Positions 1 through 64,000 of a DNA stretch of 64,000 nucleotides are shown here, piece after piece (position 1 is the first letter of the stretch; the number at the start of each line of letters is the position of its first letter). A model generated the notes under the pieces. That model had not been told where the DNA came from and made no database searches. It saw nothing but the letters and a program-made list of their open reading frames with translations. The stretch covers positions 88,184 through 152,183 of the forward strand of contig JAKQEQ010000023.1 of NCBI GenBank assembly GCA_029556545.1. The letters run 5' to 3'. Source of the stretch: Candidatus Hydrogenedentota bacterium (GTDB taxonomy: Bacteria; Hydrogenedentota; Hydrogenedentia; Hydrogenedentales; JAGMZX01). Made by a program: the position numbers and the translations under genes.

Positions 1-234
1 GGCGAAACCGCCGTGCGAGAAAGGATTAGCCGCCAACTGCTGATCGTTGTAATACGTGCTCGCGCCGATGTTGACGCCCAACCGCGCCGGTTGCTCGGCG
101 ATCACCCGCTCCGTCACCTGCACGACGGCGTCGCGCGGCGACGATCCGCCGCACTGGGCCAGCACCACCGTCGCGCAGCCCGCCACGAGCTTCGCCGCGC
201 GCCGCCACCTGGATCGAAATATCTTGCTTGCCAC
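1..234 (-). CDS. putative exported lipoprotein, 5' part only
   Basis: Only the first 78 codons are in the window; the gene runs off the left edge. The reading frame starts at a GTG at 234-232. It opens with an arginine-rich n-region, a hydrophobic stretch and a lipobox-like LAQC followed by GGSS, so a type II signal peptide and lipid anchor are likely. After about 50 residues the sequence reads GVNIGASTYYNDQQLAAN, which resembles the first strand of large secreted carbohydrate-active proteins whose mature part begins GVNLG..YY; this is recollection of pattern, not a search. The start was chosen because the signal peptide begins there; the ribosome site is weak. The function cannot be told from this fragment. 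Confidence 0.6.
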   Translation of the reverse strand, partial: MASKIFRSRWRRAAKLVAGCATVVLAQCGGSSPRDAVVQVTERVIAEQPARLGVNIGASTYYNDQQLAANPFSHGGFA

Positions 235-461
235 GTTTCCGAGTGCCTTTCTTTGCCGGTTCACAAGCCGACGGCTCCGCCTCACTTTCGGGCTTACTAT
301 ACACGTCTTGGCTCAGACGCGCGAGCGGCGCGGTCGGGGAAGCATCCAGAACAGGGGAACCCACACCGCCCTCGGCGCGCTGCCCTTCCCTGCTTCTATG
401 CGGGTGGCGGAACCGGCTGCGGGAAGCGCGGAAAGTGCGCATGCATGCGCGAGGCATGCCG

Positions 462-491
462 TTGATTTGTTCGCGCGACGGCCCCTATAAT
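462..491 (+). promoter_or_regulatory. sigma70-type promoter of the tRNA-Ser gene
   Basis: TTGATT (462-467), an 18-base spacer and a perfect TATAAT (486-491) lie 12 bases upstream of the mature tRNA 5' end. The hexamers and spacing are seen directly; use as a promoter is inferred. Confidence 0.7.
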
Positions 492-503
492 TCTTATCAT
501 TCC

Positions 504-594
<91 letters not shown>

Positions 595-625
595 TATCAC
601 TCGCCGGCGGACGCGCGCGGCGCGG

Positions 626-654
626 TTGTGTTTCGCTGGGACTCCTGCTAAACT
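626..654 (+). promoter_or_regulatory. putative promoter of the glycosyltransferase gene
   Basis: TTGTGT (626-631), a 17-base spacer and TAAACT (649-654) lie 29 bases before the ATG at 684. No clear Shine-Dalgarno follows, so the leader would be short. The gene starts only 90 bases after the tRNA, so read-through from the tRNA promoter is also possible. Confidence 0.5.
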
Positions 655-683
655 ATGTTCCAGCAATGGTTTAACGCGACAAC

Positions 684-1751
684 ATGCTGAACGGCGTCCC
701 GCGCATTCTAATTATTCGTCTGAGCGCCATTGGCGACGTTGTGCGCGTATTGCCCGCCCTGTCCACGTTGCGTCGCCACTTTCCCGCCGCCCAAATCGAC
801 TGGGCCGTCGAGTCAAAGGCCGCCGCCGTGGTCGACGATCACCCGGACCTTGACCGTTGCCTCGTTTTCGAGCGGTCGCGGCGTGGGGAGGGCCGTGTCG
901 ATGGCTTCTTCGCATTCCTGCGGTCCGTGCGCGCGGGCCGGTATGACATCTCCGCGGATTTCCACGGGATATTGAAAAGCGGGCTGATAAGCCTGGCGTC
1001 CCGGGCGCCGCAGCGATTCGGGTTCGCGTGGCCGCGGGCGCGCGAATGCAGCAACGTCTTCTACACGCGCCGTGTGCCGTTGCCGTCGCAGCGGTTGAAC
1101 CGCGTGGACGAAAACCTCCGGCTGTGCGAGGCGCTGGGCGCGCCAAATCACGAACCGCATGAGACGCCGCTATTCGTGCCCGAAACGGCGCAGCCGGAGG
1201 TGGACGCCTATTTTGACGGCGCCCTGGACGGCAATAAGCGGGTCATCGCGGTCCATCCGGCCGTCGACCGGCCCTCGAAGCAGTGGCCGGTCGCGTCGTA
1301 CGCGGCGCTGGCGGACATGCTGCTGGCCGACGGCCGCTTCGAGGTCTTGATCACGTGGGGACCGGGCCAGCGCTGCGTCGCCGAGGCGGTTGCGGTTCAG
1401 GCGAAACGCAAACCGCTTATCGCGCCCGAGACGCCGGACCTCAAGCAGTACGCTTGGCTCATTCATCGTTGCGCACTCTACGTCGGCGGCGATACGGGGC
1501 CCATGCATATTGCTGCGGCGATGGGCACGCCCACGGTGGCGATTTTCGGCGGGACGGACCCGGCGAAGCACGCGCCGGTCGGCGCGCCTGCTCGGGTGCT
1601 GTACGCGGGTCCGGAACCGCCGCCCCGGCGCGTCTCCACGCGCGCGGCGCAAGACGCCTTCGCGCGCATCACGCCGGATGACGTCTATGACGCCTGCATC
1701 AGTCTGCTGACCCAGTCCCCTGCGCACCCGGCGCGGCCTGAGGCGTGGTAG
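684..1751 (+). CDS. glycosyltransferase family 9 (heptosyltransferase-like)
   Basis: A 355-residue protein of the ADP-heptose:LPS heptosyltransferase family, which adds heptose or related sugars to the lipopolysaccharide core on the cytoplasmic face of the inner membrane. The N-terminus has the family start ILIIRLSAIGDVVRVLPAL (Rossmann strand and glycine loop). The C-terminal donor-binding segment GGDTGPMHIAAAMGTPTVAI is the GT9 signature near residues 270-290. Length is typical for RfaF/WaaC-like enzymes. It lies after tRNA-Ser and is not visibly in an LPS cluster, so the exact sugar and acceptor are unknown. Presence of GT9 supports an organism with an outer membrane. Confidence 0.88.
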   Translation: MLNGVPRILIIRLSAIGDVVRVLPALSTLRRHFPAAQIDWAVESKAAAVVDDHPDLDRCLVFERSRRGEGRVDGFFAFLRSVRAGRYDISADFHGILKSGLISLASRAPQRFGFAWPRARECSNVFYTRRVPLPSQRLNRVDENLRLCEALGAPNHEPHETPLFVPETAQPEVDAYFDGALDGNKRVIAVHPAVDRPSKQWPVASYAALADMLLADGRFEVLITWGPGQRCVAEAVAVQAKRKPLIAPETPDLKQYAWLIHRCALYVGGDTGPMHIAAAMGTPTVAIFGGTDPAKHAPVGAPARVLYAGPEPPPRRVSTRAAQDAFARITPDDVYDACISLLTQSPAHPARPEAW

Positions 1752-1764
1752 GGCGTCCCGCCCC

Positions 1765-1905
1765 ACACCAAGTCCGCTCTCTCTATGGGAGAGGGACAGC
1801 GCGGCCGCGATCCGTCCGATCCGTCCGATCCGTCCCCTTCTTCCTGTGGGAGCGGGCCAGGGTGAGAGTTCCATCGGGGGCAAGATGCCCCCGCTCCTAT
1901 GCGCC
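1765..1905. repeat. intergenic cluster of short dispersed and tandem repeats
   Basis: The 288-base gap between the glycosyltransferase and the dehydrogenase holds several short repeats. There is a palindromic CTCTCTCTATGGGAGAGG (about 1777-1794), three tandem copies of the nonamer CGATCCGTC (about 1808-1835), a GTGGGAGCGGG.CAGGGTGAGAG stretch matching the SLSPRERGGVRV-type repeat seen elsewhere, and a GGGGGCAAGATGCCCCC palindrome (about 1875-1891) related to the CATGGGCAAGATGCCCATG family. No gene is supported here. Confidence 0.6.
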
Positions 1906-2039
1906 CGCGGAAAACGGATCGATTGCGATTAACGAGTACGAACCACTTGGCCCGTTCGGGCGGGGACTCGGGAGTGCGGGCGCGTTCGCGCGCGTGGTAT
2001 TCTGCCTCGCGGCCCGGGAGGTCGGGCGTCGAGGGTCTG

Positions 2040-3086
2040 ATGAAAGCTTGTGTCTTACATGCGGTCGGTGACTTGCGGTGCGAAGATGTGCCAACGCCTT
2101 TTCCTGTCGCCGGGGAGGTATTGGTGCGCGTCGCCGCATGCGGCGTGTGCGGCTCGGACCTCCCGCGCGTCTTCTCGAAGGGAACGTATCGCTTCCCGCT
2201 CATTCCGGGCCACGAACTGGCGGGGACGGTCGAGGCCGTCGGCGCGGAGGTCGATTCCTCCTGGGTCGGACGGCGGGTCGCGGTGTTTCCGCTGATCCCG
2301 TGCCGCCGCTGCGCCGCCTGCGAGAGCGGGGCTTACGCGCAGTGCGCGGATTACGACTACCTGGGATCCCGGCGCGACGGTGGCTTTGCGGAGTTCACAT
2401 GCATGCCCGCGTGGAATCTGCTGCCCGTGCCGGACGGACTCCCGTTACACGAGGCGGCGATGCTCGAACCGGCCGCGGTGGCGCTGCACGCGCTGCGTCG
2501 GGCACGACTCGATGCGGGGGACAGCGTATTGATCATGGGCGCGGGGCCCATCGGGCTGTTGCTGGCGATGTGGGCGCGCGTGTTCGGCGCCGGGAAGATT
2601 CTGATTGCGGACATTAATATCGAGCGGCTGAGGTTCGCGCGCACGCTGAAATTCGACCATCTTCACGATGCCGGCTCCGGCGACACGGCCGCGTGGGCGC
2701 GGCGCAAGACCGCCGAACGCGGGGCGGACGTGGTAATCGAGGCCACGGGCGCTTCCGCGGCCTTGGAACAATGCGTGCTGGCCGCGTGCGCATTCGGGCG
2801 TGTAGTGTTACTGGGCAATCCGGCGGGCGCGATGACCCTGTCGCAGGCCGCCTACTGGGCGGTGCTGCGCCGGGAACTGCGGATGATCGGATCCTGGAAC
2901 TCATCGTATAGCGAATTGCCGCGCAACGAGTGGCGACTGGCCCTCGAGTGCATGGCCGATGGCCGGATCGAGGTCGGCCCCCTGGTGACGCATCAGGTTC
3001 CGCTCGAGAACCTGCGCGGGCGCATCGAGATGCTGCGCTACCGTAAGGGCTTCGCGTGCAAGGTGATGTGCGTGCCCCGCGGTTGA
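2040..3086 (+). CDS. zinc-dependent MDR dehydrogenase, GatD-like (polyol-phosphate dehydrogenase family)
   Basis: A 348-residue medium-chain dehydrogenase/reductase. It carries the catalytic zinc motif ACGVCGSDLPRVF and GHELAGTVEAVG near residues 35-70. The structural-zinc lobe reads PCRRCAACESGAYAQCADYDYLGSRRDGGFAEF, written here as cysteines at PC, RC, AC and QC. The nucleotide-binding loop is GAGPIGLL. The combination CGSDLPR plus YDYLGSRRDGGFAE is very close to galactitol-1-phosphate 5-dehydrogenase (GatD), which oxidises hexitol phosphates with NAD+. No PTS or tagatose genes are nearby, so the substrate is open. I chose ATG 2040 because a GAGGG site precedes it by a few bases and the homology begins there; a longer in-frame start at 1899 would run through repeat DNA. 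Confidence 0.85.
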   Translation: MKACVLHAVGDLRCEDVPTPFPVAGEVLVRVAACGVCGSDLPRVFSKGTYRFPLIPGHELAGTVEAVGAEVDSSWVGRRVAVFPLIPCRRCAACESGAYAQCADYDYLGSRRDGGFAEFTCMPAWNLLPVPDGLPLHEAAMLEPAAVALHALRRARLDAGDSVLIMGAGPIGLLLAMWARVFGAGKILIADINIERLRFARTLKFDHLHDAGSGDTAAWARRKTAERGADVVIEATGASAALEQCVLAACAFGRVVLLGNPAGAMTLSQAAYWAVLRRELRMIGSWNSSYSELPRNEWRLALECMADGRIEVGPLVTHQVPLENLRGRIEMLRYRKGFACKVMCVPRG

Positions 3087-3183
3087 GCCTTCGGGAAGAC
3101 GCCCCGGGCCGCCGTGTGTTCTACCCTGAGTATCGGGGTTGTTGAGCCGTGGTTGCCGCGGCAATCGCCTGGAGAACTGCAAG

Positions 3184-3990
3184 ATGTCCCAAGAGCAAGC
3201 CGATCCGATATGGGCCGCGATCCGCGCCGAAGCCGTTGAGGACGCGCGCATCGAGCCCATGCTCGCCAGCTTCCTGCACAGCGTCGTCCTGAATCATAAG
3301 ACGCTCGAGGACGCGCTCAGCTTTCAACTGGCGGGCAAGCTCGAAAGCCACACGCTGACCGCGGTCACGCTGCGCGACCTTATCGACGAGGCCATCCAGA
3401 ACGATGCGGGCATCCGCGAGGCGTTTCGCGCGGATATCCTCGCGGTGCTCGAACGCGACCCGGCCTGCACCAAGTACTCGACGCCGCTTCTCTACTTAAA
3501 AGGCTTTCACGCGCTCCAGGGCTATCGCGTGGCGCACTATTACTGGAACCACGACCGCAAGCCTCTCGCCCGGTTTCTCCAGAGCCGTATCTCCGAGGTC
3601 TTCGGCGTCGATATTCACCCCGCCGCGCGCGTCGGCAAGGGCATCCTCATCGACCACGCCACGAGCGTCGTCATCGGCGAAACGGCGGTCGTGGCCGATA
3701 ACGTGTCCATGCTTCACGAGGTGACCCTCGGCGGCACGGGCAAAGAGAGCGGCGACCGCCACCCGAAGATCGGCGAGGGCGTGCTCATCTCGTCCGGCGC
3801 GAAGATACTGGGCAACGTCACAGTGGGCGAGGGCGCGAAGATCGGCTCGTGCGCCGTGGTGTTGATGGACGTCGAACCCCATACGACCGTCGTGGGCGTG
3901 CCGGCCAAGCCTATCGGCGGCGTCCTTCACGGCCAGCCGGCTCTGGAAATGGACCACCGCATCTGGCTGAATTCCGAAAACAAGGAATAA
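3184..3990 (+). CDS. cysE: serine O-acetyltransferase
   Basis: A 268-residue protein matching CysE (E. coli 273 residues), which transfers acetyl from acetyl-CoA to L-serine as the first step of cysteine synthesis. The N-terminal helical SATase domain contains ALEDALSFQLAGKLE-like sequence, and the C-terminal part is a left-handed beta-helix with hexapeptide repeats. IDHATSVVIGETAVV and NVSMLHEVTLGGTGK carry the two catalytic-site histidines, and a TVVGVPAKPIG exit follows. GGAGAACTG lies just upstream of ATG 3184. No cysK neighbour is present; the gene stands alone between the GatD-like dehydrogenase and an oxidoreductase. The C-terminal tail is short but present, so feedback inhibition by cysteine is possible. 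Confidence 0.93.
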   Translation: MSQEQADPIWAAIRAEAVEDARIEPMLASFLHSVVLNHKTLEDALSFQLAGKLESHTLTAVTLRDLIDEAIQNDAGIREAFRADILAVLERDPACTKYSTPLLYLKGFHALQGYRVAHYYWNHDRKPLARFLQSRISEVFGVDIHPAARVGKGILIDHATSVVIGETAVVADNVSMLHEVTLGGTGKESGDRHPKIGEGVLISSGAKILGNVTVGEGAKIGSCAVVLMDVEPHTTVVGVPAKPIGGVLHGQPALEMDHRIWLNSENKE

Positions 3991-4083
3991 TCGGGGCCGC
4001 CTTCGCTAAGCGGGACAGCGAGTTTCCGACACGCTGCCTCTTGGATTACCATTAGCGGCGTCATCCAAACGGGAGACCCGCCT

Positions 4084-5175
4084 ATGCTATCTAAAGTCGG
4101 CGTGGGACTAATCGGCTCGCAATTCATTTCCTCGATTCACGCGCGCGCGCTGCGGCATTGTCCCGAGGCGCGCGTGCTTGCCGTGGCTTCACCGACGCCG
4201 GGCCACGCGGCGCGCTTCGCGGAAACGCATGCCATACCGCGGCATTACACGGACTACCGCAAGATGCTGAAGGATCCGGTCATTGATCTCGTGGTCATCG
4301 GCGCGCCGAACCGGTGGCATTGCCCCATCACGCTGGACGCCGCCTCGGCGGGCAAGCACGTCGTGGTCGAGAAGCCCATGGCCATGAACCTGGACGAGGC
4401 CGACCGCATGATTGCCGCGTGCGGTAACGCCGGGGTGCGGCTCATGTACGCGGAGGAACTCTGTTTCGCGCCGAAGTACGTGCGCCTGAAGCAACTCCTC
4501 GACGAGGGCGCGCTTGGCACGCCGACGCTCATCAAGCAATCGGAAAAGCACGATGGCCCCCACGCGGACCATTTCTGGGACGTGGCGCAGAGCGGCGGCG
4601 GCGTGACGATGGACATGGGGTGCCACGCCATAGCGTTCTTTCGCTGGATGCTCGGCGGCGCGCCCATCGCGTCGGTCTACGCGCAGATGAACACGCAGGT
4701 GCATGGTGACCGCACGCACGGCGACGACAACGCATTGCTTATCCTCGAATTCGAGAACGGCGTCATCGCGATGGCCGAGGAAAGTTGGACGAAGAAGGGC
4801 GGCATGGACGACCGCGCCGAGGTGTACGGAAGCGACGGCATGGCCTATGCAAACCTGCTACAGGGCAACTCGATTCTCACCTACAGCGATTGCGGTTACG
4901 GCTACGCTGTCGAGAAGGCGGGCGGCACGCGCGGCTGGTCCTTTGCGATATACGAAGAAGAATGGAACTACGGGTTTCCTCAAGAGATGGCTCATTTCGT
5001 CGGTTGTGTCGCCCAGGATCAGACGCCGCTGGTGACCGGCGAGGACGGGCGTGCCGTGCTCGAGGCGGTGTTCGCGGCCTACCAGTCCGCCGGGACCGGC
5101 GCCAAGGTGCCGCTGCCCTTCCGAACAACCGCGGAGAAACCCTGGGACCTCTGGCGGGGCGGCGCTACACGCTGA
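4084..5175 (+). CDS. Gfo/Idh/MocA family oxidoreductase
   Basis: A 363-residue NAD(P)-dependent oxidoreductase, generally acting on sugars, inositols or related polyols in the cytoplasm. The N-terminal Rossmann fold reads VGVGLIGSQFISSIHARAL. The family EKP motif is in HVVVEKPMAMNLDEADRM near residue 95. The C-terminal alpha/beta domain has GGGVTMDMGCHAIAFFRWM, which supplies the usual catalytic D..CH region near residue 180. GGGAGAC precedes the ATG. Families of this type are numerous in planctomycete-like genomes and the substrate cannot be predicted. Its 3' end overlaps the end of convergent pfkA by 11 bases. Confidence 0.88.
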   Translation: MLSKVGVGLIGSQFISSIHARALRHCPEARVLAVASPTPGHAARFAETHAIPRHYTDYRKMLKDPVIDLVVIGAPNRWHCPITLDAASAGKHVVVEKPMAMNLDEADRMIAACGNAGVRLMYAEELCFAPKYVRLKQLLDEGALGTPTLIKQSEKHDGPHADHFWDVAQSGGGVTMDMGCHAIAFFRWMLGGAPIASVYAQMNTQVHGDRTHGDDNALLILEFENGVIAMAEESWTKKGGMDDRAEVYGSDGMAYANLLQGNSILTYSDCGYGYAVEKAGGTRGWSFAIYEEEWNYGFPQEMAHFVGCVAQDQTPLVTGEDGRAVLEAVFAAYQSAGTGAKVPLPFRTTAEKPWDLWRGGATR

Positions 5176-6136
5176 GGACACGCGCGATCCGCGAGTACTC
5201 GGGGTCGAAGCGCCCGCGCTGTTCCCAGGCGTCGGACAAGGGGGCCAACACAAGCTCCAGCCCCCGCACGCCTACCATCTTGCCGGCCTCGCCCGCAAGC
5301 AGCGCTTCGACCGCGCGCACGCCCATGCGACCGGCCAGCACTCGGTCGAACGCGGTCGGGCTCCCGCCTCGCTGGAGATGGCCGATAACCGCGACCCGTG
5401 TGTCCGTGAACTCGGAAACTTCGGCCACCCGCTTTGCGACCTGGAGCGCGTTGCCCGCGTCGTCTCCCTCAGCGACCACAACGATCATGGACCTCTTCCC
5501 GTTGTCGCGGCTTCGCCGCAAGGCGGCAACGAGCGCGGGGATATCCGTCGGCTCCTCGGGCGTCAGGACTTCCTCCGCGCCGCCAGCCAGCCCGCACATC
5601 ATGGCGATGTAACCGCTGTGCCGGCCCATGACCTCGACGAAGAAGATACGATCATGCGAGGCCGCTGTGTCACGCACGCGGTCGATGGCCTCGACCGCCA
5701 CATTGATGGCCGTGTCAAACCCGATGGTATAGTCCGTGCCGCCGATGTCGTTATCGATCGTGCCGGGCAGGCCGATGCAGGCCACGCCGTGCTCCGCATG
5801 CAGGGCCTGCGCGCCACGATAGGATCCGTCACCGCCGATGACGACAAGCCCCTCGATACTAAGTTCCCGCAATTGGGCCGCGGCCCGGGCGCGTCCTTCC
5901 GCGTCGTGAAACGCCTGGCAACGGGCGGTTTGCAGCATCGTGCCGCCCCGGTTGATGATGCCGCTTACGGACCGCGCGTTCATCGGTTCGATGGCCCCCT
6001 CGATAAGCCCTTGGTAACCCCGCCGTATCCCAAAGACGCCGACTCCGCGCGCGACCACGGCGCGCACGACCGCGCGGATCGCCGCGTTCATCCCCGGCGC
6101 GTCGCCCCCGCTCGTCAGCACGCCAATCCGTTCCAC
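5165..6136 (-). CDS. pfkA: ATP-dependent 6-phosphofructokinase
   Basis: A 323-residue PfkA (E. coli 320), which phosphorylates fructose 6-phosphate at the committed step of glycolysis. It starts at GTG 6136, eight bases after AAAGGGGG, with VERIGVLTSGGDAPGMNAAI as the N-terminal glycine-rich loop. GGDGSYRGA and PGTIDNDIGGTDYTIGFDTA are the donor and catalytic motifs. Glycine in GGDGS and in PGTIDND is the ATP-using type, in contrast to the second phosphofructokinase at 18945. GRHSGYIA and HLQRGGSPTAFDR complete the signature. It is the last gene of an operon with the LysM protein (20-base gap) and the MBL hydrolase. A longer upstream reading frame is only the shadow of the LysM gene. Confidence 0.95.
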   Translation of the reverse strand: MERIGVLTSGGDAPGMNAAIRAVVRAVVARGVGVFGIRRGYQGLIEGAIEPMNARSVSGIINRGGTMLQTARCQAFHDAEGRARAAAQLRELSIEGLVVIGGDGSYRGAQALHAEHGVACIGLPGTIDNDIGGTDYTIGFDTAINVAVEAIDRVRDTAASHDRIFFVEVMGRHSGYIAMMCGLAGGAEEVLTPEEPTDIPALVAALRRSRDNGKRSMIVVVAEGDDAGNALQVAKRVAEVSEFTDTRVAVIGHLQRGGSPTAFDRVLAGRMGVRAVEALLAGEAGKMVGVRGLELVLAPLSDAWEQRGRFDPEYSRIARVLSV

Positions 6137-6156
6137 AGGGCCGCCCCCTTTCGCGC

Positions 6157-8421
6157 TCAGCGCGACTTCTCTTCGACGTAGACGACATATTTCTCGCCGA
6201 TGTGCAGCACGGACCGCTTCGTCAGATTGTTCCATTTCAGGAAATCGTCCGTGGAAACGCCGTACTTGTTCGCGATGACGCTCGGATTGTCGCCACGCTG
6301 CACCGTGTGCGTGATCTTTCGTGGTTCCTTCTTCGCGGGGCCTGCGGGCGCGACTTCCTCCATCGCGGGGGAGGGCGGCGCTTCCGGCGCGCCGGAGAGA
6401 TAAACGATCAACTCGTCGCCAATGCGCAGTGTGGACCGGCGCGTCAGGTTGTTCCACCGCAACAGGTCATCGGTGGTCACGCCGTACTTGTCCGCGATGA
6501 CGCTCGGGTTTTCGCCCGCGGCCACCTTGTGCGTGACCATCTCGGGCGCGGGCGGCGGCTCAGGTGCTCGGGGCGACGGTTCCGGCGTACTTGGCGCGGC
6601 AGGCAGAATATCCGGCGTGGCGGGCGCCTCCGGCAGGTGTTCCGCGGTCGGCTCGACAAGCGGCGGCGCTTTCGCGGCGTAGTCGAGGGTGCGCGCCCGC
6701 CATTCGGCAATACTGGCCACGGCGTTCGCCTCGATGGCGCGGCCCGCGTCCGCCAGCGCCTCGGCCTCGTTCATGAGCCGTAGCACTTCCTCGAGAAGCC
6801 ATTCCCCGCGTTCGCGCGCCTCCGACCCTGTCAGGTATAGCGCCCGGTATTCCGCACATTTTTCGAGCTGGTTCGCGAGCGGGGCGACAAACGGCTCCTT
6901 CGTATCTTCCTGCAGAATACTTAGCGTGCGGAGCAGGTCGGCGAGCCCGCCGAGCGCGGGCGCGGCTACGTCCTTCGGCAGGCCGCCATCGTGCCATGCC
7001 TCCTCAATATACGGAAACGCGCGCAGGAGAAACAGAAAATTCGCGCGCCCCGTGGCGTCCTTCTTTTCCGCGGCGATCTCCCCGATGCGCTGCATGAGCG
7101 GCTGGGGCAGGCGCTCCTTGAACGCGGGCCGTGCCGCAAACGCGCGTGCCTGGCGCACCACATGGTTGCGCGCCGCCGCGCTGATCACGATTCCCCCGCT
7201 TCCCCGCAGGTAAACGGGCTGTGTCGCGAGCGCAATCGCGACGTGGCCGTCCTTGATCGCGGGGACCGGCAGGTCGTTGTGATACGTGTCCAGCAGGCGC
7301 AGGTCCCGCGCCGCGCCAACGGGTACCCGGACCTCCGCGTCCCGGTCCGCGCGCAGCACGATCAGCCATCGGTCGCAGTTGCGAAACACAAGGCCCTGAA
7401 CCCCCTGCGCCAAGGATAACGGACCCACCGGATCGCGGGCCTCGAGTTCGCTGGCCAGGCCGCTGAGGGCGGCAAAATCCTCTCCCGGACGACCGTTGTA
7501 CGCTCGCTCGATAGCGAAGCCCACACCGCTATATCCCACCGCCATGTGAGCCAACAGTTCGAACGCCAGCGGCAGCGGTTCGGGACCGGACGGCGCGGCG
7601 TGAAGACGCCAACGCTCATGACCGGTTCGCCGCGCCGCATACGTGATCTCCTGCACCTGCTCCCATGAGGCAGCGCCGCCGTCCACCACCATTTCGCGGA
7701 TATGAACCGCCGTGTTTGGCGATAACAGGCTTGCCGCGTTATCCGCCCGCACGACCGCCGCGATGGGCGCGGCGCTGCCGGCCTTGCGCAACGCATCGGC
7801 AAAGGCCGCGAGCGCTTCCGCGCTCGGGGCGCGCACTTCCCACCGGACCGGTGTGATTGCGCCGGATTGCTTGAAGAATTCCGCCGCGTCCGGGACGGCT
7901 TGCGTGTCCACCGCCGCGATAACGCCCAAACCCTGCGCTATTGCAGCGGCGGCCTGTTCCACGAAATCGGCCTGCGAGGCGTCCAGCCGCAAAGCGTTTA
8001 CGCCGATGCTCTTGAGCGCCAGTAACTCATGGGGGTCCGCCGTGTCCGCCTGCGCCCAGAGCGGCAGGGACAGCGCACCCCCCCGGTCCACGCGACAGAA
8101 GTGTTGCCGCGCCTCGACGGGCCCGCTGGGCGTCTCGACGAGTATATCCACGGCGTAGAAACCCCGTTCTGCGGGCAGGTCCGGCGCCGCCCACCAGTAC
8201 ACGCCGTGCGCCGGCAGCCGGACCGGTCCCACAGCGGCGGTCGTCCCGGTATCCCGGTCCGCGCGCCGGGCGGTGAGTTGAACCGTCGCCTCGACGTCCG
8301 TGTCGGAGCGCAGTTCAACGATGAGGGGGTCGTCCACGTAGACAAAATGGAGCGGCTGATCCGGCGCGAGGTCCACCTCGACCGACACGGCCAGCGCAAG
8401 CAGCAGCAGACCCCCGAGCAT
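6157..8421 (-). CDS. exported protein with two C-terminal LysM domains
   Basis: A 754-residue protein. It starts with a short hydrophobic signal (MLGGLLLLALAVSV), followed by a long domain of about 500 residues that I do not recognise and which includes a helical segment around 470-590. A proline-rich linker follows (about 595-628). Two LysM repeats lie at roughly 629-675 and 703-754; both read H.V..G.NPSVIA.KYGV..DD.L.WNNLT.RS.L.IG and bind peptidoglycan. The start at 8421 lies two bases after the MBL stop codon with GTGGGGGC as ribosome site, so the two genes are translationally linked. It precedes pfkA. It is probably a periplasmic or wall-associated protein; the first domain has no assigned activity. 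Confidence 0.78.
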   Translation of the reverse strand: MLGGLLLLALAVSVEVDLAPDQPLHFVYVDDPLIVELRSDTDVEATVQLTARRADRDTGTTAAVGPVRLPAHGVYWWAAPDLPAERGFYAVDILVETPSGPVEARQHFCRVDRGGALSLPLWAQADTADPHELLALKSIGVNALRLDASQADFVEQAAAAIAQGLGVIAAVDTQAVPDAAEFFKQSGAITPVRWEVRAPSAEALAAFADALRKAGSAAPIAAVVRADNAASLLSPNTAVHIREMVVDGGAASWEQVQEITYAARRTGHERWRLHAAPSGPEPLPLAFELLAHMAVGYSGVGFAIERAYNGRPGEDFAALSGLASELEARDPVGPLSLAQGVQGLVFRNCDRWLIVLRADRDAEVRVPVGAARDLRLLDTYHNDLPVPAIKDGHVAIALATQPVYLRGSGGIVISAAARNHVVRQARAFAARPAFKERLPQPLMQRIGEIAAEKKDATGRANFLFLLRAFPYIEEAWHDGGLPKDVAAPALGGLADLLRTLSILQEDTKEPFVAPLANQLEKCAEYRALYLTGSEARERGEWLLEEVLRLMNEAEALADAGRAIEANAVASIAEWRARTLDYAAKAPPLVEPTAEHLPEAPATPDILPAAPSTPEPSPRAPEPPPAPEMVTHKVAAGENPSVIADKYGVTTDDLLRWNNLTRRSTLRIGDELIVYLSGAPEAPPSPAMEEVAPAGPAKKEPRKITHTVQRGDNPSVIANKYGVSTDDFLKWNNLTKRSVLHIGEKYVVYVEEKSR

Positions 8422-8423
8422 GG

Positions 8424-9038
8424 CTAAGCCCCCACAAGAAACGGGTTCGAGCGGCGCTCCCGGCCAATGGTGGTCGCGGGGCCGTGGCCGCTGTAGACCG
8501 TCGTGTGATCCGGCAAGGGAAGAAGCTTGGACCGGATGGACGCGATTAACGTCCCGTAATCGCCGCCCCACAGGTCCGTGCGGCCAATAGAGCCCGCAAA
8601 GAGCACGTCCCCGTCGAACACCACACCGTCCGTGGCCAAGGAAATATGCCCCGGCGAATGCCCCGGCGTAAACAAGACCTTCAGCGTTACCGACCCGACC
8701 GTGACCTCGTCGCCCTCGTCGAGAAACCGGGCCGGGTCCGGCGAGGCCGGAAACGGTACGCCGAACATCATGCCCTGCTGCTCAAGGGATTGGAGCAACG
8801 GCAGTTCGGCCGGATGACACGCCAGCGGCGCGCCGGTTATCCGGACCATTTCCGCGTTACCGCCGCAGTGGTCGCAGTGACAGTGCGTATTGATGACCAT
8901 CTTGACCTTTACGTCCGCCACCGCCGACTGGAGCTGCGGGGCCGCATCGCCCGGATCGATGATCAGCGCCTCGCCGCCGTCCTTCAGCACGTAACAATTG
9001 GTCAGGAAAGGCGTTAACTCGAACGTCAGTATCTCCAA
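8424..9038 (-). CDS. MBL-fold metallohydrolase (glyoxalase II-like)
   Basis: A 204-residue metallo-beta-lactamase-fold hydrolase. Metal ligands are seen in THCHCDHCGG, FTPGHSPGHI, DGDVLFAGSIGRTDLWGG and YSGHGPATTIG, the order of the glyoxalase II/YcbL group that hydrolyses thioesters such as S-lactoylglutathione. Only the small YcbL-type length is present. I place the start at TTG 9038 because a perfect AGGAGG lies seven bases upstream and the protein then opens LEILTFELTPFLTNCYV, the normal family start; an ATG at 9062 is in frame but has a poorer site. It is the first gene of the minus-strand set MBL, LysM protein, pfkA, with a 2-base gap to the LysM gene. Confidence 0.85.
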   Translation of the reverse strand: MEILTFELTPFLTNCYVLKDGGEALIIDPGDAAPQLQSAVADVKVKMVINTHCHCDHCGGNAEMVRITGAPLACHPAELPLLQSLEQQGMMFGVPFPASPDPARFLDEGDEVTVGSVTLKVLFTPGHSPGHISLATDGVVFDGDVLFAGSIGRTDLWGGDYGTLIASIRSKLLPLPDHTTVYSGHGPATTIGRERRSNPFLVGA

Positions 9039-9177
9039 CGCTTGCCTCCTCGTGCCCGTCATGCTACCTACCGAGGCAAAAACGTGTCAAGGCCGCCGCC
9101 GATGGTCTTGGATCCCGCGCCACGGCGCGATTGGCCTCCATTCGCGCAGGCGCGCCTCGATATAGGAAATGCCGCGC

Positions 9178-11406
9178 TCAGGCCGGGCCTGGGCAGAAAC
9201 CGTCTTCCGTGCCTTGGCCGGGGCAGGGGTGATAGCCGCCGGAATTGTAGAACTGGATGAGCCGCAGCAGTTCCGTCAAGCTTATCGTCCAGTCCGGGCC
9301 GGAAGGAGCGTAGTCGCTTGCGTGGGGGGCGCAGGAATGATTCTCGCCGGGACCGGGGGCGAAGCCATCCTCTGTATCGCCGGGATTTGCCGCACAGTGG
9401 AAACCGCCCGAGTTGTAGAATTGGATAACCCGGAGCAGTTCCGTCAACTCGATCAGCCCGTTATCGTTCTGGTCCGCCGTGTGGCTCGCGGGTTCGCCCT
9501 CGCCTTCGCCCTCGCCTTCGCCCTCGCCCTCGCCCTCGCCCTCACCCTCGCCCTCGCCTTCGCCCTCGCCTTCGCCGGGCTGCACAAATACCGCTGTCAC
9601 GGACTTGTCCGCGTTCATCAGAATGGTCGCGGGATTTGCAGCGCCGGACAGGTCGCCTTCCCAGTGGTCGAAGGCCCACGCTTCCGCCGGGAGGGCCGTG
9701 ACCTCGACTTCGCTGCCGGAAAGATAGGGGTGCACGCCCGGTTCGGGCAGTACGGTTCCTTCACCGATCACCGCCACGGTCAAGGTATAGACGGGAATCT
9801 CGGTGAAGACGGCGGTGATAGACTTGTCGGCATCCATAACGATGCTGGTTGGGTTCTGGGACCCGGACAGGTCGCCTTCCCAGTGGTCGAAGGCCCACCC
9901 TTCCGCCGGGGCGGCGCTGAGCGCGACCTCGGCCCCCTCGAGATAGGTATGATCGCCGGACTCAGGCGATACGGCTCCGTTGCCGATTACGGCCATAGTC
10001 AAGGTATACGTGGGAATCTCAGAAAAGACGGCAACGACCGTAATATCGGCGTTCATGGCGACGCCGGTCGGGTTTTCGGTACCTCCAAGGTCGCCTTCCC
10101 AGTGGTCGAACAGCCACCCTTCGGCCGGCATGGCCGTAATCTCCACGAGGGTCCCGACGACATAGACGTGCGCGCCCGGCTCCGGCGTGATTGTGCCCTC
10201 TCCGATTACCGACGTGGTCAAGGTAAAGGTCTTCTCGACGAAGACGGCGGTCACGGTCTTGTCGCTGTCCATGAAGACGGTCTTCGGATTCTGGGACCCC
10301 GAGAAATCGCCCTCCCAATGGTCGAATAACCAAGCGGGGTCGGACGTTGCGCCGACGGAAACGAAAGCGCCCTCTTGGTACTGATGCGCGCCGGGCGCCG
10401 GTGCAGTCGTTCCATTGCCGACGACGTTGATCGTCAGAGTAACCGCGCCCAGCTCGACGAAAACCCCCGTCACGCTCTTGTCCGAGTCCATCAGCACTTC
10501 ACCGTAGGGCTCTGTCCCCGTAAGGTCGCCCTCCCAATGATCGAAACGCCAGCCGGTGGCCGGACTCGCGGAAAGGGACGCCACCGCGCCATCGGCGTAG
10601 TAATGCGTCCCCGCCGCGGGAATGGTGAACCCTTCCCCGACGACCGCAATCGTGAGGGTATAGTCGCCCTCGACGAATACGGCGGTCACCGTCTTGTCCG
10701 AGTCCATCTCGATACTGCGTATCGACTCCGTCCCCGTGAGGTCGCCCTCCCAGTGGTCGAACGCCCAGCCCGGATCGGGAAATGCCTGCAAGAGCACGAA
10801 GGCCCCTTCCACGAAGTCATGCGTACCCGCGAGTGGGTCGGTCGTCCCATCGCCGACGACGATAATGGTCAACGTATGGGTGGGCGTCTCGGAAAACACG
10901 GCGGTGACGGTCTTGTCCCCGTCCATCAAGACTTCGCCCATGGGGACTGTGCCGCTCAGATCGCCTTCCCAATGATCAAAGGACCACCCGGAATCGGGGA
11001 CGGCGGATATCGAGGCGGTCCGCCCTTCGACGTAGTGGTACGTTCCCGGCGGCGGGTCGGTCGTGCCGCCGCCGACCACGGCAATCGAGAGCGTCGGGCC
11101 GCCCTCAGAGAACACGGCGGTCACCGTCGTATCTGAATTCAGATACGTGGCCACGACTGGATAAGTGCCGGTCAAGCCGCCCTCCCAATGATCGAAGGCC
11201 CAATCGGGGTCCGGCGTCGCCCGAAAGGTGATTACCTGCCCCTCATCATAGACGTGCACGCCCGCGGGCGGGTCGGTCACGCCGTTGCCGATAACGTTCA
11301 TTGTCAGGGTGAACGGGGCCTTCGGGCCCGCGTCGGCCGGCTGCGCGGCGACACTTAGTGTTCCGCATAGAAGCGAGAGGGCAAAGCCAATCTGATGCAC
11401 TCGCAT
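9178..11406 (-). CDS. secreted protein with eight InlB-B-type repeats, Gly-Glu linker and double EF-hand-like tail
   Basis: A 742-residue protein with a Sec signal peptide (MRVHQIGFALSLLCGTLSVAAQ) and AAGGGGAA before the ATG. Eight tandem repeats of about 72 residues fill residues 30-610. Each follows TLT..V.G.G...P..G.H.Y.EG..V...A.P..GW.FDHWEGDL.G...........DK.VTAVF, the divergent InlB B-repeat family often found in surface adhesins and sugar-binding proteins. A run of about 14 Gly-Glu pairs follows, then a C-terminal module of about 105 residues with two [20 protein letters not shown]-like calcium-loop helices, ending CPGPA. The tail is almost identical to that of the SGNH protein at 16940. 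It is probably displayed on the cell surface; binding partner unknown. Confidence 0.85.
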   Translation of the reverse strand: MRVHQIGFALSLLCGTLSVAAQPADAGPKAPFTLTMNVIGNGVTDPPAGVHVYDEGQVITFRATPDPDWAFDHWEGGLTGTYPVVATYLNSDTTVTAVFSEGGPTLSIAVVGGGTTDPPPGTYHYVEGRTASISAVPDSGWSFDHWEGDLSGTVPMGEVLMDGDKTVTAVFSETPTHTLTIIVVGDGTTDPLAGTHDFVEGAFVLLQAFPDPGWAFDHWEGDLTGTESIRSIEMDSDKTVTAVFVEGDYTLTIAVVGEGFTIPAAGTHYYADGAVASLSASPATGWRFDHWEGDLTGTEPYGEVLMDSDKSVTGVFVELGAVTLTINVVGNGTTAPAPGAHQYQEGAFVSVGATSDPAWLFDHWEGDFSGSQNPKTVFMDSDKTVTAVFVEKTFTLTTSVIGEGTITPEPGAHVYVVGTLVEITAMPAEGWLFDHWEGDLGGTENPTGVAMNADITVVAVFSEIPTYTLTMAVIGNGAVSPESGDHTYLEGAEVALSAAPAEGWAFDHWEGDLSGSQNPTSIVMDADKSITAVFTEIPVYTLTVAVIGEGTVLPEPGVHPYLSGSEVEVTALPAEAWAFDHWEGDLSGAANPATILMNADKSVTAVFVQPGEGEGEGEGEGEGEGEGEGEGEGEGEGEPASHTADQNDNGLIELTELLRVIQFYNSGGFHCAANPGDTEDGFAPGPGENHSCAPHASDYAPSGPDWTISLTELLRLIQFYNSGGYHPCPGQGTEDGFCPGPA
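9493..9579 (-). repeat. Gly-Glu hexanucleotide array in coding sequence
   Basis: Tandem 6-base units (GGCGAG/GGCGAA/GGTGAG on the coding strand) encode about 14 Gly-Glu pairs between the repeat region and the EF-hand-like tail. Unit length is a multiple of three, so copy-number change alters linker length without a frameshift. Confidence 0.85.
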
Positions 11407-11522
11407 AGTCAATTCCCCTTTCTTTGGTTGCTGGGTGGACGTTCCCTCGCCCGACCAAGCCAAGGCGTTGAAGTCCTGGGGCAAACAAGCACAAGCTGCA
11501 CCCGGACGCAGCGTTTGTCAAC

Positions 11523-13103
11523 CTAGTACTTGTCAATGACAACCATGGTATAGACCTCCTCAACTCCCCAAGCACTGGTTGTGGAGACGCCCAAACCGTA
11601 GGTTCCGTACGCACCTTGTATGTAGTGAAGTATGCGGAACGTGGCGGGCGCCGACAGGTTCAAGCGGCCCTCCAGAAAAGAACGCGTCTGCGTCTGGTCG
11701 ACGCCAGGATTCGACCATTCGACGGTCCCGATGATTGCATAGGAACTTGACGTCACATTATACAGCGCGACCTTATGGCCGTACATCATGAACGCCGGCG
11801 CGCTGGCGGTAACCTTATACCGACCCGCGGGTAGTGTGAAATCTTTGTTGGACAAGGAAGCGCCCGCGATGTTCGTATTCAAGTGGTTTAGGTCCCGGTG
11901 GTTCCAGCCGGCCGAGGAATTTCCGGCAGGCGTGCCGGCTGGCTTCACTTCGCGGATGATGGCATAGCCACCGATGGCCCGCCAATCGCCGCCGTCCCAC
12001 GTGAGCGCGTGACCGACGCCCGGCGAAGCCGCGTTGACGTCGCTCAGGTCGTTCAGCGCATGGGAATGCGCCGCGCCGGCGAAGGCGGAGGCGTGCTGGC
12101 CGTCCACGGTGTCGGCGTCAAGACCGCCGCCGGAGCCCGTGTTCAAGCGGGCATTGTCTATCTTCCCCGACGTAATCCGCGCGCCGTCCAGCGCGATGTT
12201 CGCATGGGCCGAGGCGTCCGTGTCGTGGGCGGTGAAGGCGGCCCCGTGAGCCGAGGCGTCCGTGTCATGCGCGGCGAGGTCCGCGTCGATCTTGTCCCGA
12301 ATATCCTGGTGGGCCGTTGGGCTCGCCCCGTGGGTCGTATCCACATACGCCTGGATGCTGCTCAGATGCGACCCGTCCAGCGTGTCCGCGTCGATCCCGC
12401 CGCCAGAACCCATGCTCAGGCGTTCATTGTCAATCTTGCCGGACGTAATCCGCGCGGCGTCGATTTCGAGCCCCGGGTGCGCGCCGGTATCGGCGTCGTG
12501 GGCGGCGATATCCGCGCCGATTTGCGCGCGGATGTCGCTATGGGCCGCGCCGCTTACATCATGGGCGGCAATGTCCGCGCCGATCTGCGTGCGGATGTCG
12601 CTGTGGGCCGTGCCGCTTGCGTCGTGCGTGCTCACCGCCGCGCTGATGTCGGACGCAATGTCCGCGGCGTGTTTGCCGTCCAGCGTGTCGGCATCACCCG
12701 CTTGCGTTGCATGGAAGGCATAAGGCGCGCGCGTAAGCGGCACACGCGGCGCATACGCCTGCATCCCCGCGCCGACGTCCGCCGATACTTCGAGCCAGAG
12801 CGACGCCTCCGCATTATCGGCAAACAGCGTGCCCAGTGGGGTCACCGCGCCCAATTGGACGGAGAACGCCCCGTCCAGGGTAGTCACCGTCTGCGGTTCC
12901 GTCCACAGCGCCGCACCGCCCGTTTCCGCCGCGAATACCCCGAAACTCATCGGGTACGCGCCGTCCGCGACGGGGCCGCCAGCGCTGTCACGAATCACGC
13001 CCTGGTACGTCACGGTGTTCGCCTGTGCCACGACGAGACCGCTTGCCAATACCAAGGCCGCCGCGCCGCCCCATGCCCGCAACCTGTCGCTCTTTGCAAA
13101 CAT
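11523..13103 (-). CDS. fibre-like secreted protein, copy 1
   Basis: A 526-residue protein with a signal peptide (MFAKSDRLRAWGGAAALVLA, cut near VVAQA) and AGGAGG eight bases before ATG. Domains in order: an N-terminal NTVTYQGVIRDSAGGPVADG beta domain (about 30-150); a repetitive stalk with DADTLDGKHA elements and about 20-residue units ending in AHD (about 155-370); a SHALNDLSDV hinge; and a C-terminal head of about 150 residues with LPAGRYKVTASAPAFMM, HKVALYNV and QTRSFLEG, ending in EVYTMVVIDKY. That head resembles the tip domain of phage tail fibres and collagen-like proteins. Two near-copies lie upstream. The stalk is nearly identical among them, while the tip differs. It may act in attachment or recognition; no catalytic site is seen. 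Confidence 0.8.
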   Translation of the reverse strand: MFAKSDRLRAWGGAAALVLASGLVVAQANTVTYQGVIRDSAGGPVADGAYPMSFGVFAAETGGAALWTEPQTVTTLDGAFSVQLGAVTPLGTLFADNAEASLWLEVSADVGAGMQAYAPRVPLTRAPYAFHATQAGDADTLDGKHAADIASDISAAVSTHDASGTAHSDIRTQIGADIAAHDVSGAAHSDIRAQIGADIAAHDADTGAHPGLEIDAARITSGKIDNERLSMGSGGGIDADTLDGSHLSSIQAYVDTTHGASPTAHQDIRDKIDADLAAHDTDASAHGAAFTAHDTDASAHANIALDGARITSGKIDNARLNTGSGGGLDADTVDGQHASAFAGAAHSHALNDLSDVNAASPGVGHALTWDGGDWRAIGGYAIIREVKPAGTPAGNSSAGWNHRDLNHLNTNIAGASLSNKDFTLPAGRYKVTASAPAFMMYGHKVALYNVTSSSYAIIGTVEWSNPGVDQTQTRSFLEGRLNLSAPATFRILHYIQGAYGTYGLGVSTTSAWGVEEVYTMVVIDKY

Positions 13104-13199
13104 TGCCCTGTCCTCCTGTCACACGACCGCGCCGCGTCTAGGAAGCGACGATTATCGCTTCAATCATTGCCCGCACATCCCGCCGTCGGCCGCTGAGTC

Positions 13200-13245
13200 A
13201 TTATACTCTGTGTTCGGCGCTCTCACGCCCTCAGGAAAGCAACTG
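13200..13245 (-). promoter_or_regulatory. -10 box and palindrome upstream of fibre copy 1
   Basis: TATAAT reads on the minus strand at 13205-13200, with GGCGTGAGAGCGCC (an imperfect dyad) about 13 bases upstream. The same arrangement recurs upstream of copy 2, so it was duplicated with the gene. A -35 hexamer is not clear, which would fit activator dependence. Confidence 0.45.
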
Positions 13246-13338
13246 GGGCCAAGCTCCTTACCACGTCATATCGTCCGGCCTCTGAGCCCACTGACGGTGT
13301 GAGAAGACGCGATTCTTCGCATGACCGCACCCGTTTCC

Positions 13339-14916
13339 TCAGTACTTCTCGATAACAACGATCGCGTACCGCTCCGGCTGGCCGCTTCCGGCGTAAACGC
13401 CGAGTCCGTTGGGGGATTGTGCGTTTGTTATGTAATGGCGCAGGTGGTACGTGGTCGGCACCGCAACATTCAAGGTTCCTTCGACGTAGGAGCGTGTCTG
13501 GGACCCGTAGCTGGTTGGGTTGTATTCAGAGGTGCCCGGGATGACAGTCGCACCGGTTGCAACATTGTTCAGCAGGAGTTGGTGCCGGAAACTAATTACT
13601 GATGGGGCACTCGCAGAGATTCTGTACCGGCCCGGAGGAAGCGTGAACGCGTTGGACACCAGTGTCACTCCGGGAATATTGGTGTCAACTCGGTTGAGCG
13701 TCCTTGTTTGCAGACCCACGAAAGAGGCACCCCCGTCAGTGCCGTTCGGTTTCTCGTCCCAAAATATCGCATACCCGCCTGAAGGTCGCCACTCGCTCGC
13801 CGATTGAACCCACGAAAGCGTCTGGCCGTCAGCCGGTCCGGCGGCGTTGACGTCGCTCAGGTCGTTCAGCGCGTGGGAATGCGCCGCACCGGCGAAGGCC
13901 GAGGCATGCTGCCCGTCCACGGTGTCCGCGTCGAGACCGCCGCTGGGACCGGTATTCAAGTGCGCATTGGCGATCTTCCCCGACGTGATCCGCGCGCCGT
14001 CCAGCGCGATGTTCGCATGGGCCGAGGCGTCCGTGTCGTGGGCGGTGAAGGCGGCCCCGTGAGCCGCGGCGTCCGTGTCATGCGCGGCAACGTCCGCGTC
14101 GATCTTGTCCCGAATGTCCGGGTGCGCCGCCGGACTCGTGCCGTGGGTCGTGTCGACGTAGGCTTGGATGCTGCTCAGATGCGCGCCGTCCAGCGTGTCC
14201 GCGTCCAGACCGCCGCCGGGTCCGGTGTTCAGCCGGTCGTTGCTAATCCTACCGGACGTAATCCGTGTGGCGTCGATCTCGATCCCCGGATGCGCGCCGA
14301 TATCGGCGTCGTGCGCGGCGATATCCGTGCCGATCTGCGCGCGGATGTCGCTATGGGCCGCACCGCTTACATCATGGGCGGCAATGTCCGCGCCGATCTG
14401 GGTTCGAATGTCGGCATGGGCCGCGCCGCTCGCGTCATGGGTGGTCACTGCCGTGCTGATGTCCGCGGCAATATCCGCCGCGTGCTTACCGTCCAGCGTG
14501 TCGGCATCACCGGCCCGCGTCGCGTGGAAAGCGTAGGGTGCGCGCGTAAGCGGCACACGCGGCGCATACGCCTGCATCCCCGCGCCGACGTCCGCCGAGA
14601 CTTCGAGCCAGAGCGACGCGCCCGCATTTTCGGCAAACAGCGTACCCAGTGGAGTCACCGCGCCCAATTCGACGGAGAACGCCCCGTCCAGGGTGGTCAC
14701 CGTCTGCGGTTCTGTCCACAGCGCCGCACCGCCCGTCTCCGCCGCGAATACCCCGAAACTCATCGGGTACGCCCCGTCCGTGACGGGATTCCCGGCGGTG
14801 TCGCGCAGCACGCCCTGGTAAGTCACCGTGTTCGCTTGGGCCACGACGAGACCGCTTGCTAGTACTAAGGCCGCCACGCCGCCCCATGCCCTCAATCTGT
14901 CGCTCTTTGCAAACAT
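13339..14916 (-). CDS. fibre-like secreted protein, copy 2
   Basis: A 525-residue paralogue of the copy 1 gene, with an almost identical signal peptide, N-terminal domain and stalk. Small stalk changes include SNDRLNTG for DNERLSMG. The tip starting near residue 385 has diverged strongly: GGYAIFWDEKPNGTDGG, TLPPGRYRISASAPSV, QTRSYVEG, ending YAIVVIEKY. AGGAGG precedes ATG 14916 with the same leader as copy 1. It lies 235 bases upstream of copy 1, and that gap is itself related to the gap upstream of copy 2, so the duplication unit was gene plus promoter region. The N-terminal YQG domain with TRAPYAFHAT followed by TLDG is common in secreted fibre-like proteins; the role is inferred as surface binding. 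Confidence 0.8.
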   Translation of the reverse strand: MFAKSDRLRAWGGVAALVLASGLVVAQANTVTYQGVLRDTAGNPVTDGAYPMSFGVFAAETGGAALWTEPQTVTTLDGAFSVELGAVTPLGTLFAENAGASLWLEVSADVGAGMQAYAPRVPLTRAPYAFHATRAGDADTLDGKHAADIAADISTAVTTHDASGAAHADIRTQIGADIAAHDVSGAAHSDIRAQIGTDIAAHDADIGAHPGIEIDATRITSGRISNDRLNTGPGGGLDADTLDGAHLSSIQAYVDTTHGTSPAAHPDIRDKIDADVAAHDTDAAAHGAAFTAHDTDASAHANIALDGARITSGKIANAHLNTGPSGGLDADTVDGQHASAFAGAAHSHALNDLSDVNAAGPADGQTLSWVQSASEWRPSGGYAIFWDEKPNGTDGGASFVGLQTRTLNRVDTNIPGVTLVSNAFTLPPGRYRISASAPSVISFRHQLLLNNVATGATVIPGTSEYNPTSYGSQTRSYVEGTLNVAVPTTYHLRHYITNAQSPNGLGVYAGSGQPERYAIVVIEKY

Positions 14917-15000
14917 TGCCCTGTCCTCCTGCTGGACGGCTGCGCAGTGTCTTGCAAGCGACAATCACCGCTTCCTTCATTACCTGCGCATCCTGCCGTC

Positions 15001-15048
15001 GACCGATCGGTCATTATACTCCGTCTTCGGCGTTCTCACGCCCTCAGG
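15001..15048 (-). promoter_or_regulatory. -10 box and palindromes upstream of fibre copy 2
   Basis: Minus-strand TATAAT at 15018-15013 is followed by a perfect 12-base palindrome GACCGATCGGTC (15001-15012). It is preceded by the dyad GGCGTGAGAACGCC, also found upstream of copy 1. The conserved dyad is the best operator candidate; the 12-mer is specific to this copy. Confidence 0.45.
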
Positions 15049-15097
15049 AAAGCGCCGCGGGCCAAGCTCCGTACCACATCTTATCAGGCCGAGTGCG

Positions 15098-16621
15098 CTA
15101 GTACTTTTCGATCACGACGACGGTGTAAACCTCTTGAATTCCGGCGCCGGGGGCCGCGAGCCCCAAGCCCCATGTTCCACGTGCCGTCGGCGTGTAATGT
15201 CGTATCTGGAACACTGTGCTGGCCGAGAGGTTCAAATAACCGTCAATGAAAGACCGTGACTCGGCGCTGTCAGCTCCCGCATTGGTGTATCCGTTAGCCC
15301 CAATGATTTGGTGTGCACCCGATGAGACGTTGTAGAGCGTGGCTTTGTGTCGCCCTGCCATGAATGACGGCGCGCTAGCTGAAATCCTGTATCGCCCCGG
15401 CGGCAACGTCAAATTAGTATTCCCGGACAGCGACACCCCAGGAATATTGGTATCCAGAGAATTCAGCGTGCGGATTTGCCAGCCCGATATAGAAGCGCCG
15501 CCCTCCGTACCGGCCGCCCTTACGTCTCGAAGAACCGCGTAGCCGCCGACGGCTTGCCACTGCGAGGCACCGGGCTCCCACGTAAGGGCTTGGCCCGCGC
15601 TCGGGCTGGCTGCGCTGACGTCGCTCAGGTCGTTCAGCGCGTGGGAATGCGCCGCCCCCGCGAAGGCCGAGGCATGCTGCCCGTCCACCATGTCCGCGTC
15701 GAGACCGCCGCCGGGACCGGTATTCAAGTGCGCATTGGCGATCTTGCCCGACGTGATCCGCGCGCCGTCCAGCGCGATGTTCGCATGGGCCGCGGCGTCA
15801 CTGTCGTGCGCGCCGATCGCGGAGCCATGGGCGGCCGCATCGGCGTCGTGCGCCGCGAGGTCCGTGTCAATCTTGTTGCGGATGTCCTGGTGTGCCGCCG
15901 GACTCGTGCCGTGGGTCGTATCCACATACGCCTGAATGCTGCTCAGATGCGCGCCGTCCAGCGTGTCCGCGTCGAGACCGCCGCCGGGTCCCGTGTTCAG
16001 CCGGTCGTTGCTAATCTTACCGGACGTAATCCGCGCGGCGTCGATCTCGATCCCCGGGTGGGCCGCCGGGTCGGTGTCATGTGCGGCGATATCCGCGCCG
16101 ATTTGCGCGCGGATGTCGCTATGGGCCGCGCCGCTCGTGCTGTGCGCGCCGACGGCGCTGCTGATGTCCGTGGCGATATCCGCGGCGTGCTTGCCGTCCA
16201 GGGTGTCGGCATCACCGGCCCGCGTCGCGTGGAAAGCGTAGGGTGCGCGCGTAAGCGGCACACGCGGCGCATAGGCCTGCATCCCCGCGCCGACGTCCGC
16301 CGATACTTCGAGCCAGAGCGACGCGCCCGCATTTTCGGCAAACAGCGTACCCAGTGGAGTCACCGCGCCCAATTGGACGGAGAACGCCCCGTCCAGGGTG
16401 GTCACCGTCTGCGGTTCCGTCCACAGCGCCGCACCGCCCGTCTCCGCCGCGAATATCCCGAAACTCATCGGATACGCGCCGTCCGCAACGGGATTCCCGG
16501 CGCTATCCCGCAGCACGCCCTGATACGTCACTGTATTTGTCTGAGCCGGGACACCGCCGCCCACAAGAATCAGCACCGACAGCAGGCCCCACATCGTGAT
16601 AACGGAATTCTTTCGAGTCAT
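15098..16621 (-). CDS. fibre-like secreted protein, copy 3
   Basis: A 507-residue paralogue with a different signal peptide (MTRKNSVITMWGLLSVLILV) but the same N-terminal YQG domain and stalk. It lacks one stalk unit of about 20 residues relative to copies 1 and 2, which accounts for the length difference. The tip again differs: GGYAVLRDVRAAGTEGG, LPPGRYRISASAPSFMAG, ESRSFIDG, ending EVYTVVVIEKY. AGGAGG precedes the ATG. It is the first of the three genes on the minus strand. Its upstream region does not share the GGCGTGAG dyad, so this copy may be regulated separately. Confidence 0.8.
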   Translation of the reverse strand: MTRKNSVITMWGLLSVLILVGGGVPAQTNTVTYQGVLRDSAGNPVADGAYPMSFGIFAAETGGAALWTEPQTVTTLDGAFSVQLGAVTPLGTLFAENAGASLWLEVSADVGAGMQAYAPRVPLTRAPYAFHATRAGDADTLDGKHAADIATDISSAVGAHSTSGAAHSDIRAQIGADIAAHDTDPAAHPGIEIDAARITSGKISNDRLNTGPGGGLDADTLDGAHLSSIQAYVDTTHGTSPAAHQDIRNKIDTDLAAHDADAAAHGSAIGAHDSDAAAHANIALDGARITSGKIANAHLNTGPGGGLDADMVDGQHASAFAGAAHSHALNDLSDVSAASPSAGQALTWEPGASQWQAVGGYAVLRDVRAAGTEGGASISGWQIRTLNSLDTNIPGVSLSGNTNLTLPPGRYRISASAPSFMAGRHKATLYNVSSGAHQIIGANGYTNAGADSAESRSFIDGYLNLSASTVFQIRHYTPTARGTWGLGLAAPGAGIQEVYTVVVIEKY

Positions 16622-16939
16622 TGCTGTACCTCCTACCTGGGTCTTGGCCCTTGCTTTTCGCCTCGAATTACAGAATATGCCGACTGCCGCAGCCAGTCTT
16701 CAACGCTGCCCCCGCCAAAACTGAGAAGTATACTAAAATCTAACGACGCATGGAAGTGGCAGCAAGGAATCCCCGAGAGGCGGAACGAGGACCGCGTCAC
16801 GCTTGCGCCCGACCCCTATTAGTCACGCCCCGCATCCTCGCCAATCTTCTTAAAGTTCGCCACTCCATTCACTGAGCGCGGCATAGGTGTCGTGCCCATC
16901 ATGCGTCATGGGCAAAACGCCGCTATAATACGTAAGCGC
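16622..16939. other. intergenic region between fibre copy 3 and the SGNH gene
   Basis: No gene is supported in these 318 bases. On the minus strand TATACT (16732-16727) is a plausible -10 box for fibre copy 3, about 105 bases before its ATG, with only a poor -35. Just after the SGNH stop codon the arms GCCCAT (16894-16899) and ATGGGC (16908-16913) can form a hairpin, possibly an end-of-gene structure or a decayed copy of the CATGGGC..GCCCATG repeat family. Confidence 0.4.
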
Positions 16940-18763
<1,824 letters not shown>

Positions 18764-18847
18764 AGATTCAGACCCCGGATTTCGCCTCGCAACAACAACC
18801 TGATTGTACTCGGGAATTGCCGTGAAAAACCAAAATCGTCCGTTGGT

Positions 18848-18877
18848 TTGACACCCGGCGGAACGCCGTGAGAAAAT
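18848..18877 (+). promoter_or_regulatory. possible promoter of the PPi-type phosphofructokinase
   Basis: TTGACA (18848-18853) is followed after 18 bases by GAAAAT (18872-18877), a 4/6 match to the -10 consensus. A small dyad CGGCGGAACGCCG lies in the spacer. The ATG is at 18945. Confidence 0.4.
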
Positions 18878-18944
18878 AACGCGCCTTTTCGGCAACCCCT
18901 CATGGCCCCCCAATGTATTTCCAGGCCCGATAAGGAGAAGTTGT

Positions 18945-20156
18945 ATGTCGGCATTACAAGGCAAGGTGTTGGTGGCCCAAGGCGGCGGTCCAACGGCGGT
19001 GATCAATCAGAGCGTGGTCGGCGTTGTCCTCGAATCCCGCAAGTATCCGCAGGCGACTCACGTTTACGGCGCGCTGCACGGCGTGCGCGGCATCAAGAAC
19101 GAGGAATTCCTCGATCTGACCGAAGCGACGACGCACAACCTCGAGGCGGTGGCGCGCACACCGTCTTCGGGACTCTTGTCCACGCGCGACAAACCGGACG
19201 CCGCCTACTGCCACGAGATCTTCGAGGTCTGCCGCAAGTATGACATTCGGTATTTCTTCTATGTCGGCGGGAACGATAGCGCGGATACCTGCAATATCGT
19301 AAACAAGGAAGCCAAGAAGGCAGGCTATGAACTGCGGGTCATTCACGTCCCGAAGACGATCGACAACGACTTGCTCGAGACGGACCACTGCCCCGGCTTC
19401 GGATCGGCGGCGAAGTTCGTGGCCCAGGCGTTCGCGGGCGTGAACCTGGACAACCGGGCCCTGCCGGGCGTCTACATCGGCGTCGTCATGGGCCGGCACG
19501 CCGGCTTTCTTACCGCATCCTCGGTCCTGGCGAAGAAATACCCGGACGACGGCCCCCACCTCATCTATGTTCCCGAGCGGCCCCTTTCGCGCGATCAGTT
19601 CATCGCGGACGTGAAGCGGGTCTACGCCGAACACGGGCGCTGCGTCGTGGCGGCGTCCGAGGGCGTGGCGGACGCGAGCGGCAAGGCGATTGCCGAGCAA
19701 TTCACCAACGGCGAGAAGGACGCGCACGGCAACGTCCAGCTTTCCGGCACCGGCGCGCTGGGCGACCTGCTGAGCCGTTGGGTGAAGGAGGACACGGAAA
19801 TCGAACGCGTTCGCGCGGACACGCTCGGCTACTTGCAGCGCAGTTTCCTGGGCTGCGTGAGCGAGGTCGACCAGTCCGAGGCCCGCGAGGTCGGCGAGAA
19901 GGCCGCGCAGTATGCCATATGGCACAACCTCGACGGGTCGGTGGCCATCCGGCGCATCGGCGACTACGCCGTCGAGTATTTCCTGACGCCCCTCGAAAGC
20001 GTCGCCCGAAAGGCCCGGTCGATGCCGGACGAGTTCATCAACGCGGACGGCAACGGCGTCACGGAAGCGTTCATCAAGTACTGCCGCCCGCTCGTGGGCG
20101 CCATGCCGGTGCTCGAGCGCATAGCGGCGCCCAGGGCGGCCAAGGTGCGGGCGTAA
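18945..20156 (+). CDS. 6-phosphofructokinase, PPi-type
   Basis: A 403-residue phosphofructokinase of the long, pyrophosphate-linked subfamily. The N-terminal loop is [16 protein letters not shown], the donor motif GGNDSADT replaces GGDGS, and [18 protein letters not shown] carries lysine where ATP enzymes have glycine. [11 protein letters not shown] follows. Lys in PKTIDND together with Asp after GGN is the pattern known for PPi-dependent, reversible enzymes; donor use here is inferred from these residues. AAGGAG sits seven bases before the ATG. It is coupled to the thioesterase gene by a 2-base gap. Together with pfkA at 5165 the organism would carry both an ATP and a PPi enzyme. Confidence 0.88.
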
Positions 20157-20158
20157 TC

Positions 20159-20608
20159 GTGCGCGCCCCCGAGGACGAACTCTACGCAAAGCTGCGGGGC
20201 CGCGTCGGCGACGACGGCGGCCTCACCATACCGCCGGTGATCGTCGCGGAGTTGCGTCCTCGGTTGCTCGACCATACGCCGGGAGAATCGATACGTTGCG
20301 CGTTTCCCGCCCAGGAGCGGTTCGCGAACCCGATGGGCATGCTCCAGGGCGGGATTATTGCCGCCGCCTTCGATTTCGTGTTCGGTATGCTTGCTTTCCT
20401 GACGCTCGAGCGCCCGTGCGCGAGTGTTACAATGAACCTCACGTATCTTCGCCCGCTGCCCGCGGACGGGGCCGAGTTCACGGTCGAGGTCTGCATGCGC
20501 GCCGCCATGCGCTCGTTGGCGTTCCTCGAAGGCTCGGTCTGCGACGGAAACGGAAAGACCATCGCCACGGCCACGACAACCATGAACGTGCCGCGTCAGG
20601 AGACGTAG
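20159..20608 (+). CDS. PaaI-type hotdog-fold thioesterase
   Basis: A 149-residue protein starting at GTG two bases after the phosphofructokinase stop codon. The hotdog core NPMGMLQGGIIAAAFDFVFGM contains the QGG turn and the helix acid of the PaaI/YbgC-like acyl-CoA thioesterases. It is followed by strands SVTMNLTYLRPLPADG and SLAFLEGSVCDGNGKTIATA, which are typical of the family. It would hydrolyse an acyl- or aryl-CoA in the cytoplasm; the substrate is not predictable. The close spacing suggests co-translation with the phosphofructokinase, though no metabolic link is obvious. Confidence 0.8.
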   Translation: MRAPEDELYAKLRGRVGDDGGLTIPPVIVAELRPRLLDHTPGESIRCAFPAQERFANPMGMLQGGIIAAAFDFVFGMLAFLTLERPCASVTMNLTYLRPLPADGAEFTVEVCMRAAMRSLAFLEGSVCDGNGKTIATATTTMNVPRQET

Positions 20609-20617
20609 CGGCTATGT

Positions 20618-20712
20618 ACGGAAAGACACGAAAAGACACGGACAAATCCGCCGAACGCGCATGGGCATCTTGCCCATGGTTTTCAGGAACACGGGCGAGA
20701 CGCCCGTGCCAC
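20618..20712. repeat. composite dispersed repeat upstream of the helicase (family 1 copy a plus AAAGACACG repeat)
   Basis: GGAAAGACACGAAAAGACAC (about 20619-20638) is followed by the palindrome CATGGGCATCTTGCCCATG (20660-20678) and the second hairpin CACGGGCGAGACGCCCGTG (20690-20708, arms ACGGGCG/CGCCCGT), ending in CCACGG. The double-hairpin arrangement is the same as at 41630 and, in reverse orientation, at 51744. It lies directly before the helicase ATG. Confidence 0.8.
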
Positions 20713-20720
20713 GGCGCGCC

Positions 20721-21956
20721 ATGACCTTCACGGACTTCGATCTCGAGCCCCGATGCCTGCGCGTACTCGATGCGATGGGCATCGAGACCCCGACGCCCAT
20801 CCAGGAGCAGGCCATCCCGCTCGCCCTCGAGGGCCGGGACCTCATCGCGACAGCCCAAACCGGCACGGGCAAGACGTTGGGGTTCGCGCTCCCGGCGTTG
20901 ACGCGGCTTGCGGGCGGGCCGTCGCGCAAGTGTCGCATGCTCGTGCTCGTGCCGACGCGCGAACTGGCCGTGCAGGTGCATGAGGTGGTCAAGGTCGTAG
21001 GCAAGGCGCTGCACCTGAAAACGGCGCTGCTCTATGGCGGCGTCGGCTTCGAGCCCCAGACGGCGGCGTTGCGCGCGGGGGCGGACATCGTCGTGGCGAC
21101 GCCGGGGCGACTGCTGGACCACATGGGACGCGGCGCGATGCGCTTCAAGGACCTCGAAATCCTCGTGCTGGACGAGGCGGACCGCATGCTCGATATGGGG
21201 TTTCTGCCGGACATCCAGCGCATCCTGCGCCAGTTGCCGCGGGACCGGCAAACAATGCTGTTTTCCGCGACGTTCCCGGATGAATTGCGGCGCATTGCGG
21301 CGGAAATGACGCGGGATCCGCAGCGCATCAGCGTGGGCGCGGTGCGTATGCCCGTCGAGAGCGTACGCCAACTCCTGTACCCCGTGCGGCAGGAAGACAA
21401 GTCCCGCCTGCTTATAGAACTGCTCCGGGATGAAAAGGTCGACAGCGCCATCGTGTTTCTGCGCACGAAGAGCCGCACCCACCGCCTCGGTCTCGCACTG
21501 CGCAAGGCCGGCCTCAAACCCGCCGTCATTCACGGCGACCTGTCGCAGGCGCAACGGCAACAGGCGCTCGACGGGTTCCGGAACGGGAAATATCGCATCC
21601 TGGTCGCCACGGACGTGGCGGCCCGCGGACTCGATATCGAGGACGTGAGCCACGTCATCAACTACGACATCCCGACGAACGCCGACGACTACATCCACCG
21701 CATCGGACGTACCGCGCGCGCGGAACGCGAGGGAGACGCGATCACCTTCGTGTGCCCGAACGAACACCCCGAGTTGGACAACATCGAGCGCGCACTTGGG
21801 CAAAACCTCCCCCGTTACGAGTATGAGGGCGCGCCCCCTGTCCTCTCGACGTGGCAAGCCCCGACGGCACGGACCCCAGAGCAAGAGGAAGCACGGGGAA
21901 CGAAACGCCGCGGCGCCACGGTACGGCGCGCGCGCGGCTTCTTCCGCCGCCATTGA
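20721..21956 (+). CDS. DEAD-box RNA helicase (RhlE-like)
   Basis: A 411-residue ATP-dependent RNA helicase. Seen in order are the Q-motif PTPIQEQAIP, Walker A AQTGTGKT, PTRELAVQ, TPGRLLDH, Walker B VLDEADRML, SAT, then the second RecA domain with ATDVAARGLDI and HRIGRTAR. The C-terminal tail is short and basic (RRGATVRRARGFFRRH), as in RhlE-type proteins that act in ribosome assembly or RNA turnover. ATG 20721 begins MTFTDFDL, the normal family start. An in-frame ATG at 20661 would add 20 residues encoded entirely by a dispersed repeat and is less likely. No ribosome site is visible at either start. Confidence 0.92.
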   Translation: MTFTDFDLEPRCLRVLDAMGIETPTPIQEQAIPLALEGRDLIATAQTGTGKTLGFALPALTRLAGGPSRKCRMLVLVPTRELAVQVHEVVKVVGKALHLKTALLYGGVGFEPQTAALRAGADIVVATPGRLLDHMGRGAMRFKDLEILVLDEADRMLDMGFLPDIQRILRQLPRDRQTMLFSATFPDELRRIAAEMTRDPQRISVGAVRMPVESVRQLLYPVRQEDKSRLLIELLRDEKVDSAIVFLRTKSRTHRLGLALRKAGLKPAVIHGDLSQAQRQQALDGFRNGKYRILVATDVAARGLDIEDVSHVINYDIPTNADDYIHRIGRTARAEREGDAITFVCPNEHPELDNIERALGQNLPRYEYEGAPPVLSTWQAPTARTPEQEEARGTKRRGATVRRARGFFRRH

Positions 21957-22052
21957 GCGAGGGAATTCACGATATACTTCCTCGCGTCTTGCGTTTCGCG
22001 CGCCAGCTCCCCATACTCACGCGGTGCTGTGTCAATAACGAGAACACGCTTG

Positions 22053-25000
22053 ATGTCCCGAGCCTGCATCTTCACGCTTGCGATGATTCCGGCAATCGCG
22101 GCGGCGACAACCGTCGAGTCGGTCATCCTCGCCGTCGAGGATCTGACCGCCGCGTTTCGGGAGCAATACGAGGAGGGACCGGCGTATCGTGATCGATTGC
22201 GCGCCATCGACCCGTCTTCGCCGGCGGGGGCCACAGCGTTCGAGGCGCTTGCGCGTGAGGCGTTGACGGCTAACCCGTTGCTGGATTTCGATGCGTTGTT
22301 AGTGATTAAACGGTCTGTAAGGCACTTGGGGCTGGTGCAGAATTGGGAAAGCAACTCGAGTCTGCCCAGGCGAGGCTTCGACAACGAAATCGCCGTACTC
22401 TCGATTGCGGGCGGCGCGGCCTCGCCGACGACGCTGTACCGGCCCTCTTCGGATGTATTTGTCGGCGACGTGGACCTCGATTTCGACGGATCGCGGCTTT
22501 TGTTCTCGATGCCGGGCGCGAACGGACGCTGGCAGGTGCATGAGATAAACGCGGACGGCTCGGAATTGCGCGAGCTGCCGCTGATAGTCGAGTCGGACGT
22601 GGACAACTACGACGCCTGTTATCTCCCCGACGGCAACCTCATCTTCAGTTCGACCGCGCCGATTGTCGGGGTGCCCTGCGTCACGGGGAGTTCCCATGTG
22701 TCGAACCTGTACCGTTGGGACCGCGCCACGGGCCATATCCGGCGGCTGACCTTCGAGCAGGACCACGATTGGTGCCCCGAGGTGCTCGAGGACGGGCGCG
22801 TTTTGTACCTGCGTTGGGAGTATTCGGATATTCCCCACTTCGTGTCGCGTATTCTGTTTTCGATGAACCCGGACGGCACGACGCAGCGCGAGTGGTACGG
22901 CAGCAACTCCTACTGGCCGAACGCGATGTTCTACGCGCGGCCCGTGCCGGGGCGTCCGACCCAATTCGTGGCGATCGTCGGCGGGCACCATGACGTGCCG
23001 CGCATGGGCGAACTGGTGTTGTTCGACACGGCGCGGGGCCGGCGCGAGGCCGACGGCGTGGTGCAGCGGATTCCGGGGCGGGGCAAGCGCGTCGAGCCGA
23101 TCATCCTTGACGGCCTGGTCCAGGAATCCTGGCCGAAATTTCTGCACCCGTATCCCTTGAGCGACAAGTACTTTCTCGTGTCGGCCAAACCGACGGCGGA
23201 AGCGCTCTGGGGCATCTATCTCGTGGATGTCTTTGACAACATGACACTGCTCAAGGAATTGGACGGCTACGCGCTGTTCGAGCCGTTCCCGCTGCGGTCC
23301 CGCCCGCGGCCGCCGATCATCCCGCCCGCGTCGCGGCCGAACACGCAGACCGCGACCGTGTATATGCAGGACGTGTACGTGGGACCGGGCCTCGAGGGCG
23401 TGCCGCGGGGCGCGGTGAAGGCGCTGCGGCTATTCACCTATCACTTCGCCTATCACGGCATGGGCGGCCAGATAAACCGGGTCGGCCTCGACGGGCCATG
23501 GGACGTGAAGCGCATCGTGGGGACCGTGCCGGTCGAACTGGACGGCTCGGCGCTGTTCACGGTCCCGGCGAATACGCCGCTGTCGCTGCAGCCGCTTGAT
23601 GACCAGGGCCAGGCGCTCCAACTGATGCGCAGTTGGATGACGGCCATGCCGGGGGAAACGCTTTCCTGCGTGGGCTGCCACGAACCGCAGAACAGCGCGC
23701 CGCCCTCAAAGCCCAGTCTCGCGGCGCGGCGCGCGCCGTCGCCTATCCGGCCCTGGTACGGGCCGACGCGCGGCTTTTCCTTCGATCGCGAGGTCCAGCC
23801 CGTGCTCGACAGGCATTGCGTCGCGTGCCACGACGGGCGCGACGGCGGCCCCGGACCTGACTTTCGCCGCGCGCCGCCGGTGCATCCGCCCGCGCCCGCG
23901 GACGCCTATCGCAAGGGTACGAAGTTCCCGCCGTCTTACCTCGCGCTCCGGCGTTACGTGCGCACGCCGACGATGGAGGGCGACATGCACCTGTTGCCAC
24001 CGCTCGATTTCCACGCCAACACGACGCATCTGGTGCAGGTGCTGCGAAAGGGGCACCACGACGTCGCGCTCGACGCCGAGTCCTGGGACCGCCTCATCAC
24101 GTGGATCGACCTGAACACGCCCGCGCACGGTACGTGGCGCGAGATTGTCGGCGACGACCTGGTGCTGCCGCAGCGGGACCGGCGCCGTGAACTGCTCGCG
24201 CGCTATGCGCCCGGCGCGGACGACGACCCCGAGGAAATCCCGGCGGCGGAATCGGAGGTAGCGCGTGACGCAGGCGTCCCAAACTCCCTCTCCCCGAGGG
24301 AGAGGGGCGGGGTGAGGGTTGATAGAGACATGATGAACCTCGGGCCGCCCCCCGCGATAATGCATGCCGCCTCCGTGATTCACGATCATGGGCAAGATGC
24401 CCATGCCACGGGTCTCCGCGAGATCAGCCTCGGCGACGGCGTGACCATGACGCTGCGCCGAATTCCGGCGGGCGCGTTCGTAATGGGAAACGACGAGGGG
24501 CACGCGGATGAACGCCCCGCGCGCGTTGTCGAGATCGGCGCGCCGTTCTGGATGGGCGCCTGCGAAGTAACCAACGCCCAGTATGCCCGCTTCGACCCCG
24601 CGCACGACAGCCGGCTCGAAAACGGGGATTTCCTCCAGTTCAGCGTCGAGGAACGAGGCTATCCCCTGAATGCGCCGGAGCAGCCGGCGGCGCGCGTCAG
24701 TTGGCGCGATGCGATGGCGTTCTGCGACTGGTTGAACGCCTTGACCGGAGACGACTTCACGCTGCCCACGGAGGCGGAGTGGGAATATGCCTGTCGCGCG
24801 GGTACGGACACGCCGCTCTACTTCGGCGACTGCGACGCGAATTTCGCCGCCCATGCGAACCTCGCGGACAGGTCGCTCGCGCGGGTGGACCTGTTCGCGG
24901 CCTGGGGCCTGCCTTTCGGGGCGATACACCCGTGGCGGCCCGCCGTAAACAAGGTCGACGACGGATACCGCGTCTCCGCGCCCGTCGGGCGTCTTGCGCC

Positions 25001-25244
25001 CAATGCCTGGGGTCTTTACGACATGCACGGCAATGTGGCGGAGTGGACAAGCTCGGACTACGAACACAACGGCGTGGGGAACTTGAAAGCGGTGCGGGGC
25101 GGCTCCTGGTATGACCGGCCCGAACGCGCGACTGCCGCGTATCGGCTCGGCTATGCGCCGTGGCAGCGGGTCTACAACGTCGGATTCCGCGTGGTCTGCC
25201 GGGGGCGTGCAACGGTCGCGGTTCGACACGAACAAGTAAAATAG
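22053..25244 (+). CDS. exported haem protein with HZS-alpha-like propeller and C-terminal FGE/SUMF1-like domain, copy 1
   Basis: A 1063-residue protein with a signal peptide (MSRACIFTLAMIPAIAAA). Residues about 30-520 form a TolB/PD40-like propeller (DVDLDFDGSRLLFSMP, DNYDACYLPDGNLIFSST, NPDGTTQREWYGSNSYWP) of the type linked to the hydrazine synthase alpha middle domain. Two CxxCH haem sites follow at residues 539-543 (CVGCH) and 589-593 (CVACH). Residues about 793-1055 are an FGE-sulfatase/SUMF1-like domain (MGNDEGHADERPA, NAYGLYDMHGNVAEW-like, RGGSWYDRPERATAAYR) that lacks the active-site cysteine pair of true formylglycine enzymes. The linker at about 745-787 is encoded by dispersed repeats. 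GTG 22029 is an alternative start. It is the first gene of a five-gene operon. Electron-transfer or redox role inferred. Confidence 0.75.
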   Translation: MSRACIFTLAMIPAIAAATTVESVILAVEDLTAAFREQYEEGPAYRDRLRAIDPSSPAGATAFEALAREALTANPLLDFDALLVIKRSVRHLGLVQNWESNSSLPRRGFDNEIAVLSIAGGAASPTTLYRPSSDVFVGDVDLDFDGSRLLFSMPGANGRWQVHEINADGSELRELPLIVESDVDNYDACYLPDGNLIFSSTAPIVGVPCVTGSSHVSNLYRWDRATGHIRRLTFEQDHDWCPEVLEDGRVLYLRWEYSDIPHFVSRILFSMNPDGTTQREWYGSNSYWPNAMFYARPVPGRPTQFVAIVGGHHDVPRMGELVLFDTARGRREADGVVQRIPGRGKRVEPIILDGLVQESWPKFLHPYPLSDKYFLVSAKPTAEALWGIYLVDVFDNMTLLKELDGYALFEPFPLRSRPRPPIIPPASRPNTQTATVYMQDVYVGPGLEGVPRGAVKALRLFTYHFAYHGMGGQINRVGLDGPWDVKRIVGTVPVELDGSALFTVPANTPLSLQPLDDQGQALQLMRSWMTAMPGETLSCVGCHEPQNSAPPSKPSLAARRAPSPIRPWYGPTRGFSFDREVQPVLDRHCVACHDGRDGGPGPDFRRAPPVHPPAPADAYRKGTKFPPSYLALRRYVRTPTMEGDMHLLPPLDFHANTTHLVQVLRKGHHDVALDAESWDRLITWIDLNTPAHGTWREIVGDDLVLPQRDRRRELLARYAPGADDDPEEIPAAESEVARDAGVPNSLSPRERGGVRVDRDMMNLGPPPAIMHAASVIHDHGQDAHATGLREISLGDGVTMTLRRIPAGAFVMGNDEGHADERPARVVEIGAPFWMGACEVTNAQYARFDPAHDSRLENGDFLQFSVEERGYPLNAPEQPAARVSWRDAMAFCDWLNALTGDDFTLPTEAEWEYACRAGTDTPLYFGDCDANFAAHANLADRSLARVDLFAAWGLPFGAIHPWRPAVNKVDDGYRVSAPVGRLAPNAWGLYDMHGNVAEWTSSDYEHNGVGNLKAVRGGSWYDRPERATAAYRLGYAPWQRVYNVGFRVVCRGRATVAVRHEQVK
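24284..24412. repeat. two dispersed repeats inside the coding sequence (family 2 and family 1 copy b)
   Basis: CTCTCCCCGAGGGAGAGG plus GCGGGGTGAGGG (about 24289-24318) encodes SPRERGGVRV in frame. CATGGGCAAGATGCCCATG (24388-24406) with flanking GTGATTCACGAT and CCACGGG encodes HGQDAHATG. Both lie in the linker between the haem region and the FGE-like domain; the paralogous gene at 25313 has unrelated sequence here. Confidence 0.82.
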
Positions 25245-25312
25245 CGCTGGGTTGTCTCTCGATGCGTCACGGTCTATCTTGGTTGCGGTCTGGAAAGCGG
25301 AGTGTGTTGACA

Positions 25313-28300
25313 ATGCCGCCTTCTCGCGTGTGTCTCACCGGCGTTCTGCTCGCCGTAATCGCTTCGAGCTTCTCCTGCGCGGACGGCCTCCATCAGGCTA
25401 TCGTCACGCAGGCGGCGCTGAGCGCTGGGGCGCGCCAGAATCACCTTGAGACGATAAGGCGCCTGGACCGCGTGAGTCCGCCGGCGCTGCGCCGGGCCAT
25501 CGAGGACCTCAGCCGCGATTACCCCGACACGTATGGTCCGGTAAGCGCCCGCCTCGCCCAATTGGAGGTTATCGAAACCCGCCTCGAAGCCGTGCGCGAA
25601 GCCGTCGGGCGCGGCGAAGCGGAGGCGCTGGCGGAGGCCGAGGCGATACTCGCGTTCCAGCGCGCCGCGCTGCTCGATAATCCCTTGCTCGATTTTGATC
25701 ACCTATTGATTGTGCGGCGGAGCGATCAGAGCCCCGTGCTCGGGCTGCCGCAAAACTGGCAAGGCAATTGCAGCCTGCCGCCCGGCGACTATAACAACGA
25801 GATCGCCATCATCCCGCTGCGCGGCGGGGACGACGCCGACCGGGTGGCGTATCGGCCTGCAGACGGGCGATTCCTCGGCGACGTGGACCTGCATTTCGAC
25901 GCCGGAAAGATGCTGTTCTCGATGCCGGATGATCGCGGCAGGCACCAGATTTGGGAAGTGTGCGTGGACGGATCGGGACTGCGGCAAGTCACGCCGGGCG
26001 AGGAACCGGACGTCGACAACTATGACGCCTGTTACCTGCCCGACGAGCGCATCGTCTACGGGTCCACCGCGTGTTACCACGGGATTCCCTGTGTGTTCGG
26101 CGGCGACGCGGTGGCGAACCTCCACATCATGAACCCGGACGGGAGCGGTAGTCGCCAACTCTGCGTGGACCAGGATCACAACTGGTGCCCGACGCTGCTG
26201 CACAGCGGGCGGGTCCTGTACCTGCGGTGGGAATACGCGGACCTGCCGCACTCGAACAGCCGCATCCTGTTCCACATGAACCCGGACGGCACGGGCCAGA
26301 TGGAGTATTACGGCAGCAATTCGTATTGGCCGAACGGCGTCTTCTTCGCCCGGGCCGTCCCGGACCACCCGACGATGGTCGTCGGCATCGTCACCGGGCA
26401 TCATGGCGTCCGGCGTATGGGCGAACTCGTGCTTTTCGACCCGAAACGGGGCCGGAGCGAGGCGGACGGCGTCGTGCAGCGCATCCCCGGCTATGGGCAG
26501 CCGGTCGCGCCGATTATCCGGGACCGCCTGGTGGACGACTCGTGGCCGAAATTCCTCCATCCCTATCCGTTGAGCAGCAAGTATTTCCTGACGGCGGCGC
26601 AACCCACCCCTGAAGACCGATGGGGCATCTATCTGGTGGACGTGTTCGACAACATGCTGCTGCTGCGTGAGGAGGCGGGGCGCGTCCTCTTCGAGCCGAT
26701 CCCGCTCCGCAAGACAGCCCGCCCCCCGATCATCGCCGACCGCGTGAACACGACGCGCGACGATGCTCTCGTCTTTCTCGTGGATGTCTATCGCGGCGAC
26801 GGACTCGCGGGCATCCCGCGCGGCGTCGTGAAGGCGTTGCGGGTGTACGCCTACGTCTTCAGTTATCGTGGCATGGGGGGGCTGCTGGGCATGGTTGGCA
26901 TGGACGGCCCCTGGGATGTCAGACAAATACTCGGCACCGTGCCCGTCGAGGACGATGGATCGGCCTTGTTCCGCGTGCCCGCGAATACGCCCCTCGCCGT
27001 GCAGCCGCTCGATGCCGATGGCAAGGCGCTGCAACTCATGCGAAGCTGGTTTACGGCGATGCCGGGCGAGACCCTGTCGTGCGTGGGCTGTCACGAGCGC
27101 CAGAACATGACGCCGCCGCAAACCATGCCGCTCGCGGCGCGTCGCGCCCCGTCGGTAATTGCGCCGTGGTACGGTCCCCCGCGCGGGTTCAGCTTCGTGC
27201 GCGAGGTGCAACCCGTGCTGGATCGTCACTGCGTGTCGTGTCATGACGGGACAACGCTGCCGGACCTGCGCGGCGGCGAGATGGTCTCGGACTGGACCTC
27301 CGGCATCGCCGGCCACGCCGATCCACAGGTAGGCGGCAGATTCTCAAAGGCGTATGCGGAATTGCATCGGTACGTGCGCCGTCCCGGCATCGAGAGCGAC
27401 ATGCATCTTTTGTCCCCCATGGATTTTCACGCGGACACGACGGAACTTGTGCAAGTCCTCCGCAAAGCGCCTTGCGGCGCGACGCTTGATCCGGAATCCT
27501 GGGACCGCATCATCACGTGGATCGACCTCAACGCCCCGTATCATGGTTCGTGGACGGAGATGCTCGGGAAAGATCGGGTTGCGCCGGTGGCCGATCGGCG
27601 GCGCGCACTGCGAATGAAATACTGCGGCATGGACGAGGACCCCGAGACGTTGCCGCCGCTGCCGGGGCCTATCGAGGCCGCGCCGATGCGCAAGGCCGAC
27701 GTCTCGGGCGCCCAGGAACCGCCCCCGTCGCCGCCGGAATGGCCGCTGACACCCGAGGAGGCGCGCCGCCGACAAGCGGTGTCGGGCGAGACTGACCGCG
27801 TCGTGCCGCTCGGGCAGGGAGTGGACCTGCACCTGGTCTTCGTGCCGGCGGGCGCGTTCCTCCTGGGATGCCCGGACGGCGAACCGGATGCGCAGCCGGT
27901 TGCCGCCGTGAACATCGCCGATCCGTTCTGGATGAGCGTTCTCGAAATCACCAACGCACAGTACGCGCTATTCGATCCCGCCCACGACAGCCACGTCGAG
28001 TCGAAACACGGCTATCAATTCGGCGTTCATGGCTACCCGCTCAGTGAACCGAATCAGCCGGTCGTACGCGTGTCCTGGGAACAGGCCATTGCCTTTTGCG
28101 ACTGGCTCAGCAATCAGACGGGCGAGACCTTCGACCTGCCGACGGAAGCCCAGTGGGAATATGCCTGCCGCGCGGGGTCGGCGACGTCGTTTCATTTCGG
28201 CGATGTCGAGACGGATTTCGCGCCGTACGCCAACTTGGGCGATGTCGAGTTGGCTCGGCTCGCGAGCAATCCCTACCTGCTGGATGAAGAGCCGCTGCAA

Positions 28301-28675
28301 CACCCGAATCGATACGATGACTGGGTCCCTCGGGATACCCGTTTCAGTGACGGCTCGCTCGTGTCCGCGGCGTCCGGCGAGCGCGGGCCCAATACCTGGG
28401 GGCTGCACGACATGCACGGCAATGTCTGGGAGTGGACGCGGAGTCTATATCGCGGTTACCCTTATGAGGAGGGAGGCGGCCGGAACGCGCGAAGCGCCGA
28501 AGGACGGCGCGTGGTGCGGGGCGGCTCCTGGTATGACCGGCCCAAACGGGCGACTGCGGCGTATCGGCTCGCGTATGCGCCGTGGCAGCGGGTGTTTAAC
28601 GTGGGTTTTCGGGTAATCTGTGTCGATAAGGATGCGACGGTGCGGACCGTCACACTGCGGGGAGAAATCGAGTGA
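25313..28675 (+). CDS. exported haem protein with HZS-alpha-like propeller and C-terminal FGE/SUMF1-like domain, copy 2
   Basis: A 1120-residue paralogue of the preceding gene, 68 bases downstream. It has a signal peptide (MPPSRVCLTGVLLAVIASS), then an extra alpha-helical N-terminal segment (residues about 30-130, rich in ALR, EAEA and REAV heptads) absent from copy 1. The propeller domain follows (DVDLHFDAGKMLFSMP, NPDGTGQMEYYGSNSYWP). CxxCH sites are at 590-594 (CVGCH) and 640-644 (CVSCH). The FGE-like domain spans about 835-1110 (HDMHGNVWEW, RGGSWYDRPKRATAAYR) and again lacks the catalytic cysteines. Copy 2 has a clean linker with no dispersed repeat. The stop codon overlaps the next start (GTGA). 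It is likely periplasmic or cell-surface; the partner is unknown. Confidence 0.77.
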   Translation: MPPSRVCLTGVLLAVIASSFSCADGLHQAIVTQAALSAGARQNHLETIRRLDRVSPPALRRAIEDLSRDYPDTYGPVSARLAQLEVIETRLEAVREAVGRGEAEALAEAEAILAFQRAALLDNPLLDFDHLLIVRRSDQSPVLGLPQNWQGNCSLPPGDYNNEIAIIPLRGGDDADRVAYRPADGRFLGDVDLHFDAGKMLFSMPDDRGRHQIWEVCVDGSGLRQVTPGEEPDVDNYDACYLPDERIVYGSTACYHGIPCVFGGDAVANLHIMNPDGSGSRQLCVDQDHNWCPTLLHSGRVLYLRWEYADLPHSNSRILFHMNPDGTGQMEYYGSNSYWPNGVFFARAVPDHPTMVVGIVTGHHGVRRMGELVLFDPKRGRSEADGVVQRIPGYGQPVAPIIRDRLVDDSWPKFLHPYPLSSKYFLTAAQPTPEDRWGIYLVDVFDNMLLLREEAGRVLFEPIPLRKTARPPIIADRVNTTRDDALVFLVDVYRGDGLAGIPRGVVKALRVYAYVFSYRGMGGLLGMVGMDGPWDVRQILGTVPVEDDGSALFRVPANTPLAVQPLDADGKALQLMRSWFTAMPGETLSCVGCHERQNMTPPQTMPLAARRAPSVIAPWYGPPRGFSFVREVQPVLDRHCVSCHDGTTLPDLRGGEMVSDWTSGIAGHADPQVGGRFSKAYAELHRYVRRPGIESDMHLLSPMDFHADTTELVQVLRKAPCGATLDPESWDRIITWIDLNAPYHGSWTEMLGKDRVAPVADRRRALRMKYCGMDEDPETLPPLPGPIEAAPMRKADVSGAQEPPPSPPEWPLTPEEARRRQAVSGETDRVVPLGQGVDLHLVFVPAGAFLLGCPDGEPDAQPVAAVNIADPFWMSVLEITNAQYALFDPAHDSHVESKHGYQFGVHGYPLSEPNQPVVRVSWEQAIAFCDWLSNQTGETFDLPTEAQWEYACRAGSATSFHFGDVETDFAPYANLGDVELARLASNPYLLDEEPLQHPNRYDDWVPRDTRFSDGSLVSAASGERGPNTWGLHDMHGNVWEWTRSLYRGYPYEEGGGRNARSAEGRRVVRGGSWYDRPKRATAAYRLAYAPWQRVFNVGFRVICVDKDATVRTVTLRGEIE

Positions 28676-30510
28676 AACACGGATGCGTTAGCGGAATCTT
28701 GCTGGTGATTATGGCCGCGTTCGGCGCGCCAGCGCAGGAAACCGCGGCGACCTATCGGTCGCCTGTGGCGATCGTGGCGGACCCGACGGGAGCGGTCTCG
28801 TATGTGGCGGAGCACACGGGCGGCAGGGTGACGGTGTTGGTTCCTGCTTCGGGCGCCGTCACGCGGGAGATCCCGGTGCCGGCGCCGGTGAGCGGACTGG
28901 CGCTCACGCCCGACGGCGCGCGCCTCTACGTCACGTGCGGCGAAGCGGAGGGCGTCCTGGCGGTCGTAAACGTCGGTGACGGGAACGTGGATCGCACAAT
29001 CGGCGTGGGCCACACGCCGACCGGCGGCGCGCCGCATCCGGACGGCAAGACGTTCTACGTGTGCAACCGATTCGACAACACTATCGGCGTGGTGGACTTG
29101 GTCGAGGGTCGCCAGACGGCGCGCATCGACGTGGCGCGCGAGCCGGTCGCGGCGGCGATAACGCCCGACGGACAGTGGCTTGTCGTGGCGAATCATCTGC
29201 CGGCGGGGCCGTCCGACGGCGAGTACACGGCGGCGGCGGTGTCGATCATCGACGTTGCGCGACAGGCGGAGGAGACGCGCGTTAATTTGCCGAATGGGAG
29301 CACGGGGTTGCGCGGGCTGTGCCTGTCGCCGGACGGGAAGTTCGCCTACGTGACGCATATTCTCGGGCGGTACCACCTGCCGACGACGCAATTGGAACGG
29401 GGGTGGATGAACACGAACGCGTTGAGCGTGATCGACGTGGCCGGAAAGCGGCTGGTGAACACGGTGCTGCTCGACAGCGTCGACCTCGGCGCCGCGAACC
29501 CGTGGGGCGTGGTGTGCGCGGACGGGGGCCGGTTCCTGTGCGTGGCCCACGCGGGCACGCACGAGATCAGCGTGATCGACCTGCCCGCGCTGCACGCGAA
29601 GCTGGACCGGGTAGCCGCGGGCGAGCGCGTGTCCGAGGTGTCGCGCGCGCCCGAGGACGTGCCGAACGATCTGGCGTTCCTGGTGGACCTGCGGCGGCGT
29701 ATCAAGCTCGCGGGCAACGGGCCGCGAGGCATCGCCGCCGTCGGCACAACGGTGTATGCGGCGGAATATTTCACCGACTCGATAGGGGTGGCGGCCATTG
29801 CGCCGGACTCGCGCGCAAAAGCCGCTTCGTTGCCGCTCGGACCGGAACAGTCCATCAGCGTCGTCCGCAAGGGCGAGATGTTCTTCAACGACGCGGCGCT
29901 CTGTTTCCAGCACTGGCAGAGTTGCGCGAGTTGCCACCCCGACGGCCGTGTCGACGGGCTGAATTGGGACCTGATGAACGACGGGCTCGGGAATCCCAAG
30001 AACACGAAGAACATGCTGCTCGCGCATGCTACCCCGCCCGCGATGTCGCTCGGCGTGCGGGACGCCGCCGAGACGGCCGTGCGCGCGGGTATCCGCTTCA
30101 TCCAGTTCGCGGTGCGGCCCGAGGAAGACGCCGTCGCAATTGATGAATACTTGAAAGCGCTCCGGCCGGTCCCCAGTCCTCACGCACGAGACGCGGCATC
30201 CCGCGAGGCGGCGGACCGCGGCGCGAAGGTGTTCGATCGCGCGGGTTGCGCGGCATGTCATCCGGCCCCGCTCTACACGGACCTCCAACCTTACGACGTC
30301 GGCACGGCGAAGGGTATGGACGAAGGAAGTCCCGTCGATACGCCGACGCTGATCGAGGCTTGGCGGACGGCGCCCTACCTGCACGACGGGCGCGCGGCCA
30401 CGATGCTGGAGGTGCTGACGACGTTCAATCCCAATGACCGACACGGCGCAACCTCGAATCTCACGCAAGACGAAATCGAGGATTTGGCCGCGTTTGTGTT
30501 GTCGAAGTAG
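28672..30510 (+). CDS. exported YncE-like beta-propeller with C-terminal dihaem cytochrome c region
   Basis: A 612-residue protein starting at GTG, overlapping the previous stop by four bases. A signal peptide (KHGCVSGILLVIMAAFGAPA) is followed by a seven-bladed YncE/lactonase-type propeller (GLALTPDGARLYVTCG, PHPDGKTFYVCNRFDNT, LSPDGKFAYVTH; residues about 25-380). A cytochrome region then carries CASCH at 418-422 and CAACH at 526-530. The second half resembles the dihaem cytochrome c peroxidase/MauG-like fold (LNWDLMNDGLGNPKNTKNML, TPTLIEAWRTAPYLHDG). This order is common in planctomycete-like exported proteins. It would exchange electrons with the two preceding haem proteins; that link is inferred from the operon only. 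Confidence 0.82.
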   Translation: MKHGCVSGILLVIMAAFGAPAQETAATYRSPVAIVADPTGAVSYVAEHTGGRVTVLVPASGAVTREIPVPAPVSGLALTPDGARLYVTCGEAEGVLAVVNVGDGNVDRTIGVGHTPTGGAPHPDGKTFYVCNRFDNTIGVVDLVEGRQTARIDVAREPVAAAITPDGQWLVVANHLPAGPSDGEYTAAAVSIIDVARQAEETRVNLPNGSTGLRGLCLSPDGKFAYVTHILGRYHLPTTQLERGWMNTNALSVIDVAGKRLVNTVLLDSVDLGAANPWGVVCADGGRFLCVAHAGTHEISVIDLPALHAKLDRVAAGERVSEVSRAPEDVPNDLAFLVDLRRRIKLAGNGPRGIAAVGTTVYAAEYFTDSIGVAAIAPDSRAKAASLPLGPEQSISVVRKGEMFFNDAALCFQHWQSCASCHPDGRVDGLNWDLMNDGLGNPKNTKNMLLAHATPPAMSLGVRDAAETAVRAGIRFIQFAVRPEEDAVAIDEYLKALRPVPSPHARDAASREAADRGAKVFDRAGCAACHPAPLYTDLQPYDVGTAKGMDEGSPVDTPTLIEAWRTAPYLHDGRAATMLEVLTTFNPNDRHGATSNLTQDEIEDLAAFVLSK

Positions 30511-30555
30511 TATCGAAGGACAGGCAACGACGGTGTTCGTGAAGAGGGCGTTATC

Positions 30556-31683
30556 GTGTCGGGTATCCGGAATGTAGCGCGCGTCGCGCGGCTGACCTCG
30601 CACGCAGAGTTGTTCCTGAGCAGTGCGGCGGATGAGTCCGTCGCCCCCGAGGATTTCCTCACGGCGTTGGGCGACTCGGCGCGGGCGCTCGGCGTCGAGA
30701 TCGTCGCGCTCGACGTATTCGGCGCGCTGCCGGCGGGCGGCCTCATGAACCATGTTCGCTCGGAGTGGCCGATAACGTGGGTCGGCGAAGCGGCACGATC
30801 GGGGAAATCGAATGCTATCACCACAGAGGCGGCCCGAAACCCGAAACCCGTTTCTGCCAGCGCCGCGCAGGTGTGGGGCGTGCGCGGGTGCGCGGTGCGC
30901 CGGATCGCGATCGAGGGCCGCGTCGTGGGCAGTGTCATCGAGGACGATGCCGCGCGCTATTGCCGCTGCGGCGGCCTGCTCCCGCGCGATATCGAGGCGT
31001 CGCCGTCCGGGCAGACCTCGCAGGTGTTCGATCGCATGGAGGCGGCGCTAGCTCAGGCGGACATGGATTTCAGCCACGTGGTGCGCACCTGGTTCTTCAA
31101 CCGCGATATCACCTCGTGGTATCGCGAATTCAACGACGCGCGCGACGAATTCTTCTATGCCCGCGGCGTCTTCGACGGTATCGTGCCGGCAAGCACCGGC
31201 ATGGGCGGCGAGAACACGGCCGGCGCCGCGCTGATCGGGGGCTGCCTCGCGATTATGCCGAAAACCGACGCCGTGGCGGTGCGCCGGGTGTCTTCTCCGT
31301 TGCAGTGCCCCGCGTTCGACTACGGCAGTTCGTTCAGTCGCGCGGTCGAGATAGCCGCGCCGGACTGTCGCCGGCTGCTGGTGTCCGGCACCGCCAGCAT
31401 TGCCCCGGAAGGCCACACGCTGTATCCGGGCGACGCATCGGCGCAGATGGATCAGACCCTGCGCGTGGTCGAGGCAATCCTCGAATCGCGCGGCATGGGT
31501 TGGGAACACGCGACGCGGGCCGTCATGTATTACAAACATGCCGAGTACCTGGCGGAGTTCGCGCGACAAGCGGCGGCGTTGCCGGACCTTCCGGTAGTAT
31601 ATGTTCACAACGACGTATGTCGGGACGACCTGCTGTTTGAAATGGAGTTGGACGCCATCGAGGCGAACATGGGAGACGCATAG
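30556..31683 (+). CDS. Rid-family-like protein (chorismatase/FkbO-like architecture)
   Basis: A 375-residue protein. Its C-terminal half has the trimeric YjgF/Rid look (RLLVSGTASIAPEGHTLYPGD, TLRVVEAILESRGMGWEHATRAVMYYKH, LLFEMELDAIE), and the whole protein has the length and order of the FkbO/Hyg5 chorismatase group, which pairs two such folds. The arginine used by RidA deaminases appears not to be conserved (the matching segment reads LPVVYVHNDVCRDD), so imine deaminase activity is unlikely. GAGGGC lies six bases before GTG 30556. It sits 45 bases after the cytochrome gene and four before the SMP-30-like gene. It has no signal peptide, unlike its operon partners. Confidence 0.68.
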   Translation: MSGIRNVARVARLTSHAELFLSSAADESVAPEDFLTALGDSARALGVEIVALDVFGALPAGGLMNHVRSEWPITWVGEAARSGKSNAITTEAARNPKPVSASAAQVWGVRGCAVRRIAIEGRVVGSVIEDDAARYCRCGGLLPRDIEASPSGQTSQVFDRMEAALAQADMDFSHVVRTWFFNRDITSWYREFNDARDEFFYARGVFDGIVPASTGMGGENTAGAALIGGCLAIMPKTDAVAVRRVSSPLQCPAFDYGSSFSRAVEIAAPDCRRLLVSGTASIAPEGHTLYPGDASAQMDQTLRVVEAILESRGMGWEHATRAVMYYKHAEYLAEFARQAAALPDLPVVYVHNDVCRDDLLFEMELDAIEANMGDA

Positions 31684-31686
31684 GCC

Positions 31687-32589
31687 ATGAAAAAATGCTT
31701 GGTTGCGCTGGTTTTGGCCGCTTTGGCGGCGGCGTGGCCCGGGCACGGGCGACGATATGCGGTGTGGGGACAGGCGGACCCCGCGGTCTGGACGGCGAAG
31801 GAGGTCCGCGTTGTCGAAGGCTTCAACGTGCCCGAATGCGTGTTTCCGGATATTGCCGGCGGCGCGGTATACGTGTCCAATATCGACGCGGAGGAGGGCG
31901 CGTATTGGAGCAACGACCGGAAGGGCCACATTGCGCGGCTGACCCCGGAAGGCGACGTCACGGACGCGCGTTGGCTCGACAGCGGCCCGGCCGCGCCGAT
32001 CAATTCGCCGAAGGGGATGTGCCGTCTCGGCGATTACCTGTATTTCACGGATAACACGCGGCTGATGCGCGTCTCCCTGAAGGAGTCCGGCGCCGCGCCG
32101 GAGGAGATACGGCTGCCCGAGGCGCGCATGTTGAATGACCTGGCAAGCGACGGGAAATGCGTGTACGTGTCCGATACCAGCCTGGGCCGCGCATACCGAG
32201 TGGATGAGGCGGGTCTTGCGACGCACTTTTCGGCGATTCCAAGCGTCAATGGCCTGACCTGTCACGACGGGCGCGTGTATGCCGTGAGTTGGGACGGCCA
32301 CGAGGTGTATGAACTGGACCCGGAAGGCCGGGAACCCGCGAAGCCCTTCGGCTTGGCAAAACACTTCTCGAATCTGGACGGCATCGAGGCCCTCGAAGAC
32401 GGCTCGTTCCTCGTCTCCGATTTCACAGGCAACAAGGTCTGTCATATCGCCGCGGACCGGAAGACGGTCGCCACGCTCGTCGAGATCGAATCGCCCGCGG
32501 ACATCGGCCTCGACCAAGGGCGCGGCCTGCTCTATGTGCCGCAGTTCATGAAGGACCGCGTAAGCATTTATCGGTTGGCACGTCAATGA
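31687..32589 (+). CDS. exported SMP-30/gluconolactonase-like beta-propeller
   Basis: A 300-residue protein with a signal peptide (MKKCLVALVLAALAAAWPG). It is built of six-bladed propeller repeats (YVSNIDAEEGAYWSNDRKG, GDYLYFTDNTRLMRV, LNDLASDGKCVYVSDTSLG, VNGLTCHDGRVYAVSWDG, LDGIEALEDGSFLVSDFTG) of the SMP-30/NHL type. It may be a lactonase or a binding scaffold. Metal-binding residues cannot be assigned with certainty. It starts three bases after the Rid-like stop codon and is the last gene of the plus-strand operon; a convergent gene follows 30 bases later. Confidence 0.75.
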   Translation: MKKCLVALVLAALAAAWPGHGRRYAVWGQADPAVWTAKEVRVVEGFNVPECVFPDIAGGAVYVSNIDAEEGAYWSNDRKGHIARLTPEGDVTDARWLDSGPAAPINSPKGMCRLGDYLYFTDNTRLMRVSLKESGAAPEEIRLPEARMLNDLASDGKCVYVSDTSLGRAYRVDEAGLATHFSAIPSVNGLTCHDGRVYAVSWDGHEVYELDPEGREPAKPFGLAKHFSNLDGIEALEDGSFLVSDFTGNKVCHIAADRKTVATLVEIESPADIGLDQGRGLLYVPQFMKDRVSIYRLARQ

Positions 32590-32619
32590 GATTGGCGGCG
32601 TGCTTCGCGCGCGGCGGAC

Positions 32620-33465
32620 TTACGCCCTGATCGGGTCGAGTCGGTCCCCGGCCAAGGGCGGCGACGCACTGTAGCACGCATCGAGATCGACCACGTGAAC
32701 GCCCGCGCCGGTCCCACGGTAGACGCCCTTTACCTGATACGCGATCGCGTCGCGCGTGATGACGGCCACGGCCATCTCCACGCCGGCGGGCGCGCGCTCC
32801 AGCCAGACGTCGGCGCGCGGATCGGAGAACAGCAGCCGTTGCCCGCCCGCGGCCACGCACGGCATAACGACAAACGCCCTCGGAAAACCGTCGTCGGCGC
32901 CTTCGCGAAACGCAACCGCCCGCACCGCGCCGAGACGCCGGAACTTCTCCCGCACGCGCACGGGCATCACGGGAACGGGACCATCCTGCCCCCGATTAAC
33001 AGCGGCACCCCGGCCCGCATACCAGGGAGACAGCGCGCGCGCGAACGCGTATCGAGCAATCATCCGCGTCTTTGAGAGACGCTGCATCGGGCCGATCTCC
33101 ACGACGCGAATGGTCCCGGCGGCCCGCACGCTCGTGTATGCGTTATAGCGGAACATGGGAGAGCGGTTGATCGCGTCGATGCGGGGCCCCTTCGTCTCCC
33201 AGCCCTCGAAGCGGCCCAGGATGCTCCAGCTCTCGAAGGCCTCGTTCTGGACCGCAATGCAGACCTCCGGACGCGCATCGAGGTTCACGCGCGTCTTGTT
33301 CATCAGAAACTCGCCGAAGATGACGGTCGCGTCATCATATGGCGTGATCGAGATCACCGGCACGCAGTTGGGCCGGCCCCGCGCGTCGAGCGTCGCCAGG
33401 AACTTCGGCGTGAACGCCCCGGCCAGCGCCGCCCGCACGCCTCCCTCGATAATCGCGTTGCCCAC
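32620..33465 (-). CDS. pyridoxamine 5'-phosphate oxidase-like split-barrel protein
   Basis: A 281-residue protein starting at GTG with GGAGGGA upstream. The N-terminal 125 residues match the PNPOx-like FMN-binding split barrel (FLATLDARGRPNCVPVISIT, DATVIFGEFLMNKTRVNLD, PEVCIAVQNEAFESWSILGRFEGWE). This family includes flavin reductases and F420-binding proteins. The C-terminal half is not recognised (it includes VNRGQDGPVPVMPVRVREKF). It is cytoplasmic with no signal peptide, and convergent with the SMP-30-like gene. Confidence 0.65.
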   Translation of the reverse strand: MGNAIIEGGVRAALAGAFTPKFLATLDARGRPNCVPVISITPYDDATVIFGEFLMNKTRVNLDARPEVCIAVQNEAFESWSILGRFEGWETKGPRIDAINRSPMFRYNAYTSVRAAGTIRVVEIGPMQRLSKTRMIARYAFARALSPWYAGRGAAVNRGQDGPVPVMPVRVREKFRRLGAVRAVAFREGADDGFPRAFVVMPCVAAGGQRLLFSDPRADVWLERAPAGVEMAVAVITRDAIAYQVKGVYRGTGAGVHVVDLDACYSASPPLAGDRLDPIRA

Positions 33466-33615
33466 AGCCGTCCCTCCGTGTAGCGCCAGACGCGGCGCGC
33501 TCCCTGCGCGCCCTCCCCCGTGCTTGTCTCGTCCTCGTACTCGCCCGCCAGTGTACCACGATCACACCAGCGCTTGAACGCGGCCACGCGTCATCCACAG
33601 GAACGGCCTTCTTCC

Positions 33616-33650
33616 CGTGGCATGGGCATCTTGCCCATGTCCGTAGCGGG
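33616..33650. repeat. dispersed palindromic repeat, family 1 copy c
   Basis: CCGTGGCATGGGCATCTTGC, continuing to CCCATG at 33639, is the first hairpin of the family. The second hairpin is degenerate (TAGCGGGCGG only). It lies in the gap between the PNPOx-like gene and vapB. Confidence 0.75.
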
Positions 33651-33694
33651 CGGACTCAATCAGGAAATCAGCCACAAGAACTTGCTGTCTACAC

Positions 33695-33743
33695 ATCATG
33701 ATGTCAACGCATCTTGACATCAATTGTGAACACAGGGTATATT
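33695..33743 (+). promoter_or_regulatory. vapBC promoter with overlapping operator
   Basis: TTGACA (33714-33719), an 18-base spacer and TATATT (33738-33743) form a strong promoter. A perfect inverted repeat ATGTCAA-N6-TTGACAT (33701-33720) overlaps the -35 box, and CATCATGATG (33695-33704) precedes it. Transcription would start about at the vapB ATG (33750), so the mRNA would be leaderless or nearly so. Confidence 0.7.
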
Positions 33744-33749
33744 TCAGGC

Positions 33750-33977
33750 ATGAGGACGACGGTGACCATCGACGACGACCTGCTGGCGGCGGCCAAGAGT
33801 CTTGCGCGCGCGCGCTCAGAATCTCTGGGACGCGTGCTTTCGGACTTGGCGCGACGCGGCCTGCACGCAACCCCGCGCGTAGTCGCGGCGACGGGCGGCT
33901 TCCCGTTGTTTCGCGTCCCGCGGGATGCCCATCCCATCACGTTGCAGGATGTCAGGAAGCAGGACGACGAACCGTGA
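33750..33977 (+). CDS. vapB: VapB-type antitoxin (ribbon-helix-helix)
   Basis: A 75-residue protein beginning MRTTVTIDDDLLAAAKSLAR, the beta-strand and first helix of ribbon-helix-helix antitoxins. The C-terminal part (GGFPLFRVPRDAHPIT) would wrap and inhibit the toxin. It overlaps vapC by four bases (GTGA), the usual coupling. Only six bases lie between the -10 box and the ATG. Autoregulation through the inverted repeat at 33701-33720 is inferred. Confidence 0.85.
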   Translation: MRTTVTIDDDLLAAAKSLARARSESLGRVLSDLARRGLHATPRVVAATGGFPLFRVPRDAHPITLQDVRKQDDEP

Positions 33978-34414
33978 GCGTCGGGCTGCTTGATGTAAAT
34001 ATGCTCATTGCCTTGGCGTGGCCGTCGCATGTCCACCATCGCGAGGCGCACACGTGGTTTGCGGCCAACCGCGCTTCGGGTTGGGCGACGAGTCCATTGA
34101 CCCAGTGCGCCTTCGTGCGCATCTCGTCAAACCCGAAGATCATCCACGAAGCGGTCACGCCGATGGAGGCGCTTACGCTGTTGAAAGCGATGACCTCCCT
34201 TGAAGGCCACGTTTTCTGGCCGGATGACGTCCCGCTTTTTGGAGAGCCGGTCCCGACCGATCTGCTGGTCGGTCAACACCAAGTCACCGATGCCTACCTG
34301 CTGGGGCTGGCCATTCGGCACAAGGGCAGGCTGGTCACGCTTGATCGCGGCGTGGCGGCGCTTCTGCCGCCCCACAGCGCGCATCGCGCCGCGCTCGAGG
34401 TTGTGGCCGTCTGA
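33974..34414 (+). CDS. vapC: VapC-type PIN-domain toxin
   Basis: A 146-residue PIN-domain endoribonuclease. Acidic residues are seen in LLDVNMLIALAW (first Asp), TDAYLLGLAIRH (Asp of the third motif) and TLDRGVAALLP (last Asp). The FVRISSNP segment is typical of VapC proteins of this subgroup (motif F.RI.SNP). It starts at GTG within the end of vapB. It would cleave tRNA or rRNA when free of VapB. A convergent toxin-antitoxin-like pair lies 85 bases downstream. Confidence 0.87.
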   Translation: MSVGLLDVNMLIALAWPSHVHHREAHTWFAANRASGWATSPLTQCAFVRISSNPKIIHEAVTPMEALTLLKAMTSLEGHVFWPDDVPLFGEPVPTDLLVGQHQVTDAYLLGLAIRHKGRLVTLDRGVAALLPPHSAHRAALEVVAV

Positions 34415-34499
34415 GACGGAAGGGGGCAAGCGGGGTCGCCAATAATGTAGAAGGGGCGCCCGAAATGGGCAGCGCCCGCGCTCACAGCATCCGAGCGCG

Positions 34500-34718
34500 T
34501 CACTTGGCGTCGCCGTCGCCGGGGACTTCCGTCAAATGCGCCATCGCGCGCCGGGAAAGTTCCTCGACGGTCATATCCTCCCAGAGCGACTGGCGCCAGA
34601 GGGTATAGTCGAACCGCTCCCGCTTTAGGAGAAGGATAAACCGTTCCACCTCGACGGCGTCCATCTTCTCAAACAGCGCCCGAAAACCCTCGGACTTGAT
34701 TACCGCATCCGTTCTCAC
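34500..34718 (-). CDS. small antitoxin-like partner of the PIN gene
   Basis: A 72-residue acidic protein (VEVERFILLLKRERFDYTLW, DMTVEELSRRAM) that starts at GTG within the last codons of the PIN gene (GTGA overlap). It resembles the short proteins found beside PIN genes that begin LCCFNRPFDD; this is from memory of gene pairs rather than a search. It is probably the antitoxin or an accessory of the neighbouring PIN protein. No DNA-binding motif is evident. Confidence 0.55.
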   Translation of the reverse strand: MRTDAVIKSEGFRALFEKMDAVEVERFILLLKRERFDYTLWRQSLWEDMTVEELSRRAMAHLTEVPGDGDAK

Positions 34719-35145
34719 GACTCGTCACTTTCGATAAGGATGAATTCAACGGGATTCACGACCCGTATGCCTTGGATTATATCACGCTTCCTGAGAATGC
34801 CGTTGTCCGTGGTAATGAAGAAGTCGGCTCCGGCGTCAACGGCGCACGCGATATGAAGGGAATCCTTGACCCCAACCCAAGATGCCGCAATTTCCGCGCT
34901 TCTCGGACGATGTTCTCATTCTCAGAGCGACACGGCCCGCTCGCTTTTCTTTTCCACTCGGCAATAGACGTCATTACTTCCAAGTCAGGGTTGGCGGCGT
35001 TTTCGTATTCCAACATATACGACCATACGAGACGTATCTCGCCACTTTGCACCATCTCCTGGATGAGCAGTTTTGCCTCCGTCTCGAGCAGAATCCGCTT
35101 CTGACTTTGATCATCGAAGGGACGATTGAAGCAGCACAAGTCCAT
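34715..35145 (-). pseudogene. PIN-domain gene with a frameshift
   Basis: The frame opens MDLCCFNRPFDDQSQKR, with an E-rich helix and LEYENAANP, as in PIN-domain proteins. At a run of four G (34870-34873 on the minus strand) the frame changes. The other frame continues VKDSLHIACAVDAGADFFIT, then TTDNGILRKRDII and VVNPVEFILI, ending ESDES-stop exactly at the overlap with the next gene. One missing G in the run explains it. It could be a real knockout, a sequencing or assembly error, or less likely programmed slippage. The start at 35145 is uncertain; an upstream TTG in the same frame is possible. Confidence 0.7.
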
Positions 35146-35248
35146 GTATATCAGCGCCCACCCGCAAGGACTCAAGAACCGCCTCGCGCGTGCGCTCCTG
35201 CGCGTTGACCCCGGGCAGGTCCACAAGCCAGCCTGCGTGATCATTCAA
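35111..35248 (-). pseudogene. HicB-like antitoxin remnant
   Basis: A 45-codon open frame (possible TTG at 35248, stop at 35111-35113) reads HAGWLVDLPGVNAQERTREA, then VLESLRVGADI. This matches the core of HicB antitoxins, where a strand pair is followed by GxxxxxTREEA and LR. The first strand (residues before GWLV) is missing and the frame overlaps the end of the PHP gene and the start of the PIN gene. It is a truncated relic, or a minimal antitoxin for the PIN protein. Confidence 0.4.
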
Positions 35249-36722
35249 GCGCTACCGTGGGCTCGGCCGCGGCGGTGTCGTCGTTATCCCAAGCCGTGGC
35301 CGCGCCCACTTCCGGAGCCAAGACCTCGATGGTATTCGTCAGCACCCAGGGGGCCATGCCGATCGCGGCGCCGTCGCCGGTGTAGGTGATCTCGCCGGGC
35401 ATGGGGAGCGCGGCTTCGATGCGGTACTTGCCCGGCTGCGACACGGCGAACTCGAAGGTGTCGCCGTCGTGGGAGGCGATGGATTTCCCGTTGCGGAGGA
35501 GGGTGAATTGGCAGGGCAGCGGCGACGCGGCGCGCAGCGTGAGTTCGGGTGAAAGGGCGATGCGCTCGCCCAAGGTCACCTGTGTCGCGCCGTCTTCGGC
35601 GACGAAGATGAATCCCTCGGCGTCAGCAATGAGGTTGAACGCGATGAAAGACCTGCCCGCGCGCAGGGCGTCGAGCAGGGCGGGTTCGCTCAACTCCTCG
35701 GCCAGTAGATGGGTATTGACGAACCGCGACGAGCGTTCGTAAGGGTCGAGGTCGATGCGAAAGAGTTGTTTATCCGGCGTCAGTTTGCCGAAAAGGAGGC
35801 GAAGCGGCAGCCGCGTGAGAAAGTTGAGCCGGAACTCGCGGATTTTCTTCTCGGGGTCGTTGTGGCCGGTGTCCAGGATCAGCAGCGTGTCTTGCGCGGT
35901 GTAGACGGCGCGCACGCCGACGTTCTGGTGGCAGTCGTTGGCCGCGATTGGGGTAAGTTTCCGGTACGTGCTGAGTACGTCCCATTTCTGTGTGAGCGTG
36001 CGAAGCGTCCACACGTCGAACATGCCGCGGAACGCCTGCTCGGGATATGCGAAGGAATTGATGACGAGGTCTTTCACCGTCTCGATACGACTGTTCTTGA
36101 CTACCATGTTGAAGATCATGTCGGTGTGGATGTTGTAGATTTCCATCGCATCGATCTCGGGAATGTCCCATGGGCGCGGGGCTTCGGTGTGGCCGAGGGC
36201 AAGCACGCCGCCCAATTCCCGGATTCTCCGGGCCAGCTCCGCCGGGTCGTCGTCTTGCGAAAAGACGGTGTCGTCCGGCAGTCCCCAGGGCATGAATCCC
36301 TCCTGCATCTCGAAGCCGCGCACAAAGAGGATGCCGTCGTGAATGCCTTTCCACCCGAGGGAGTAGTCGGCCTTGCCGTCCACCACATGGTCGGTCATGA
36401 AGATGAACTGGCACTTGGCTTTGTGGAGCGCTTCGACAATCTCGGGAAACTGCACCTCCGAGTCGTGGGAAATGTGCGAGTGGCTGTGCATCACGCCGCG
36501 GTATTCGGTCCATTCCGTCTTCAGGCTGACTGGTTGCCGAGTTTCCGCATATTCCCGCCAAACCGCCGCCTGGCGCGGGTACAGCCAGAAGCGGTAGTAG
36601 AGCTGCGGCGCGAACGCGCCGATGAAAAGCCCAATGATGACCAGCGCGGCGGCCACCATGACAAGACACCCGCAGCCCGCCGCGCGGCGCAGCCGACCCT
36701 TGCGTGGCTTTTGCTCTTCCAT
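35241..36722 (-). CDS. membrane-anchored PHP-domain phosphoesterase
   Basis: A 493-residue protein with one N-terminal membrane helix (residues about 13-40, CLVMVAAALVIIGLFIGAFA), which probably anchors a periplasmic domain. Metal ligands of the PHP fold are visible in YRGVMHSHSHISHDSEV, FIFMTDHV, LALGHTEAPRPWD and TPIAANDCHQN. The family hydrolyses phosphate esters with a trinuclear metal site. A C-terminal beta-rich region (about 400-480) carries LRAASPLPCQFTLLRNGKSI, like a carbohydrate-binding or Ig-type fold. GGAGGGA precedes ATG 36722. The C-terminus overlaps the HicB-like relic. Substrate not known. Confidence 0.78.
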   Translation of the reverse strand: MEEQKPRKGRLRRAAGCGCLVMVAAALVIIGLFIGAFAPQLYYRFWLYPRQAAVWREYAETRQPVSLKTEWTEYRGVMHSHSHISHDSEVQFPEIVEALHKAKCQFIFMTDHVVDGKADYSLGWKGIHDGILFVRGFEMQEGFMPWGLPDDTVFSQDDDPAELARRIRELGGVLALGHTEAPRPWDIPEIDAMEIYNIHTDMIFNMVVKNSRIETVKDLVINSFAYPEQAFRGMFDVWTLRTLTQKWDVLSTYRKLTPIAANDCHQNVGVRAVYTAQDTLLILDTGHNDPEKKIREFRLNFLTRLPLRLLFGKLTPDKQLFRIDLDPYERSSRFVNTHLLAEELSEPALLDALRAGRSFIAFNLIADAEGFIFVAEDGATQVTLGERIALSPELTLRAASPLPCQFTLLRNGKSIASHDGDTFEFAVSQPGKYRIEAALPMPGEITYTGDGAAIGMAPWVLTNTIEVLAPEVGAATAWDNDDTAAAEPTVALE

Positions 36723-36814
36723 GACGCGCCGTCCCTCCGATATTCGGCGCATGGTAGGGGCGGCGACGCGGCGCGATCAACTTCCCGGAGAACCGTGGTG
36801 CGGCCAATGAATCG

Positions 36815-37471
36815 TCATTCGTCCGCGTCCTGTTTCTTCTGATCTTCGAGGTACTTCTTCATGGACTTGACGACGGTTGGAAGGTCTTTATTGAACACGA
36901 TGTTCTCGATGAACTTGGGGAAGACGGTCCCGCTGTCCACGGCAATGGTATACATGACGATGCAGCGGTCCTCGCCATGCGGGCGGATGACCCAGCTTCC
37001 CCGCGTGTCGCGAATGCTGTTCTCCCGCGACTTGTCGAGTCGCCACGTAATCACGCCGGCCTCTTCGTCATACGTCTCGATGATGTGGTAGGTGAAGGTC
37101 TTGAACGCGACGCGGACGGTTTCCTTGAGTCCCTCTTGTCCGTCCTCGGTCTTGTAGCGCGCGACCGCCACCAGATGCGGTTGGTAGTTGAGGTGCTCCT
37201 CGGCGTGGCTGAGAAGCCGCCAGATATCTTGCTTTGGTCGGTTGATAATGGTGAGGACGCGCCCGAACGCCTGAGCGGACCCGTCGGCGTCCTTCGCGCC
37301 CATCTTATAGACGACCAGTTCGTTCTTCTCGATCCGCTCGAGGTTCTCTTGAGTAAGGCACTTGTCCAGTTCCTCGACGGGCCCGGCCAGGGTCGTCATC
37401 GAGAAAGATATCAATACCGGCAAGAGCCGCATCATAGATCGCATTTCCAGTCGTGTACGGTTGAGGCGCAT
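36815..37471 (-). CDS. exported SRPBCC/START-like protein
   Basis: A protein of about 218 residues with a signal peptide (MMRLLPVLISFSMTTLAG). The mature part follows the START/polyketide-cyclase fold: VVYKMGAKDADG, TIINRPKQDIWRLLSHAEEH, VAVARYKTEDGQEGLKETV, TWRLDKSRENSIRDTRGSWV, MYTIAVDSGTVFPKFIENIV. This fold binds lipids or other hydrophobic ligands. The final KSMKKYLEDQKKQDADE helix is also family-typical. Start choice is uncertain among 37471, 37444 and 37435 because none has a clear ribosome site. It lies between the PHP gene and the redox operon. Confidence 0.68.
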   Translation of the reverse strand: MRLNRTRLEMRSMMRLLPVLISFSMTTLAGPVEELDKCLTQENLERIEKNELVVYKMGAKDADGSAQAFGRVLTIINRPKQDIWRLLSHAEEHLNYQPHLVAVARYKTEDGQEGLKETVRVAFKTFTYHIIETYDEEAGVITWRLDKSRENSIRDTRGSWVIRPHGEDRCIVMYTIAVDSGTVFPKFIENIVFNKDLPTVVKSMKKYLEDQKKQDADE

Positions 37472-37615
37472 GGCATTTGGTCTACTGGATTCCCGCACGA
37501 GCCAAGACATGTGGCTCACGGGCCGACCTCGATGGTTACACGATACCGCATCATCCGCGACTCCAACTCGCGATCTGCACGATCCAGTCTACCACAAACC
37601 GCGGGAGGATGGCGC

Positions 37616-39094
37616 TCAGCTTGCGGCGGCCTGCTCGGCGGCGGCGGGCTCCGGTTCGCCCATGAGGTAGCGGTGGATGGACGCGGCGGCGGTGCGGCCT
37701 TGGCCCATGGCGCTGATGACCGTGGCCGCGCCGGACACGATATCGCCGGCGGCGTAGACGCCGGGCACGGAGGTGGCCATAGTCTCGGCATCCACTTCGA
37801 CGGTACCCCACTTGGACACCTTTAGTTCGGGGGTGGTCTGAGGCACGAGCGGGTTCGGCTTGTTGCCGATGGCCATGATCACGGTATCAACATCCAGCAC
37901 AAACTCGGACCCTTTCACGGGCACGGGCCGGCGGCGTCCCGAGTCATCGGGTTCGCCGAGTTCCATGCGCAGGCATTCCATGCCGACGACCCGGTGCCGG
38001 TCGTCGCCGAGGATGCGCACGGGGTTGTTGAGCAGCAGCATCTTGATGCCTTCCTGCTCGGCGTGGTGCACTTCCTCCGCGCGGGCCGGCATCTGCTCCC
38101 GGGCGCGGCGGTAGACGAGATAGACGTCCCCGCCGAGCCGGAGCGCCGTGCGGGCCGAGTCCATGGCCACGTTGCCGCCGCCCACCACGGCGACGCGCTC
38201 CCGTTTGATGGGCGGCGTGTCGTATTTCGGGAAGAGATATGCCTTCATCAGATTCGCGCGGGTGAGATACTCGTTCGCGGAGTAGACGCCGACGAGGTTC
38301 TCGCCCGGGATATTCATGAACGAGGGCAAACCCGCGCCGGTCCCGACGAATACGGCGTCGAAGCCTTCCTCTTCCAGCAGTTCGCGGATGGTCGCGTTCC
38401 GGCCAACGACGTAGTCCATGACGAATTGCACGCCCAGTTTCTTGAGGTAATCGACTTCCGCGCGGACGATCTCCTTCGGCAGCCGGAACTCGGGGATGCC
38501 GTAGGTCAACACGCCGCCCGCTTCCTGAAGCGCCTCGAAAACGGTGACCTCGTGCCCCAGTTTGATGAGGTCGCCGGCCACGGTGAGGCCCGCGGGTCCG
38601 CCGCCGATGCACGCGACGCGCTTGCCCGACTTCGGCGCGATCTCCGGGATGCGCACCTCGCCGCTGTTGCGCTCGTAATCGGCCACGAAGCGTTCGAGCC
38701 GTCCGATGGCGGCGGACTCGCCCTTGATCGCGAGAATGCACTTGCTCTCGCACTGCTCTTCCTGCGGGCAGACGCGGCCGCACACGGCGGGCAGGGCGTT
38801 CTGTTCCTTGATCTTCTGCGCCGCTTCGATGAACTTGCGCTCCTTGATGAGCGTGATGAAGCCCGGTATGTCGATATGCACCGGACAACCCGTGACGCAC
38901 TTCGGGTTCTTGCAGTTGAGGCAACGGCTCGCCTCGAGGACGGCCAGTTCCTCGGAATAGCCGAAGGGCACTTCCTTGAAGTTGCGGACCCGGTCCTCGG
39001 GGGCCTGCTCGGGCATGGCCTGCCGCGGAATCTTGGGCTTCGCCTTCGGTTTCGGTTTATCCTGGGGCTGGTCGCCGCTGGGTTCGTCAGGCAT
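37616..39094 (-). CDS. gltA: GltA/NfnB-type NADPH-linked flavoprotein (glutamate synthase small subunit family)
   Basis: A 492-residue protein of the GltD/NfnB family. The N-terminal iron-sulfur domain has CLNCKNPKC..GCP and CGRVCPQEEQCESKC. Two Rossmann folds follow, with CIGGGPAGLTVAGDL for FAD and VVGGGNVAMDSARTA for NAD(P)H, and a C-terminal GVYAAGDIVSGAATV closes the FAD site. Known members are the glutamate synthase beta subunit and NfnB, the bifurcating subunit of ferredoxin:NADP+ transhydrogenase. No glutamate synthase large subunit is near. The immediate upstream partner is a NuoG/NfnA fusion with a TAATG stop-start overlap, so an NfnB role is preferred. Lysine- and proline-rich residues 10-25 form an extra tail. 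Confidence 0.85.
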   Translation of the reverse strand: MPDEPSGDQPQDKPKPKAKPKIPRQAMPEQAPEDRVRNFKEVPFGYSEELAVLEASRCLNCKNPKCVTGCPVHIDIPGFITLIKERKFIEAAQKIKEQNALPAVCGRVCPQEEQCESKCILAIKGESAAIGRLERFVADYERNSGEVRIPEIAPKSGKRVACIGGGPAGLTVAGDLIKLGHEVTVFEALQEAGGVLTYGIPEFRLPKEIVRAEVDYLKKLGVQFVMDYVVGRNATIRELLEEEGFDAVFVGTGAGLPSFMNIPGENLVGVYSANEYLTRANLMKAYLFPKYDTPPIKRERVAVVGGGNVAMDSARTALRLGGDVYLVYRRAREQMPARAEEVHHAEQEGIKMLLLNNPVRILGDDRHRVVGMECLRMELGEPDDSGRRRPVPVKGSEFVLDVDTVIMAIGNKPNPLVPQTTPELKVSKWGTVEVDAETMATSVPGVYAAGDIVSGAATVISAMGQGRTAAASIHRYLMGEPEPAAAEQAAAS

Positions 39095-41604
39095 TATTTC
39101 ACCCCTGCCTTTGCATGCGCGTCGCAGCCGCAGCCGCGATGCGCGCCGTCATGCAACATAGTTACCGGTTCCGTGCGACCGACCGACCGGATTTCCTCGA
39201 AGCTGTACGCCTCGCGGCGATCGCGCACCTCGTCCCAATCGACCTGGTGCGCGTCGAAGAACGGTCCGTCCACGCACGCGAACTTCATTTTGCCGTCCAC
39301 AGTGAGCCGGCACGCGCCGCACATGCCCGTGCCGTCGACCATGATCGGGTTCAGCGCCGCGAACGTCTTCACCCCGAAGGGCCGCGTCTCCTCGCTCGTC
39401 AACATCATCATGAAGGGGCAGCCGACGGCCACGACGCAATCCAGCCGCTCGCCGTTGCGGAGCCGCCGCCCGACCTCGTCGACGGCGTGCCCCTTCAGGC
39501 CGGAGGACCCGTCGATGGTCGTAAAGACGAATTCGTCCGCCGTACCCGCCAGCTTTTCCTCGTAGTAGTTCAAGTAATTGCTGCGCGCCTCGGAGACCAC
39601 GACAACCCGGTTGCCCGCTGCTTTCAAGCCCTTCGCGATGGGCAGGATCGCGCCGATGCCGTAGCACCCGCCCGTGAGGGCCACCGTGCCGTACTCCTTT
39701 ATCTCGAACGGGATGCCCAGCGGCCCGACGACGTGCGCGAGACGATCGCCCGCCTCGGTCAGGATAAGTTTGCGGCTCGAACGGCCCATCTCCTGCACCA
39801 CGAGTGTAATCGTGCCTTTTTCCGCGTCCCAGTCGCACAGCGTGTAGGGCACGCGCTCCGAGCGTTCATCGACCATCACGATGATGAACTGCCCCGGCAG
39901 CGCCTTTTTCGCGATCTCGGGCGCTTCGATAACGATCTCATGCGCGTTCGGCACAATCTCCCGCTTCTCGACGACAAGGAAACGACCTTCCGTGTGGATG
40001 GCCACAGCGTCGGCGGGACGCCCCTCCGCGCCTTGCATGGCGCGCAGCCCGGCGACCTTCTCCTCGATCCGATGACCGCGGAAGAACGCGCGGGCGAGGC
40101 GCTTATTCAACGCGGGCGCGGGCGCCTCGTCGCGCTCGACCAACAAGGCCGAATTTTTGAGACCGAGTTGCGCCGTGATCTCGCGGGCGGACTCGTAGGC
40201 GAAGCCTTCGCCGCCGAGCGCTTGGGCGAGATGCGCGATGGTCCACCATTCCGGTCGGGCCTGTCCTGGCGACGCGCAGGCGCGGCGCAGCGGGCGCGGC
40301 GTTCCCGGTCCGTCGAGGACCGTGCCCTCGGTCTCCGCGAAGACGGCGGCGGGCAGCACGGCGTGGGCGCGCTCGCTCACCGCGGTCGGATAACAATCAA
40401 GTACGATAATTGCATCGAGCCCGTCCAGTTCCCCGGCATCCACGAAATTGCCCGTGGTCACGAGGGCGCGCGTGCCCTCGGGAAGCCTCGCGCGCGAGAC
40501 GCCGCGCGCGTCCGGCGTGATCTCGACGTAGCGATCCGATTTCATGACCTCGTTCGTGAACCGCTTGAGCAGATGCCGGTCTTCGATGGGCGTGGTCGTG
40601 TCGCACACCAGGGCGAATCCGTCGTTCACGTAAGGCCGCAGCCGTTCGGCGACCGACGCGATCGCGTCGTCCCACGGCACTTCGCGGAGCGTATCGCCTA
40701 CGCGCACGTGCGGCGTTTTCAGCCGGTCCTCGCCATTCAGGAATTCAGGCAGCGCGAAACGCCCGAGCATGCACACCGGCACGCCCATGTTCACCGCCCG
40801 CGCGGCCACGAGCCTGTTATCCTTCGTCCCCAGACGCAGCGCGCAGGCGGCGTCGCAGAAGATGCAGGTGCTTTCAATGCCTGCTTCCGGGCGTCCGTAC
40901 CACTTCGCGTACCGGTCGGCGAGCGTGCCCGTCGGGCACACATCCACGCACGAGCCGCAGAAGGTGCAGCCGGCCTCCTCGAGGTTGCGGCCGAAGGCCT
41001 CGCCGATGTGCGTCTTCCCGCTGCGATTGATGAACGCGATCACCGGTTTGCCCTGCTGGTGCTCGCAGATGCGGACGCAGCGCCCGCAGAGAATGCACAG
41101 GTTGAGGTCGCGGTCGATGAACGGGTTCGAGCGGTTGATTGGGCGCATGTGATACAGCGGCGCGACGGGAATCTCAGTCAATCCGAGGTCCTCCGACAAC
41201 GCGCGGACCTCGCACACGTCCTTGTTGTTGCAGGTGTGGCAACCGGTCGTGCGCCCGGCCTTCTCCGATTTCGGGCGGAACTTGTCGCAAAGTTCGCGCT
41301 TGCCGCATACGAGGCAGGCGCTCGGGTGCTCGATCATCATCAGCGCCAGCACGTTGCGCCGCAGTTTCAGTAACTCCGGCGTTGCCGTGCGCACGCGCAT
41401 GCCCTCGCGCACGGGCGTCGTGCAGGACGTCGGGAAGCCGCGCATCTCGTCCACCTGGACCACGCAGATGCGGCACGCGCCGAAGGGCGGGAGATTCGGG
41501 TGCGTGCACAAATGCGGGATGTGGATGCCGTGCCGCGACGCGCACGCGAGAATGGTCTCGCCCTCGCGGCCTTCCACTTCCCGATTATCGATCACGAGTC
41601 TCAT
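39094..41604 (-). CDS. NuoG-like iron-sulfur protein fused to an NfnA/PyrK-type FAD reductase
   Basis: An 836-residue fusion. N-terminal [2Fe-2S] cysteines are at about 33, 44, 47 and 61. A His-Cys [4Fe-4S] motif HPSACLVCGKRELC follows near 92-106, then CILCGRCVRIC and CTFCGSCVDVC for two [4Fe-4S] centres. A shortened molybdopterin-type region (CIFCDAACALRLG onward, about 240-530) comes next. The last 290 residues are an NfnA/PyrK FAD/NAD(P) reductase (GQFIIVMVDE, ERVPYTLCDWD, TGGCYGIGAILPIAKGL) ending with a [2Fe-2S] site (Cys 762, 765, 777). There is no hydrogenase H-cluster motif. ATG 41604 has GGGA eight bases upstream; ATG 41622 is possible. It is translationally coupled to gltA. Confidence 0.85.
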   Translation of the reverse strand: MRLVIDNREVEGREGETILACASRHGIHIPHLCTHPNLPPFGACRICVVQVDEMRGFPTSCTTPVREGMRVRTATPELLKLRRNVLALMMIEHPSACLVCGKRELCDKFRPKSEKAGRTTGCHTCNNKDVCEVRALSEDLGLTEIPVAPLYHMRPINRSNPFIDRDLNLCILCGRCVRICEHQQGKPVIAFINRSGKTHIGEAFGRNLEEAGCTFCGSCVDVCPTGTLADRYAKWYGRPEAGIESTCIFCDAACALRLGTKDNRLVAARAVNMGVPVCMLGRFALPEFLNGEDRLKTPHVRVGDTLREVPWDDAIASVAERLRPYVNDGFALVCDTTTPIEDRHLLKRFTNEVMKSDRYVEITPDARGVSRARLPEGTRALVTTGNFVDAGELDGLDAIIVLDCYPTAVSERAHAVLPAAVFAETEGTVLDGPGTPRPLRRACASPGQARPEWWTIAHLAQALGGEGFAYESAREITAQLGLKNSALLVERDEAPAPALNKRLARAFFRGHRIEEKVAGLRAMQGAEGRPADAVAIHTEGRFLVVEKREIVPNAHEIVIEAPEIAKKALPGQFIIVMVDERSERVPYTLCDWDAEKGTITLVVQEMGRSSRKLILTEAGDRLAHVVGPLGIPFEIKEYGTVALTGGCYGIGAILPIAKGLKAAGNRVVVVSEARSNYLNYYEEKLAGTADEFVFTTIDGSSGLKGHAVDEVGRRLRNGERLDCVVAVGCPFMMMLTSEETRPFGVKTFAALNPIMVDGTGMCGACRLTVDGKMKFACVDGPFFDAHQVDWDEVRDRREAYSFEEIRSVGRTEPVTMLHDGAHRGCGCDAHAKAGVK

Positions 41605-41629
41605 AGCGCTAATCCCATTCATTTCGTCC

Positions 41630-41682
41630 GTGGCATGGGCATCCTGCCCATGTCTTCAATCACGGGCGGGACGCCCGTGCCG
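41630..41682. repeat. dispersed palindromic repeat, family 1 copy d
   Basis: A full two-hairpin copy: CATGGGCATCCTGCCCATG (41634-41652), then CACGGGCGGGACGCCCGTG (41661-41679). It lies between two operon genes. The stop codon of the NuoF gene (41660-41662) and its last residues (about AARASRP) are encoded within the repeat. Confidence 0.85.
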
Positions 41683-43588
41683 CGTCTGCCTTCTTTTCAC
41701 GCCGCGGCTCGAACCGGGTCAGTTTGCCGCTCTCCCGGAAAACGGCGGCGCTCGTCGACGGGCACCGGCTGACGCACGCGCCGCAGTGAATGCACAGGTG
41801 CTGGTCGATAACGTGCGGCTGGTTCTTCTCGCCCCGGATGGCGTTGACCGGACAGCCCCGCGCGCAGGCGCCACAACCCTCGCAGTGTTCCGCGTCGATG
41901 CGAAACGTAATCAATTGGTTGCACGTGAACGCCGGGCACTCGTGCTCCGTGATGTGCTGCTCGTATTCCGCGCGGAAATATCGCAGCGTCGTCAGCACCG
42001 GGTTCGGCGCGGTCTGGCCCAGCCCGCACAGCGAGCCCTGCTTCACCGTTTGCGCTATGTCCTCGAGGATTTCGAGGTCGCGCATCGTGCCCCGGCCCTC
42101 GGCGATCTTGTCGAGCAGCCCAAGCATGGCGCGGGTGCCCACGCGGCAGGGTACGCACTTGCCGCACGATTCTTCCTGCGTAAACGTGAGGAAGAAACGC
42201 GCGATATCGACGACGCAACTGTCTTCGTCCAGCACGATCATGCCGCCCGACCCCATGATCGTGCCCGCGCCGGTCAACGACTCGTAATCCACGGGCAAGT
42301 CCAGCTTATCGGCCGGGATGCAGCTGCCCGACGGACCGCCGGTCTGCACCGCCTTGAACGCCTTGCCGTTCGGAATGCCGCCGCCGATTTCCTCGATGAT
42401 CGCTCGCAGCGGCGTGCCGAGCGGCACCTCGACGAGGCCGGTCCGGTTGATCTTTCCGGCGAGCGCGAAGGTCTTGGTGCCGCGGCTGGATTCGACGCCG
42501 AACCGCGTGTACCAACCGGCCCCGTGGCGCATGATCAGCGGCAGATTCGCCAGCGTCTCGACGTTCTGGATGACCGTCGGCTTGTCCCAGAGCCCGCTTA
42601 TGGCCGGGAACGGCGGTCTCGGGCGCGGCATGCCGCGTCGGCCCTCGATGGACCCGATCAGCGCGGTCTCTTCGCCGCAGACGAACGCGCCCGCACCCTT
42701 CTTCACCGTGATATCAAAGGAGAAGCCCGACCCGAGGATGTTTTCCCCGAGCAGGCCGAGTTCCCGCATCTGGTCGAGGGCCACGCCGAGCCGATGCAGC
42801 GCGAGCGGGTATTCCGCGCGGCAGTAGACGTAGCCCGCCGTCGCGCCTATCGTGTGCCCCGCGATGAGCATGCCCTCGAGCACCGCGTGCGGGTCGCCCT
42901 CGATCACCGATCGGTTCATGAACGCGCCGGGGTCGCCCTCGTCCGCGTTGCAAATCAAATACTTTCGGTCCCCCGGCGCCTGGCGGCAGAACGCCCACTT
43001 CGACGCCGTCGGGAAACCCGCGCCGCCGCGCCCCCGCAACCCCGCCTGTTTCACTACCTCGAGGCACCGTTCCGGTCCGGCCTCAAGTGCTTTCAGGAAG
43101 CCGCGATAGCCGTCGCGCGCGAGGTAATGATGCAGGTTCTCCGGGTCGATCTGGCCGCAGTTGCGCAGTATATTGCGGACTTGGCCGCGCAACATCGGAT
43201 GGTCCATGAAATCGCCGATCCCGTCCACCTCGCCCGCGCCCATCTTGCCGACGGCGAGGTCGCCGCAGGGGTCATCGCCCAGCACGTAGCCGTCGAGGAG
43301 CCGCGGCGCGTTCTTCGTGGTGACGGGGCCATAGCAGACGCGCGGTTTGCCGGGTTTATGGATGATGACCAGCGGTTCGAGCGAACACGGCCCAAGACAC
43401 CCCACCTTCACCACGCGCGCCTCGAGGCCGCGCTTGGCGATCTCCCGTTCCAGGAGATCGACGACCTCTCCCGCGCCCGCCGCCACGCCGCACGTCGCCG
43501 CGCCCACGAAAAAGATCGGCGTGTCGCTCCCCTCGAGCGCCTCCCATTCGACTCGCGCCCGTTCGTATGCCTGTTCCAGGGCGCTCAT
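41660..43588 (-). CDS. nuoF: NuoF/HndC-type NADH-binding flavoprotein
   Basis: A 642-residue FMN and NADH subunit. The N-terminal 120 residues are a thioredoxin-like [2Fe-2S] domain (GAATCGVAAGAGE, VGCLGPCSLEP). GLRGRGGAGFPTASKW binds FMN, and GAGAFVCGEETALIGSIEG is the NADH-site loop. ESCGKCVPCRVGT and CGLGQTAPNP supply a [4Fe-4S] centre. A C-terminal two-[4Fe-4S] ferredoxin domain (CEGCGACARGCP, CIHCGACVSRCP) marks the HydB/HndC group of bifurcating enzymes rather than complex I. AGGAGGC precedes the ATG, which overlaps the NuoE stop (ATGA). The last residues come from a dispersed repeat. Confidence 0.9.
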   Translation of the reverse strand: MSALEQAYERARVEWEALEGSDTPIFFVGAATCGVAAGAGEVVDLLEREIAKRGLEARVVKVGCLGPCSLEPLVIIHKPGKPRVCYGPVTTKNAPRLLDGYVLGDDPCGDLAVGKMGAGEVDGIGDFMDHPMLRGQVRNILRNCGQIDPENLHHYLARDGYRGFLKALEAGPERCLEVVKQAGLRGRGGAGFPTASKWAFCRQAPGDRKYLICNADEGDPGAFMNRSVIEGDPHAVLEGMLIAGHTIGATAGYVYCRAEYPLALHRLGVALDQMRELGLLGENILGSGFSFDITVKKGAGAFVCGEETALIGSIEGRRGMPRPRPPFPAISGLWDKPTVIQNVETLANLPLIMRHGAGWYTRFGVESSRGTKTFALAGKINRTGLVEVPLGTPLRAIIEEIGGGIPNGKAFKAVQTGGPSGSCIPADKLDLPVDYESLTGAGTIMGSGGMIVLDEDSCVVDIARFFLTFTQEESCGKCVPCRVGTRAMLGLLDKIAEGRGTMRDLEILEDIAQTVKQGSLCGLGQTAPNPVLTTLRYFRAEYEQHITEHECPAFTCNQLITFRIDAEHCEGCGACARGCPVNAIRGEKNQPHVIDQHLCIHCGACVSRCPSTSAAVFRESGKLTRFEPRREKKADAARASRP

Positions 43589-44079
43589 GATCCCGGAGCC
43601 TCCTCTTTCGCCCGATACTTCGCGAGAATGCCCGGCGCTTTCGCGCGCGTGACCCCCGCGAATACGTGGCCGTCCACCGAGACCACCGGCGCCAGCGCGC
43701 AACAACCCAGACAGGCGACGCGCCGCAGGTCGAACCGCCCGTCCGGCGTTGTCCCGCCGGCCTCGATCCCGAGTCGGTGCTCGAATTCCTGAAGAATCTC
43801 GGCGCCGCCGCGCACGTGACAGGCCGTGCCCTGACATACATGAATAGTATGCTCGCCGGGCGGCTCAAACCGGAACTGCGTGTAGAACGTCGCGACCCCG
43901 TAGACCTCGTTCGGCGAAAGACCGAGGCGTTCCGCCAAGTCGTCCATGACCGATTCCGGCAGATACCCGTAATGGTCCTGCACGTCCTGGAGAATGGGGA
44001 TGAGGCTGCCCCGGTTGACGGGATACCGGGCGACAATATCCGCCACGGCCGCCGTATCGACTGTCATTGTCGTTGCCAT
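43585..44079 (-). CDS. nuoE: NuoE/HndA-type [2Fe-2S] subunit
   Basis: A 164-residue protein of the 24-kDa complex I/HydC/HndA family. A helical N-terminus (SLIPILQDVQDHYGYLPESV, VYGVATFYTQFRFEPPG) is followed by the thioredoxin-like domain with CQGTACHVRGG and VACLGCCALAPVV, giving the usual C-x4-C..C-x3-C set plus an extra cysteine in the second pair (CLGCC). AAGGA lies just before ATG 44079. It is first in the operon nuoE, nuoF, NuoG/NfnA fusion, gltA. It carries electrons from the NADH/FMN subunit. Confidence 0.9.
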   Translation of the reverse strand: MATTMTVDTAAVADIVARYPVNRGSLIPILQDVQDHYGYLPESVMDDLAERLGLSPNEVYGVATFYTQFRFEPPGEHTIHVCQGTACHVRGGAEILQEFEHRLGIEAGGTTPDGRFDLRRVACLGCCALAPVVSVDGHVFAGVTRAKAPGILAKYRAKEEAPGS

Positions 44080-44133
44080 GTTCCTTCTCGCTGGGTTGGG
44101 ACGCGGTACTTCGAGGCATGCCATAAACAACAA

Positions 44134-44225
44134 GGGAACGGTCAGGCTGGGCCCCGAAACCGTTCCCACCATTCGACCAACTCATTCAGAGGGTACCACT
44201 TCTATTCCCGCATTGCAATGCGGGA
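44134..44225 (-). promoter_or_regulatory. operator, promoter and attenuator-like hairpin of the redox operon
   Basis: A perfect 20-base palindrome TCCCGCATTGCAATGCGGGA (44206-44225) overlaps a possible -35 TTGCAA (44218-44213), with TACCCT (44195-44190) 17 bases on as -10. Inside the leader, GGGAACGGT (44134-44142) and ACCGTTCCC (44159-44167) can form a nine-pair stem, followed on the transcript by a T-rich TTGTTGTTTATGG. This looks like an attenuator or terminator about 55 bases before the nuoE start. Symmetry is seen directly; function is inferred. Confidence 0.5.
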
Positions 44226-44301
44226 TTTCCCCGGATTTCCAGGAAGATGTGGGAATAATGCGCAAATTCAGGGCGTTTTCTTGCGTGAACTGGGGGTGTA
44301 C

Positions 44302-46113
44302 TCACCTACCGCGCAGTCGCGCCAAGTCCTCCCGCGCGATCACGTTGTTCGGGTCCAGCCGCAGCGCCGCCTCGAGTTCCGCGATCGCCGCGTCGCGCTG
44401 CCCCGTTTGAAGCAGAGCGCGCGCATGGTTGATCCGCGAATTGACATGATTCGGGTCCAGGCGGACGGCTTCGGCGAGGTAACGCAGGGCCTCCTGAGGT
44501 CGTCGCAAGTCGAGTAGCGCGCCCCCGAGGTTCATCAGAGACGGCGCGTGGGTTGCATTGCCCTCGATGGCCAAGCGCAGCGCGACGACCGCCTCGGCGG
44601 GTCGATTACACACGAGCAGCGCGCTGCCGAGGTTGTATTGCCAGATGAAGTTGCGCGATTCGATGCGCGCGGCCTCGCGGTAATGCTCGATCGACTCGGC
44701 GCACCGGCCCTGAGTCAAGCGCACCATGCCGAGGTTCGTGTGCGCCATCGCGTTGTCTTTCGTGACCGCCAGCGCCCGCGTGAACAGGCGCTCGGTGTCG
44801 CGCCAGAAACCGGTCTGCCACCATCCCGCTACGGCAAAGACAAGGACCGACCCGATTGCGAACACGGCAAGGACGGGATGGACAGCTTGCTCATGCCGGA
44901 CATTGCGGCCCTTTCCGCGCGCGGCCCGTTTGCCTTGCGGCGCGGCCTTAGGTTGCGACCGCTTGCCCGTCAGGGCCGGTACGCCCCACGCAGCCATCAG
45001 GCACAGGCCGATAACCGGGACATAAGCGTATCGGTCCGCCATCGAGGCATTCGCGTATTGGACCACCCCGATTACGGGGAACAGCGTCCCGAGAAACCAA
45101 AGCCAGCCCACCGGGAGATAGGGCGCCCTGCGGACAAACAGCAGTACCGCCGCACTGATCGCGATCAGGAGGACCGCCGCGCTGGCGACCAGCGTCCCCG
45201 TCAGCGCGTCGCCCAGGTGCGGGTAGTGCCCCGATAACCAGACGGGCCACACCGCATGGAACAGGTAGCGCGCGTAACTGACCGTCGCGTTCGCGATCTT
45301 CACGCCCGCCGGAACGTCGCCGTACAAGGTGATCGCGTGTACGTCCTCCTGGCCCCAGAGCGCCGCCGCAGCCGCGACCCCGCTCAGCAGGAGCAGCGGC
45401 AACTTTTCCGCAAGCAGATAGATTATCCGTGTTCGTCCGTGTTCGTCCGTGTTTTCCGCCGCGCCTCCTAATCCCCTCCAGCGTCCGAGGGGCCACCAAT
45501 CCAGCAGCAGGAGCACGCACGGCAGCGTCATGATCATGGGCTTGCACAGGATGCCCAGCGCCATGGCGAGAAAGACGGGGAGGTACCGCGCGACCGACGG
45601 CTTGCGCGCGTAGCGCGCGTAGGTCGACAGCGCCACGAGAAAGAACAGCGTCCACGTCAGTTCCTTGCGGCTCGAAACCCATCCGACGACGCTCGCGCCG
45701 AAGGGATGCACGGCGAACAGCGCCGCGACCCACGCGGCTCGCCGCGGGCTGCCCGTCAACGCCGCGAACGCGAAATACGCGAGCACGACGTTCGCCAGAT
45801 GCAGCAGGAGGTTCGTGAGATGATGTCCACCGGCCCAATCACCGTAGAAACTCACATCGAGCATGTGGCTCATCGACGTCAGCGGCATCCAGATGCCGAA
45901 ATGCGGCTGCGTCCACGCCCAGACGATGCCCGGCCACGTGATGCCCCGCGTCACGTGTTCGTTCTCGTAGACCATCCGGTTGTCGTCGAACTGCAGAAAT
46001 CCGAAACCGACCACTTGGGCATATACGACCGTCGCAAGCACCACAAGCGCCCCCGCAACGGCGGCGTCGCGGCGAAGGCTGAGCGTGTACATGCGCTCGC
46101 TTGGAACTATCAC
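44302..46113 (-). CDS. TMTC-like polytopic membrane protein with C-terminal TPR repeats
   Basis: A protein of about 603 residues. The N-terminal 400 residues hold about ten membrane helices, with FGFLQFDDNRMVYENEHV in the first loop (the DD motif position of GT-C glycosyltransferases) and HPFGASVVGWVSSRKE. The C-terminal 170 residues are four TPR units (AMAHTNLGMVRLTQGRCAES, FIWQYNLGSALLVCNRPAEA, APSLMNLGGALLDLRRPQEA, VNSRINHARALLQTGQRDAA). The order matches the TMTC/O-mannosyltransferase-like group of bacteria; the sugar donor would be a lipid-linked sugar. GTG 46113 has GGAGAA nine bases upstream; ATG 46092 is an alternative. A cytoplasmic loop contains a dispersed repeat (45427-45456). Confidence 0.78.
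   Translation of the reverse strand: MIVPSERMYTLSLRRDAAVAGALVVLATVVYAQVVGFGFLQFDDNRMVYENEHVTRGITWPGIVWAWTQPHFGIWMPLTSMSHMLDVSFYGDWAGGHHLTNLLLHLANVVLAYFAFAALTGSPRRAAWVAALFAVHPFGASVVGWVSSRKELTWTLFFLVALSTYARYARKPSVARYLPVFLAMALGILCKPMIMTLPCVLLLLDWWPLGRWRGLGGAAENTDEHGRTRIIYLLAEKLPLLLLSGVAAAAALWGQEDVHAITLYGDVPAGVKIANATVSYARYLFHAVWPVWLSGHYPHLGDALTGTLVASAAVLLIAISAAVLLFVRRAPYLPVGWLWFLGTLFPVIGVVQYANASMADRYAYVPVIGLCLMAAWGVPALTGKRSQPKAAPQGKRAARGKGRNVRHEQAVHPVLAVFAIGSVLVFAVAGWWQTGFWRDTERLFTRALAVTKDNAMAHTNLGMVRLTQGRCAESIEHYREAARIESRNFIWQYNLGSALLVCNRPAEAVVALRLAIEGNATHAPSLMNLGGALLDLRRPQEALRYLAEAVRLDPNHVNSRINHARALLQTGQRDAAIAELEAALRLDPNNVIAREDLARLRGR
45427..45456. repeat. dispersed GTGTTCGTCC repeat within coding sequence
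   Basis: Three tandem copies of the ten-base unit CGTGTTCGTC (plus strand) encode ENTDEHGRTR on the minus strand inside a loop of the TPR membrane protein, in frame. The repeat type is like the AAAGACACG-containing one at 20619. Confidence 0.65.
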
Positions 46114-46147
46114 TGAGTCGAGTTCTCCGGGTGCAAGAACGTTGCTC

Positions 46148-46339
46148 TCACTCGTGCCTTGTCTCAAGCCCGAGTTGCCGCTCGATTAGCGCCGCCAAGC
46201 TGTCCTTGATCGTCGTGTGGCGGGGAACAGGCGCCTGCCGCCCCGTTCTTGGATTTGCGTAGATATCATGACGCTTGCCCTGACGCTGCAAGCAGCATCC
46301 TTGCCGCACCAGCGAGCGCACAAATCCGGCGCGATTCAC
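46148..46339 (-). CDS. hicA: HicA mRNA interferase toxin
   Basis: A 63-residue double-stranded-RNA-binding-fold toxin. It has LVRQGCCLQRQGKRHDIYAN with the catalytic histidine in GKRH, then PVPRHTTIKDSLAALIERQL, the HicA signature. It starts at GTG overlapping the hicB stop (GTGA). It is downstream of its antitoxin, the reverse of the E. coli hicAB order but common elsewhere. Confidence 0.9.
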   Translation of the reverse strand: MNRAGFVRSLVRQGCCLQRQGKRHDIYANPRTGRQAPVPRHTTIKDSLAALIERQLGLETRHE

Positions 46340-46542
46340 ACCTCAATCCCGAGTTCGATAGTCTTCGTTCCGACGTGGAGTGACTCGCCTTCGCTCTCAA
46401 CCATCATGCGGTAGGCGTCGGCAATGTTATCCTTCAGTTCATCAAGCGTCTCACCCTGACTAAAGACCCCGGGCGTTTCCTTGAGTCTTCCGACGTACCA
46501 TCCGTCGTCCATCCAGTATTCGAGTGTGAAGTGACGCTTCAT
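46336..46542 (-). CDS. hicB: HicB antitoxin
   Basis: A 68-residue protein with the RNase H-like HicB fold: FTLEYWMDDGWYVGRLKETPG, VFSQGETLDELKDNIADAYR. It has no C-terminal DNA-binding domain, so it belongs to the short HicB type. GAGGAT lies about ten bases upstream of the ATG. It precedes hicA with a four-base overlap. Confidence 0.9.
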   Translation of the reverse strand: MKRHFTLEYWMDDGWYVGRLKETPGVFSQGETLDELKDNIADAYRMMVESEGESLHVGTKTIELGIEV

Positions 46543-46571
46543 TGCGCGACATCCTCTTCATTCACGAACAT
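46539..46571 (-). CDS. possible 10-residue leader peptide of hicBA
   Basis: ATG at 46571 follows a perfect AGGAGGT with about ten bases spacing and encodes MFVNEEDVAQ. Its TGA overlaps the hicB ATG (ATGA). Translation of the short frame would deliver ribosomes to hicB. Seen directly as sequence; expression is unproven. Confidence 0.35.
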   Translation of the reverse strand: MFVNEEDVAQ

Positions 46572-46757
46572 CAATCTAGCTACCTCCTCTATCTTAGCAC
46601 AATTTCCGCGGCCCTTACGTCATCGCAACAAGCCGATTGTGTCTTCATTGCAGTCGGTGATCGCGGCGCCGCCGTCCTCGGGAGATCGTCGTCCGCCGAT
46701 AGTAGATTGGCATTAGCGCAGCTTGCTCGCCTTGCCCGCGCGACTCCCTGGCCGGTC

Positions 46758-48686
46758 TCACTTTGGGAGGTAATGCAACCGAAACCAGTCGTCCTCGACG
46801 GCGATCGGCAACGCGATCCGCGCGGTCGTCGGCGCGAAGACAAAGCGGAAGTCATATTCCTCCCCGAGCGCCCGCCATTCCTCGGGCGAAAGCCGCGTCC
46901 AGTGTCCGCGCCAGACCTCGAACGGGGTGGCGTTGCCGCCTTCGGCCAGCAGATCGATGCCGTAGAGATCGCGATACAGCTTGTAGAGCCCCGGCCCGAG
47001 CCGCGGATGATAGGGCAGCCAAGAGTGCGTGGCCGCGTCGGTGATAACGGGGTAGCCGAGGCGCGCCTGGAGCCGCCACTGGTGCACCGGCGCTGCGATC
47101 ATCGCGTCGGGTGCGGCATGTTCCGCGAGGTAGGCGCGTGCGCGCAGTTCGAAGTCCGTCGGCGCGAGTCGTTCCGCCGCGTTGTCGCGATTTCGCCACT
47201 CGACGCACAAGCGGGCGCTCAGCGCCGCGATACATGCCAGGCCCACCGCGATTTTGACGCCCGCTCTCGCCGGGAACAGTCTCCATCCCTCCGTATGGGG
47301 AAAACGACCGGAGAATTGGTGAGCCAGCACGCAGCCGAGGAACGGCGCGGCGAAGAACGCGCCCTCGAGCGCGAATTCGCGGATCGACAGCAGCCAAAAC
47401 ACACCCGCCGTCGCGCTCCACGCCTGGGCAAGACGCGGGCGCTCGCCCGTCATATACGGCACGGTCGCGACGGCCGCGGCGGCCAGTACGAGAAACGCGC
47501 GGTCGCCGCCGTGCGGCAACAGGGTGGACAGCAGCGCGATGGGGATCATCCACCGCCCCGGCCCCGTGCTCGCCGCGACCGTAACGGAGAACGCGACAAG
47601 CAACGGAATGAGGTGGTTGCTGAGCCGGTACGGCATCCACCCGACAAGGAAATGCGGAACGTTGGAACCGAGCAGTCCGTGCGCGATCATGATGCTCCAC
47701 ACGGTAAGCGGAATGACGACCAGGTAGACGCCCAGCCACCGGCGCGCCCGCGCGTATGCCCCTCCGTTCCCGACTCCGAGGAGGAGCAGGCCGCCCGATA
47801 ACACCGCCCAGGCGAGTATGACCTGCTGCCGGTCCCAGCTCAAGCCGCGGTGCGCGGCGTAGTGCGTCATGAACGCGGTCCAGACCGCCCCCGGAGACAC
47901 AGGATCATAATACGGCTCCGAGTCGGGCCACGGGACGCGCAGTCGCCAGAACAGCAGCAGGGTAAGCAGCGTGATCGTTGCGCCCGCGAGGAACCCTCGA
48001 CCCGCGCGGCGCAGCTCAGCGCGTTGTCCCCGTCGCCACGCCCAGCCCGCGTGAATGCCGACCACCACGAGCAGCGGAAGGCACTGCCCGATGTGCCACG
48101 CGGGCATGAGACTCGCGACGGCATAGGCCGCGCCGACCCTGCCCATGCACAGGCACGCCAAGCCAAGTAGGGCCGTGCCCGTGCCGACCGCGCCGTTGCC
48201 CGCGAACATGGGCCAGGCGCACGAGGGATAGACAACCGCGAACCCGTGTCCGGCAAAGAGCGCGAGCACCGCCGCGGCGTGGCCCCAGCGCGCGCGCCCG
48301 GTCAGCGCCGCGCCGAGCAGGTAGAAGGGCAGCGTCTTGGCGAGGATGTACAACACGTTGCGGACGCCGCACGCAAAACCGGGGTCCGGGTCGATCCACA
48401 GCAGTGCGGCGGTCAGGTAGGCTTGCAGACTTAGTGTGTTGTGCGCGTGCAGGTACAGCGGATGTCCCGCCGGATACATGATCGCGCCGAGCAACACCTG
48501 CGCGAACTCGTAATTCTCCTCCCAGCGAACGCCGCGCACGGCCACCGCCGACAAGGCAAAGACGAGCCACAGGCATGCGCCCAAGGCCGTCGTCCGTCTT
48601 CCCCAATACCTGCTATCGCTTCGCGTAGACGCCTCCTCCCGCGTCGGGCCCACGTCCCGGAGCATCGAGTATTCCAGGAAACGCAC
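46758..48686 (-). CDS. polytopic membrane protein, GT-C-like, unknown function
   Basis: A 642-residue integral membrane protein with about 12 hydrophobic helices (for example ALGACLWLVFALSAVAV, VLYILAKTLPFYLLGAALTG, ATITLLTLLLFWRL, LGVYLVVIPLTVWSIMIA). A short C-terminal soluble domain (residues about 530-642) carries ARAYLAEHAAPDAMIAAP and LPYHPRLGPGLYKLYRDLYG. The topology resembles lipid-linked-sugar transferases and uncharacterised PVC-group membrane proteins. EENYEFAQ in the first loop and HNTLSLQAYLTAALLWIDPD are not diagnostic. GTG 48686 is the start used; ATG 48665 is possible. No function is assigned. Confidence 0.6.
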   Translation of the reverse strand: MRFLEYSMLRDVGPTREEASTRSDSRYWGRRTTALGACLWLVFALSAVAVRGVRWEENYEFAQVLLGAIMYPAGHPLYLHAHNTLSLQAYLTAALLWIDPDPGFACGVRNVLYILAKTLPFYLLGAALTGRARWGHAAAVLALFAGHGFAVVYPSCAWPMFAGNGAVGTGTALLGLACLCMGRVGAAYAVASLMPAWHIGQCLPLLVVVGIHAGWAWRRGQRAELRRAGRGFLAGATITLLTLLLFWRLRVPWPDSEPYYDPVSPGAVWTAFMTHYAAHRGLSWDRQQVILAWAVLSGGLLLLGVGNGGAYARARRWLGVYLVVIPLTVWSIMIAHGLLGSNVPHFLVGWMPYRLSNHLIPLLVAFSVTVAASTGPGRWMIPIALLSTLLPHGGDRAFLVLAAAAVATVPYMTGERPRLAQAWSATAGVFWLLSIREFALEGAFFAAPFLGCVLAHQFSGRFPHTEGWRLFPARAGVKIAVGLACIAALSARLCVEWRNRDNAAERLAPTDFELRARAYLAEHAAPDAMIAAPVHQWRLQARLGYPVITDAATHSWLPYHPRLGPGLYKLYRDLYGIDLLAEGGNATPFEVWRGHWTRLSPEEWRALGEEYDFRFVFAPTTARIALPIAVEDDWFRLHYLPK

Positions 48687-48705
48687 CGTGTATCAAAATT
48701 GTCTC

Positions 48706-48740
48706 CCGCCCGCTCCCTCTCCCCGGGGGAGCGGGTCTGG
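48706..48740. repeat. family 2 dispersed repeat in the gap before the kinase-fold gene
   Basis: CGCTCCCTCTCCCCGGGGGA, then GCGGGTCTGGGT, is the same type as the repeat at 24289 (CTCTCCCCGAGGGAGAGG). It lies in the 167-base region between divergent genes and probably overlaps their promoters. Confidence 0.6.
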
Positions 48741-48853
48741 GTCAGCAGTTGGGAGCCGGTTACCCCGTTATGAGCGCGCCGTTGGATTCATCGGGTCCAT
48801 GATTGATAGCCTATGCCGGTTCCGCGAAAGAGGTACCCGAGGCAAATCAAGTC

Positions 48854-49924
48854 ATGACGTCGCATACGATCCCCCTGGACGCGCCGCGCGCCGTGCGGCC
48901 CGGCGAGGAACTCGATCTAGACCGGCTGGCGGCATACCTCCACGAGCATCTCGGCATTGAGGGCGCGCTCGAAGTGGGACAGTTCCCGAGCGGCTACTCG
49001 AACCTGACGTACCTGCTGCGCGCGGGAAACCGGGAACTCGTGTTGCGGCGTCCGCCCTTCGGCAGCAGGGTAAAATCGGCGCACGACATGGGCCGCGAGT
49101 ATCGCGTATTGTCCGCCCTGTCGCCCGTGTACCCGCCCGCGCCTGGACCGCTGCTGTTCTGCGACGATCCCGAGGTCATCGGCGCGCGGTTCTACGTCAT
49201 GGAGCGTATCCGCGGTATCATCCTCCGGAGCGCAAGACCCGACGAGTTCGCCATGACGCCGGATCAGGTGCGCGCCTCTTGCGAGGCGTTCGTGCGCAAT
49301 CTGGCCGCGCTGCACGCCGTGGACTACGAGGCCGTGGGCCTCGGGGAATTGCGCCGGCCCGGCTCCTTTGTCGAGCGGCAGGTGAACGGTTGGATTGACC
49401 GCTACTACGGTTCGCGGACGGATGACATCCCCGCCATCGACGCCGTCGCGCAATGGCTTCGGGCGAACTATCCGCCGGACACGGCCGCCGTCATGACGCA
49501 CGGCGACTATAAGTTCGATAACATCGTATTTGATCCCGGCGATTTCACGCGGATTCTCGGCGTGCTCGACTGGGAAATGGCCACCATCGGCGATCCGCTG
49601 GTGGACCTCGGCGTTGTGCTGAGTTACTGGGTCGAGCCGGGCGACCCGTCCATGGGGCGCGTGCAGTGTTTCCTCACAAGCGAACCCGGCGCAATGTCGC
49701 GCCGTGAATTGGCGCGCTATTACGGCGAGATCACTGGCCGCGACGTGTCGAGCGTCCGTTTCTACTTCGTCTTCGCGCTACTGAAACTGGCGGTCATCGT
49801 GCAGCAGATTTACTACCGCTACAAGCAGGGCCTCACACAGGACGAACGTTTCGCGCCGCTCATCTTTGTCGTCGGCGCGCTCGGCATGCGCGCCACCCAG
49901 GTTATCGAAACCGGCGAGATATGA
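48854..49924 (+). CDS. aminoglycoside-phosphotransferase-like kinase (ACAD10/11-type)
   Basis: A 356-residue cytoplasmic protein with the protein-kinase-like APH fold. GYSNLTYLLRAGNRELVLRR is the nucleotide loop and strand, VMTHGDYKFDNIVFDP is the catalytic loop (HGD..FDN), and ILGVLDWEMATIGDPLVDLG supplies the metal-binding Asp. The sequence order and length match the phosphotransferases that act with acyl-CoA dehydrogenases (4-hydroxyacid phosphorylation) rather than antibiotic-resistance enzymes. No acyl-CoA dehydrogenase is next to it. ATG 48854 was preferred because the homology begins soon after it; GAGG lies 11 bases upstream. Confidence 0.83.
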   Translation: MTSHTIPLDAPRAVRPGEELDLDRLAAYLHEHLGIEGALEVGQFPSGYSNLTYLLRAGNRELVLRRPPFGSRVKSAHDMGREYRVLSALSPVYPPAPGPLLFCDDPEVIGARFYVMERIRGIILRSARPDEFAMTPDQVRASCEAFVRNLAALHAVDYEAVGLGELRRPGSFVERQVNGWIDRYYGSRTDDIPAIDAVAQWLRANYPPDTAAVMTHGDYKFDNIVFDPGDFTRILGVLDWEMATIGDPLVDLGVVLSYWVEPGDPSMGRVQCFLTSEPGAMSRRELARYYGEITGRDVSSVRFYFVFALLKLAVIVQQIYYRYKQGLTQDERFAPLIFVVGALGMRATQVIETGEI

Positions 49925-50159
49925 CACGCTTTCCATAGCCGCGAACGTACCATCGATCGCGATCGCAGTATCGCCGGGCGCGTGCGTGCCGAGTTCTCCC
50001 GCGTTCAGCGTGTCAACGGGGGCACACGGCCAATATTGACGCAGGGGAAGCAACATCGTCCACACGTATTCTGCTCTCGAACAAGCGTACAGCCAAGAGA
50101 CGGTGGCCGCCGGCGTTATCCGACCGCCGCAAACGGGAAAAATGGACGCGGCTCCGCTG
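49925..50159 (-). pseudogene. possible decayed coding fragment between two genes
   Basis: The minus-strand frame through this 235-base gap reads VSWLYACSRAEYVWTMLLPL and GELGTHAPGDTAIAIDGTFA. It looks protein-like and could be the C-terminal end of an exported polysaccharide-degrading enzyme. No start or intact domain is present, and the frame runs on into the opposite-strand kinase-fold gene. Weak evidence. Confidence 0.25.
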
Positions 50160-51317
50160 CTACGGCACGCGCCGAGAAACCTGCGGCAACGGTGGAAACG
50201 GCACATGTGGTTCCATTTGATACCAATATGCCACGGATGCGATATTGTCGGATAGTTTCTTGTACTTGTCGTCCGCCCCCCAACCCAACGCTTGAATCGT
50301 CACGCGGAGGTCCTGTTCGTAACACACCGGGTCCTGGATATGCCACCGGTACAAGCTCCACTGGTTCGGCGGGTCCGCATCCACGTTGCTCGGCAATGTG
50401 GTTCCCGCGTAGGCCGTGGAATAGGGTTCGGCGAACCCGAAGCTGCCGCAGAAATAGTCTTCCGTGCCGGTACCGCAAATCGTCGGAAATTCTCGGTCTC
50501 CATCCACAAAGAACTTGATTTCTCCTTCGCCGAACCACCCCTTTTCGAGCTGTGTCCAAGAAAGGAACGTACCCACATACCGCCCCTTCCCCTGCACACG
50601 ATCAAGGATCACATATGGGTTTTCATCGTCCGTTATCGCCCGCCGCCATTGCGCATGCAGGTACGCCGCGTTGCCCGGTACCGGCGCTTCGGCATACGTG
50701 ATCTGGTACGCCAACAGTTCCAGGTCCTCCGCCCCTTCATTCGTCAGGGTAACCCGGGCCCGTTTGCGAAAGGGCATGGGCCAATAGCAGTTCAAGGCGT
50801 TCTGTGGATTCACCACCACCGCCAGCGAATTGACCGGCGCGAACCGCTCATGGCCCACCGCAAAGAAGTCCGGCACGGGAACTTCGATCGACGGCGTCTC
50901 CTCGCCGTCCCAGTAAAACCGTAAGACATGGCTCCGCCGCAACCCCTCCACCAGCCAGACATGCTGAATCACCCCCGGACCTGCCACATCCATCAACGTG
51001 GCGGTTTCGCCCGCATTCACGCGGAGAAACGGCCGCACCTTCCACCCTTGGCCCAATTCATCCGCCGCGCGGGCCCCGGCCGCCGGTTTCGCCTCTTCCA
51101 AATTCGGGATCGCCATGCCCCCTTTGCCTTTCTCTCCCGTCGGGTTTTCCGCCGACACCGACCGGGTACGCGCGTCCGTCAGGAGCGGCAAGTATTGCAG
51201 CCCGCCAAAGGGTGGCGGAAACTCCGGCGCTGCGTCCGTCGGCGCCGCGTGCGCGCATCCCATGGAAACTGTCGACAGCGTCAAGAACCACGAAATGAGG
51301 CCTGGATGTCCCGGCAT
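50160..51317 (-). CDS. exported DUF2961 (GH172-family-like) protein
   Basis: A 385-residue protein with a signal peptide (MPGHPGLISWFLTLSTVSMG). The DUF2961 double jelly-roll is clear: GVIQHVWLVEG, LRFYWDGEETPSIEVPVPDFF, CYWPMPFRKRARVTLTNEG, WTQLEKGWFGEGEIKFFVDG and CGTGTEDYFCGSFGFAE. Family members (GH172) include fructan dianhydride and arabinofuranosyl hydrolases that work as trimers. The TGTEDYF motif and the E in WFGEGEIKF occur where catalytic acidic residues are placed in GH172. Substrate uncertain. GGAGAG precedes ATG 51317. Three phased ATTGTRA repeats lie upstream. Confidence 0.86.
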   Translation of the reverse strand: MPGHPGLISWFLTLSTVSMGCAHAAPTDAAPEFPPPFGGLQYLPLLTDARTRSVSAENPTGEKGKGGMAIPNLEEAKPAAGARAADELGQGWKVRPFLRVNAGETATLMDVAGPGVIQHVWLVEGLRRSHVLRFYWDGEETPSIEVPVPDFFAVGHERFAPVNSLAVVVNPQNALNCYWPMPFRKRARVTLTNEGAEDLELLAYQITYAEAPVPGNAAYLHAQWRRAITDDENPYVILDRVQGKGRYVGTFLSWTQLEKGWFGEGEIKFFVDGDREFPTICGTGTEDYFCGSFGFAEPYSTAYAGTTLPSNVDADPPNQWSLYRWHIQDPVCYEQDLRVTIQALGWGADDKYKKLSDNIASVAYWYQMEPHVPFPPLPQVSRRVP

Positions 51318-51371
51318 AGCTCGCTCTCCATCTCGGATACCGCTTCGGAAGTCGCCATCGCCGAAACCCCG

Positions 51372-51418
51372 CTTACAATAGCAGACACCCTTTTCACAAT
51401 AGTAGGTTCGGTTTACAA
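51372..51418 (-). promoter_or_regulatory. three phased direct repeats upstream of the DUF2961 gene
   Basis: On the minus strand ATTGTAA, ATTGTGA and ATTGTAA occur at 51418-51412, 51399-51393 and 51378-51372, 19 and 21 bases apart, close to two helical turns each. They lie 55-100 bases before the ATG. A regulator binding one face of the helix is the likely reason. Confidence 0.4.
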
Positions 51419-51438
51419 TCACAAGTTGCTCGCCGATC

Positions 51439-51735
51439 TCACAAGAACGACAGACACCCCCGTGCCACAAGCACGAGGAACAACAGCGTGGCGCCTATCA
51501 CAAACGCGCAACAACAGCCGCCGTTGTCCGCGCGCTCGTAGTGGACGATGACCCCGCGCGCGTCAACGTCCGTATCCCCGAACCCGGCCTCGCGGCGTTC
51601 GCGCCGCACAACGCGCGCCTCGACCTCGATGGGCGCGGGGGTATCCGCCCCATCGAACCGAAATCCGCAGTGCGCGCACACGTCTTGATCGTGGACGGTG
51701 GCCCGACCGCATCGGGGACACTGCTCGGGGATCAT
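51439..51735 (-). CDS. small zinc-ribbon membrane protein
   Basis: A 98-residue protein with an N-terminal zinc ribbon (CPRCGRATVHDQDVCAHCG, two CxxC pairs). A short acidic-basic segment follows, then one C-terminal hydrophobic helix (CCCAFVIGATLLFLVLVA). This is a common arrangement in small cytoplasmic-face membrane proteins of unknown role. ATG 51735 begins MIPEQCPRCG. An upstream in-frame ATG would add residues coded by a dispersed repeat, so it is rejected. Confidence 0.65.
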   Translation of the reverse strand: MIPEQCPRCGRATVHDQDVCAHCGFRFDGADTPAPIEVEARVVRRERREAGFGDTDVDARGVIVHYERADNGGCCCAFVIGATLLFLVLVARGCLSFL

Positions 51736-51743
51736 GGGCGGCC

Positions 51744-51799
51744 CGTGGCACGGACGTCTCGCCCGTGATTCTTGATCATGGGCAAGATGCCCATGCCAC
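51744..51799. repeat. dispersed palindromic repeat, family 1 copy e (inverted order)
   Basis: GTGGCACGGACGTCTCGCCC, continuing to GTG, then CATGGGCAAGATGCCCATG (51778-51796) and CCAC. It is a two-hairpin copy in the reverse orientation to those at 20660 and 41634, directly upstream of the zinc-ribbon gene. Confidence 0.8.
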
Positions 51800-51837
51800 A
51801 ACCATTCAAGACCAACACAGACACGCCGAACATGTGT

Positions 51838-53553
51838 TCATGATCCGCCTGGCGGCGTGTTCGGGAAACCGGCCACGCGGAAGCTCTGGCCGATAGGTTC
51901 GTAGATAGATGAATCCACGTATATCTGCTCGAAAAGCGGCGTTGCGTCATCGACGACACCGTCAAAGTCAAGGCGCAGCAGCGGTCCGAAGGTAGCGAAA
52001 GGCAACGGCGTCGGCCCCATGATATTAAGCCAGTAACCGCCATACTCCGTATCCGGGGTCTTAGTGACACTCCAACTTCCAGCGATCCCCTCATCCGCCG
52101 CGCTGACGACGCTGACATCGAAATTCCTGGCGGGGCGCACGTACATTCGGATTCGCTTCACCTGCCGCGGCGTGTATTCCGCCCGCAGGAACACCGTGGT
52201 CCACAGCGTATTCTGCGAGGCCACAAAACGCAACTCGCCCCGTAAGGGGTCGCCCTCGTACTTCGTCGGATCAAATACTTGGTCGCCAAGATAGGCCAGG
52301 GAATCATCGCTGAGTTTCAGGGTAAACCCCGGCGTGAACTTCTCGGCGTTGGTGCGCCGTGCTGTCGCCCAGCGCACCGTATAGCGTGCGCCCAGGCGGT
52401 CCACAAGTCGCGCGAAGCCCGCTTCGAGATCGGCCGCCACCTCCGTGGGGAGCACCAAGCCGCCCGTCAACGTCGAGATGAGATAGAGGTTACTCAGATC
52501 GATGTCGCGGCCGAAGGCCACTGCATACACTTGGGCTTTCGCCGCCACCGCGGCGGCCACGGCCTCGTCCGCGGTACGCAGGCTTGAGGTGTCGTTGCCG
52601 TCCGAGAACAGGATGATCAGGCGGTCTTCCTGGTTGGCGTTGGGCCCCTCGAGCGCCTTGGCGGCCAAGTGAATCGCGTCCCACATTCGCGATCCCGAGG
52701 AAAAATCTTGCACAAACTGTGACTGAATGGCGCCGATAGCGTTGCTCACGAGGTCTTTGTCGGTGGTGAGCCCGATGACCGCCTGCGGGGCGCGGTCGTC
52801 TCGATGGAATTCATAAACGCCGACAAGCGCGCCCGCGCCGAGGGCGGGCAGCAGTGTGTTGCGCGCCGCATGTTCCATGGCGACAATCGCGTCGGGCGCG
52901 CGTTGCATGCTCAGCGAGTAGTCCAGCACGAGTAACACCTTCGCCTGCCGGGCGGCGGTGCGTTGTAGATGTGCGCCCGTAAGCTCTTGATCCACGTCTC
53001 GGGCGTCCTCCCGCGCCGAGAGTTGAAACTGTGCCGGCTCGGCGACGATTGGGTCGCCTCGCTCGTTTACGAGCGCAAAATTGAAATCGAGCAGGTACGG
53101 CGTACCGTAGACGGCGACGGGCTTGTCCAGGAAGTTGATTCTCCCGCGCGGCGTGCCGTCCACGTCCTGCGTCACCCGGATGGTCACCGTCTTTGCGACG
53201 ATGCCCCGCGATGTAAACGTGACTTTCCCTTCGTGCTGGCCCGCGCGCAACTGCGTGCGGTCCACGGCCACCGAGATGATCTTCTTGTCCAGCAACCCGC
53301 TCGATGCATCCGGGGCGGCACACGTCACCTGTTTCGGTGACACCGTGATCCACGACGCGGAAGGGGTGATGGTGACGGTCAGGGTGGCGATGCCGGCATT
53401 GCCGTTCCATACGCTCATGAGTTGTGGCCACTCGTCGCGTCCGAAATCAATGAATTCTTTCGAGAGGACAATGGCCTCCTTCGGCTTTGGACAGCCGCAC
53501 AACGCAACCGCCGCAACGGTCAGCATCAGGAATGGAAGATATACCCGTTTCAT
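51838..53553 (-). CDS. lipoprotein-like VWA-domain protein with BACON-like N-terminus
   Basis: A 571-residue protein with a signal peptide and possible lipobox (MLTVAAVALCGC). An Ig-like BACON-type domain follows (SASWITVSPKQV, GQHEGKVTFTSRG; about 50-130). A von Willebrand A domain occupies about 205-420, with MIDAS motif LLVLDYSLSMQ, later FSDGNDTSSL and a YTVRWATARR edge. A C-terminal beta-rich region (about 430-560) is not recognised. VWA domains bind partners through a metal site. It is probably cell-surface. A weak GGGAG ribosome site precedes the ATG. Confidence 0.8.
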   Translation of the reverse strand: MKRVYLPFLMLTVAAVALCGCPKPKEAIVLSKEFIDFGRDEWPQLMSVWNGNAGIATLTVTITPSASWITVSPKQVTCAAPDASSGLLDKKIISVAVDRTQLRAGQHEGKVTFTSRGIVAKTVTIRVTQDVDGTPRGRINFLDKPVAVYGTPYLLDFNFALVNERGDPIVAEPAQFQLSAREDARDVDQELTGAHLQRTAARQAKVLLVLDYSLSMQRAPDAIVAMEHAARNTLLPALGAGALVGVYEFHRDDRAPQAVIGLTTDKDLVSNAIGAIQSQFVQDFSSGSRMWDAIHLAAKALEGPNANQEDRLIILFSDGNDTSSLRTADEAVAAAVAAKAQVYAVAFGRDIDLSNLYLISTLTGGLVLPTEVAADLEAGFARLVDRLGARYTVRWATARRTNAEKFTPGFTLKLSDDSLAYLGDQVFDPTKYEGDPLRGELRFVASQNTLWTTVFLRAEYTPRQVKRIRMYVRPARNFDVSVVSAADEGIAGSWSVTKTPDTEYGGYWLNIMGPTPLPFATFGPLLRLDFDGVVDDATPLFEQIYVDSSIYEPIGQSFRVAGFPNTPPGGS

Positions 53554-53946
53554 GGCGCAATACTCCCTATCATGCCCGGGCGTCCGGGCCAACGGCCGGT
53601 CCGCGGCTCCAGCATGGCCCATTCGCGGCGAGAAATCAACTCGCAATTACAGCGTATCGGTAGAGGATAGAGCACGATAACGGCAATGCCACGAACGACC
53701 GGGTATATTCGTATTATTTGTGGTTTGCTCTTGGTTCTCCAGGTTCATTCCACCATTCAGCCCTTATTCGACTGAATAACGACGCCCCTTATTCAATCGA
53801 AATGCCGTTCGATTGAATAACGGCGACCCTTATTAGACCAAACGGAGCTATCCACTGCAGGTTTCGCTCTTGCACCGGACCGGCGGTCCTTCGGAGGTAA
53901 ACTCCGTCTTCACCGAAGAATGCGCCACCCGATTTCCCGCAGTCAC
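53554..53946. other. 393-base intergenic region with palindromic AATAA repeats
   Basis: No gene is seen between the VWA and DUF1015 genes, both on the minus strand. The central part is unusually AT-rich for this genome and holds the palindromes listed separately. The rest is unremarkable; the promoter of the VWA gene should lie in the left half. Confidence 0.55.
53764..53820. repeat. palindromic repeat pair: perfect 13-base-arm hairpin plus a shorter copy
   Basis: TTATTCAATCGAA (53789-53801) and TTCGATTGAATAA (53808-53820) are a perfect inverted repeat with a six-base loop. TTATTCGACTGAATAA (53764-53779) is a related shorter copy. Both are bordered by CCCTTATT/CGACG sequence, suggesting a tandem duplicated unit. 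It could be a terminator for the DUF1015 gene, an operator pair or a mobile miniature repeat. Confidence 0.7.
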
Positions 53947-55203
53947 TCAGACGAGCCGGTGGATGACAGCGCCGCTGGGCAGCTTCGGGAAGAAGTACGT
54001 GGATTTCTGGGGCATGGCCTCGCCCGCCTCGGCGCAGGCGCGAATCTGATCGTGGCGGGTCGCCCGGAGCAGAAACGCCAATTCCGCGCGTCCCTCGAGC
54101 ACGGCGTTGATGGCCGCCGCCGCGTCTTTTTCGTAGCCGTATTCGGTTTCCGGGGACAACCCGAGAATCCGCTCGAAGATGCCGCGATGCAGCACGGCCA
54201 CATCAAGGTCGCGCCAGGCGGGCCCCCGGTCGTCGCCCAGGAACGCGGTGCGATCCACGTCGCGCAGGCGGATCAGGCGCGCGCTCTTGTCGGGCAGCAC
54301 AACGCCGATCTCGCATGCCGCGGTCTCCCCCGCCAGCCGGTCCGGCAACGCCGCCGGGGCTGTCTCCTCGACCTCGAACCACGGTTCGATCCCGCCGATC
54401 AGCGCCGCCGCGTCGAATCCGTCGAGCCGCGCGATGAGGCGGTGCGTCGGAAAGACGCTCAGTCCCTCGTCCTCGAGCGCCACAAAGCCCATGAGCACGA
54501 AATCATACGGCACTTCCCCGGCGTTCGGGTTGGCGGCGCGCATTTCGTCGCGGTACAGCCGCGCAGTCTGGAAGCGGTGATGCCCGTCGGCGATATAAAG
54601 CGTCTTGTCCGCCAGGAACGCCGCGACCGCCGGGTCCGGCGCCGTCCGCCAGACCCGGTTCCGCGTCCCCTCGAAGGTCGTTGCGACCATGTCCGGCTCG
54701 CGGCGCACCATTTGGTCGAGAAATGGGCTCAGGCGGCCGTCCAGGTCCGAATACAGGGCGAAGACCGGCCCGAGGTTCGCGCGCGTGGCGCGCGTAAGGG
54801 CCAATCGGTCCTCGACGGGTTTCGGGAAGGTGCGTTCGTGGCCGAGAATCGTGCGGTCCTCGGCTTCCGGCAGGCGCGTCACGGCGAAGAAGCCGCGCCG
54901 CACGCGCTCCCGCCCCGCCGGGTCGGTGAAACGCTGCTCGAGAAGGTAGTAGGACGGCGCGTCGTCCTCCGCGATTGCACCTGCGTCAAGCCACGCGTCG
55001 AGCCGAGCCGCCGCCGCATCGTAAGGCGAGTCGCCCTCCCGGCCTTCCGGCAGGATAAGATGGACCATGCTGTACGGCGCCACAGCCAGTTCCCGGCGCT
55101 GATCGGGGGAAATAACGTCATAGGGCGGCGTGATAACGTTGTCGAGAGAGCCGGTCCTCGCTGCATCGAACCGCAATCCGCGAAATGGTCGTATTTCCGG
55201 CAT
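53947..55203 (-). CDS. DUF1015-family protein
   Basis: A 418-residue cytoplasmic protein matching the DUF1015 family from its first residues (MPEIRPFRGLRF, TPPYDVISPDQRREL). Typical features are SYYLLEQRF, RGFFAVTRLPEA, GHERTFPKPVEDRL, NLGPVFALYSD and LYIADGHHRFQTARLYRDEM. The family is widespread and conserved but its activity is not known; the HHRF motif and acidic residues suggest a hydrolase or kinase-like site. AGGAATA lies before the ATG. Confidence 0.85.
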   Translation of the reverse strand: MPEIRPFRGLRFDAARTGSLDNVITPPYDVISPDQRRELAVAPYSMVHLILPEGREGDSPYDAAAARLDAWLDAGAIAEDDAPSYYLLEQRFTDPAGRERVRRGFFAVTRLPEAEDRTILGHERTFPKPVEDRLALTRATRANLGPVFALYSDLDGRLSPFLDQMVRREPDMVATTFEGTRNRVWRTAPDPAVAAFLADKTLYIADGHHRFQTARLYRDEMRAANPNAGEVPYDFVLMGFVALEDEGLSVFPTHRLIARLDGFDAAALIGGIEPWFEVEETAPAALPDRLAGETAACEIGVVLPDKSARLIRLRDVDRTAFLGDDRGPAWRDLDVAVLHRGIFERILGLSPETEYGYEKDAAAAINAVLEGRAELAFLLRATRHDQIRACAEAGEAMPQKSTYFFPKLPSGAVIHRLV

Positions 55204-55253
55204 GATATTCCTGTCTCTTGTGACATGGTGAACGGCATTGTTTGCGCGGGGCG

Positions 55254-55283
55254 ATTCTATGCATCCGCCCCGCGGCGGGTCAA
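55254..55283 (-). promoter_or_regulatory. promoter of the DUF1015 gene
   Basis: On the minus strand TTGACC (55283-55278), an 18-base spacer and TAGAAT (55259-55254) lie about 50 bases before the ATG at 55203. A GC-rich palindrome (CCGCCGCGGGGCGG) fills the spacer. Confidence 0.6.
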
Positions 55284-55308
55284 TGTCGCGTATACGGGGC
55301 AGGCGCGT

Positions 55309-57459
55309 TTACCCGAGTTCCACGACCGCTTCGTGCCGGCCGTCGGTCAGGTCAAGCCAGTTCGACGAGTGCGTTTTCCCGTCCAGGACTACCCGCTTCA
55401 CCTTGCCCCGTCCACGCCATGTAACAGCGTAGACGGCGTTTTCATGCCGCAGATTGAGCACGCGTGTCAGCGGATAGTTCGCAAGCGGCCGCGGCATCCC
55501 GATGTGCCAGCCCTGCTTTCCGTAGTCCAGGCCGTAATGCAGGTGCAGCACAATGCCAAAATAAGGACTGTTGTCGAGCAGGCACCCCGCCGGCAGCCGC
55601 CGCGCGCCGGGCATCAACTCGACAAAATCGTTCGGACTTATCGACACGTGGCCGCCGAAGGGGGCGCGCGTCAACGGCACGCCCGAGTCCAGCGCGTGTT
55701 CGAGGATCGTCTGCAACAGCGTTTCCGCGCCGGGAATGTTGTAACGCAGTCGCACACATACATCGAGCAGCGCCATGGACGTGTCGCAAAGGTAGGGCGG
55801 GTATACCGGTCCGCCGCGGCCGCTTGCATACGTATAGTGACTATCAATCCAGTCATACGCCGCTTCAATCAATTCTTCATCCTCGACCAGACCGAGCCAG
55901 AACGGGACCACGTTCTCGTACAGCGCGAAATCCGCCCACGGCGTGCCCGTTTGCACACGGCGCCCCGACTGCCAATTCCGGCGGCGCGGCCCGGCGTCCG
56001 CCGGGTCCTTATAGTCCAGGTGGTTGATGAACAGATTCCGATCGGGATGCCAGAGCCCGCCGTATTGATAGGGCCTCAGGGCCGCCTGCTGGATGGCTTG
56101 GGCCTCGCGCCGCCAGCGCGACGCATGGGAGAAGAAGCCGATGGATTCCTCGATGAACGCAAGGCGGTAAAGCGCCGCGTAGCACAGCGCCGTGAAATAG
56201 GGCTCTTTGCCGATAAGCACGCCTTGGGCATCCCAAGTGCGCGCTGTAACCGGCAAGGGGTCCTCTTCCGTCCGCAGGGATAACAAGTATTCGGCGCAAC
56301 GACGCAAGGGATCGAGATAGGCCCGCGCACGGATTTCGTCGTGGTCCAGCGAAAAGCACCGCCCCGCCATGATGAGCAAGCCCGCAACGGCGTCATCGTT
56401 CATGTGAGAAGCTGGCCAGGCTCGCTCTTTCACCGCATCCGCGCGCAACGCCGCGTTCATCCGTCCCCGGATTAGCGCCTGAGTCGTCTTCGGGTCCACC
56501 AGATAAAGAAACTCGGCGGCCCAGGCGACCTCCCGCGGCGACGCCGGCGCATCGTCCGGTTCCCGCGTCAGCACGCTCGATCGCGCGAGGGCCTCGACTT
56601 CCGTGCCCTCCAGAATATTCAGCGGCAGACACCCCAGGTACATTTGGGCGTAGAAGGGGCCGAAATCGAGCGTCGCGTCACTGAACACGCAGGCGCGGCG
56701 GCCCACAAAATCGCGCGCAGCCGCCACCGCGCCCCAACTCCCATTGAGGAAGACCATGGCCCCCGCGCGCCCTTCCCAGACGACCTCCCATACGGGCTCG
56801 CGCACTTGGCCCGCCGCGTCGTGACCCGCCTCGGGCTCGCCGGGTAGCGGATCCCGCGCCCATGCCGTGTGCAGAATCCGCGCGTCGCCGCCCTGCGGCT
56901 GCTCGATCCGGAAGCAATTCCTGGGAAACACGGCGTGGAACAAGAGTTCCGTCTCGTCCGCGCTCTCCAGGTGCGGCGTCTTGTCCGCGCACGGCTCGGC
57001 GCCGCCGTGGGCGATCTGGCGGCCGCGGCCCGTGTGCCACAATTCAAGCGTCTCGTTCTGACTCGGAACCACCACACGAAACACGAGCCGCGCCTCGGGA
57101 TCGTCCGGCTGCCGGACCCACTCGAAGCGCATCGAGAGCGGGTCCACGCGAATGCGCCACTCCTCCTGAAAACCATCCGCGTATAGCGCCGTACCCTGCA
57201 ACACCTTCCGGCCGTAGACGGCGTGAGGGAAATCCATCGATACTTGCGCCACCTCGACCAGACTGCCGTCCGCCATGCGCCGTCCCGCATGGAGTCGGCA
57301 TAGAATCCCCTCGAAGCGGGGCGCGCGTTTCGCCTCTTTCACCAACCGAAACAAGAGCCGGCAATCATTGCACCGGTGGACGTCGCGCGGGTCTTGTATT
57401 TCGACCGAGGTCCCGGCCACCACGAGTAACGTATTGTCGGATAAGTCGAGCGTCGGCAT
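55309..57459 (-). CDS. predicted six-hairpin (alpha/alpha toroid) protein, possible glycoside hydrolase
   Basis: A 716-residue protein without a signal peptide. It begins with a CNDCRLLFRLV segment, then a beta-rich N-terminal half (about 1-270). A helical half (about 330-620) carries repeated hairpin helices (NDDAVAGLLIMAGRCF, YFTALCYAALYRLAFIEES, TPWADFALYENVVPFWLGLV, CDTSMALLDVCVRLRYN). A small beta end domain (TWRGRGKVKRVVLDGKTH) closes it. That order matches glycosidases with an alpha/alpha toroid and C-terminal sandwich. No catalytic residues can be named. GGGGAGG precedes ATG 57459; it is divergent from xseA. Confidence 0.6.
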   Translation of the reverse strand: MPTLDLSDNTLLVVAGTSVEIQDPRDVHRCNDCRLLFRLVKEAKRAPRFEGILCRLHAGRRMADGSLVEVAQVSMDFPHAVYGRKVLQGTALYADGFQEEWRIRVDPLSMRFEWVRQPDDPEARLVFRVVVPSQNETLELWHTGRGRQIAHGGAEPCADKTPHLESADETELLFHAVFPRNCFRIEQPQGGDARILHTAWARDPLPGEPEAGHDAAGQVREPVWEVVWEGRAGAMVFLNGSWGAVAAARDFVGRRACVFSDATLDFGPFYAQMYLGCLPLNILEGTEVEALARSSVLTREPDDAPASPREVAWAAEFLYLVDPKTTQALIRGRMNAALRADAVKERAWPASHMNDDAVAGLLIMAGRCFSLDHDEIRARAYLDPLRRCAEYLLSLRTEEDPLPVTARTWDAQGVLIGKEPYFTALCYAALYRLAFIEESIGFFSHASRWRREAQAIQQAALRPYQYGGLWHPDRNLFINHLDYKDPADAGPRRRNWQSGRRVQTGTPWADFALYENVVPFWLGLVEDEELIEAAYDWIDSHYTYASGRGGPVYPPYLCDTSMALLDVCVRLRYNIPGAETLLQTILEHALDSGVPLTRAPFGGHVSISPNDFVELMPGARRLPAGCLLDNSPYFGIVLHLHYGLDYGKQGWHIGMPRPLANYPLTRVLNLRHENAVYAVTWRGRGKVKRVVLDGKTHSSNWLDLTDGRHEAVVELG

Positions 57460-57565
57460 CGGCGGTCGCCTCCCCACGTCCCATTATTACGCGCGCGGCC
57501 CCGTGATGCAACGACGAGGCAGGAGGGTTTCCCGCCGTTGCATCGGATCGGCTACAATCGGGGCC

Positions 57566-58906
57566 ATGCCCGTGGAAACGCCCGAAATCTGGACCGTATC
57601 CCAGCTCACGCGCCGCGTCAAGGCCCTGCTCGAGGCGGAGGTGGGCTTCGTATGGGTATCGGGCGAAATCTCGAACTGGCGGGTGTCGCCCGCCGGCCAT
57701 GCCTATTTCACGCTGAAGGACAAGGACAGCCAGCTTGATGCCGTCATGTTCCGCGGCAAACTGATGCGGCTGCGTTTCGGCCCCGACACGGGGCTCGACG
57801 TCGTGGTCTATGGCCAGGTCACCGTCTACGAGAAACGCGGCAGCTACCAGATCGTGTGCGAGGAAATGCAGCCGAAGGGCGTGGGCGCGCTCCAACTCGC
57901 CTTCGAAAAACTCAAGCGCAAACTGGCCGAAGAAGGCTTGTTCGACGAGGAACACAAGAAACCCTTGCCCATGCTCCCGCGCCGCATCGGCATCGTTACC
58001 TCGCCCACCGGTGCCGCCATACGCGACATCCTCAACGTCATCAACCGCCGCTTCGCCAATGTGCATGTCATCCTTTACCCCGCCCGCGTCCAGGGCGAGG
58101 AGGCCGCCCCCGAAATCGTCGAAGGCATCCGCGTACTCGACGCCTATAGCGTTGACGTGATGATCGTTGGTCGCGGCGGCGGCTCCATCGAGGACCTCTG
58201 GCCGTTCAATGAGGAGATAGTCGTCCGCGCCGTGTTCGAGGCGAAAACCCCGGTCATCTCCGCCGTCGGGCACGAGATCGATTTCACGCTGACGGATTTC
58301 GTCGCGGACGTCCGAGCGCCCACACCGTCCGCCGCGGCGGAACTCGTCGTGCGTGAACGCGAGGCATTGCTGGGCCGCGTGCGCGACCTCCGGGCGTCGT
58401 TGCTCAAGGATGCGCGCCGGGTGCTGCAACAGGCCCGGCATCGCCTGGCCGTGATCCAAGGCAGCTACGTCTTTCGCAAGTCCGACGAACTGGTGCGCCA
58501 GCGGCGGCAAACCTGCGATGACCTGCGCATGCGGCTCGAAGACGGCATGGCCGCCTGCTTCCGCGAACGCCGCACCCGTGTCGAGCGAGCCGCCCGGTCG
58601 CTCGCCTTGTTGTCGCCGGCGCGTCAACTGCAACGCGCGGGCGAGCGCCTGAACACGCTACGCCGCCGATTGTTCCAGAGCGGCATCACCGCAACCGAGC
58701 GGTGGCGCGCGCGGACCGAGACGTTGCGCGCGCGGCTGGACGCGCTGAGTCCCCTCGCTATTCTCGAACGGGGCTATACCCTCGTCTTCAAGCGCGAAAC
58801 CGGCGAACTGGTCCGCGACGCCGCGCAACTCGAACCGGGCGACTCGGTGGCGATGCGTCTTGGTAAAGGCGGCGCGGACGCGACGATTACGGAGATTCAT
58901 CCGTAG
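57566..58906 (+). CDS. xseA: exodeoxyribonuclease VII large subunit
   Basis: A 446-residue XseA (E. coli 456), which with XseB degrades single-stranded DNA in repair. The OB-fold N-terminus reads WTVSQLTRRVKALLEAEVGF, VWVSGEISNW. The catalytic region has RIGIVTSPTGAAIRDI, VGRGGGSIEDLWPFNEE and AVGHEIDFTLTDFVADVRAP. A long helical coiled-coil section (RVRDLRASLLKDARRVLQQA onward) and LSPLAILERGYTLVF close the protein. ATG 57566 starts MPVETPEIW. TACAAT lies only eight bases before the ATG (57553-57558), which would make the mRNA leaderless if used. A longer frame from 57275 runs through the divergent gene and is a shadow. Confidence 0.94.
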   Translation: MPVETPEIWTVSQLTRRVKALLEAEVGFVWVSGEISNWRVSPAGHAYFTLKDKDSQLDAVMFRGKLMRLRFGPDTGLDVVVYGQVTVYEKRGSYQIVCEEMQPKGVGALQLAFEKLKRKLAEEGLFDEEHKKPLPMLPRRIGIVTSPTGAAIRDILNVINRRFANVHVILYPARVQGEEAAPEIVEGIRVLDAYSVDVMIVGRGGGSIEDLWPFNEEIVVRAVFEAKTPVISAVGHEIDFTLTDFVADVRAPTPSAAAELVVREREALLGRVRDLRASLLKDARRVLQQARHRLAVIQGSYVFRKSDELVRQRRQTCDDLRMRLEDGMAACFRERRTRVERAARSLALLSPARQLQRAGERLNTLRRRLFQSGITATERWRARTETLRARLDALSPLAILERGYTLVFKRETGELVRDAAQLEPGDSVAMRLGKGGADATITEIHP

Positions 58907-58910
58907 GGGC

Positions 58911-59065
58911 AAAGGACGTAATGGACTGAAAGGACCTAAATGACAGTGGACTACTTGTTTGGTACAGAGCAGCGAGGCCACGACAGACGTCGCACGATGC
59001 CCCCAGCGCAGCGTGCCCGACGGTCTTCGCCCTTTAGGTCGCTTGCGTCCTTCAGGTCCCTTCCT
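58911..59065. repeat. MITE-like inverted repeat between xseA and xseB
   Basis: A left arm AAAGGACGTAATGGACTGAA, continuing AGGACCTAAATGACAG (about 58911-58947), matches the reverse complement of a right arm TTTAGGTCGCTTGCGTCCTT (about 59032-59051), extended by CAGGTCCCTT. Arms agree at about 18 of 24 core positions. About 100 bases lie between. It may be a miniature inverted-repeat element or a dispersed repeat pair. It separates two genes that are normally adjacent. Confidence 0.5.
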
Positions 59066-59102
59066 GCCGCCCACAACGACATACGAAACGGAGCAACAAC
59101 CC

Positions 59103-59405
59103 ATGGCCCAACCGAGTTTTGAAAAAGACATCGAGAAATTGGAAAGCCTTGTAGCAGCGCTCGAGGAGGGCGGCCTCTCGCTCGATGCGGCGCTCAAGCA
59201 TTTCGAGGAAGGCGTCAAGCTGGCCCAACGCTGCGAGAAAGCATTGACCGACGCGGAAAAAAAGATCGAAATGCTCACGAAGAACACGCAAGGCGACATC
59301 CAAGCAAAGCCGATGCCCGGTACCGAAGCGGACGACGACGCCCACCTCGAAGCGCCTCCGGAAGAGGAAAGCGACGAGGACGCGGACGGGGGCCTGTTGT
59401 TCTGA
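59103..59405 (+). CDS. xseB: exodeoxyribonuclease VII small subunit
   Basis: A 100-residue XseB. The N-terminal helical hairpin that binds XseA is clear (SFEKDIEKLESLVAALEEGG, LSLDAALKHFEEGVKLAQRC). The C-terminal 35 residues are an acidic tail (DDDAHLEAPPEEESDEDADG) longer than in E. coli (80 residues). GGAG lies ten bases before ATG 59103. It overlaps the crotonase gene by one base (TGATG). Confidence 0.92.
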   Translation: MAQPSFEKDIEKLESLVAALEEGGLSLDAALKHFEEGVKLAQRCEKALTDAEKKIEMLTKNTQGDIQAKPMPGTEADDDAHLEAPPEEESDEDADGGLLF

Positions 59406-60211
59406 TGCCGCACGAGAACCGGGCTCGCGGAAACCTGTCACCCGAGAACACGGGGACCGTTCGCGTCGATCGCAACGGGCCGGTTACCACCGTCATATTG
59501 AATCGACCCGAAGCGCGCAACGCCGTGGACCGTGAAACGGCGCAGGCGCTGGCGGACGCCTTCCGCGCGTTCGAGGCGGATGACGCCGCGCGCGTCGGCG
59601 TGTTCTACGGCGCGCATGGCCACTTCTGCGCGGGAGCGGACCTCAAGGCTATTGCCGCAGAAAACCCGAATCGCATCGAGCCCGACGGTGACGGCCCGAT
59701 GGGGCCGACCCGCATGGTGTTGACCAAACCCGTTATCGCGGCCATCAGCGGCTACGCCGTCGCCGGGGGGCTCGAACTTGCGCTATGGTGCGACCTGCGC
59801 ATTGCGGAAGAGGACGCCGTGCTCGGCGTATTCTGCCGCCGCTTCGGCGTGCCCCTCATCGACGGCGGCACCGTACGGCTGCCCCGCCTCATCGGATTGA
59901 GTCGCGCCCTGGATTTGATCCTCACCGGCCGGCCCGTGCCCGCGGACGAAGCGCTCGCCATGGGCCTCGTCAACCGCGTTGTTCCACGAGGCCAATGCCG
60001 CGAAGCAGCCGACCAATTGGCGCGCGAACTGGCCGCTTACCCCCAGACGTGCATGCAACACGACCGCCTCTCCGCATACGAACAATGCGGCCTTTCCCTT
60101 GCGGACGCCCTTGCGAATGAGTTCCGGCACGGCGCCCACGCCATTTCCGCCGAGTTGGCCGAAGGGGCTCGCCGGTTCAACGGTGGCGAGGGCCGACACG
60201 GCGCATCCTGA
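59405..60211 (+). CDS. crotonase-fold (enoyl-CoA hydratase-like) protein
   Basis: A 268-residue crotonase-superfamily enzyme acting on acyl-CoA esters. The oxyanion-hole segments are GHFCAGADLKAIA and SGYAVAGGLELALWCDLRIA. In the region of the usual first catalytic Glu of hydratases the sequence is VLGVFCRRFGVPLIDGGTVR, with cysteine-phenylalanine where a glutamate is expected, so it may not be a hydratase; an isomerase or hydrolase is possible. The start codon overlaps the xseB stop, so the two are cotranslated. It lies upstream of groL but separated by a full promoter. Confidence 0.82.
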   Translation: MPHENRARGNLSPENTGTVRVDRNGPVTTVILNRPEARNAVDRETAQALADAFRAFEADDAARVGVFYGAHGHFCAGADLKAIAAENPNRIEPDGDGPMGPTRMVLTKPVIAAISGYAVAGGLELALWCDLRIAEEDAVLGVFCRRFGVPLIDGGTVRLPRLIGLSRALDLILTGRPVPADEALAMGLVNRVVPRGQCREAADQLARELAAYPQTCMQHDRLSAYEQCGLSLADALANEFRHGAHAISAELAEGARRFNGGEGRHGAS

Positions 60212-60301
60212 ATCTATTACCGTCCATGATACGGCGTCTGTACATGCAAGTCTATACTGTGCAATAACTTACGATGGCGTTCGCGCCCTAACGAGGCCCC
60301 C

Positions 60302-62032
<1,731 letters not shown>

Positions 62033-62058
62033 TTGGCCCCCATCACCCCAATACTATC

Positions 62059-62085
62059 GAGTCCCCCGCACGCCGCGGGGGACTC
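62059..62085 (+). terminator. hairpin downstream of groL
   Basis: A perfect 11-pair stem GAGTCCCCCGC/GCGGGGGACTC (62059-62069, 62075-62085) with loop ACGCC follows groL by 27 bases. It is followed by TTCCATTT, a weak T tract. This is consistent with transcription termination. Confidence 0.75.
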
Positions 62086-62090
62086 TTCCA

Positions 62091-62121
62091 TTTGAAATCT
62101 CAAATTCGCGATCTCAAATCC
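62091..62121. repeat. dispersed ATCTCAAAT-type repeat
   Basis: TTTGAAATCTCAAATTCGCG, then ATCTCAAATCC, is an imperfect direct repeat of the unit ATCTCAAAT. It is of the kind that gives translated FEISNLRFQ-like strings in planctomycete-type genomes. It lies after the groL hairpin, in the gap before the convergent bfr gene. Confidence 0.5.
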
Positions 62122-62158
62122 TGGAGCGTGCGCAACGGCGTGTGCGGCGGATGACGCC

Positions 62159-62653
62159 TCAGGCTGCGGGCCCCGCGGAGGTGCGTTTGCTGCGCTCGAT
62201 GGATTGCAGAGCCAGATAGCTGTCGCCGTATTCCGCCAGATGCCCGAATTCCGTGTCGTATTGGTCGAAATGGCGTTCCTCGTCCACCACGAGATCTTCG
62301 AAGAGCTTCTTCGACACGGAGTCCGCGTTCGCGGCGCACTCGTTGGCCCATTTGTTGTAGGCGATGGCGCTGCTCTGCTCCATCTTGCAGCCCAGTTCGA
62401 GCATGTCCTTGACTTTGTGAAGCTTCTGGACCTTGTCCTCAGTCCAGATATCGACTTCCCCCTTGAGAAAGAGGATGCGCTCGGCAAGCCGCTCGATGTG
62501 GATCATTTCCTCGATGGCGGTCCGCTTGAACAGATTCGCCAGAAGATCAAGCCCCTGGTCATCGCAGTGAAAGTGGAAGTACATGTACTGATGCACGGCG
62601 GCCAGTTCATCGGCCACCGCCTTGTTCAATAGTTCGATGCTTTTCTTGTGCAT
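62159..62653 (-). CDS. bfr: bacterioferritin
   Basis: A 164-residue four-helix bundle ferritin. Helix A has NKAVADELAAVHQYMYFHFH with the ferroxidase Glu; helix B has AIEEMIHIERLAERILFLKG with the E..H pair and the methionine used as haem ligand in Bfr; helix D has DEERHFDQYDTE with the final E..H. In helix C the expected glutamate seems replaced (EQSSAIAYNKW), which could weaken the diiron site. GGGAG precedes ATG 62653. It would store iron in the cytoplasm. Confidence 0.87.
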   Translation of the reverse strand: MHKKSIELLNKAVADELAAVHQYMYFHFHCDDQGLDLLANLFKRTAIEEMIHIERLAERILFLKGEVDIWTEDKVQKLHKVKDMLELGCKMEQSSAIAYNKWANECAANADSVSKKLFEDLVVDEERHFDQYDTEFGHLAEYGDSYLALQSIERSKRTSAGPAA

Positions 62654-62947
62654 GGCTGCGGTTACTCCCTTCGTCACAGTGTTACGTCACGTTGCTCCGA
62701 CTTCTGGGCTCGCCGATCACCAGCGCCCCTCGCGCCGGCAATACTCGCCCCGTGCCCGCGGACTGCCGTCGCGCCACTCCCCCGCTCTGGAAATCATTAT
62801 TCCACCGCCGGGCGCATCCGCGCAAGGCCGTCCGCCTCTTCCCCGTTACCCCGCGCATGATGCATGCCGGGCACGCCGCCGTGGACATCTGATGACCTCT
62901 CGGCGACGTGCCCGCTTCCTCCACTCCTTAATGCTCGAAGTTAGCGT

Positions 62948-64000
<1,053 letters not shown>

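Follow-up and report, generated by a model that had tools for sequence, protein, structure and literature searches.

A Hydrogenedentota operon that looks like an electron-splitting enzyme: NfnAB with a rebuilt NADH pocket tied to a complex-I-like module

Four genes on the minus strand of the window, the whole stretch of 64,000 nt analysed here from a 6.1-Mb Hydrogenedentota MAG, form one operon (Table 1). It consists of nuoE, nuoF, a NuoG-NfnA fusion gene and nfnB, and appears to encode an undescribed electron-splitting enzyme, in which an NfnAB with a rebuilt NADH pocket is tied to a complex-I-like module (NuoEFG) that seems to bring its own NADH site. The open-access literature searched yielded neither a nuoEFG-nfnAB operon nor a NuoG-NfnA fusion; parts of the design are known from Nfn, from Stn/Nfn-Bfu and from sub-type I hydrogenases (PMC7483475, PMC10482914, PMC9304861, PMC11406978). 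If this reading is true, the operon would represent a third bifurcating transhydrogenase architecture beside Nfn and Stn, with the Nfn bifurcating flavin kept and the NAD site moved to another protein via an iron-sulfur chain.

Table 1. Features of the operon and its relatives (positions in the window; residue numbers are those of the respective protein)
Feature	Position	Strand	Remarks
nuoE / HydC / StnA-like subunit gene	43585..44079	-	164 aa
nuoF / HydB / StnB-like subunit gene	41660..43588	-	642 aa
NuoF N-terminal thioredoxin-like part	43214..43588	-	C33, C64, C68 = cluster B2 of HydB/StnB (alignment to StnB and HydB)
NuoF C-terminal 2x[4Fe-4S] ferredoxin domain	41753..41902	-	B3/B4, ferredoxin port of Bfu enzymes
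Loci with GltD-like module replacing NuoF ferredoxin domain			L011, L013, L014, L016, L018, L019, L084, L091, L094, L095, L097
nuoF-fusion gap, 55 bases	41605..41659	-	dispersed repeat CATGGGCARGATGCCCATGCCAC inside, at 41630-41652
NuoG-NfnA fusion gene	39094..41604	-	836 aa
NuoG-like part, aa 1-524	40033..41604	-	ligand motifs in next two rows; shortened non-catalytic molybdopterin-type domain
NuoG-part clusters			[2Fe-2S] C33/C44/C47/C61; His-ligated 4Fe-4S H93/C97/C100/C106
NuoG-part further clusters			two 4Fe-4S, C170-C180 and C213-C223; N7-like 4Fe-4S C247/C250/C254/C278
Disordered linker, 14 residues, aa 525-538	39991..40032	-	pLDDT <50
NfnA/NfnS-like part, aa 539-836	39097..39990	-	FAD domain, rebuilt NAD domain, [2Fe-2S]
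NAD-site glycine loop GGCYGIGA, aa 645-652	39649..39672	-	replaces GGGxGxA
E672 of NfnA part	39589..39591	-	Gly in stand-alone NfnA; 36/36 operonic vs 0/28
AVGCPFMMM, aa 726-734, with C729 for Pro	39403..39429	-	35/35 operonic vs 0/28 stand-alone
Nfn-type [2Fe-2S] ligands D757, C762, C765, C777	39274..39336	-	invariant in operonic and stand-alone NfnA
NfnB/NfnL/GltA-like subunit gene	37616..39094	-	492 aa
E134, non-Cys ligand of proximal 4Fe-4S	38693..38695	-	33/33 operonic loci
R204, Arg at N5 of bifurcating FAD	38483..38485	-	33/33 operonic loci

The gene content proposed in the initial annotation is borne out by Pfam and NCBIfam, which assign NuoE; NuoF with FMN, SLBB and 4Fe-4S domains and a C-terminal 2x4Fe-4S domain; a protein of NuoG type in which the molybdopterin profile is matched only at its tail and an NfnA/PyrK-type reductase comes next; and GltA. 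The physical linkage implied by a fusion is seen in a single ORF of 836 aa with both NuoG-type and NfnA-type parts, and its start at 41604 is backed by homologues aligning to the same start. The junctions are also as first described, with an ATGA overlap joining nuoE and nuoF (tcATGAgc), a TAATG overlap joining the fusion gene and nfnB, and a repeat-bearing gap between nuoF and the fusion gene. The four subunits may join into one complex. The 23-base dispersed repeat CATGGGCARGATGCCCATGCCAC has four copies in the window (24387-24409, 33617-33639, 41630-41652 and 51777-51799, one of them within the operon) vs none in shuffles, and 35 copies genome-wide vs none for the reversed control. An ORF at 33698-34414 of the window has a second half that, judged by eye, resembles a PIN-domain (VapC-type) toxin.

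The order nuoE-nuoF-NuoG-NfnA-NfnB occurs in Hydrogenedentota, Phycisphaerae, Sumerlaeota and one small phylum. The survey of fusion occurrence suggested in the initial annotation found it in 33 distinct loci, some cut by contig ends, and every complete locus keeps it; with so many loci sharing it, the arrangement is not due to chance. The relatives include 15 near full-length ones, from Phycisphaerales, Sedimentisphaerales, Hydrogenedentes, Sumerlaeota and other MAGs. Separate adjacent genes for NuoG and NfnA are found in L013, L014, L017, L021 and L101, and in the first four of these the split falls roughly where the linker lies. The Phycisphaerae locus L101:3583-8877 has a full-length NuoG (874 aa, complete molybdopterin profile, apparently non-catalytic), the remodelled NfnA as a separate 278-aa gene, and NfnB. 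This operon is possibly the ancestral form. Taken as a series, these loci suggest that the operon once had five genes, with NuoG first becoming shorter and later fusing with NfnA.

The NfnA part is 46% identical to P. furiosus NfnS. Its fold, FAD domain and Asp/3Cys [2Fe-2S] site are those of NfnAB/NfnSL (T. maritima 4YLF, P. furiosus NfnI 5JCA), with which the operon also shares the bifurcation residues of NfnB. In contrast to NfnAB/NfnSL, NfnA of the operon is fused to NuoG, is encoded with nuoEF, and carries C647, Y648, E672 and C729 in its NAD loops; neither the operon nor the fusion corresponds to the two-subunit enzyme without NuoEFG that defines NfnAB. The canonical NfnAB loop, GGGxG(I/V/T)A, is not found in operonic NfnA, which has GGCYGIGA together with E672 and C729. 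In the ferredoxin-reductase fold, the nicotinamide pocket is bordered by the glycine loop and by the Cys/Pro loop further along the chain. C647/Y648 are present in every operonic NfnA covering the site, and G647 in stand-alone NfnA. The combination C647/E672/C729 occurs in 34/34 operonic loci (28 distinct, six being contigs read twice) vs 0/28 stand-alone NfnA from the same phylum (Hydrogenedentota) and from Phycisphaerae. Tyr587, Trp592 and Phe782 also set nearly all operonic NfnA apart, and about two dozen group-specific sites distinguish operonic from stand-alone NfnA. The NAD-site changes are found as well in relatives that encode NfnA separately (L021; L101, 48% identical). All operonic NfnA sequences (31 distinct) fall into a single clade with a support of 0.999 and without intruders, and the 34/34 therefore represent one event kept under constraint and not 34 independent ones.

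Judged from these residues, NAD binding would have been lost at operonic NfnA, or the rebuilt loop could shift nucleotide preference instead of ending binding. Since the NAD pocket of NfnA is rebuilt, a point that the initial annotation had overlooked, NADH is probably handled by NuoF and not by NfnA. A similar case is P. furiosus NfnII (Xfn, 5VJ7), which likewise has an NfnA homologue with an altered glycine loop and for which no NAD-dependent activity is reported (PMC6405883); unlike the operon, NfnII is a two-subunit enzyme, and its loop sequence at the same place is different (GAYTG). A new cluster with C647, C729 and the Cys of the C-terminal CxC tail as ligands was considered but is not supported, as L013/L014 lack the tail Cys and many stand-alone NfnA have a His-x-Cys tail.

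NfnB is 58% identical to T. maritima NfnL (PDB match 4ylf_B, E 3e-167) and features two 4Fe-4S clusters, with the eight cluster Cys kept in all loci, a bifurcating-type FAD, and an NADP(H) site in which R329/R330/R338 are kept wherever covered. The bifurcating FAD pocket, for which the initial annotation had called as a check on its proposal, is intact, with E134, R204 and the eight Cys invariant in operonic loci. E134 equals E126 of P. furiosus (PMC9503767) and R204 corresponds to R187 of T. maritima (PMC6405883). The glutamate of the CPQE motif was discarded as cluster ligand in favour of E134 (GRLERF), after PMC9503767, and R201 was discarded as the N5 Arg, which is R187 in T. maritima, because it belongs to another numbering. 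Only three group-specific sites differ between operonic and stand-alone NfnB and the bifurcation residues are invariant, which argues that the NADPH/ferredoxin side is unchanged.

These features would fit a soluble four-subunit NADPH/NAD/ferredoxin oxidoreductase with NfnAB as its core and the NAD site displaced to the FMN of NuoF, a reading that is given about an even chance of being right. NADPH would reduce the FAD of NfnB, and the electron pair would be split there as in NfnAB. The low-potential electron would travel through the two 4Fe-4S clusters of NfnB to ferredoxin, and the high-potential one through the Asp-ligated [2Fe-2S] cluster of NfnA to the NfnA FAD. This flavin, serving NAD+ poorly in its presumed present state, would pass the electron to the NuoG clusters and on to the FMN of NuoF, where NAD+ would be reduced. 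All electron-transfer steps would be reversible; the contact of the NfnA flavin with a NuoG cluster and the direction of the reaction in the cell are both presumed. Were the displacement real, it would offer an experiment of nature on which portion of Nfn cannot be dispensed with, and possibly an answer to how non-NAD NfnA homologues such as P. furiosus NfnII find another high-potential acceptor. It would also make FAD-type and FMN-FeS-type bifurcation centres comparable within one particle.

The NuoG part could serve as the wire in such an enzyme: its 22 cluster Cys and H93 are invariant (32 loci), the C122/C125/C131 motif included. This extra motif, C122-x2-C125-x5-C131, adjoins the motif of the His-ligated cluster. 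A catalytic formate dehydrogenase would have a full molybdopterin domain and a dinucleotide-binding domain; in the fusion, Pfam Molybdopterin is matched only at profile positions 284-352 of 353, and Molydop_binding has no match. The H-cluster domain Fe_hyd_lg_C has no match in the fusion protein and is found on other contigs, in agreement with the absence of an H-cluster claimed for the operon. Structure prediction, proposed at the outset, was run on the fusion alone, and both parts have the expected folds. In the AlphaFold2 model (67 alignment rows, mean pLDDT 80, pTM 0.56; pLDDT 68 in an earlier 15-row model), residues 1-525 match NuoG, FDH and StnC-type chains (9bov_A: Z 25.3, rmsd 4.3 A, 461 residues) and residues 540-819 match NfnA (P. 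furiosus NfnS 5jca_S: Z 37.2, rmsd 2.5 A, 272 residues). With the linker disordered and the pTM at this value, the model contains no confident contact between the NuoG and NfnA domains.

In NuoE, the [2Fe-2S] ligands C82, C87, C123 and C127 are invariant across 27 loci, and the best PDB matches are HydC subunits and NfnC. NuoF has kept the FMN/NAD site residues E217 and D219 and the ligands of the FMN-proximal 4Fe-4S cluster (C475/C478/C481/C521). In its thioredoxin-like part, C64 and C68 are present in 27/27 loci covering the sites and C33 in 25/27. The window thus has the NuoE and NuoF features of type 1 Bfu enzymes, i.e., NuoE and a NuoF with thioredoxin-like domain, FMN and B1-B4. Counting against a displaced NAD site, NuoE and the thioredoxin-like domain of NuoF, which are hallmarks of FMN-centred bifurcation, are retained.

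Their retention would agree with a Stn-like enzyme (Bfu type), in which bifurcation takes place at the FMN/iron-sulfur centre of NuoEF and NfnB and NfnA are only an NADPH input chain. NuoE, the thioredoxin domain, the FMN site and the window's B3/B4 domain are intact, the PDB chains closest to NuoF (9bov_B, 7t2r_B, 9n5u_B, 8oh5_B) are bifurcating Bfu/Stn enzymes, and the rebuilt NAD site of NfnA is compatible with an input role too. The comparison with Stn made in the initial annotation stands for the parts in common, since NuoE, a HydB-type NuoF, a NuoG-type wire and a GltD-type NADPH module are shared with Stn/Nfn-Bfu (S. ovata 8OH5, C. saccharolyticus 9BOV, T. sibiricus Nfn-Bfu). It does not extend to NfnA, which Stn lacks, or to the GltD flavin: in Stn, GltD is fused within StnC, has Lys170 as cluster ligand at the position of the Glu ligand, and does not bifurcate (PMC10482914), whereas the operon has a separate NfnB with Glu134. 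StnC has thus lost on this route the ligand that NfnB keeps in 33/33 loci, and the ferredoxin domain is missing from NuoF in 11/33 loci, making a Stn-like mechanism rather unlikely.

The NuoF C-terminus is a ferredoxin domain in 22/33 distinct loci (window included) and a GltD-like FAD/NAD(P)H module in the other 11. On a NuoF+NuoG tree, the ferredoxin form comes out as ancestral and the GltD module arises at least four times (Fitch), vs a mean of 9.4 and a minimum of 6 changes after label shuffling. Where covered, the GltD module of swapped NuoF has Lys, Ser, Thr or Ala at the position of NfnB Glu134. As the ferredoxin domain was swapped at least four times with NfnB unchanged, ferredoxin reduction fits NfnB better, and the repeated replacement of that domain indicates that ferredoxin handling by NuoF is dispensable in the operon. 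The NuoF-GltD fusion is known as sub-type I BfuB (PMC11406978). The replacement of B3/B4 by DPD_II/FAD (GltD) likens these 11 NuoF to the sub-type I BfuABC [FeFe]-hydrogenase of Hydrogenedentota (PMC11406978), from which the operon differs in having no H-cluster subunit and an additional complete NfnAB.

Bifurcation might also occur at both the NfnB FAD (Nfn-type) and the NuoEF FMN-FeS centre (HydBC-type), in series or redox-switched and wired via NuoG and a repurposed NfnA flavin. The window operon has all determinants of both centres, and their co-existence has been proposed, as a proposal only, for the sub-type I hydrogenases of the same phylum (PMC11406978). Such a dual centre is nevertheless improbable, as electrons leaving NfnA at about the potential of NADH could not, by published potentials, drive a second ferredoxin bifurcation, and the loci with the GltD swap have no second ferredoxin port. 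NfnAB and a NuoEFG diaphorase as distinct enzymes, co-encoded and merely tethered, would suit the disordered linker and the five loci with separate NuoG and NfnA, but are very unlikely, as no complete locus departs from the shared gene set and order and the NAD site of NfnA is changed only beside nuoEFG.

The operon and stand-alone NfnAB replace each other, and both together hardly ever occur. Among the 68 Hydrogenedentota genomes covered, all from one order, 21 have the NuoG-NfnA arrangement, 19 have stand-alone or fused NfnAB, and none has both (hypergeometric P 2e-4, kinship of genomes ignored). Sumerlaeota have the operon in 1 vs stand-alone NfnAB in 20 genomes, and the Phycisphaerae sample of 397 genomes in 5 vs ~160, with no genome shared in either group. 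G431 alone might be an exception: its nuoEFG contig is cut before an nfnA could follow, and a canonical NfnAB is encoded separately. The operon is not the sole transhydrogenase of its organism, as PntB is present twice in the genome and also in 52/68 genomes of the phylum; PntB is common throughout and not replaced by the operon. The PntB homologues (proton-translocating transhydrogenase genes) of the source genome are at C9:18927-20300 and C134:213749-215092.

The initial annotation would have given way to a glutamate synthase large subunit or a hydrogenase catalytic subunit elsewhere in the genome that partners these genes, and each has its own partner instead. NfnB as GOGAT small subunit was rejected because GltB, encoded on contig C81, is accompanied at a distance of ~1 kb by a GltD of its own that shares 34% identity with NfnB. 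Membership of the operon in the genome's [FeFe]-hydrogenase was likewise rejected, as a separate HydA and its own NuoF-type subunit are encoded on contig C192. This NuoF-GltD subunit (L039:4164-7223, ~131.7-134.7 kb of the contig) adjoins HydA.
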